In this document: piece by piece, positions 1 through 25,179 of the stretch | Layout of the letters: every line of letters starts with the position of its first letter | How positions within the stretch are numbered: position 1 is the first letter of the stretch | Virus record (IMG/VR): IMGVR_UViG_3300030329_003670 | Coordinates: 1-25,179 of that record | Reading direction: 5' to 3' (one strand) | Length of the DNA stretch: 25,179 nt | Source: a virus | Made by a program: the position numbers and the translations under genes | Notes under the pieces: generated by a model | Seen by the model: only the letters and a program-made list of their open reading frames with translations | Database searches by the model: none | What the model was told of the DNA's origin: nothing

Positions 1-120
1 ATTTAGGGTTTAGCGATTGTTACATTAGAAAAGTAAACTCAAATAAGATTGATATTATATTTGCTGTAGACCGTACAAACGGGCAGATATTTAAAGTTTC
101 ACTATTTGGACATCCGTAAA

Positions 121-291
121 ATGAGAGACATAGACAAACCCATACTAGTCTGCCTAATCGCGCTTCTTCTGGCGATGGTTTACGGGTCGTATGATGCAGA
201 GGAGAAAATTTATGAAGAGATTGTTTTACCTGTTTGGCCAATGTCGTCAACGGGTATCCCTATGGAAAGGTGGGGGAGTGGAATAAGGTGA
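121..291 (+). CDS. Small single-pass membrane protein
   Basis: Encodes 56 residues with a hydrophobic segment near residues 8-22 (PILVCLIALLLAMVYG), so it is probably a single-pass inner-membrane protein. The ATG at 121 has little Shine-Dalgarno signal. Its stop overlaps the GTG start of the MscS-like gene (GTGA), which suggests translational coupling and perhaps a joint role at the membrane. No family was recognised. Bases 1-120 hold no other convincing gene. Confidence 0.55.
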   Translation: MRDIDKPILVCLIALLLAMVYGSYDAEEKIYEEIVLPVWPMSSTGIPMERWGSGIR

Positions 292-716
292 ATGCTACAA
301 ATTTAATAGAGACGTTGGGAGGCAAGAAAGCCATTGAAGGAATGGCCCAGAACCTCATGGGTGAGTACGGGCTAATAGTCTTAGGCTGCTTCTTCATGCT
401 GTTAGGTAAAGATCTTCTGTCCAATGTGGTGCAGGGACTAATCATCTTCATAGGCAACAGTTGGAAGAACGACGAGATACTCTACCTGAATGGGCGACAG
501 GCACGGATAGTGAGGAAGGGGTTCTTCAGTACATGCTTCTTCCTCCCCGACAGACACACCGCAATGTCCATACCTAACTGCAATCTCAAGGACTGTGTTG
601 TGGAGCGGATGCTACCTAACGGTGATCTGCCAGAGTATCTGCCAAAGGGGAACGAGAAGGAGCCGATGTCGGTCAAGGTCGTCAGCACCAAGCCAAGGAC
701 TAGGAAACGAAAGTGA
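288..716 (+). CDS. Miniature MscS-like mechanosensitive channel protein
   Basis: Encodes 142 residues from GTG 288, preceded by GGGGGAG about 9 bases upstream; a TTG at 234 is in frame but less likely. After a short N-terminus comes a hydrophobic helix (YGLIVLGCFFMLLGKDLLSN), then VVQGLIIFIGN, then a beta-rich stretch with GRQARIVRKGFFST and a SIPNCNLKD segment. In order and spacing these resemble the pore helix TM3 and beta domain of MscS (there LSNLAAGVLLV, GGVAGTVLSVQIFST and VIPNGKI). TM1, TM2 and the large C-terminal alpha/beta domain are missing. The tail is basic and cytoplasm-like. It may form a small pore, join the host channel, or act in lysis or osmotic balance; the function is inferred. 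It lies just upstream of lysis-type genes. Confidence 0.6.
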   Translation: MNATNLIETLGGKKAIEGMAQNLMGEYGLIVLGCFFMLLGKDLLSNVVQGLIIFIGNSWKNDEILYLNGRQARIVRKGFFSTCFFLPDRHTAMSIPNCNLKDCVVERMLPNGDLPEYLPKGNEKEPMSVKVVSTKPRTRKRK

Positions 717-764
717 TCTGCACTAACCAATATTGTTTTGATGATATATGCAAAGGAGAATGTA

Positions 765-1079
765 ATGAGCAAGTTTCACAAATACGACCCAGACGCGATG
801 TTCCCACGGAGGAAAGAGGAGAAGTTTTGGACTTGGGAGAGGATCGTGAGGTGGGTCATTATAGTCATCCTGTCAGCGTTTGTGATATTTATAGGGGCGG
901 GTTGCCAGAACATTAAAACAGTAGAACTAGATTTCGGGGGGCTGGAGGTAGAGTATTTCCCCAGTCACCCATCACAAGAGGAAAAATCAATTTTTGACTT
1001 CAGCACTATAACTAATAGAGTTAATGCGGTTCCAGCAGAATGGGACGGCCCCTTGCTGATGCCAATGGAAAGAAAATAA
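765..1079 (+). CDS. Membrane-anchored protein of unknown function
   Basis: Encodes 104 residues. The ATG at 765 follows AAGGAG, which favours it over in-frame starts upstream. A charged N-terminus (residues 1-28) precedes a transmembrane helix at about 29-47 (VIIVILSAFVIFIGAGC). The cysteine after GAG looks like an imperfect lipobox, because the -3 position is not Leu, Val or Ile. The rest is a soluble domain. No family was recognised; its place among small membrane proteins upstream of the holins suggests a late, envelope-related role. Confidence 0.55.
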   Translation: MSKFHKYDPDAMFPRRKEEKFWTWERIVRWVIIVILSAFVIFIGAGCQNIKTVELDFGGLEVEYFPSHPSQEEKSIFDFSTITNRVNAVPAEWDGPLLMPMERK

Positions 1080-1085
1080 AATATT

Positions 1086-1490
1086 ATGGCTAATACATAT
1101 AAATGCGTGAGGCTTGAGCCTCTGAGTAAGCACGACAACAAGGACTGTGTGTGTGAAGTTGTGATCGGATTAGTAGGAGAAGATGGTGAGGGCAACTCGG
1201 CATACATAGACGGGGTGTATCACTACCCAATGGATTCCATGCCTACGGTGGCTGAGTTTCAGGCTGGGGCTAATGCCCTCGTTTCCCAATTCGCAGCTAA
1301 TCAAGGCTGGATCAAAAACTTGGATGCCCAGATAGAGAGCGCCAAAAAGCGCAATGTTTCTACTGAGGGTTTCGAGGCTCCAGAGATAACGGTGGACGCT
1401 ACGGTGGAACCAGAGGCGGGTAGCCCTGCTGCCCCAGCGGAAGAAGCCCCAGCGGAAGAGGAAGCCGAAGAGGAATCCAGTGATGAATAA
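1086..1490 (+). CDS. Hypothetical protein with acidic Pro-Ala-Glu tail
   Basis: Encodes 134 residues. The first 90 or so form a compact domain (MANTYKCVRLEPLSK, later YIDGVYHYPMDS). The last 40 are low-complexity and acidic (PAAPAEEAPAEEEAEEESSDE type), so probably disordered. The start follows the previous stop by only a few bases and has a weak ribosome binding site. Its stop overlaps the start of the next small gene. Such proteins are common near phage tail and lysis genes, but no function can be assigned. Confidence 0.7.
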   Translation: MANTYKCVRLEPLSKHDNKDCVCEVVIGLVGEDGEGNSAYIDGVYHYPMDSMPTVAEFQAGANALVSQFAANQGWIKNLDAQIESAKKRNVSTEGFEAPEITVDATVEPEAGSPAAPAEEAPAEEEAEEESSDE

Positions 1491-1635
1491 ATTAACTAAA
1501 CGACAGGAATCTGCACTGGCTCGCCACTCACAGCACCACACGGCTAAACACATGAAATCCATGAAACAGATGATGGGGCGTGGCAAGAGTTTTACTGAGG
1601 CTCACAAGGAGGCTATGCGGAAAGTTGGACGCTGA
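1483..1635 (+). CDS. Small basic phage protein (HHTAKHM family-like)
   Basis: Encodes 50 residues, rich in His, Lys and Met, with a LTKRQESAL start, HHTAKHMKSM in the middle and GKSFTEAHKEA at the end. This pattern is familiar from short conserved proteins in environmental phages near the structural and packaging genes; their role is unknown to me. The ATG overlaps the stop of the upstream gene by 8 bases. Confidence 0.6.
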   Translation: MNKLTKRQESALARHSQHHTAKHMKSMKQMMGRGKSFTEAHKEAMRKVGR

Positions 1636-1636
1636 C

Positions 1637-1738
1637 ATGGACGACTCATGCAATGGTGGCAACTCTGAACAACAGGAGGAAAAGGAAAGGGACTGGCCTT
1701 GGTACAGGTATCAGACTGAAGAGGAAGATAATGGTTGA
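1637..1738 (+). CDS. Possible 33-residue acidic peptide
   Basis: Starts one base after the preceding stop and encodes a Glu/Asp-rich peptide with WPWYRYQ in the middle. It fits the compact gene order, but short length leaves chance possible. No family was recognised. Confidence 0.35.
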   Translation: MDDSCNGGNSEQQEEKERDWPWYRYQTEEEDNG

Positions 1739-1775
1739 AAGCCCCACCAAATCCCCTTAGAATCAGCTCTTTGGT

Positions 1776-1979
1776 ATGGACAATAACAACGACGACCAAC
1801 TAAAGGCGGCGGTGCAGATTCTTGCACAAGTCGCAGACAGAGCAATGGTAGACGGCCCAGCCGGGAGGCAGAGGGATCAGGCAGTACAGCTGCTGGCCCA
1901 ACACTTCGGACTGACCAACCAATCGACAGAACAGCCTGAGATATTGATGCCCGAAGAAGGGGCAAATGAATCTGATTGA
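1776..1979 (+). CDS. Hypothetical 67-residue protein
   Basis: Encodes a mostly helical, acidic protein (DNNNDDQLKAAVQILAQVADRA, then RDQAVQLLAQHFGL). It has no membrane segment. Its 3' end overlaps the start of the first holin-like gene by 14 bases, so it belongs to the same late transcript. Function unknown. Confidence 0.55.
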   Translation: MDNNNDDQLKAAVQILAQVADRAMVDGPAGRQRDQAVQLLAQHFGLTNQSTEQPEILMPEEGANESD

Positions 1980-2130
1980 TGATATAAAAGTGTTAGCTTC
2001 GTCTGGTTTTGCGCTCTCAACATGGTGGATAGAAGCCCTAGACCCCGTGCTGAAGTGCCTAATCAGCGTATTTACGCTTATATATGTATCAATGAGGATA
2101 AGGTATCTTTACAAAAACAAAGGAGAATAG
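1966..2130 (+). CDS. Small holin-like membrane protein
   Basis: Encodes 54 residues. A weakly hydrophobic segment with WW (residues 10-24) is followed by a clear transmembrane helix at about 28-43 (VLKCLISVFTLIYVSM) and a basic end, RIRYLYKNKGE. Size, topology and a position directly upstream of a second membrane protein and a spanin pair fit a phage holin, which makes the timed inner-membrane lesion. Sequence alone does not prove holin activity. Confidence 0.6.
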   Translation: MNLIDDIKVLASSGFALSTWWIEALDPVLKCLISVFTLIYVSMRIRYLYKNKGE

Positions 2131-2133
2131 TAA

Positions 2134-2295
2134 ATGCTTAAAAGTAAAACATTGTGGACGGCCATTACGGGAGCCGTGGCGGGTGTCGCCGGATATTTCA
2201 CAGGCGAACTTGAGCTTGGAGCTGCTGCTAACGTAGTGATAACAAGCCTCTTGGCCATCTTCTTGCGACACGGAATTAAGAAGGTGGAAGCCTGA
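2134..2295 (+). CDS. Second small holin-like membrane protein
   Basis: Encodes 53 residues with two hydrophobic stretches (about 8-22, LWTAITGAVAGVAGYF, and 30-44, AAANVVITSLLAIFL) joined by TGELELG, ending in basic HGIKKVEA. This hairpin topology is typical of short phage holins and related membrane proteins. AAAGGAG lies about 10 bases upstream of the ATG. Two adjacent holin-like genes may act as a holin/antiholin pair or a holin plus a pinholin. Confidence 0.6.
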   Translation: MLKSKTLWTAITGAVAGVAGYFTGELELGAAANVVITSLLAIFLRHGIKKVEA

Positions 2296-2297
2296 TC

Positions 2298-2507
2298 GTG
2301 GGATGGTTGCTCTCGCTAGTGAGGGCAGTTCCTGCTCTAAAAAGCATACTAGAGCAGTTAGGTAAGCTGTTTCGCAATGCCAAAGCGGATTCTCACGTCG
2401 CTAACACTCGCAGCCACATTGATGGTGCTATCAAGCGGGTGCGCGACAAACAGTCCAAGGCATCAAAACGTCCAACGAATACTCAAGGCCCACCAAAAGG
2501 GGTTTGA
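2298..2507 (+). CDS. Probable inner-membrane spanin (i-spanin)
   Basis: Encodes 69 residues from GTG 2298. A short hydrophobic N-terminus (GWLLSLVRAVPALKSIL) is followed by a charged, Lys/Arg-rich region. The main evidence is architecture: a lipoprotein gene starts inside it in the +1 frame at 2377, the arrangement of Rz/Rz1-type pairs. Spanins link inner and outer membrane and fuse them in the last lysis step in Gram-negative hosts. The hydrophobic segment is short, so the assignment leans on context. Confidence 0.5.
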   Translation: MGWLLSLVRAVPALKSILEQLGKLFRNAKADSHVANTRSHIDGAIKRVRDKQSKASKRPTNTQGPPKGV

Positions 2508-2604
2508 AGATGCCGTCCTAGCCTCACCTGCGTCAGAGGCTTTCGTAGAAGAAACTTTAAACACAATAGCTAATCTTGAAGGTGAGCTAATAAGGAAAGA
2601 ATGA
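2377..2604 (+). CDS. Probable outer-membrane lipoprotein spanin (o-spanin)
   Basis: Encodes 75 residues with a lipoprotein signal: basic MPKR, a hydrophobic core (ILTSLTLAATLMV) and lipobox LSSGC with Cys 22. The mature part is about 54 residues and mostly helical. It overlaps the upstream membrane-protein gene by 131 bases in another frame, as Rz1-type genes do. It should sit in the inner leaflet of the outer membrane and bind the i-spanin across the periplasm. No endolysin is visible next to the cassette. Confidence 0.65.
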   Translation: MPKRILTSLTLAATLMVLSSGCATNSPRHQNVQRILKAHQKGFEDAVLASPASEAFVEETLNTIANLEGELIRKE

Positions 2605-2610
2605 CGACAG

Positions 2611-3012
2611 ATGAAATCCGCCGGGGTCAGGGGGGAACTGCTGGTGGCGGAAAAGCTGATCTCGAAGGGGTGGGCGGTATCCTTTCCGTTTGGAGACAAC
2701 GACCCGTTTGACATAATCGCAAACCGAGAGGGGAAGATACGGCGCATTCAGGTCAAGACCACTCTCGGCCTCCACGAGTACCCGTCCTCCCGGCCCCACT
2801 ACCAATTCCAGTTAGCCAAAGGGAAATCATCCAAGACCCCATATAACGTAGGTCAAATTGATTTCTTTATCTGTTGCGCTCTAGACTCTCTAAGGTTTTG
2901 GGTTATTCCGCTAACCGAAACAGGGGCAATTACTGCTAAAATATACAGCGGAACCGACAACAAAAACCGCTTTTCCAAGTTTGAAGATGCTTGGGGCTTG
3001 CTTGATTATTAA
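2611..3012 (+). CDS. PD-(D/E)XK family endonuclease-like protein
   Basis: Encodes 133 residues. Visible active-site pattern: Glu 9 in RGELLVAEKL, Asp 34 in DPFDIIA, and Gln 47-Val-Lys 49 in RRIQVKTT, the order E...D...(E/Q)xK of the fold. It resembles the small stand-alone PD-(D/E)XK proteins annotated as group I intron-like or restriction-like endonucleases. The target is unknown. It lies between the spanins and the early promoter and may be late-expressed or a homing-type or host-DNA nuclease. Confidence 0.6.
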   Translation: MKSAGVRGELLVAEKLISKGWAVSFPFGDNDPFDIIANREGKIRRIQVKTTLGLHEYPSSRPHYQFQLAKGKSSKTPYNVGQIDFFICCALDSLRFWVIPLTETGAITAKIYSGTDNKNRFSKFEDAWGLLDY

Positions 3013-3020
3013 ATTCCGGC

Positions 3021-3049
3021 TTGACACCCCTTTTTCCTTTTGCTACCTT
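3021..3049 (+). promoter_or_regulatory. Sigma70-like promoter with extended -10
   Basis: A perfect -35 (TTGACA, 3021-3026), a 17-base spacer and TACCTT at 3044-3049, with TG one base upstream of the -10 (extended -10). It lies in the gap between the nuclease gene and the HTH gene and faces the recombination and replication genes, so it probably drives early transcription. The -10 itself matches the consensus poorly. Confidence 0.5.
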
Positions 3050-3080
3050 CCTTTCACGAGGCAACACCAGCCTTGCCATT

Positions 3081-3266
3081 ATGATATTTTCAGTTAAAGA
3101 GGTAGCCGATTACTTAAGGGTTGAGCATAAAACGGTGCGCAAACTTATCGACGAAGGAAAACTCAAGGCTCACCGCATTGGGCGAGGGCTGCGAGTCAAG
3201 AAAGACGACATAGAAAAGTTTATGGAAGCAAACACAGTAAAAGCAAAACAACAATGGGAAGACTAG
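3081..3266 (+). CDS. Excisionase-type helix-turn-helix DNA-binding protein
   Basis: Encodes 61 residues from ATG 3081. The pattern FSVKEVADYLRVEHKTVRKLI...KAHRIGRGLRVKKDDIEKFM is that of the HTH_17/MerR-like excisionase family: a helix-turn-helix, then a wing with GRGLRV. It is the first gene behind the promoter at 3021 and may regulate it or the early operon. No integrase is visible, so a true excisionase role is unsupported. It overlaps the next start by 13 bases. Confidence 0.75.
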   Translation: MIFSVKEVADYLRVEHKTVRKLIDEGKLKAHRIGRGLRVKKDDIEKFMEANTVKAKQQWED

Positions 3267-3829
3267 ACAACTACGAACAGGTGGACGCTCGACTAAGGCG
3301 CGTTCACGAGCAAAGCGACAAGGTAAGAATACACACAAAAGTTCTGGATCATAGTGAAAACTGGGACAGGGTTGTGGTTAAAGCGTTCCTCTACGAAGGC
3401 GAACTGCTTCTGGCAACTGGTATAGCTATGGACTGGAAAGGCAAAGACAACCAAGCCAACAAAACCAACTGGATGGAGGTCGCTGAAACCAGCGCAATTG
3501 GACGCTGCATAGCAAACAGCAAATTCCAGAACCCGAACGCAAAGCGACCCTCACGCGAAGAGATGGAGGTCGCACAAGAAAGGCAAGGGGAAGCTGCCCA
3601 GTCGCCTGCTAAAGAAAAAGCCCTCACCGAAGGGAACGGGGATGCTCGCAAGCTTGGAGACCTGCTCCAAAAAAACGGCTTAACCAACGTGGTTGTCACA
3701 AACTTTTTTGAGCAACGTGGCTGGATCAAGAAGGGACAAATGTGGAGCGAAGCACCGCCCGAAAAACTGACACAGATTTATGAACGAGCAAAGTCAAACC
3801 CGGAAGGATTCGTCAAGGCCATCGCATAG
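3254..3829 (+). CDS. Phage recombination-associated protein with ETSAIGR motif
   Basis: Encodes 191 residues. The N-terminal domain (about 1-95) has beta-rich segments and WMEVAETSAIGRCIAN at about 73-88. Similar ETSAxGRALA motifs occur in phage proteins found beside exonucleases and SSB. A Gln/Glu/Ala-rich linker follows, then a small C-terminal helical domain (about 130-191). With the following Fe-S nuclease and SSB it probably forms a recombination or annealing module. Its biochemical role is not known to me. Confidence 0.6.
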   Translation: MGRLDNYEQVDARLRRVHEQSDKVRIHTKVLDHSENWDRVVVKAFLYEGELLLATGIAMDWKGKDNQANKTNWMEVAETSAIGRCIANSKFQNPNAKRPSREEMEVAQERQGEAAQSPAKEKALTEGNGDARKLGDLLQKNGLTNVVVTNFFEQRGWIKKGQMWSEAPPEKLTQIYERAKSNPEGFVKAIA

Positions 3830-3992
3830 CGAACGTGCGCACCACCCTCACAGTCCGTCGAATTTCCCGAAATGGGAAAAGTGTCCCAAGTTTGAGAACG
3901 ACGGTAAGGACAGGCCAGCGGCAAGCAGGGGAACCATGCTGCACGAGTGGTTTGAAAAGGCGGTAAGAAAGAGATGGAAAATTCGGCTGTAA
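3780..3992 (+). CDS. N-terminal part of split Fe-S RecB/Cas4-type nuclease
   Basis: This reading frame supplies SPSNFPKWEKCPKFE with Cys 35, then ASRGTMLHEWFEKAV with His 55. These match the start of RecB/Cas4-like and DUF2800-like phage nucleases: the first Fe-S cysteine and the first catalytic motif. The frame stops at 3992, while the rest of the enzyme continues one base back from 3974. The ATG at 3780 lies inside the upstream gene and has a weak ribosome binding site, so the true start is uncertain. Read with the next entry. Confidence 0.6.
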   Translation: MNEQSQTRKDSSRPSHSERAHHPHSPSNFPKWEKCPKFENDGKDRPAASRGTMLHEWFEKAVRKRWKIRL

Positions 3993-4789
3993 GCGACTAC
4001 GGTCTAATTGACTGGGCCATTAACGAACTGGCCGATGTCATATCTCCCGATGACGCCGTTCAGGTGGAACCCAAGCTGGAGGTTGAAGGCAGGTTTTATG
4101 GCTACGCTGACGTAACCTCCGGCGAACACATATTCGACTTAAAGTCAGGAGGCATTGCGCCGGAGCCGGGATACCGCGCTCAATTGGCTGGTTACGCATT
4201 GGCGTATATGGAGGAGACTTTCAGGGATTATGTTTGGTGTCACGAGCTGTACATAGACTCACAGTTTCACAGGCGCTACAAGATCACTCTGGAAGAGGCG
4301 AGAGAAACGGTTGACAAAATTCTAGACGCACACCTTGACCCCAAGTCTGAACCGAGTGCCTGCTCATATTGTAAGTGGTGCAAACATAATCTTACCTGCC
4401 CAGCTTTAACTGAAGACATTGATGAAGAAATGAAAGATTTTGACCTAGACAAACCAGAGGAATTGGCTGAAGCACTACGCTTGGCCAAACGATACAAAGT
4501 ATGGTGTGAGGCTGTAGAGAAAGCGGCCAAACAGAAACTCGTTGACGGCGGTGAAGTGACCGGCTGGACTTTGCAACAGAGAAAAGGAAGGGAAACGCTG
4601 GACGCAACCGTTGCTCACCGGGAGCTTTATTCCCGAATGGGCAGCGACAAGTTCATGGCTTGCTGCTCCCTTAATATAAACAAACTACGCAAGGTGTGGG
4701 AGGAGTATTATAACGAAGAACTGCCAGTAGAAAATTTAGTAGCGCGGTCTAAGGAAACGGTTGCGCTGGTAGAAAAAACAAAGCAATAA
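3974..4789 (+). CDS. Main part of Fe-S RecB/Cas4-type (DUF2800-like) exonuclease
   Basis: Encodes 271 residues from ATG 3974. Catalytic motifs: Asp 46 (GYADV), Asp 55-Leu-Lys 57 (FDLKSGG) and the QLAGYALA motif near residues 70-77. Cys 130, 133, 136 and 142 (CSYCKWCKHNLTC) give the 3' cysteines of a 4Fe-4S cluster. The expected first cysteine and the His motif lie in the upstream frame, so a -1 shift between 3956 and 3989 is needed for a complete enzyme. AAGAAAGAG before ATG 3974 could allow separate initiation. Probable role: 5' end resection feeding annealing, next to SSB. Confidence 0.75.
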   Translation: MENSAVSDYGLIDWAINELADVISPDDAVQVEPKLEVEGRFYGYADVTSGEHIFDLKSGGIAPEPGYRAQLAGYALAYMEETFRDYVWCHELYIDSQFHRRYKITLEEARETVDKILDAHLDPKSEPSACSYCKWCKHNLTCPALTEDIDEEMKDFDLDKPEELAEALRLAKRYKVWCEAVEKAAKQKLVDGGEVTGWTLQQRKGRETLDATVAHRELYSRMGSDKFMACCSLNINKLRKVWEEYYNEELPVENLVARSKETVALVEKTKQ

Positions 4790-4790
4790 G

Positions 4791-5156
4791 ATGAACCTGA
4801 ATAAAGTAATGTTGGCTGGACGCCTGACACGCGATCCAGAATTGAAGCAGCTCCCGAACGGTAACTCTGTTACCAACTTGGGATTCGTAACAAACCGCGT
4901 CTTCAAAAGCGGAGACGAAAAGAAGGAAGAGGCCACGTTCTTGGACATTAAGGCTTGGGGTGCAAGCGGCGAGACAATTGCCAAGTACCTCACAAAGGGC
5001 AACCCTATTTTCATTGAAGGAAGACTCACCTTGGAAACATGGGAGTCGAACGGAGAAAAGCGATCCAAGCTGGTTGTTACATTGGAGAACTATAAGTTCA
5101 TAAATGACGGCAGCCGCAAGGAGAAGGAGGAACAAAAGGACGACCTCGGATTTTAA
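4791..5156 (+). CDS. ssb: Single-stranded DNA-binding protein
   Basis: Encodes 121 residues of the bacterial SSB OB-fold type: NLNKVMLAGRLTRDPELK at the start, then FLDIKAWGASGETIAKYL and GNPIFIEGRLTLETWE. The tail is short and acidic, ending KDDLGF, close to the DDIPF tip that recruits partner proteins. It coats ssDNA during replication and recombination. It follows the exonuclease by one base, so the two are co-expressed. Confidence 0.95.
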   Translation: MNLNKVMLAGRLTRDPELKQLPNGNSVTNLGFVTNRVFKSGDEKKEEATFLDIKAWGASGETIAKYLTKGNPIFIEGRLTLETWESNGEKRSKLVVTLENYKFINDGSRKEKEEQKDDLGF

Positions 5157-5157
5157 A

Positions 5158-5493
5158 ATGGCGGTAAACTCAAGAGCGAAGGGTGCGCGTAACGAGAGGG
5201 CATGGGCAGCCATGTGCCGATCAGAGGGGTACTCCCAGACTATTCGCGGGTGTCAATTCGCGGGCGGGCCGGACACCCCAGATATTAAAAGCGCAGACCC
5301 TGAGCTTGAGAGGATACATTTCGAGGTTAAGTCTGGAAAGAGGATCGACGTGTGGGGGGCTATCGCTCAAGCCGAACGTGACAAGGCGGTGGGTAAAATC
5401 GCCGTCTGCCCCCTGCACCGAGATCATTACGAATGGATAATAGCAATGCCAGCAAGCGACTGGTTCAGAATGTTAAGAGGAGATCACCTATGA
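5158..5493 (+). CDS. PD-(D/E)XK nuclease, Holliday-junction-resolvase-like
   Basis: Encodes 111 residues from ATG 5158, one base after the SSB stop. The pattern is SRAKGARNERAWA (Glu 13), PDTPDIK (Asp 42) and IHFEVKSG (Glu 56, Lys 58), followed by an Ala-rich helix with a conserved Gln (AIAQAERD). This is the order of small phage Holliday junction resolvase-like and VRR-NUC-like nucleases. It probably resolves branched DNA before packaging. The exact substrate is inferred. Confidence 0.7.
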   Translation: MAVNSRAKGARNERAWAAMCRSEGYSQTIRGCQFAGGPDTPDIKSADPELERIHFEVKSGKRIDVWGAIAQAERDKAVGKIAVCPLHRDHYEWIIAMPASDWFRMLRGDHL

Positions 5494-5690
5494 GACTGTC
5501 AGGAATTTATGACGCAATCGCAACCGAGATGCGCCAACAAGAAACCCAATCCAAGAAAGCCATAATCAGGGCGATGACAAGTTACTGCGTTGCACTCAAA
5601 GCGTCAGGACATGAAGCCCCGCTCTGGTCTGAGAGAGGATTGCTAAGAGGAGTTCACAACAGGCTTGAAGCCGAAAGAGGAAATTTGTAG
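5490..5690 (+). CDS. Hypothetical 66-residue protein
   Basis: Starts with ATGA overlapping the nuclease stop and has AAGAGGAG a few bases upstream. The product is helical and basic (RLSGIYDAIATEMRQQETQ, then KKAIIRAMTSYCVALK). It closes the recombination operon. No family was recognised. Confidence 0.6.
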   Translation: MRLSGIYDAIATEMRQQETQSKKAIIRAMTSYCVALKASGHEAPLWSERGLLRGVHNRLEAERGNL

Positions 5691-5748
5691 GTGAGCGAGT
5701 TTTTCATAATTTTCTCGCGGCCTATAGTCAGACGGGGCTGACTTAAAA

Positions 5749-5791
5749 GGAGAGGGTTTCTTGGTTTGCCTCTCCACCCCGATTATTTTTG
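5749..5791 (+). terminator. Possible Rho-independent terminator
   Basis: GGAGAGG (5749-5755) pairs perfectly with CCTCTCC (5769-5775) around a 13-base loop. ACCCC, GATT and a T-rich stretch ending ATTTTTGTT follow. It sits between the recombination block and the next gene and may end or attenuate transcription. The T tract starts late, so a structured 5' leader for the gene at 5794 is an alternative. Confidence 0.45.
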
Positions 5792-5793
5792 TT

Positions 5794-6012
5794 ATGAAAA
5801 CAAAACACGGAAGAATACACGAGGTTACAAACAAGAGTAAAAAGTTCGGGGCAAACTCCCGTTACTATTACATTAAGGCGAAGAACACGGCTGGCGAAAG
5901 TATCGACCTGTTGCTGACCGGCTCCCAGCTAGACACCGCAAAGGAAAGGGCGAGCAAGAACCCGGAAGACTGCCTTCAGCGCATCCCACTTAAAGAGTGG
6001 CTAAAGAGATGA
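5794..6012 (+). CDS. Hypothetical 72-residue basic protein
   Basis: ATG 5794 opens a Lys-rich protein (MKTKHGRIHEVTNKSKKFG) with RYYYIKAKNTAGESIDLLLTG in the middle, suggesting a small beta-rich fold. It follows the hairpin at 5749, which covers the usual ribosome-binding-site area, so its translation may be controlled by structure. Function unknown. Confidence 0.6.
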   Translation: MKTKHGRIHEVTNKSKKFGANSRYYYIKAKNTAGESIDLLLTGSQLDTAKERASKNPEDCLQRIPLKEWLKR

Positions 6013-6194
6013 GACTGAAGGTTGTCGTTGGATACAATGTGCAAAGGCAACGCGAACAGGTTGCGGAAATAAAACTGACCGCTGACCAAGCCAAAGCCAT
6101 TGTCATGGATTACTTTAACAACATGGATTACGAAGAAAGACAGTCATGGATAGCGAAACAAAGAGTAAGGGTACTGTCCTCAAATCTGATTTAG
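6009..6194 (+). CDS. Hypothetical 61-residue protein
   Basis: ATGA overlap with the preceding stop supports the start at 6009. The product (MRLKVVVGYNVQRQREQ, then LTADQAKAIVMDYFNNMDYEE) looks like a small beta-alpha domain. Function unknown. Confidence 0.6.
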   Translation: MRLKVVVGYNVQRQREQVAEIKLTADQAKAIVMDYFNNMDYEERQSWIAKQRVRVLSSNLI

Positions 6195-6313
6195 AAACAT
6201 TCCGCCGAGGCATCGAGGACATACAGGAGAGGTTGTCAGACCTTTCGCCAAGGCAGCTAATGCAGGAACTTGAGGTCGTTAAGATGTGGATAATGAATAA
6301 AGAGAATGACTAA
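6146..6313 (+). CDS. Hypothetical 55-residue helical protein
   Basis: Starts 49 bases inside the previous gene in another frame. The product is helical and charged (LETFRRGIEDIQERLSDLS, then QLMQELEVVKMWIMN). The next gene begins inside its last codons. The overlaps on both sides fit the packing here. Function unknown. Confidence 0.5.
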   Translation: MDSETKSKGTVLKSDLETFRRGIEDIQERLSDLSPRQLMQELEVVKMWIMNKEND

Positions 6314-6497
6314 GCAACAATTTGAAAAAGCTGGAGATGAAGGACACGGGTCGTCAACTCCAGACAACTACCACAAGGTATCAAAACAGATATCAAAAAA
6401 AATTAAGGAAAATATATTGTCGGGGCGATGGCCGGCAACGACACCGAAAGAAGTCGAAATGTTAAGAGCGCATCGCGCAAAAACCAAAAAAAAATGA
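6306..6497 (+). CDS. Hypothetical 63-residue basic protein
   Basis: Encodes a Lys-rich product with KVSKQISKKIKENILSGRW in the middle and a very basic tail (AKTKKK). It could bind nucleic acid, but no motif proves this. Both ends overlap neighbouring genes by a few bases. Confidence 0.55.
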   Translation: MTKQQFEKAGDEGHGSSTPDNYHKVSKQISKKIKENILSGRWPATTPKEVEMLRAHRAKTKKK

Positions 6498-6847
6498 GTG
6501 AACAAAACATAGAGTTAACAGAGGACTTGGTTCTCAAAGCCCTTCAAAGCAAGCGGCTTAAAGATAAGTATAACGCACTATCTATTGCGGCGGCGGCAGC
6601 CAACAACAACAGCGTAATGATAGGCATAGAGCAGTCTGATATGAGGGAAGGCGACAAGTTCGTCACTCAGGCTATCATTGGTTTATCTCTTGGCTTATGC
6701 GCCAGAATGGCTGATCCTACTCAGCCAAAGAATCTCTGGAAGCAGCTCAACAAGGCACTGGGCAAAACCACAGGCTACATGGTCATGGAAGAATTTAATG
6801 TTGGCCGTGGGTTTTCAACCAACCTTGGGCAAGAAACAGAAAAATAA
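6494..6847 (+). CDS. Hypothetical 117-residue protein
   Basis: ATGA overlap with the previous stop fixes the start at 6494. The product has a long Ala/Asn-rich helix (YNALSIAAAAANNNS) and an IIGLSLGLCARMAD segment that is only weakly hydrophobic. No family was recognised. It is the last gene before the hairpin region at 6855 and the replication module. Confidence 0.65.
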   Translation: MSEQNIELTEDLVLKALQSKRLKDKYNALSIAAAAANNNSVMIGIEQSDMREGDKFVTQAIIGLSLGLCARMADPTQPKNLWKQLNKALGKTTGYMVMEEFNVGRGFSTNLGQETEK

Positions 6848-6854
6848 ATTTATA

Positions 6855-6934
6855 GGTCGGCTCCTGCCAAGACCCCTTCCTCAGGGGCGAGCAAAAATTC
6901 AATCCCTTCTTTCGGGGGCCGACCTTCTTTTCTA
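6855..6934 (+). terminator. Long bipartite stem-loop, terminator-like
   Basis: GGTCGGC (6855-6861) pairs with GCCGACC (6918-6924), followed by TTCTTTTCT. Inside is a second hairpin, CCCCT (6873-6877) with AGGGG (6883-6887). It fills the gap in front of the initiator gene and may terminate upstream transcription or act as a structured leader for initiator expression. Confidence 0.5.
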
Positions 6935-6936
6935 AA

Positions 6937-7671
6937 ATGAGCGTAAAACTAATGGCTAAAGTTTGGGAGATGGACATGAAGGCGGTTGAAAAAATCATCC
7001 TTCTGGCCATCGCTGACTATGCTGACGACGATGGAGTTTGCTGGCCGCGCCAAGCAACAATCGCAGCCAAGACCGGGGTGACGCGGCAAACAGTAAACCA
7101 AAAAATGAAACAGATGGAAGAGCAGAACCTGCTGGAAAAAAGGGACGGGAAAACGATCCTGTTCCCTGTCAGCGAAGGCGACATAAATGTCAAGGAGGCC
7201 GACACGCCAAAATGTCAAGCAAACCGACAGGAAAGTCAGGTAGACCGACAGCAGTGTCAAGTAGGCCGACATCCATCTAAACCATCAAATAACCATCAAA
7301 TAACCGTAGACGAATTAAGGAACCAAGCAGAGGTAATTTATTCTGAGTACCCGCGTCACGTTGCCAAGGGTGGCCCGAAGGGTGCAATAGCTTCGATAGT
7401 AAAGTCGCTTAAGCTAGTTGGTTTTGAAAAACTGTTAAACCGTACAAAGCTGTACGCGGAAGTTACTGCCGAAAAAGAGAAAGAGTTTATTCCGTATCCG
7501 TCTACTTGGTTTAATCAGGAACGATTCAATGACGACCCGGATGAGTGGGTAAGCAGCCGTGAACAGGGATCGAGATTTGAAAAACTGGAACACCAACTGA
7601 AGTACGAAAGCGACCCGAAAAAGTGGCAAGAGTTAAAAGATAAACTTCAGAATCTAAAAAGGCAAAGATGA
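6937..7671 (+). CDS. Winged-helix replication initiator / helicase-loader-type protein
   Basis: Encodes 244 residues. The N-terminal HTH (about 10-70: KAVEKIILLAIADYAD, WPRQATIAAKTGVTRQTVNQ) is of the kind found in phage replication initiators and O-like proteins. The middle (about 77-112) is a Gln/Arg/Cys-rich linker whose DNA forms the iterons. The C-terminal domain (about 125-215) has a YPRHVAKGGPKGA segment and the YPSTWFNQERF motif seen in phage replication proteins. The stop overlaps the helicase start, as expected for an initiator that delivers DnaB. Layout matches lambda O with the origin inside the gene. Confidence 0.75.
   Translation: MSVKLMAKVWEMDMKAVEKIILLAIADYADDDGVCWPRQATIAAKTGVTRQTVNQKMKQMEEQNLLEKRDGKTILFPVSEGDINVKEADTPKCQANRQESQVDRQQCQVGRHPSKPSNNHQITVDELRNQAEVIYSEYPRHVAKGGPKGAIASIVKSLKLVGFEKLLNRTKLYAEVTAEKEKEFIPYPSTWFNQERFNDDPDEWVSSREQGSRFEKLEHQLKYESDPKKWQELKDKLQNLKRQR
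7167..7271. repeat. Five 17-bp iterons, putative replication origin
   Basis: Copies at 7167-7183, 7188-7204, 7213-7229, 7234-7250 and 7255-7271, spaced 21, 25, 21 and 21 bases start to start. Consensus is roughly TGTCAAGNANRCCGACA; each copy is a dyad of (T/A)GTC-N9-GACA. They lie inside the initiator gene, between its DNA-binding and C-terminal domains. Spacing of two helical turns places the sites on one face of the DNA. In phage lambda the O protein binds comparable palindromic iterons inside gene O. Confidence 0.75.
7281..7302. repeat. 11-bp tandem repeat, possible DNA-unwinding element
   Basis: ACCATCAAATA occurs twice in direct tandem (7281-7291 and 7292-7302), ten bases after the last iteron. 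The stretch is A/T-rich and lies next to the iterons, where origins usually melt. The role is inferred from position. Confidence 0.5.
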
Positions 7672-9020
7672 GTACGAGAACTAATAAAGCCCTTGAACTT
7701 AGCAGGGCAGCAGAGAAAGGGCTGATAGGATGCGCTCTCCTTGGGGCTGTGGATGAGTGCATTGCCTCTGGGGTTTGCGAAGATTACTTCGCGCATGATG
7801 ACAACAAAAAAATCTGGCAGACAATTGAGGAACTGACCAACGAGCAGCTACCGTGTGACACAATAACCGTCAATGACCGGCTTTCCGCCTCCAACGGGAG
7901 AAAGGTTTCCGCTTTGCATCTGACGGAATGTGAGGATTCTGCGCCAACTTCGTCGAACTTGGGGTATTGGTTACCCATCGTAAAGAAAAACGCGCTCAGA
8001 CGCCTTTACAGGGCCAAGGTGAGCCGATTAACGCAGGCATTGGAAGACCCAAGCCTAGAACCTGACGAACTGACCGCTGCTTTTGAGGCCGAGATATTGG
8101 ATTCCAGTACGGTTGATACCAAGGCTGCCACTAGAAAGGAAGATATCAGGCGTTTGATTCAGCAGATAGAAGATGTTCAACTTAATGGCAAGATTCTGGG
8201 CTATCCTAGCGGTTATTCTGACCTAGATCACCACCTGAATGGGCTGGAAAAGGGGAAAATGTACGTGATTGCAGGGCGTCCGGGGGCCGGGAAGACCTCA
8301 ATGGCTCAATGTTTGGCCCGAAATCAGGTAAAAAACAAGGTATCAACCCTTATATTTTCCTGTGAAATGACCACCGATCAGCTCAATTTAAGGATGTTAT
8401 CCACCGAATCAGGGGTAAATTCACGCGATTTGCTAACCCCAAAGGCTCTTACCCCTAGGCAATTCAAGCCGATCACGTCAGCAGCTGCCGAATTGTTACG
8501 GTGGCCCATCCATATCAGAGACGAGTCCGACTTAACCGTAGCTCAGGTCAGGGCCGAGGCCAGAAGAATGAAGCGATTGCACGGAATACAGGTAGTAATG
8601 GTAGACTATTTGCAGTTACTTCAGCCAGATTCGAGAGGAGAGAAACGATACGAAGACGTAGGCAACATATCAGGCGGTCTGAAGAATATGGCGAAGGAAC
8701 TTGACGTGCCAGTTGTAGCATTGGCCCAGCTAAACAGGGAAACCGAAAGGGCCAGCCGCGCACCGAGGGCCAGCGACCTACGCGAATCCGGCAAGATTGA
8801 GGCCGATGCAGATGCGATAATACTCCTCTGGGAGCCAGAGCCGAATAACAGGCCCAGAATGGACTGGTCTTTGGTAGAGGCCGTAATCGCTAAAAATCGA
8901 CACGGTTCAACAGGTACAGTTAATTTTCTGTTTAAGCAGGACGCCACCCTGTTTGAAGCCGTTAGCCCAATTTCCGACGAAACCATACCCGACTATGTAA
9001 ACGAAAAGGCTTTTCAGTAA
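7668..9020 (+). CDS. dnaB: Replicative DNA helicase, DnaB family
   Basis: Encodes 450 residues, the usual length of phage DnaB. The N-terminal domain (about 1-150) starts SRAAEKGLIGCALLG. A linker leads to the RecA-like motor: YPSGYSDLDHHLNGLEKGKM, Walker A GRPGAGKTS near 203-211, FSCEMT, Walker B VVMVDYLQLL near 309-318, VALAQLNRE and SDLRESGKIEADADAI, then KNRHGSTGTV near the end. It unwinds DNA 5' to 3' at the fork as a hexamer. It overlaps the initiator gene by four bases (ATGA), consistent with joint loading at the nearby iterons. Confidence 0.96.
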   Translation: MSTRTNKALELSRAAEKGLIGCALLGAVDECIASGVCEDYFAHDDNKKIWQTIEELTNEQLPCDTITVNDRLSASNGRKVSALHLTECEDSAPTSSNLGYWLPIVKKNALRRLYRAKVSRLTQALEDPSLEPDELTAAFEAEILDSSTVDTKAATRKEDIRRLIQQIEDVQLNGKILGYPSGYSDLDHHLNGLEKGKMYVIAGRPGAGKTSMAQCLARNQVKNKVSTLIFSCEMTTDQLNLRMLSTESGVNSRDLLTPKALTPRQFKPITSAAAELLRWPIHIRDESDLTVAQVRAEARRMKRLHGIQVVMVDYLQLLQPDSRGEKRYEDVGNISGGLKNMAKELDVPVVALAQLNRETERASRAPRASDLRESGKIEADADAIILLWEPEPNNRPRMDWSLVEAVIAKNRHGSTGTVNFLFKQDATLFEAVSPISDETIPDYVNEKAFQ

Positions 9021-9024
9021 CATC

Positions 9025-9351
9025 ATGGAAAACGTAAGAAAAAATCAGGTAGCCGAAGGGCTAGAACTAAAGACCGGCCAAGGAAAGCGACTCCTTAAAC
9101 TGGCTCACGAAAACATACAGCTCGCAGACAAAAAGCAACAGGACTACGGCCCAAACAATATCCTTTACTCAGGGGAGTTGGGGATCATTGTGCGCTGTCA
9201 GGATAAGATATGCAGGCTCAAACATCTGCTTGAGAAGAACGGAGGTGTTCAAAATGAATCCATAGAGGACAGCTATCGTGACCTTGCAAACTACGCTCTG
9301 ATTGGCATCCTTCTCCGAAGAGGTGAATGGGAGGATAAAGAGCGAGAGTGA
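9025..9351 (+). CDS. Nucleotide modification-associated domain 1 (DUF1599-like) protein
   Basis: Encodes 108 residues. The pattern KKQQDYGPNNI, GELGIIVRCQDKICRLKHL and ESIEDSYRDLANYALIGIL is typical of the small phage proteins called Nmad1/DUF1599. They are proposed to act in modified-nucleotide metabolism; the exact reaction is unsettled. It directly follows the helicase gene. No hydroxymethylase or glycosyltransferase is visible here to support base modification. Confidence 0.7.
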   Translation: MENVRKNQVAEGLELKTGQGKRLLKLAHENIQLADKKQQDYGPNNILYSGELGIIVRCQDKICRLKHLLEKNGGVQNESIEDSYRDLANYALIGILLRRGEWEDKERE

Positions 9352-9542
9352 AACTGGAAAAGCCAAGGGGGGCCACCCATGCAAGATTGTCTACTTCCGA
9401 TAAGAAGGCGGCTATCGTGGAGGTACAAAACTTGGATTGCCTTCAGGGCGTGGCTGGCAAGATCACTTGGCTTAAGGGAAGTAAAAATAAAGGATATAGA
9501 GAACTGGGAGAAACGAATTTTGACGGAGTTTATGAACCTTAA
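9348..9542 (+). CDS. Hypothetical 64-residue protein
   Basis: GTG 9348 overlaps the previous stop (GTGA). Codons in this frame are rich in G or A at position one, as in real genes here. The alternative is an Arg/Trp-rich frame from ATG 9379 that joins the next gene. Function unknown. Confidence 0.5.
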   Translation: MKLEKPRGATHARLSTSDKKAAIVEVQNLDCLQGVAGKITWLKGSKNKGYRELGETNFDGVYEP

Positions 9543-9753
9543 GAAGTCCAGCATATTCATACTGTCCAAGGCGGACATGAAAAAAAGAAAGTGCTGGGGT
9601 TGTGAAGAGAAGCGAACAGCTAAGTTCAGGGACGCATCAACAGGGGGATACCTGTGCCACGAATGTATGCCTGATGTATACTGGGCAGGCGTTGTTCTGA
9701 ACAACACAGATGGAATCCGAGACCCGAATCCGGGCGAATGCAGTAACCTTTGA
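9532..9753 (+). CDS. Small zinc-binding protein
   Basis: Encodes 73 residues from ATG 9532, preceded by CGGAG; ATG 9379 in the same frame would give 124 residues. Two Cys pairs, CWGC and CHEC, about 20 residues apart, form a likely zinc ribbon (KKRKCWGCEEKRTAKFRD, then GGYLCHECM). Function unknown; it may bind nucleic acid or a host protein. Confidence 0.6.
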   Translation: MNLKKSSIFILSKADMKKRKCWGCEEKRTAKFRDASTGGYLCHECMPDVYWAGVVLNNTDGIRDPNPGECSNL

Positions 9754-9755
9754 CA

Positions 9756-9929
9756 ATGTGGGGAAGCGAATGTTCAAAGTGCAAAAAAATTTTTCAGGAA
9801 ACGTCCTTGACGTGGACTTTGCTCGAAGGAAAACTGGTCGTGTTGTGTCCAAATTGCAATCAATCCCTAATAGAATCCACAGTTTTACCGCTGTCACACA
9901 AGAAAAAGAAAAGGGATGAACTACCTTGA
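9756..9929 (+). CDS. 57-residue zinc-ribbon protein
   Basis: The frame from ATG 9756 has two CxxC pairs, CSKC (residues 6-9) and CPNC (31-34), which is the standard zinc ribbon, then a basic end (HKKKKRDELP). A longer frame over the same DNA (9710-9919) lacks any recognisable feature and is judged a shadow. It follows another small zinc-binding gene by two bases. Confidence 0.65.
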   Translation: MWGSECSKCKKIFQETSLTWTLLEGKLVVLCPNCNQSLIESTVLPLSHKKKKRDELP

Positions 9930-10107
9930 GTACTTTAGCGAAAGAGAAGAGAAAGGGAAATATTGGACGGCCCATGCCCAAAAGACCCTAGCAGACCCGA
10001 GAGCTACCATTTACGAATGCAAAACAGCAGCTATAGGGGTAAGCGGTTTCAACAAGAAACTGGAAGAGCAGCTAATAAAAAAAGGGGGAAGAAAGCTGAA
10101 GTACTAA
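9916..10107 (+). CDS. Hypothetical 63-residue protein ending at a slippery site
   Basis: Encodes a helical, charged protein (MNYLEYFSEREEKGKYWTA, then NKKLEEQLIKKGGRKLKY). Near its end the frame reads ATA AAA AAA GGG, a perfect A_AAA_AAA heptamer (10077-10083). A -1 shift there enters the HU-like frame. It may therefore be the short product of a gene with two products. Function unknown. Confidence 0.55.
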   Translation: MNYLEYFSEREEKGKYWTAHAQKTLADPRATIYECKTAAIGVSGFNKKLEEQLIKKGGRKLKY

Positions 10108-10382
10108 TTCAGAAGTCTCAGATCGTTGCTGCCATAGCCGAAAACCACAAAGGGCTAATAACCAAAGCCACGGTCAGGGTTATCATCAACGACCTGATTA
10201 ACTTCTCAAGCCACGCCCTTGTTTCCGGTTGCGCCCTGCGACTTGGGGGTATGGGAACATTGCGTATGGCTAAGTTAAGCAGACCTTGGGGAGATGGAAA
10301 TATGGTCTCGTTTAAAATGGGGGAACCGCTTAAAGTTCTGGCTCGTGAGACACGCAAGAAAAACGGCAAGGAGGGGAACTGA
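10017..10382 (+). CDS. HU/IHF-like DNA-binding protein, start uncertain
   Basis: The HU-like part begins around base 10110: QKSQIVAAIAENHKG, then ATVRVIINDLINFSSHAL, then GCALRLGGMGTLRMAKLSR, matching the helical dimerisation part and the beta-arm start (GxGxF-type GGMGTL) of HU proteins. The only ATG in frame (10017) gives about 30 residues of unusual N-terminus overlapping the gene at 9916. The frame may instead be entered by -1 slippage at 10077-10083. HU-like proteins bend DNA at origins and in packaging. Confidence 0.6.
   Translation: MQNSSYRGKRFQQETGRAANKKRGKKAEVLIQKSQIVAAIAENHKGLITKATVRVIINDLINFSSHALVSGCALRLGGMGTLRMAKLSRPWGDGNMVSFKMGEPLKVLARETRKKNGKEGN
10077..10083 (+). promoter_or_regulatory. 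Putative -1 ribosomal frameshift heptamer A_AAA_AAA
   Basis: Seven A in the correct phase, followed by GGGGG. A purine-rich GGAAGAG lies about ten bases upstream, like the stimulator in dnaX. A weak hairpin CTGAA/TTCAG (about 10096-10112) lies downstream. Both flank positions are typical for bacterial programmed -1 frameshifting. A homopolymer length error is the main alternative. Confidence 0.45.
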
Positions 10383-10428
10383 CCACACCTGCTACCTTCT
10401 TTACCCAGACGAAGACGTAAGTTTTAAG

Positions 10429-10572
10429 ATGAGCGTTTCTCAAGGCGATGAGTGCATCAGGGTAAGCCCAGTCACAGCCAACGGAGTTGACGCACAGTTC
10501 TTATCCAAGGAAGCCCGCGAGCTGATAGAGATGTGGGCCAAGGAGGAGGCACTTCGGGTATGTTTTAATTGA
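10429..10572 (+). CDS. Hypothetical small protein, start uncertain
   Basis: The frame looks coding from about 10381 (CYLLYPDEDVSFKM, then VSQGDECIRVSPVTANGVDA), but the first convincing start inside it is ATG 10429, giving 47 residues. An ATG at 10294 lies deep inside the HU-like gene. It is the last + strand gene before the minus-strand pair and its end overlaps them by 8 bases. Function unknown. Confidence 0.4.
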   Translation: MSVSQGDECIRVSPVTANGVDAQFLSKEARELIEMWAKEEALRVCFN

Positions 10573-10759
10573 TTAAGTCCCAATTCAGCCTCCATTTACT
10601 TCGCATCTTGATTGCCTGACCCACCGCTTTTCGCAGCTCTTCTCTCGCTTTCCCGTCCGGGGATTCTGTGTTCTCTATCTCTTTAAGAGCCAATATTAGG
10701 TGAGCCATCATCTGTTCCATAGGAACCAACGATCCTACCCTCTTCAAACACCTAATCAA
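10565..10759 (-). CDS. Minus-strand 64-residue helical protein
   Basis: Starts at TTG 10759, with GGGGGAG seven bases upstream on the minus strand, a strong ribosome binding site. The product is helical (PMEQMMAHLILALKEIENTE, then AREELRKAVGQAIKMRSKW). It is the second gene of a two-gene minus-strand unit running against the rest of the window. Function unknown. Confidence 0.6.
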   Translation of the reverse strand: MIRCLKRVGSLVPMEQMMAHLILALKEIENTESPDGKAREELRKAVGQAIKMRSKWRLNWDLIN

Positions 10760-10849
10760 TCAAATTCTCCCCCGATGTCCCTGCCTCCATAGACCCAATG
10801 TTTCAGGAGGTGTTGCCCAGTTCTAGCCGGGGGATGGTAGTGCCGCGCA

Positions 10850-11221
10850 TTATTGCCCGGTTGTCCTACCAAAATTCTTCCATCCTACTTCAGCCTCTTC
10901 CACTCCCTGCTCGTCTGCCCAACAATTCCCACCTAACGCTATCTTAAAGGGCATATAGCACCCGCACCCTACGCCTTCTTCCCCACATTTCTTCTTCACC
11001 TTGTCAAACAGCAAACACCTATGGCAATTAAGCATTTTGCCGGAGAACCCGACCCCTTTCTCCCTGTTGGTTAATCCCCTCAAGGCTAACATTGCCAGCC
11101 TCATCCAGTCCCCTATCGTAAGCCGACCCCCCTCCTCCTTCAAGACCTTCCACCATTGAGAGTACCTTTTACCCTTAAACCCGAAAAACCTTCTCTCGCC
11201 TAACATAAAATTGTTGCGCAA
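10850..11221 (-). CDS. Minus-strand cysteine-rich phage protein
   Basis: Encodes up to 123 residues from TTG 11221; ATG 11206 would give 118. The C-terminal half has CHRCLLFDKVKKKCGEEG and VGCGCYMPFKIALGGNCWAD, with Cys 66, 69, 79, 86, 88 and 100: a metal-binding knuckle, zinc or possibly Fe-S. I recognise this pattern from uncharacterised phage proteins. The N-terminal half is basic (FKGKRYSQWWKVLKEEGG) with GDWMRLAMLALRG. Strand reversal suggests separate, perhaps early or constitutive, expression from a promoter right of 11221. Confidence 0.65.
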   Translation of the reverse strand: MRNNFMLGERRFFGFKGKRYSQWWKVLKEEGGRLTIGDWMRLAMLALRGLTNREKGVGFSGKMLNCHRCLLFDKVKKKCGEEGVGCGCYMPFKIALGGNCWADEQGVEEAEVGWKNFGRTTGQ

Positions 11222-11699
11222 GGCTGATGCCCAACCTAATGTCCGTCAAGACATACACCTCCGAATGTGTGATGATTACGGAGGCGAGCTAGACTGGGGC
11301 GGATCGAAAACCGACAGCCATCCGTAGGGAGTTAATGCCAGATCTCGTAAATCAACAATCTGATGGGTAGCGATAAAGCAAAAGCATAGCTACGACCGTT
11401 GCAGTCCTAGACTGAGTACTCTGCCCCTTGGCGTTACAGGGCAACCAGACGCCGAGATCACACCTCAAGGCAGGGATTTTGGCCCGATACTGAGCGATAT
11501 ACCGCCAGCCATAGCCAAGACTTTCCTTAACAGGGGAGTTTTGTACCCTTAACCCCACTTCAACCCGCCAATTTCGCTCCACTCTTAACCCGTCCCCGAC
11601 AAACAAAAAGGTTTCAGAGAAAACCAGAAAGTTGAGAAGTTAGTAGTATATATATGACTGGCTGAATTGCGCGTTCCCACCCCCGCCCCCCCGTCTGCC
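11222..11699. other. Gene-free region with strong hairpins and a pseudoknot
   Basis: No convincing gene on either strand. Perfect stems: ATGTC/GACAT (11239/11250), CCTCCG/CGGAGG (11258/11279), CGGAT/ATCCG (11300/11320), GTAGC/GCTAC (11367/11389), CAGTC/GACTG (11402/11410). TGCCC/GGGCA (11422/11439) interleaves with GGCGT/ACGCC (11430/11449) to form an H-type pseudoknot. A C-rich run occupies 11678-11692. It is either the 5' half of the RNA at 11700 or a leader or promoter region for the minus-strand genes. The transcribed strand cannot be fixed by eye. Confidence 0.45.
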
Positions 11700-12223
11700 T
11701 CCTGACCTAATGCCGATTAGGTATGTTAAACCATAGGCTTGTGATGGGTGCGAGGTCGATCACTCGACAGTCGCTTGGAGCCGGTGAGCTTACAGCATCG
11801 GTTCATAGGCAGGGGCGGGACTACCGTGTGGTGTCCCTTAATGCCAAAGGAGAACCCCTACTTTTCCCGGCGTGGAGTATAGTCACGTTGGCGGGCCGTC
11901 TAGTGTCCGAAACCGTGTAGTGAGCAATCGTGCCGGAATAGACAAAGCCACGTTTCTTTGGTGAATAACCTTAAACGAATCGTGATAGGGCCGGGGTATG
12001 GCCAGCTTTGTCTCCCCTAGGGAGTGTCGATCAGCGTTGCATAGGCCAAGCGTGTGGATGGAGCAAATCCATAGCGTATGACTAGACCGTAGGTTTTTTC
12101 TCAAATCGGTTTACCTCAAGTTTTGAGGTGTTACACCGTCGGTTCCTTTCACTCGTTTGAGTTAAACGGGAACCGCACCCCCAAATGGTTTCGAGCCTTG
12201 ACGTGGCTTGGGGGCTTTCTACT
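11700..12223 (+). ncRNA. Candidate large structured non-coding RNA
   Basis: A dense series of perfect or near-perfect stems: CCTAAT/ATTAGG (11706/11716), GTCGA/TCGAC (11755/11764) inside GCGA/TCGC, GAGCCGGTG/CATCGGTTC (11778/11796), GGGAC/GTCCC (11817/11833) inside GGCA/TGCC, GACAAAGC/GCTTTGTC (11941/12005), CTCCC/GGGAG (12012/12020), ACCTCAA/TTGAGGT (12113/12123) inside CGGT/ACCG, and GGTTCC/GGAACC (12141/12169) inside which ACTC pairs GAGT. CCCCCAA/TTGGGGG (12178/12208) then CTTTCT may be the terminator. Size and phage context recall the giant ornate RNAs GOLLD and ROOL; no consensus match could be tested. Confidence 0.5.
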
Positions 12224-12253
12224 GATACGAAGCCGTTAACTTGGAAAACTGAA

Positions 12254-12760
12254 ATGAATATCAATCAAATTCAGATAAATGAGGCTCCGAAGGTAACTTT
12301 GCCTGTTGGAGTGAAGCGTGAAGGTAAAGTGAATGCCAAGACTGGAAAGCGTTCGGACTTGGGTGTTCAGTATAACTTCAAGACTGATGAATCGGGCAAT
12401 CCCGTGGCAAGTCCGGCCAATCTGCGCAAGTTCTATAAGGAACAGAAGGGACTTAAGGGTAATGCATTGACCGCCAAGGTAAACGAGGTCTGGCGAGACA
12501 ATGAGCAAATGGATCGGGCCATGTTTCAGATATTTGGCAACTGGTGCTTTGAGCGCGGTTTGCGGATGTCGCTGGCAAGGGTCAACAAAAACGAGCGCAA
12601 AGCCACTATAACGCTCGAAGCAGCTACGGAGGCGAAGGGCAAGACCAACAAGGTCGAGCAGGCTTTGGTCAGGGCTGCTGTTGCCATGCAGGAAAAAATG
12701 CAGGGCTTGGGCGTGACGTTACCGCTTGAAGAATGCTTGAAGGTCGTCAAGGGGGCTTAA
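12254..12760 (+). CDS. Hypothetical 168-residue protein downstream of the large RNA
   Basis: Starts at ATG 12254 (MNINQIQINEAPKVTLPVG). The N-terminal part (about 1-60) is basic with RKFYKEQKGLKG. Then come FQIFGNWCFERGLRMSLAR and an Ala/Lys-rich helical C-terminus (EAATEAKGKTNKVEQALVRA). It has no membrane segment. It sits between two structured RNA regions and may bind or be controlled by them; that is inference from position only. Confidence 0.7.
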   Translation: MNINQIQINEAPKVTLPVGVKREGKVNAKTGKRSDLGVQYNFKTDESGNPVASPANLRKFYKEQKGLKGNALTAKVNEVWRDNEQMDRAMFQIFGNWCFERGLRMSLARVNKNERKATITLEAATEAKGKTNKVEQALVRAAVAMQEKMQGLGVTLPLEECLKVVKGA

Positions 12761-12779
12761 GTTGCCAACTTTCTAACGG

Positions 12780-12932
12780 GTGGCTCGTGGGTAAAACTGC
12801 GAGCTGCCACTAGAGGGTTGTCTGCTGCTCGGTTAGCCGAGTTAAGTGGGTATGACCATTTCGGGACTAAATCTCTCCCGCTTTAGGTCAGTAAAAGGAA
12901 GGCGATCCCGCGCCAAGCAGCGACAAACCTCT
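12780..12932 (+). ncRNA. Compact multi-branched RNA element in a gene leader
   Basis: Hairpin GTGGC...GCCAC (12780-12810), then a long closing stem: AGAGG/CCTCT (12812/12928), TTGTC/GACAA (12818/12922) and GCTGCT/AGCAGC (12824/12916), 16 base pairs in all. Inside are CTCGG-TTAG-CCGAG (12828-12841), TGACC/GGTCA (12853/12886) enclosing CGGGA/TCCCG (12862/12876), and GGCG/CGCC (12901/12911). An alternative GACTAAA/TTTAGGTC pairing competes with the third stem, as in a switch. The closing stem ends just before GGAAGGTG, the ribosome binding site for the GTG at 12949. Candidate cis-regulatory RNA or small RNA. Confidence 0.6.
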
Positions 12933-12948
12933 GGAAGGTGAATAAGTT

Positions 12949-13230
12949 GTGGATAATGTTAATATCTTGACCAATTGGGATCAGGTTCGTGCGGCGTTAC
13001 CACCCGCTAAGGATGCTGGTCGGAAGGAAAAGCGTGAGCGTGGAGCGTCAAAGCTGTACCGCCGCGCATTGAACTGGGTCACAAACGAGAACCCAAACCA
13101 AGATTATGAAACGCGGTGCAAGCTGGCTCACGAGATTTCGGCGTTAGGTATTTCCATGCCTCGCCTGACTCGTGGTGCGAAAGCTGCTGCAATCTGGCAA
13201 AGGCGTTTAGCGCACAAAAGAGCAGAGTAA
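12949..13230 (+). CDS. Basic hypothetical protein behind the structured leader
   Basis: GTG 12949, with GGAAGGTG nine bases upstream. Encodes 93 residues, very basic (AGRKEKRERGASKLYRRAL, then GAKAAAIWQRRLAHKRAE) with CKLAHEISALGISMPRLT in the middle. The charge and helical C-terminus suggest nucleic acid binding. The leader structure at 12780-12932 may control its translation. Confidence 0.65.
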   Translation: MDNVNILTNWDQVRAALPPAKDAGRKEKRERGASKLYRRALNWVTNENPNQDYETRCKLAHEISALGISMPRLTRGAKAAAIWQRRLAHKRAE

Positions 13231-13250
13231 TATAACGAAAAGGATATATC

Positions 13251-13442
13251 ATGGGTGAAAAACAAATATCATATAAGGTTGGAGGCTCATCATTTGAGCA
13301 TTACGAAATATCGGAAGAATCTTTTTATGGTTCCGTGGCATGGGTTGTGTATCGGGCTGGCTTGGTTGCTGGACTGTTCTCTAGTCAGCTGGACGCCTTT
13401 ACCTATGTTGAGGCAGCCGAAGCGTGGAAGGATATGTTGTGA
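13251..13442 (+). CDS. Hypothetical 63-residue protein
   Basis: AAAAGGATAT precedes ATG 13251. The product contains YEISEESFYGSVAWVVYRAG and a weakly hydrophobic LVAGLFSS segment, then an acidic helical end. Its stop overlaps the GTG of the next gene. Function unknown. Confidence 0.6.
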   Translation: MGEKQISYKVGGSSFEHYEISEESFYGSVAWVVYRAGLVAGLFSSQLDAFTYVEAAEAWKDML

Positions 13443-13717
13443 AAGCGAAAGCAGAAACAATATACCCGTTAGGCGACGGCAAGTACGAGGCTTGTGGGTG
13501 GATAACCTACCCAAAGGGGAGCGTGCTGGAAGGTCAGTCGCAAGAGTGCGTAGTGGACATATTCCGGTCACTAGAAGAGGCAAAGGAAAAGTACCCCGGC
13601 GTCGAGGTATCGGAATACGGCAGGTGCAAGGAGCATCGACCGTCTGTTTCGTTAAACCCGCCCAAGGACTTTGATTACTACGATGCTGGAGAATACTGGA
13701 GCGAAAACGATTACTGA
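13439..13717 (+). CDS. Hypothetical 92-residue protein
   Basis: GTG 13439 overlaps the preceding stop (GTGA), with GGAAGGA upstream. The product is beta-rich at first (AETIYPLGDGKYEACGWITY), then has a helix (SLEEAKEKYPGVEVSEYG) and an acidic aromatic end (FDYYDAGEYWSENDY). The last codons are part of the 35-bp direct repeat shared with 14643-14677. Function unknown. Confidence 0.6.
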   Translation: MKAKAETIYPLGDGKYEACGWITYPKGSVLEGQSQECVVDIFRSLEEAKEKYPGVEVSEYGRCKEHRPSVSLNPPKDFDYYDAGEYWSENDY

Positions 13718-13729
13718 TATGAAATTACG
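13695..13729 (+). repeat. 35-bp direct repeat, copy 1
   Basis: Matches 14643-14677 with one mismatch (A versus C at the sixteenth base). Copy 1 spans the end of the gene at 13439 and the first codons of the gene at 13719. The two copies are used in different reading frames, so protein conservation does not explain the match. A recent partial duplication or recombination is likely. Confidence 0.8.
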
Positions 13730-13808
13730 CGCATTCTTTGATCTAACTTTTTTTGTACTATTTTTTGCTGTAATGTATTTCTTTTACGCATTCACGGACT
13801 TTATATAA
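13719..13808 (+). CDS. 29-residue hydrophobic peptide
   Basis: ATG 13719 lies inside the direct repeat. The peptide is almost one transmembrane helix (residues 6-25, FFDLTFFVLFFAVMYFFYAF) after a basic MKLR. Its coding DNA is markedly more T-rich than neighbours, as hydrophobic Phe codons require. It could be a tiny membrane toxin, a membrane regulator or a chance frame. Confidence 0.4.
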   Translation: MKLRAFFDLTFFVLFFAVMYFFYAFTDFI

Positions 13809-13852
13809 GAATTTTGGTCGCGCTGCTAGGTACGGAGATGAGACTGTAGTTC

Positions 13853-14064
13853 ATGGCAGTCGGCACCGAGCGTGTAGTGCGGCCTTTTAATTTCCATCGG
13901 CGACGGTCGGTGGTCGGAGTGGCTGAATAAGTGCATCCAAGGCACTAAGGCGACAACTGGACAGGCTCAACAGCCTAGTGGCAAAGAGCAGTCTGGGTGG
14001 GTACGAAGTAGGGGAATCAGAAACATTTGATTTGGAACCCGAAAAGTTGCAGGTGAACAAATAA
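13853..14064 (+). pseudogene. Small gene broken by a -1 frameshift
   Basis: Frame one (13853-13930) gives 25 residues, MAVGTERVVRPFNFHRRRS then VVGVAE, ending at TAA. One base back, the frame from 13927 continues for 45 residues (ALRRQLDRLNSLVAKSS, then GYEVGESETFDLEPEKLQVNK) to 14064. The second part has strongly coding-like codons and no good start. Reading GAA ATA for GAATAA would restore one 70-residue protein, so a lost A in a homopolymer is the simplest cause. A real mutation or programmed shift is possible. Function unknown. Confidence 0.5.
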
Positions 14065-14083
14065 TCCTGCCTCCATTTTTTTT
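14049..14083 (+). terminator. Likely Rho-independent terminator
   Basis: GCAGG (14049-14053) pairs CCTGC (14066-14070) around 12 bases, followed five bases later by eight T (14076-14083). It overlaps the end of the frameshifted gene and precedes the next transcription block. The stem is short, so efficiency is uncertain. Confidence 0.45.
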
Positions 14084-14088
14084 CAACT

Positions 14089-14376
14089 ATGGATCACAAA
14101 GAACTCCTAAAGGCATTCAGCGAGGAACAAAAAGCAGAGGAAACTATGGGAACAAATAAAACCAAATCAAAGGTGAGGGCCAAGTCCAAGCGGTCAGCCA
14201 AGCTGGACAACGAGGCAAGGAAGAGGAACCAAAAGAAGGCAATCGTTGCGGAACTTGCTAGGTTCGAGCGCGAAATAAGACGGAACAAGCGAGTGATAGC
14301 AACGTCAAGTGACAGAAGCAGCGCGAAGCTGCGAAGGGCAGTATCTAATTTCAAGCAAGCAATATCAGAAATATGA
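14089..14376 (+). CDS. Highly basic coiled-coil-like protein
   Basis: Encodes 95 residues from ATG 14089; ATG 14146 with AGAGGAAA upstream is a good alternative start. The sequence is Lys/Arg-rich and helical (KSKVRAKSKRSAKL, then ELARFEREIRRNKRVI), suggesting nucleic acid binding or a coiled coil. The stop overlaps the next ATG. Function unknown. Confidence 0.55.
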   Translation: MDHKELLKAFSEEQKAEETMGTNKTKSKVRAKSKRSAKLDNEARKRNQKKAIVAELARFEREIRRNKRVIATSSDRSSAKLRRAVSNFKQAISEI

Positions 14377-14690
14377 CAACAATAAATGACATGGCAGATT
14401 ACATGATGGAGGTCGTCGATAAGGACTTCGACAAAGAGATAGACCATTCCATTCCGCTTAAACCAGACCACAAATATGTTAAGGAATACTATGCCTTCTT
14501 ACAGATGATGTTGGAGGACAAGTTCTATACCGTGTGGGATCTGTTTAGATACGCAAGGCTGGCGGCAACGGATTCCGATTGGCTTCTGAGTGCCACAAAA
14601 TACCCAGCTTTTGACGCTGTTGTTGCACCAGAGTTAATGAAAACTGGAGCGAAAACGCTTACTGATATGAAATTACGGGGGATGATATGA
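14373..14690 (+). CDS. Hypothetical 105-residue protein
   Basis: ATGA overlap with the preceding gene. The product is acidic and helical, with MADYMMEVVDKDFDKEIDHS at the N-terminus and LFRYARLAATDSDWLLSAT in the middle. Its last codons contain copy 2 of the 35-bp repeat. Function unknown. Confidence 0.65.
   Translation: MTTINDMADYMMEVVDKDFDKEIDHSIPLKPDHKYVKEYYAFLQMMLEDKFYTVWDLFRYARLAATDSDWLLSATKYPAFDAVVAPELMKTGAKTLTDMKLRGMI
14643..14677 (+). repeat. 35-bp direct repeat, copy 2
   Basis: Matches 13695-13729 with one mismatch. This copy lies inside the 3' end of the gene at 14373 and encodes TGAKTLTDMKLR there. The copies are 948 bases apart in direct orientation, so recombination between them would remove the genes in between. 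Confidence 0.8.
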
Positions 14691-14905
14691 GTCATTTTTA
14701 TGCAACAATACCAGACTCCGCTCGACGCACCGTGCCGACAGCGAGAGGACACAAGACGACAGGAGTGAGAACTATCGCAGCCAGTTGGAACGGAGCCATT
14801 GAGGTTGAGCTAACCCATGTCGATGGCAAGGACTTGTTCAGCGTGCGTCGTATCCCTTGGAAGGGTAACGGCAGGCGTGAGGACTTAGCGAAAGGTGAAC
14901 TATGA
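14687..14905 (+). CDS. Hypothetical 72-residue beta-rich phage protein
   Basis: ATGA overlap with the gene upstream. The product is beta-rich (GVRTIAASWNGAIEVELTH, then GKDLFSVRRIPWKGNGRR). It looks like a small conserved phage protein of the kind found among MoxR/VWA neighbours, but I cannot name a family. Confidence 0.65.
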   Translation: MSHFYATIPDSARRTVPTARGHKTTGVRTIAASWNGAIEVELTHVDGKDLFSVRRIPWKGNGRREDLAKGEL

Positions 14906-15261
14906 CAATGAGATATACAGACAATAATATACCAGAAAGCAACGACGAGGGCGAGTTAAACCCAGCCATATCGCATCCTGAGTTTGGCGTGATAAAAAAC
15001 GGCAAAGATGTTTACAAGCTCCGCAAGCAACTGGAGAAGGCTCCGGCAAATATACAGACCAGCGCGGCGTTTATGCTGTTGAGAGATACTAACTGGCCCG
15101 TGATGTTAGCCAAATTTGTGGCGGAGGTTGTGGAAAAGGACGAAAAAGCAAAGTACACAAAGAAGCTGGATAGGATAATGAATTTCGTTACGAATGCGCT
15201 GTATTCTAGTGTTCTGGAGGAAGCGCGAAGCGTATCGAGCGATCAGTATAGAAACAACTAA
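14902..15261 (+). CDS. Hypothetical 119-residue protein upstream of the ATPase
   Basis: ATGA overlap with the previous stop. The N-terminus is acidic and probably disordered; the rest is helical (DVYKLRKQLEKAPANIQTSA, then LAKFVAEVVEKDEKAKYTKK). It lies just before the AAA+ ATPase gene and may be part of that system. No family was recognised. Confidence 0.65.
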   Translation: MTMRYTDNNIPESNDEGELNPAISHPEFGVIKNGKDVYKLRKQLEKAPANIQTSAAFMLLRDTNWPVMLAKFVAEVVEKDEKAKYTKKLDRIMNFVTNALYSSVLEEARSVSSDQYRNN

Positions 15262-15270
15262 CTTGGAATC

Positions 15271-16836
15271 ATGTCAACAACAACAACAACAAGCGAACTT
15301 GGCCAAGCGGTCAAGATTATGTTCGAGGATATAACACCTGTACAACAGGCGAAGGTGTTGACCTATCTGAACACGAGTGCCGGTCTCAATGAGTCCCACA
15401 AGACCATTGACGATGCGGTTGACGCGGTGGAAGGGCAGTCATGTTCGGAAGAGCGACTGAAGACTGCCATCATTGCGATGCGGGACGGCGAATACAGGCA
15501 TCTGAACGTTCCGGGTCAGCACCTCCCCTCAGCAGCAGTGGTGAGCCAGATTGAAGAAGGGGAAAGCCGGCCCCGGTCAACCACAGTTGAAGTGAGCAAA
15601 CCAGAGCCGGCAGCGGTATCAGCAACAACAACGTCAGAAACGGTAATGCCCTCTCCCTCTCGTGGCAAGTCAAAGCGACAAGGGATGCAGGAGATGTGGG
15701 AATCCATGCAGGAAGCCATGTCTCAGGATGAGGAAGAAGTAGAGACGATTGCTAATCGCATATTTGAAGAGAGATTTAAGCCCGCATTAGTTGAGGCTAT
15801 GAACAACGGCTGCTTCCCTGACAAGCGCATTCAAGAGATGATCGACAGCACTCCGCCGAAGACCGATGACCAGAAGCTGCGCGTGTTGATAGACGAATCA
15901 TTTAGGGATGGCGTTGGCAAGGTTGTCGCAACAGAGGTAAAGGATGGAACTAAGGTGGTGCTACCACCGCTGGAACCAGCGTGTCCATATTTTGTCGAGA
16001 CTCCCATTGTTAAGGCGATTGAGTACCACATTGACAGCGGTCAGCACATCTATGTTGACGGCCCGTCCGGTGCTGGGAAGACCTACCCAATTGAGCAAGC
16101 CTTGCGTCGAAGAGGGAAGCGGTATGTTAAGGTTAATTTCGCTGACGGCATTAGGTTGTCTGACCTAACAACCAAGCAGGAGATCATCGTTCAAGACGGA
16201 AAGACTCAGACTAAGTACGTCGATGGCATCCTTCCCTTCTGCATGAGGCACGGCCTGCCATTGCTCGGCGACGAAGTGGATCAGCTTCAGCCAGAGACCA
16301 CCTCAATAATGAACCCAACGATGGACAAGTACCCCGGCGAGCTGCTTCTTCCCGGTAGCGGGGAACGAGTGACGGCATCTCCCGGCTTTTGGGTAGCACT
16401 AACAGGCAACTGTCTTACGGACGAGACAGGGCTGTACTCAGGGTACAAATCAAGTAATGCGCTTACCAACAGGTGTGCCGGACTGAAGGCCACCTACTTG
16501 GAGAAGAAGGACGAGTCCAACATTCTGGAGGCGGACGGTCTCGACAAGACTGAGGCTAGGATGATCGTGAACGTGATGCATATTCTGCGAGATCTTTACT
16601 CAAATGGCGGTGCGGTTTCGCAGGCTCCGTCTACCAGACAGGCGGTCAGGATTAGTAGATACATACAAGGCAAGGATGTGTTAGGTAAGAGCAATCCCAA
16701 CCTTCCTCCTTTAAGCAGGGATGATGCGTGGCACTACGCCTACTTCAACTTCCTGCCCAAGGCAGAGTACTCCGAGGCGTTAAAGAAATGCCAAGTTGAG
16801 GACACCTCTCTAAACGAAAGGAAATTTAAGGCATGA
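15271..16836 (+). CDS. MoxR/CobS-like AAA+ ATPase
   Basis: Encodes 521 residues. The N-terminal 230 or so are low-complexity and helical. The AAA+ core follows: Walker A DGPSGAGKTY near 262-271, FADGIRLSDLTTKQ, then PLLGDEVDQL (Walker B) near 330-340, and ALTGNCLTDETGLYSGYKSS, NALTNRC with sensor-like residues. This is the layout of MoxR and cobaltochelatase CobS-like ATPases, which remodel complexes together with a VWA-domain partner. The partner gene follows with a 4-base overlap. The start codon is followed by six CAA repeats (15275-15292). Confidence 0.85.
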   Translation: MSTTTTTSELGQAVKIMFEDITPVQQAKVLTYLNTSAGLNESHKTIDDAVDAVEGQSCSEERLKTAIIAMRDGEYRHLNVPGQHLPSAAVVSQIEEGESRPRSTTVEVSKPEPAAVSATTTSETVMPSPSRGKSKRQGMQEMWESMQEAMSQDEEEVETIANRIFEERFKPALVEAMNNGCFPDKRIQEMIDSTPPKTDDQKLRVLIDESFRDGVGKVVATEVKDGTKVVLPPLEPACPYFVETPIVKAIEYHIDSGQHIYVDGPSGAGKTYPIEQALRRRGKRYVKVNFADGIRLSDLTTKQEIIVQDGKTQTKYVDGILPFCMRHGLPLLGDEVDQLQPETTSIMNPTMDKYPGELLLPGSGERVTASPGFWVALTGNCLTDETGLYSGYKSSNALTNRCAGLKATYLEKKDESNILEADGLDKTEARMIVNVMHILRDLYSNGGAVSQAPSTRQAVRISRYIQGKDVLGKSNPNLPPLSRDDAWHYAYFNFLPKAEYSEALKKCQVEDTSLNERKFKA

Positions 16837-18032
16837 GAACATACAGGTTAACAAAAGTAGCAGCGGTAGCCATCGTTGACAGGTTCGCCCGCGAGGTGAA
16901 GCAAGGGAGGACGTTCCTTGAGGCGTCTGAAGCCTTACTTAAAAGCCCTAGCGACAGGACGCGGAACCTAACCAAGCGATTGCTTACGTCTCAAAAGGTG
17001 AGGGCCAAGGTGGTTGTGGTTCTGAACGGAGGGATCACGCCGAAGCTAAGGTGCTATCCCGTCCCGGTCTCAAATGTGTGGGACTTGGTAACAGGGCAAT
17101 GTAATAAGCACTGGTATCAATCCAGACACGCAGGTGTGTGCGGGTACTACGATATTGAAACTGTTTGGATTGCGGTATGCGCGGAATACGGACTGCAAAT
17201 GCCGGTCAACAGGCCGAAGTCGCAAGGCGGATCAGGTGGGGACGGAGACGCTACGAACATAATAGTGGAAGGTATCCCCCATGTGGACAACAACCCGCAC
17301 TACTGCGTGGCCAAGCCTTACAAGACCTGCAAAGAGCAGGCGTTCACGGCCCAACTAATGAACAAGCTTAGGCAGTTAGTGTCGGTGCATCAGAAGCGAA
17401 AGTACAAGAGGGACACGGACGACGGATTCGTAGATCAAGACAGGCTCGTTGACGTTGTGCGGGGAACCAACCTTGATACCGTCCGAGAGTACCCGCATCG
17501 GGGTCAGCGAATAGATGCAGCTGTTCAGATGTTTGTGGATTGCAGCGGGAGCATGGACGGTGCAGGGGGAGATCAGGAAACAGCGTGTGCCTTAGCTTTG
17601 GCGTTAGGTAAGAGTTTCCAACGGCTTCGAGTGCCGCTGTCAATTGTGGCGTTCGATAGCAGCCCGCTGTTGGTCAAGGGATGGGATGATAAGGTTGAGA
17701 ACACCAAGGTTGACAGGCTTTATGGAGGCGGAGGGACGCACCTTCCCTTGGCAATGGAGCAGTGCCTTCCCTACCTGCTAAAGCGAAGGGAGAGTCGAAA
17801 GATTCAGGTTGTCCTGACTGATGGAGCAATAGGTAAGCCGAACAGTTGGTGGCAAAGGGTGAAGGAACACAGGATGAACAAGGGTTACGAGTGCTACGGC
17901 TTCGGAATTAGGGCGTGCATAGAGCCGGGATACTTTGACGGCCAGATCGACTACCTAACAGGAGACACAATGATATCCGTTGTTAGTCGGGAGGTCGGGA
18001 ACATATTGATACACAAACCCATGACTAAATAG
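16833..18032 (+). CDS. VWA-domain (CobT-like) partner of the AAA+ ATPase
   Basis: Encodes 399 residues. The first 200 or so form a domain of unknown type with a Gly/Asp-rich linker (QGGSGGDGD). The von Willebrand A domain begins near 230 with VDCSGSMDGAG (MIDAS DxSxS), then GGGGTHLPLAME with the MIDAS Thr near 300, and VVLTDGAIG near 325-333 with the third MIDAS Asp. All metal-site positions are present, so it probably binds Mg2+ and a partner. The adjacent AAA+ gene makes a MoxR-VWA or CobS-CobT-like pair. The phage role is unknown; protein-complex remodelling is inferred. Confidence 0.85.
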   Translation: MRTYRLTKVAAVAIVDRFAREVKQGRTFLEASEALLKSPSDRTRNLTKRLLTSQKVRAKVVVVLNGGITPKLRCYPVPVSNVWDLVTGQCNKHWYQSRHAGVCGYYDIETVWIAVCAEYGLQMPVNRPKSQGGSGGDGDATNIIVEGIPHVDNNPHYCVAKPYKTCKEQAFTAQLMNKLRQLVSVHQKRKYKRDTDDGFVDQDRLVDVVRGTNLDTVREYPHRGQRIDAAVQMFVDCSGSMDGAGGDQETACALALALGKSFQRLRVPLSIVAFDSSPLLVKGWDDKVENTKVDRLYGGGGTHLPLAMEQCLPYLLKRRESRKIQVVLTDGAIGKPNSWWQRVKEHRMNKGYECYGFGIRACIEPGYFDGQIDYLTGDTMISVVSREVGNILIHKPMTK

Positions 18033-18055
18033 TCATACTACATGAATAAAAAGTA

Positions 18056-18403
18056 ATGAATCAGCGCAACTATAACACGGCCAGCTACTACTCTCACGGC
18101 AGAGGAAGAAGCTGGAACGCAGAGGAAGCCGAGCAATACGGAAGGCATCCAAGGACAAGGGCAGCGGAAAGACTAGGCGTAAGCGTTAAAGCTTTTCGGG
18201 CAGGGTGCATAGCGTGTGAGTACGTGGCCACCGAGTGGCATCATGTCGGGAAGTTCGCATCAGCAGTGACCTACTATGACACTGAGGAACTGAAAGCTGA
18301 CCCAAGGTTTTGGAAGGGGTGCGCCGAGGCGTACAAGTCCAAGGCAAAGAAAAATCAAATGAACATGAACGCGGTAAACGCAAAGGAGAGGGCGAAAGCA
18401 TGA
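18056..18403 (+). CDS. Hypothetical 115-residue protein with Cys/His cluster
   Basis: The N-terminus has many Tyr, Ser and Asn. A helix-turn-helix-like stretch (TRAAERLGVSVKAFRAG) leads into CIACEYVATEWHHVGKF, where CxxC and HH could bind a metal. The TRAAERLGVS part resembles the DNA-reading half of small phage HTH proteins. The tail is Lys/Asn-rich. A regulatory role is possible but unproven. Confidence 0.6.
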   Translation: MNQRNYNTASYYSHGRGRSWNAEEAEQYGRHPRTRAAERLGVSVKAFRAGCIACEYVATEWHHVGKFASAVTYYDTEELKADPRFWKGCAEAYKSKAKKNQMNMNAVNAKERAKA

Positions 18404-18540
18404 AAAAAACACCAGCCATGAAGGAGATTTTGAAAATAATCAAAAAGTTGGACGAGCTTCCGCCGGATCACGAGCCAGAATGCGATGATCTATGGGAGGC
18501 GTTGCGCTCGATAGAACGAATTGCGTTGTATTCAAGATAA
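18400..18540 (+). CDS. Hypothetical 46-residue acidic protein
   Basis: ATGA overlap with the upstream stop and GGAGAGGG nine bases upstream support the start at 18400. The product is helical (MKKTPAMKEILKIIKKLDEL, then DDLWEALRSIERIAL). No family was recognised. Confidence 0.6.
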   Translation: MKKTPAMKEILKIIKKLDELPPDHEPECDDLWEALRSIERIALYSR

Positions 18541-18546
18541 GGTAGT

Positions 18547-18687
18547 ATGAACTGGATAAGCATGACGCTATGGATTGAAGGCCCGATAACAGCAGAGGTG
18601 ACAGCGATGTGGGTGCAGGGATACTTCATAATCACAGGGCTAGGGGTTATCGCCCGCTGGCTGAAGGTGAAACGCAAATGCAAATAG
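18547..18687 (+). CDS. 46-residue membrane peptide
   Basis: One hydrophobic segment (MWVQGYFIITGLGVIARW, about 21-38) followed by a basic end (LKVKRKCK), giving a likely N-out, C-in single-pass protein. It overlaps the start of the next gene by 10 bases. Function unknown. Confidence 0.5.
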   Translation: MNWISMTLWIEGPITAEVTAMWVQGYFIITGLGVIARWLKVKRKCK

Positions 18688-19103
18688 GAAAGACAAACAA
18701 ACTAGAAAAGGTAGTTAGCAAAGACGCCACGAGAATTAATGAAAGGATGAGAAAGCTGAACAAAAAAATGAGCAACAAGCAAAGCAAAGATGTGAAGGAC
18801 GCAATCAAGGAAGTGGCGTTGAATCTCGACAATCCGGCAAGTCAAATAAGAATCAAGCTCGACCTAATGGAATGCTCGTACTTAATAAAGGCAATCAACC
18901 ATTACCAAAAGAACATTGACGAAATAATTGATGCTCATTTGGAGAAAACATGGAGTGAGAATAAGGAGATGGCAGAGGGTGCAGACCGGGAGAAGGTGAG
19001 TGTTATTATGAAGTTGGGTGGGGTTGCGAGTATGGATTGCATACGTAAACAGGTTGAACGAAAGGTAAAGAAGAAAGGGTGGTTTGATGACGACGAAGAT
19101 TAG
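18678..19103 (+). CDS. Hypothetical 141-residue helical protein
   Basis: ATG 18678 overlaps the end of the small membrane-peptide gene. The product is charged and helical: KDATRINERMRKLNKKMSNK early, LMECSYLIKAINHYQKNID in the middle, and an acidic end (KKKGWFDDDED). Coiled-coil formation is likely. Function unknown. Confidence 0.65.
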   Translation: MQIGKTNKLEKVVSKDATRINERMRKLNKKMSNKQSKDVKDAIKEVALNLDNPASQIRIKLDLMECSYLIKAINHYQKNIDEIIDAHLEKTWSENKEMAEGADREKVSVIMKLGGVASMDCIRKQVERKVKKKGWFDDDED

Positions 19104-19215
19104 ATCGACGGTTAAATGGAACACAGGGACAAGGGTTCACAAGCCCGCGAAGGGTAAGGGATCATACAAAAGAAAGGAAAAGAATGAGGTGCGAGAGCGT
19201 GTACGAACTAATTAA
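19087..19215 (+). CDS. ArfA-like alternative ribosome-rescue peptide
   Basis: Encodes 42 residues from ATG 19087, overlapping the previous gene by 17 bases. The central VHKPAKGKGSYKRKEKNEV matches the conserved KGKGSYxRK core of ArfA. ArfA binds ribosomes stalled without a stop codon and recruits release factor RF2. The host protein is longer (about 55-72 residues), so only the basic core region is present here. It overlaps the next gene by 32 bases. Confidence 0.5.
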   Translation: MTTKIRSTVKWNTGTRVHKPAKGKGSYKRKEKNEVRERVRTN

Positions 19216-19450
19216 AATATATATATTCTCAATGCCATACTGCATCGGGTTGATGCTGTGGAACACAGTTACGTTTCAGCCTGCAAACGGAGTGTTCTCT
19301 GTTGCGTTATATTTATGCAGCCAATTCTTCGGCAAAGTGTCGGTGTATAGGGACGCGGAGGTTATATACCTCTTCAATGACGAGAAGGACTTAATCAAAT
19401 CAATGACTGAATATGTCAAAGAGGTTAATGAAGAGGCGGGAGCGGCATGA
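19184..19450 (+). CDS. Hypothetical membrane-associated 88-residue protein
   Basis: The N-terminal half is hydrophobic (LIKIYIFSMPYCIGLMLWNTV, then VFSVALYLCSQFF), possibly two membrane segments. The C-terminal half is acidic and helical (DEKDLIKSMTEYVKEVNEE). GAAAGGAAAAGA precedes ATG 19184. Function unknown. Confidence 0.6.
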   Translation: MRCESVYELIKIYIFSMPYCIGLMLWNTVTFQPANGVFSVALYLCSQFFGKVSVYRDAEVIYLFNDEKDLIKSMTEYVKEVNEEAGAA

Positions 19451-19562
19451 GTTAGACCAAGGGCAGCTGATGCTTGCTGAAGTAATGAAGGACAGGTTGA
19501 TGAGCCAAAAGGAACTGATCGAAGCAATAACAAAACTAAAGAAAGAACTATGGAAGAACTGA
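19428..19562 (+). CDS. Hypothetical 44-residue helical peptide
   Basis: Overlaps the previous gene by 23 bases and the next by 13. It is a charged helix (MKRRERHELDQGQLMLAEVM, then QKELIEAITKLKKELW) with heptad-like spacing, so a coiled coil is likely. It fills a gap that otherwise has no gene. Confidence 0.5.
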   Translation: MKRRERHELDQGQLMLAEVMKDRLMSQKELIEAITKLKKELWKN

Positions 19563-19738
19563 TATTCAACCCCGACGTTGTGTTAACTGAAAAGGAACTG
19601 GATCAAGTAGATCCGCCTCCCAAGAGTGGCAGCTTTGCCTACAAGATAGATGAGATAATGGGTGATCCCACCGAAGAGGAGCTGGATGAGTTTTTTGATT
19701 GGGACATGGGGTCGTCTAGCGTGAGGGTAAGACCATGA
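19550..19738 (+). CDS. Hypothetical 62-residue acidic protein
   Basis: Strongly acidic (EELDEFFDWDMGSS near the end) with VLTEKELDQVDPPPKSG at the start. Acidic small phage proteins can mimic DNA or inhibit host enzymes, but nothing here proves that. Its stop overlaps the next ATG (ATGA). Confidence 0.55.
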   Translation: MEELIFNPDVVLTEKELDQVDPPPKSGSFAYKIDEIMGDPTEEELDEFFDWDMGSSSVRVRP

Positions 19739-20040
19739 TCGACGTGTTCAGGCTGGCTGCGCTACGCAGGGGGATAAAGCTGGAGATGCTGGGCATGAAG
19801 AGGTCAGGCGGTAGGCGATCTAGCTACGCAATAGTGAAGAGCGAGCTAGGTTTTAAGGGCAATAGGAAGCGGGTGCTAGAGCAACTCGAAGACTATATGA
19901 GAATGTTAAGAGGGAAACTAGAAGAAGACGAATCAGGAATAGAAAATGAGTACAACAACAACAACAAAAAAACCAACGAGCCTAGACAGTATACTAGGGA
20001 CAATAAAAAAGAACGCACCACCCAAGACGGCAAGCGGTAA
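19735..20040 (+). CDS. Hypothetical basic 101-residue protein
   Basis: ATGA overlap with the upstream gene. The first 60 residues look structured and basic (LAALRRGIKLEMLGMKRSG, then KSELGFKGNRKRVLEQLEDY). The last 32 overlap the next gene and include Asn from the ACA repeat. The long 95-base overlap is unusual here; the frame is open but the tail may be shaped by the other gene. Confidence 0.55.
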   Translation: MIDVFRLAALRRGIKLEMLGMKRSGGRRSSYAIVKSELGFKGNRKRVLEQLEDYMRMLRGKLEEDESGIENEYNNNNKKTNEPRQYTRDNKKERTTQDGKR

Positions 20041-20575
20041 GACATACCCTGTCCTACCTGAGCAAGACGGGATGGTTGCGCAACTGGTAAACACCATCCA
20101 AGAGTACTCCCAATATAAGGATGCCTTGGAAGGCGCGAAGAATCAACTAACAGCAATAGCAAAACCCGCGTTTAACAAAGCGAACGCTGGCAAGGCAGAC
20201 CCATCGACAGGAATCATTGCCAAAGGGGACGGGAAAGAGGTGCTAGTGTCAGTCACATCCTACTACTCAGGCGTAAGTGATCCTGCTGTTTTGGAGGCGG
20301 TTGCTCCGGGCTTAAGCGACAGCTTTAATCGCAAGTACAGTATCACTATCAAGAGTGACAAGCTCCCGAAGCACAGCGAGGAGGGGCTACTGTCTGACTT
20401 GGTTGAGCTATTCAACAGGTACGGCGCAACTGATGCGCTTGAGGTTAAAGATAGTTACGTACCCAAGGAAGGGTTTCACACGTCGAGACACGTTTCGTTA
20501 ACAGAAGAGCAGAACAATAGGCTAGACGCGCTGGCCAAGTGCAGGGTTGCAGTCAAAGTGAAAGGGCGGAAGTGA
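19946..20575 (+). CDS. Hypothetical 209-residue protein with Thr-repeat start
   Basis: The N-terminus is MSTTTTTKKPTSLDSILG from ACA repeats (19952-19966). Then come YPVLPEQDGMVAQLVNTIQE, an Ala/Asn-rich helix and a beta-rich C-terminal half (EVLVSVTSYYSGVSDPAVLE, then SITIKSDKLPKHSEEG). No family was recognised. The first gene with the same start pattern is the AAA+ ATPase, which hints at shared translational control. Confidence 0.7.
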   Translation: MSTTTTTKKPTSLDSILGTIKKNAPPKTASGKTYPVLPEQDGMVAQLVNTIQEYSQYKDALEGAKNQLTAIAKPAFNKANAGKADPSTGIIAKGDGKEVLVSVTSYYSGVSDPAVLEAVAPGLSDSFNRKYSITIKSDKLPKHSEEGLLSDLVELFNRYGATDALEVKDSYVPKEGFHTSRHVSLTEEQNNRLDALAKCRVAVKVKGRK

Positions 20576-20578
20576 CCC

Positions 20579-20836
20579 GTGCAACAAGCAAAGTATTTGA
20601 ATGACCTGCTGTGCGAGTGCGCACCAGAGAACGGATTCGCTCAGGAAGCTATAGAGTTTGCTGTACTGAGCGGTAGCATACTGCTGTCTTTTGACATGGA
20701 GACAGACACGTATCAGATAATGAGAATGTACGACGATATCATTGACAGGTTCAGGGAGGTCAGGACTCGTGAGTGCATCTCAGTAGCGAACAGGTACAAG
20801 TCAGTCGCTTGTGCTGAAGAGGTATCGGTTGATTAG
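20579..20836 (+). CDS. Hypothetical 85-residue protein
   Basis: GTG 20579, four bases after the upstream stop. The product is acidic with two cysteines near the start (LLCECAPENGFAQEAIEFAV) and a central DTYQIMRMYDDIIDRFREV. Function unknown. Confidence 0.6.
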   Translation: MQQAKYLNDLLCECAPENGFAQEAIEFAVLSGSILLSFDMETDTYQIMRMYDDIIDRFREVRTRECISVANRYKSVACAEEVSVD

Positions 20837-21107
20837 TGATGCGCTTGAGGACTTCCCTGACTCGATGGTTCTCGTTGGGCAACGGTTCGGCGAAAGCTAT
20901 CATCGCATCGTCTGTCAGCAGCGTGTCTTGCAATTCAAACCGCAGGCTTACTACAAGCCAGACTGGGAACCTTACCCGATTGGGGTGGTGCTGCCTCGGT
21001 GCGAGTTGCAAGGCATAGCTGACCGATACTATGACCACAACCAAGTATACATAAACAACACCATTAAAATATATGAACGTAACACCAGAGATGAGTCAGC
21101 TACCTAA
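20811..21107 (+). CDS. Hypothetical 98-residue protein
   Basis: GTG 20811 overlaps the gene upstream by 26 bases. Aromatic residues are frequent (KPQAYYKPDWEPYPIGVVLP) and the end overlaps the next gene by 35 bases. No family was recognised. Confidence 0.5.
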   Translation: MLKRYRLISDALEDFPDSMVLVGQRFGESYHRIVCQQRVLQFKPQAYYKPDWEPYPIGVVLPRCELQGIADRYYDHNQVYINNTIKIYERNTRDESAT

Positions 21108-21477
21108 CAGGGTGGCAGATAAGATGAGAGAGGACAGGTCGAATCGGGTCATGGGAACAGAGAACTATTGGGTGCATCTGTTAGGTCTGAAGTACACCGA
21201 CGGAGTGAAGGCGCACGCCGAGCTGGCGGAGGCATGGTGGTTGATTGATGCAGTCGCGAGCTACCAAATAGAAGTTAAGAGACACGAGGTCAAGCACAGG
21301 TGGTGGATGGTGTGGAAGCTCAAGGTTAAGAAGGATGGGTCAGCTACCCTCACCGCCAGATCGGACACGGGCGAACGTCCATTCATCACGCAAAAGATGG
21401 AGTTCACTACGCACCCTGAAGGTGAGTGGGATTTCTGGCAGGAAGGCAACGTCTTGATTATACCGGAGGAACACTGA
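21073..21477 (+). CDS. DUF6876-like phage protein
   Basis: Encodes 134 residues. The pattern GTENYWVHLLGLKYTDGVKA, AELAEAWWLIDAVASYQIEV, WMVWKLKVKKDGSATLTAR and FTTHPEGEWDFWQEGNVLII is that of the DUF6876 family, found in phages, plasmids and mobile elements. Its function is not established. It overlaps the previous gene by 35 bases and touches the next start. Confidence 0.75.
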   Translation: MNVTPEMSQLPNRVADKMREDRSNRVMGTENYWVHLLGLKYTDGVKAHAELAEAWWLIDAVASYQIEVKRHEVKHRWWMVWKLKVKKDGSATLTARSDTGERPFITQKMEFTTHPEGEWDFWQEGNVLIIPEEH

Positions 21478-21752
21478 TGGTAAATTCCTTTGAAGAGTTC
21501 CTAGATGAAAGGGGTTTCGGGGAGAAGGACATACGGATGGTGTCAAGAAACACATATAAATACACAAACTGTGGGGCTTTCTGCTTGCGGGAGAAAGATG
21601 GCGTAGTTGTAGGCTCAATTGTGGAGGGCGCACAGTGCGGGACAGAAAACCACAAGTTAACGTACCCGTTCAGTCTGGACGACTTCTATGCTGCCTTATC
21701 GAAGGTGGAAGTTGAAGCCGATCAAATATGGAATGAAGTGAACAATGAATAA
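21477..21752 (+). CDS. Hypothetical 91-residue protein
   Basis: ATG 21477 uses the last base of the previous stop (TGATG). The product has two cysteines (CGAFCLREKDG) and an acidic C-terminus (EVEADQIWNEVNNE). No family was recognised. Confidence 0.6.
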   Translation: MVNSFEEFLDERGFGEKDIRMVSRNTYKYTNCGAFCLREKDGVVVGSIVEGAQCGTENHKLTYPFSLDDFYAALSKVEVEADQIWNEVNNE

Positions 21753-21769
21753 ATAACATAGACACTAAA

Positions 21770-21967
21770 ATGAAAAACATAAAAGTAATAACAGTCAGCG
21801 AGCGGATTCACAAACGACTCAGGCGTTACTGCCAAGAGCGCGGGTTGAAAGTTGGGGCGTGTGCAGATGAGATGATAAGCTATGCGCTGGATGTAATGCC
21901 TTCGAGTATGACGTTCAAGTCAAGGTCGTATTTCATGGGGAGTCGAAGTGATGAGAACAAACGATAA
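21770..21967 (+). CDS. Ribbon-helix-helix-like small protein
   Basis: The start KNIKVITVSERIHKRLRRYC followed by RGLKVGACADEMISYALDV fits a ribbon-helix-helix: a short beta strand, helix, turn, helix. Such proteins are usually repressors or antitoxins. No toxin gene is obvious beside it, so a phage transcription regulator is the better guess. Confidence 0.55.
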   Translation: MKNIKVITVSERIHKRLRRYCQERGLKVGACADEMISYALDVMPSSMTFKSRSYFMGSRSDENKR

Positions 21968-22181
21968 CCAAAGAAGGGCGGAGGCTGCTGAGATAGCGAT
22001 GTGCGCTTATGTCGAAGACAGCGGCAACGAATGGGGCGAAGACAATAGAGAAGAACTTATGTCTGATTTAGTCGCAGACCTTGGCCACCTTGCTGATGTT
22101 TACGAAGTGGACATTGGAACCATAGTTGACATCGGTATTGAACACTACAGAAAGGAGAAGGATTGTGGTCATGGGACATAG
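21951..22181 (+). CDS. Hypothetical 76-residue acidic protein
   Basis: ATG 21951 overlaps the previous gene; GTG 21948 is the alternative. Acidic and helical, with AEAAEIAMCAYVEDSGNEW and DLVADLGHLADVYEVD. It follows the ribbon-helix-helix gene and could be its partner, though this is only positional. Function unknown. Confidence 0.6.
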   Translation: MRTNDNQRRAEAAEIAMCAYVEDSGNEWGEDNREELMSDLVADLGHLADVYEVDIGTIVDIGIEHYRKEKDCGHGT

Positions 22182-22347
22182 CAATGAATATGACGACAAG
22201 AGTAGGGCAGGGTTGGTAAAGCCGGGGCTTGGAGGAGTTATAGCGTCCCATTGCGGAGCGTTCAAAAACTCAGGGCGACATGGCTTTGGTAAGCACACCA
22301 AGGGAAAGGTATCTCCTTACAACAAACCAAAGAGAAGAAAGAAATGA
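22171..22347 (+). CDS. Hypothetical 58-residue basic protein
   Basis: Rich in Gly, Lys and His (GLVKPGLGGVIASHCGAFK, then KHTKGKVSPYNKPKRRKK). Probably binds nucleic acid or ribosomes through its basic end. Overlaps both neighbours by a few bases. Function unknown. Confidence 0.55.
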   Translation: MGHSNEYDDKSRAGLVKPGLGGVIASHCGAFKNSGRHGFGKHTKGKVSPYNKPKRRKK

Positions 22348-22760
22348 ATAATAAACTGTACCATTACAAAGCACGTATAACGCGAGTGGTCGATGGAGAC
22401 ACGGTGGACGCAACCATAGATCTAGGCTTCGACCTCCACTCTCACCAAAGGATCAGGCTGTTTGGAATCAATGCGCCTGAAACCAGAACAAGGGATAAGC
22501 AAGAGAAGAAGGCGGGTCTTGCATCCAAGGCAAGGTTAAAGGAACTGCTAAAGCAAAACAAAAATAATTGCATAGTGAAAACTCAACTGGACAGGAAGGG
22601 GAAGTTCGGTCGCCTGTTGGGTACTCTTTACGTGGACGCGGTGATGGATGGGAATGCTGATCCTGTTGTAGCCGTTGATCCTGTTTCGCTTAAGCCTATT
22701 GAGACAAACATAAATGAGCTACTCGTAATGGAGGGTCACGCATATGAGTACAAGCCTTGA
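22344..22760 (+). CDS. Staphylococcal-nuclease-like (SNase) protein
   Basis: Encodes 138 residues. The SNase core is clear: RVVDGDTVDATIDLGFD (Asp and Thr binding Ca2+), IRLFGINAPETR with Arg 38 and Glu 46, then DRKGKFGRLLGTLY with Arg 90, and NELLVMEGHAYEY at the end. These are the equivalents of the catalytic Arg-Glu-Arg set. It lacks a signal peptide, so it should act in the cytoplasm, perhaps in host DNA or RNA degradation. It overlaps the next gene by 17 bases. Confidence 0.85.
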   Translation: MNNKLYHYKARITRVVDGDTVDATIDLGFDLHSHQRIRLFGINAPETRTRDKQEKKAGLASKARLKELLKQNKNNCIVKTQLDRKGKFGRLLGTLYVDAVMDGNADPVVAVDPVSLKPIETNINELLVMEGHAYEYKP

Positions 22761-23460
22761 CCCAAGCGTCCAACTAGCACGTCAGTTTTGGAACCTGAAA
22801 CCCATTACATACCCTGCTCGCCCCGTTAACGGTGGGCCGCTGGACAAGATGGCTCGAAAGGTAAATACGGGTTGGTACTATGAGCCTAAGTTTAACGGGT
22901 GGCGAACGCTTATTCATCTACCAACCGGGACTTTGTTCAACCGAAAGGGAGGGCGGGTGGCTTGGGCGGAATGGGAAGAAGCGATTCAGGAGGCAAGACG
23001 TGTTGTTAGTAGTCCGAGTATAGAGTGGATTGACTGCGAAGCAATAGGAAGGAGACTGGCCTGTAAAAACAAGGGCGTGATGCCAACTAACCAAGGCATC
23101 CAAGGCATACACAGAGGCACGTTGGTGATACTGGATATACCAGAAGTCAAAGGGAGTGACGGCCTTTCGTATGTGGAGCGGGTCAAGCTGATGAAATCTC
23201 TTGATGTTCCTACGCTGCACTTTCCCGTTAAGGGATGCGAGAGCGAGAGAGAAGATCGCAAGTTGTTCTTAGCCCCTAGGCTATGCGGCGAACAGTACGC
23301 CGGTAGAATGTGGGATAGGTTGCAGGAGTATAACAAAGAAGCTGGGTTTGATTACTACGAAGGGTTCGTAGCCAAGCACGGCGAGAGTGAGTACCCAATA
23401 CAGTTGGAGTCACCCTCACAATGCACGTCGTTCTGGCAAAAGCACAGGTGGGAATACTAA
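22744..23460 (+). CDS. ATP-dependent ligase-like nucleotidyltransferase
   Basis: Encodes 238 residues, close to a minimal nucleotidyltransferase domain. Motif I is YYEPKFNGWR with Lys 49 as the likely nucleotide-accepting residue and Arg 54; Asn replaces the usual Asp of KxDG. Motif III region WIDCEAIGRR (Glu 99), motif IV YYEGFVAK (Glu 206, Lys 211) and motif V QKHRWEY (Lys 233) follow. There is no separate OB domain. It may seal DNA or RNA nicks or act as a capping-type enzyme; the substrate cannot be told from sequence. Confidence 0.65.
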   Translation: MSTSLDPSVQLARQFWNLKPITYPARPVNGGPLDKMARKVNTGWYYEPKFNGWRTLIHLPTGTLFNRKGGRVAWAEWEEAIQEARRVVSSPSIEWIDCEAIGRRLACKNKGVMPTNQGIQGIHRGTLVILDIPEVKGSDGLSYVERVKLMKSLDVPTLHFPVKGCESEREDRKLFLAPRLCGEQYAGRMWDRLQEYNKEAGFDYYEGFVAKHGESEYPIQLESPSQCTSFWQKHRWEY

Positions 23461-23461
23461 A

Positions 23462-23803
23462 ATGAAAACAATAACAATAATAGCGATAACGCTACTAACT
23501 AGTCTGCTGTTTGTAGACAAGGGCGGAAACACCACAGCCTCATGGTATGGAGAAAAGTACAGGGGCAGGCCGACGGCATCGGGTGAACCCTTTAATCCCG
23601 ACGAGTTAACAGCAGCTATGTGGGATGTGCCTTTCGGTACTAGGTTTCGCGTACACTATAAGAATAAGTTTGTAGTGGTGCGGATCAATGATCGTGGGCC
23701 AGCCAAGAGGCTGAAGAGAGGGATCGACCTGTCGAAGGAAGCCTTTAGCAGGTTGGCCCCAACTAGTAAGGGACTAATAAACGTAAGACTGGAAAAGCTA
23801 TGA
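23462..23803 (+). CDS. Exported RlpA-like double-psi beta-barrel protein
   Basis: ATG 23462 starts a signal peptide (MKTITIIAITLLTSLLF). The rest is the RlpA-like barrel: TASWYGEKYRGRPTASGEPF, LTAAMWDVPFGTRFRVHYK, VVVRINDRGPAKRLKRGIDL, SKEAFSRLAP and KGLINVRL. RlpA proteins cleave naked glycan strands in the periplasm. With no endolysin near the spanins, this could be the phage murein enzyme, or it could act in infection or septation. No C-terminal SPOR domain is present. Confidence 0.85.
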   Translation: MKTITIIAITLLTSLLFVDKGGNTTASWYGEKYRGRPTASGEPFNPDELTAAMWDVPFGTRFRVHYKNKFVVVRINDRGPAKRLKRGIDLSKEAFSRLAPTSKGLINVRLEKL

Positions 23804-24063
23804 AGATACCGCAAAGTAAATACTGGTTTACGATAGAGACAGTGGTTGAAACAAACTACTCAATCGTAGCCAATGACATAGACGAAGCAACCAAGAGGGT
23901 GAAGTCACTTCAAGATCATGGGGTTGTCGGAGACCACGGTGTCTTGTGGGACAACGTAATGTCCTTGCGTGAAGCTGACGAGATAAAGGACAAGTGGTTG
24001 TTGCAGGAGGAAGGCAACCAGATATTAGAAGAGAGAGTAGCTAATATTTCAAAGCACATATGA
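23800..24063 (+). CDS. Hypothetical 87-residue protein
   Basis: ATGA overlap with the RlpA-like gene. The N-terminal half is beta-rich (KYWFTIETVVETNYSIVA); the rest is acidic and helical (LREADEIKDKWLLQEEG). No family was recognised. Confidence 0.6.
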   Translation: MKIPQSKYWFTIETVVETNYSIVANDIDEATKRVKSLQDHGVVGDHGVLWDNVMSLREADEIKDKWLLQEEGNQILEERVANISKHI

Positions 24064-24230
24064 GCGCAATCAACAGGAAAAGAACATCCGAGATCGCCCT
24101 TGGTGTGAGCCGAGCGCACAAGTTTACACGAGTGTCGAAGGGCTTTCTCGATCAGATGGAGGCCGAACATATTATGAACGTCCAACGCACAGTCCGCGCC
24201 TTGCCATCAAAGGGGAAGACAATCAAGTGA
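24060..24230 (+). CDS. Hypothetical 56-residue basic protein
   Basis: ATGA overlap with the previous stop. The product is basic (MSAINRKRTSEIALGVSRA, then TVRALPSKGKTIK). Its stop overlaps the GTG of the zinc-finger gene. Function unknown. Confidence 0.6.
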   Translation: MSAINRKRTSEIALGVSRAHKFTRVSKGFLDQMEAEHIMNVQRTVRALPSKGKTIK

Positions 24231-25144
24231 GAAAGAGAAAGTCTCTTCCAATCAAAACCTGTGAGTGGTGCGAAAAGGAATACCAAACAACAAGGGGCGG
24301 AGGGTCGGTCAAGCAGAGAAAGTTTTGTGGGGCAAAATGCAGAGACCAGTCTTATAAGTTTAACAGAACAGCTATAAGTCGGGTGGTAAATGTAAAGACT
24401 AAGAGAGAGGCAGATGCGGCTAGGTCAACCCAAGTGGAATGCGGCAACCCTGAGTGTGATAATGTTTTCAGGTTTTATAGGCATCAAAAATATTGCAGCA
24501 AGAAATGTGCGATGCGCCGGTTTGAAATAGACAACCCCCACCGTCAGCTTAATAAAAAGAAACCATGCCATTGGTGCGGAGGGAAGATACCTTCAGGCGG
24601 GAGGACTAACCGTCTGCGTAAATACTGTTCAGTCGAGTGCGGTTCTAAAGGAAAGCAAAGAGATGGCATTAAGGTTCCGGCAAAAAAAAGCTGCGTCTGG
24701 TGCGGCGTAAAGTTTATCCCGGCTCCTAAAGCAGGAATGAAGGGGTGTTGCAGCGATGAATGCACAAGGCTTGTGAGGAACCGTCGGCTCAGTGCAAATA
24801 CTACTCGTAAAAAAATAAAGAAACTAACTGATTTAGGGTATGATGTGGACGGTCAGGGGATGATAGCCAAAGAGTGCAAGGAGTGTGGCACTAAGTTTAA
24901 AGCCAGACGAACATATGATCTTTACTGCTCTAAAGTTTGCCAGACTAGGTATCACATCAGCCAGAGCAGTGACTCAGATTACTATTACAGGGATCTGCTA
25001 TCTCGTATCTCAACAGGAGAACGGGGAAAACATATTATAGATGTTCCATTAGAATTTTGGTCTGACGATTTGGTTCAGGCCAAGAAGGCAGAGGTTCGCC
25101 TTAGAAGAGCCTTGTTACAACAACAACAACAACAGAAAGGATAA
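24227..25144 (+). CDS. Protein with five tandem zinc-binding modules
   Basis: Encodes 305 residues. Five Cys modules of the C-x2-C ... C-x3-C kind follow one another: CEWC/FCGAKC, CGNPEC/YCSKKC, CHWC/YCSVEC, CVWC/CCSDEC and CKEC/YCSKVC, each about 35-45 residues apart with basic links. The last 60 residues are a basic, Gln-rich tail (QQQQQQKG). The arrangement suggests binding to DNA or RNA. Starts at GTG 24227 by GTGA overlap. No enzyme domain is visible. Confidence 0.8.
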   Translation: MRKRKSLPIKTCEWCEKEYQTTRGGGSVKQRKFCGAKCRDQSYKFNRTAISRVVNVKTKREADAARSTQVECGNPECDNVFRFYRHQKYCSKKCAMRRFEIDNPHRQLNKKKPCHWCGGKIPSGGRTNRLRKYCSVECGSKGKQRDGIKVPAKKSCVWCGVKFIPAPKAGMKGCCSDECTRLVRNRRLSANTTRKKIKKLTDLGYDVDGQGMIAKECKECGTKFKARRTYDLYCSKVCQTRYHISQSSDSDYYYRDLLSRISTGERGKHIIDVPLEFWSDDLVQAKKAEVRLRRALLQQQQQQKG

Positions 25145-25149
25145 GTAAC

Positions 25150-25179
25150 GTGTTCAGTAAAGCAGAAAGAGTAGAGAAC
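25150..25179 (+). CDS. Start of a gene running off the window
   Basis: GTG 25150 follows AGAAAGGATAAG and opens VFSKAERVEN, with no stop before the edge. Only ten residues are visible, so no function can be given. Confidence 0.4.
   Translation, partial: MFSKAERVEN

Follow-up and report, generated by a model that had tools for sequence, protein, structure and literature searches.

Introduction

To our knowledge, bacteria and phages encode only a handful of classes of ~1-kb RNAs other than rRNA or introns. The complexes that GOLLD, ROOL and OLE form consist of RNA only and have no known use. As phage RNAs of unknown function, GOLLD and ROOL assemble into RNA-only cages and are often encoded near tRNA islands, and the homo-oligomeric cage of GOLLD is a 14-mer (PMC12286853).

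The stretch of DNA analysed here (hereafter the window) is an IMG/VR virus record of 25,179 bases with a tailed-phage-like genome that encodes a DnaB helicase, SSB and an exonuclease. A first-pass annotation had proposed a kilobase-sized structured RNA at 11222-12223, resembling GOLLD and ROOL but possibly of a different class. Covariation with a related phage, conservation of the 5' part, the non-coding character of the region and the lack of Rfam matches all support this proposal, the comparison with the related phage being decisive, although several of the grounds on which the annotation had based it did not hold up. The segment 11249-12222 very probably represents a real large structured non-coding RNA; its end near 12222 agrees with the annotated limit, whereas its start is placed near 11249 and not at 11222 (Table 1).

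Results

Organization of the locus

A DnaB search led to one close contig (IMGVR_UViG_3300030333_005045, hereafter L002), whose DnaB is 63% identical. Both phages share the order of a divergent gene for a Cys-rich protein, a non-coding interval (L002 11699-12743) and a downstream gene. The Cys-rich protein (10850-11221, minus strand) has no match in Pfam or PHROG, and for neither neighbouring protein was the structure model good enough for a structure search. The longest open reading frames in the ~1 kb between the two genes comprise 65-84 aa, with none above 84 aa. Since none of them is conserved in L002 or has a convincing Pfam or PHROG family match, the view that the interval holds no convincing gene was confirmed, and the comparison with L002 revealed no conserved protein across the region. 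Inspection of the open reading frames of the window brought no intron-encoded, IsrB or reverse transcriptase gene to notice.

Other elements accompany the locus. A divergent manA RNA (RF01745) is found 1.7 kb downstream of the RNA in the window (13894-14080, plus strand) and at L048 3672-3858 (minus strand) on L002's contig; the copies are 89% identical over 192 nt, and the match to the family scores 44.9 bits (E 1.7e-10), short of the gathering score of 55.2. manA RNA is known chiefly from marine sequences and cyanophages. In L002's contig, a tRNA-Cys (GCA; L048 3599-3673, minus strand) directly follows the manA RNA; a tRNA search of the window found none. The window further contains a 39-nt direct repeat (13691-13729 and 14639-14677, 95% identical) and a CobS/CobT-like pair at 15271-18032, in which a VWA-domain gene comes after an AAA ATPase gene.

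Table 1 Features of the candidate RNA and its flanks (window coordinates)
Feature	Position	Strand	Remarks
Left neighbour, Cys-rich small protein gene	10850-11221	-	Divergent; 64% identical to L002 protein; outside RNA
Weak promoter-like pair TTGCGC-17-TAATGT	11214-11242	+	L002 in same place TTGACC-17-TACATT, 9/12
Putative large structured RNA	11249-12222	+ (favoured)	~975 nt; both ends predicted; L002 covariation, structure z-scores, Rfam-negative, non-coding
Hairpin CCTCCG/CGGAGG	11258-11284	+	L002 GCTCCG/CGGGGC: one double change, one G-U change
Highly conserved domain	11285-11347	+	CGAG 11285-11288/CTCG 11344-11347, CTGG 11294-11297/CCAG 11338-11341; alifold
Hairpin with GTAGC/GCTAC core and internal loop GATAAA/ATA	11361-11401	+	Nearly invariant in both phages
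Pseudoknot GTTGC 11398-11402 with loop GCAAC 11441-11445	11398-11445	+	L002 GTTAT/ATAAC, two double changes
Helix CTCTGCC/GGCAGGG	11419-11475	+	L002 ACTTACC/GGTAAGT: three double changes, one G-U change
A-rich linker	11561-11660	+	Between 5' and 3' domains; variable length, without conserved structure
3' domain core	11675-11846	+	C-rich 11675-11683 with G-rich 11812-11820; segment z 2.5
Hairpin CCG.GT..TGA/TCG.GC.CGG	11913-11936	+	Conserved CCGAAACCG and TGCCGGAA
Long-range helix AGACAAAG 11940-11947/CTTTGTCT 12006-12013	11940-12013	+	L002 TGTGCGAT/ATCGTACA; segment z 3.0
Hairpins 12107-12138 and 12140-12175	12107-12175	+	Pairing kept, most letters changed in L002
Terminal GC-rich hairpin CCCCCAA/TTGGGGG	12178-12222	+	Conserved tail CTTTCTAC; terminator-like, weak U tract
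Right neighbour, protein of unknown family	12254-12760	+	39.5% identical in L002's contig; outside RNA

Conservation of sequence and pairing

Third codon positions of four genes common to the window phage and L002 are 41-57% identical, which served as a rough neutral level. With 87% identity over the first 160 nt of the RNA (11258-11416; mean column identity 93%), the 5' domain is conserved far above this level. Identity amounts to 74% in 11417-11480, 38-64% in blocks of the 3' half and 76% in the terminal hairpin.

More than fifteen perfect stems had been put forward as evidence for the RNA. We counted 17 of at least 6 bp, compared to 19.5 ± 4.7 in dinucleotide shuffles, and because shuffles yield as many, perfect-stem counting was rejected as evidence. 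The single-sequence MFE z-scores were -2.05 (plus strand) and -1.37 (minus strand) for the region in the window and -1.46 and +0.31 in L002; by itself, the region shows barely more structure than chance. Non-functional intergenic or decayed coding DNA with chance stems, which such stem numbers and MFE values would fit, is contradicted by the L002 comparison, with its 87% identity over 160 nt against 41-57% at third positions and its compensated helices, and we give this reading next to no credence.

On both strands, the consensus fold of the MAFFT pair alignment was more stable than any of 100 column-shuffled alignments (z -4.2 plus and -4.5 minus for column shuffles, -5.4 plus and -4.5 minus for local shuffles). 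Since MAFFT misaligns the 3' half, we wrote a program that folds and aligns simultaneously, made for the present analysis with no prior use elsewhere and scored against column-shuffled alignments. For the segments 11250-11480, 11660-11870, 11870-12100 and 12095-12235 it returned z-scores of 1.9, 2.5, 3.0 and 4.5 on the plus strand and of -0.9, 2.7, 2.0 and 5.8 on the minus strand, the two 3' segments 11660-11870 and 12095-12235 thus scoring slightly better on the latter. As would be expected of a large structured RNA, base pairs are kept by compensatory change, most strongly in 11940-11947/12006-12013, 12140-12175, 11419-11475 and the pseudoknot 11398-11402/11441-11445, in a comparison whose entire structure evidence comes from two sequences, the window and L002. 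Both the non-coding character of the interval and its pairing are conserved.

From these data we infer on which strand the RNA lies, where it begins and ends, and that it is transcribed. We are fairly confident in the plus strand, considering the 5' domain, the segment 11870-12100, the MFE in both phages, the position of the promoter-like pair and the conserved terminal hairpin. Promoter scan counts in the window and L002 are at chance level, and only the position common to both phages is suggestive. The strand asymmetry of the 5' domain (plus z 1.9 vs minus z -0.9), together with the kilobase length, the nested long-range helices and the pseudoknot, also makes a DNA-level element improbable, i.e. 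a replication origin or packaging site with hairpins formed in the DNA, even though the replication genes for DnaB, SSB and the exonuclease are near and the inverted repeats have been preserved on either strand.

Architecture of the RNA

Within the 5' part, the closing stems of the highly conserved stretch 11285-11347 surround two small hairpins, and this stretch includes GTAGGGAGTTAATGCC; its pairs are invariant between the window and L002 and therefore give no covariation test. The helix 11419-11425/11469-11475 surrounds a hairpin TGGCGT/ACGCCG (11429-11454). The H-type pseudoknot of the first-pass annotation is not conserved as drawn: its stem GGCGT/ACGCC is kept, whereas the stem TGCCC (11422-11426)/GGGCA is broken in L002 (TACCC/GGATA). 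The loop of the GGCGT/ACGCC hairpin pairs instead with 11398-11402, resulting in a covarying pseudoknot that is kept in L002. The linker region has 18 extra nt in L002, and the segment 11475-11670 has a structure z of 0.04.

The 3' domain core contains the hairpins ACCT/AGGT (11705-11722) and GTCGA/TCGAC (11755-11768). A GGGGCGG...TTAATGCC module occurs inside closing stems in both RNA domains (11294-11341 and 11808-11846), the 3' copy echoing the 5' domain in the manner of a duplicated module. The long-range pairing noted earlier at 11941/12005 proved to be a real 8-bp helix, 11940-11947/12006-12013, whose letters are almost wholly replaced in L002; it surrounds the stems CACG/CGTG, TTC/GAA and GGCC/GGCC. 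In 12140-12175, CGGTTCCT/GGGAACCG changes to AGGTGGCT/GGCCGCCT in L002, and for the segment that holds 12107-12175 (z 4.5) 0 of 110 shuffles reach the score. As for the terminator-like end, the GC-rich hairpin 12178-12214 is kept in L002, but its U tract is poor (CUUUCUAC). A terminator scan called the end at 12178-12222 in the window and not in L002, with matches at chance level.

The position of the RNA directly between two divergent genes raises the question of a very long 5' leader with one or more cis-regulatory domains, either of 12254-12760 (plus strand) or, on the other strand, of 10850-11221 (minus strand). The RNA, which spans ~975 nt and combines a pseudoknot with two domains, far exceeds known leaders in size and has no Rfam riboswitch match, and the downstream protein shows poor conservation (39.5%) in comparison to the RNA 5' domain (87%). 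We therefore regard a leader as unlikely, while noting that the terminal hairpin ends ~40 nt before the ATG at 12254, that the best-conserved part adjoins the start of the minus-strand gene and that the manA element in the same phage is a putative cis-regulator.

Known RNA families and further homologues

The Rfam check for GOLLD, ROOL and group I and II introns that the first-pass annotation had called for was run and gave zero matches over the RNA region. In the window, this region has no Rfam match, whether at the gathering threshold or with E relaxed to 5, and cmscan with all 4227 Rfam families found nothing there and only two chance-level animal miRNA/lncRNA matches in L002. With E values allowed up to 5-10, neither the window nor L002 matched the covariance model of GOLLD (RF02032); the search gave weak signals in 5 control genomes, none above cut-off. 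The ROOL model (RF03087) had no match in either, in a search without positive control. Group I and group II intron core models had no match in the window region, and OLE, HEARO, raiA and ARRPOF had no Rfam match at any usable threshold. A divergent GOLLD, ROOL or other named large RNA, beyond the reach of the models, would share the size, the phage location, the domain-linker-domain plan and the nearby manA and tRNA; given no match even at E 5-10 in either phage, and a ROOL search run without positive control, we consider it highly improbable.

A third homologue was not found in IMG/VR pattern scans, in phage and plasmid BLASTN or in ~790 Planctomycetota genomes. The IMG/VR scans with four conserved motifs returned only L002 and matches that, judged by context, are due to chance. 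Among the loci examined, covariance model R1 (11258-11416) recovered the two known copies and no others, and its one match in the ~790 Planctomycetota genomes was weak and partial (17.8 bits, E 0.07). Either the RNA class is rare in the sequences searched, or it is too diverged for the searches used. Searches with the neighbouring proteins led to L038, which is too short to reach the locus, and to L040 (DTSG01000300.1), a 3-kb Planctomycetaceae MAG contig with a relative of the phage exonuclease (60%). With regard to the host, L040 weakly hints at Planctomycetaceae and the phage relatives at Akkermansia phages.

Discussion

The RNA described here probably represents a new class of large phage RNA, of which two members are known. 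It is best read as resembling GOLLD and ROOL in size, context and domain plan, with membership in either class not supported. We lean towards a free-standing plus-strand RNA of ~975 nt, composed of a conserved 5' domain and a drifting 3' domain joined by a linker, that may act in a GOLLD/ROOL-like way. Transcription would proceed on the plus strand from a promoter just before 11249 to the GC-rich hairpin 12178-12214. The product would fold into a sequence-conserved 5' domain (11250-11480) with the covarying pseudoknot and, after an unstructured A-rich linker, into a 3' domain (11660-12222) that keeps its helices while the letters drift. By analogy to GOLLD and ROOL, the RNA might accumulate during infection and might act via its shape, as a scaffold or in an RNA-only assembly, rather than via coding or control of an adjacent gene. 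The manA RNA nearby and the tRNA in L002's contig resemble the context of other large phage RNAs (PMC12286853).

It is conceivable, though we would not count on it, that this new ~1-kb class, rare in IMG/VR, forms RNA-only particles in the style of GOLLD and ROOL with an unrelated fold. A new unrelated class, if true, would suggest that such RNAs arose in phages on more than one occasion and would provide an independent case for functional tests. The example also shows that a large RNA missed by Rfam and unremarkable in its number of stems can be recognized through one homologue.

Among the known systems, GOLLD (RF02032) is likewise phage-encoded, at least 800 nt long, often located near tRNAs and built of elaborate helices and pseudoknots, with one conserved and one variable half (PMC12286853). 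However, the conserved half is the 3' one in GOLLD and the 5' one in the window RNA, which the GOLLD model does not match. ROOL (RF03087) is also a large phage or prophage RNA of unknown function with a variable linker, but its model, which finds no match, comprises 574 positions compared to ~975 nt in the window RNA. OLE, HEARO, raiA, ARRPOF and group I and II intron RNAs are similar as large structured bacterial or phage RNAs and differ in that the window RNA is Rfam-negative for them. manA (RF01745), a structured phage RNA likewise present in both phages at a distance of 1.7 kb downstream, is a separate element of ~190 nt outside the window RNA.
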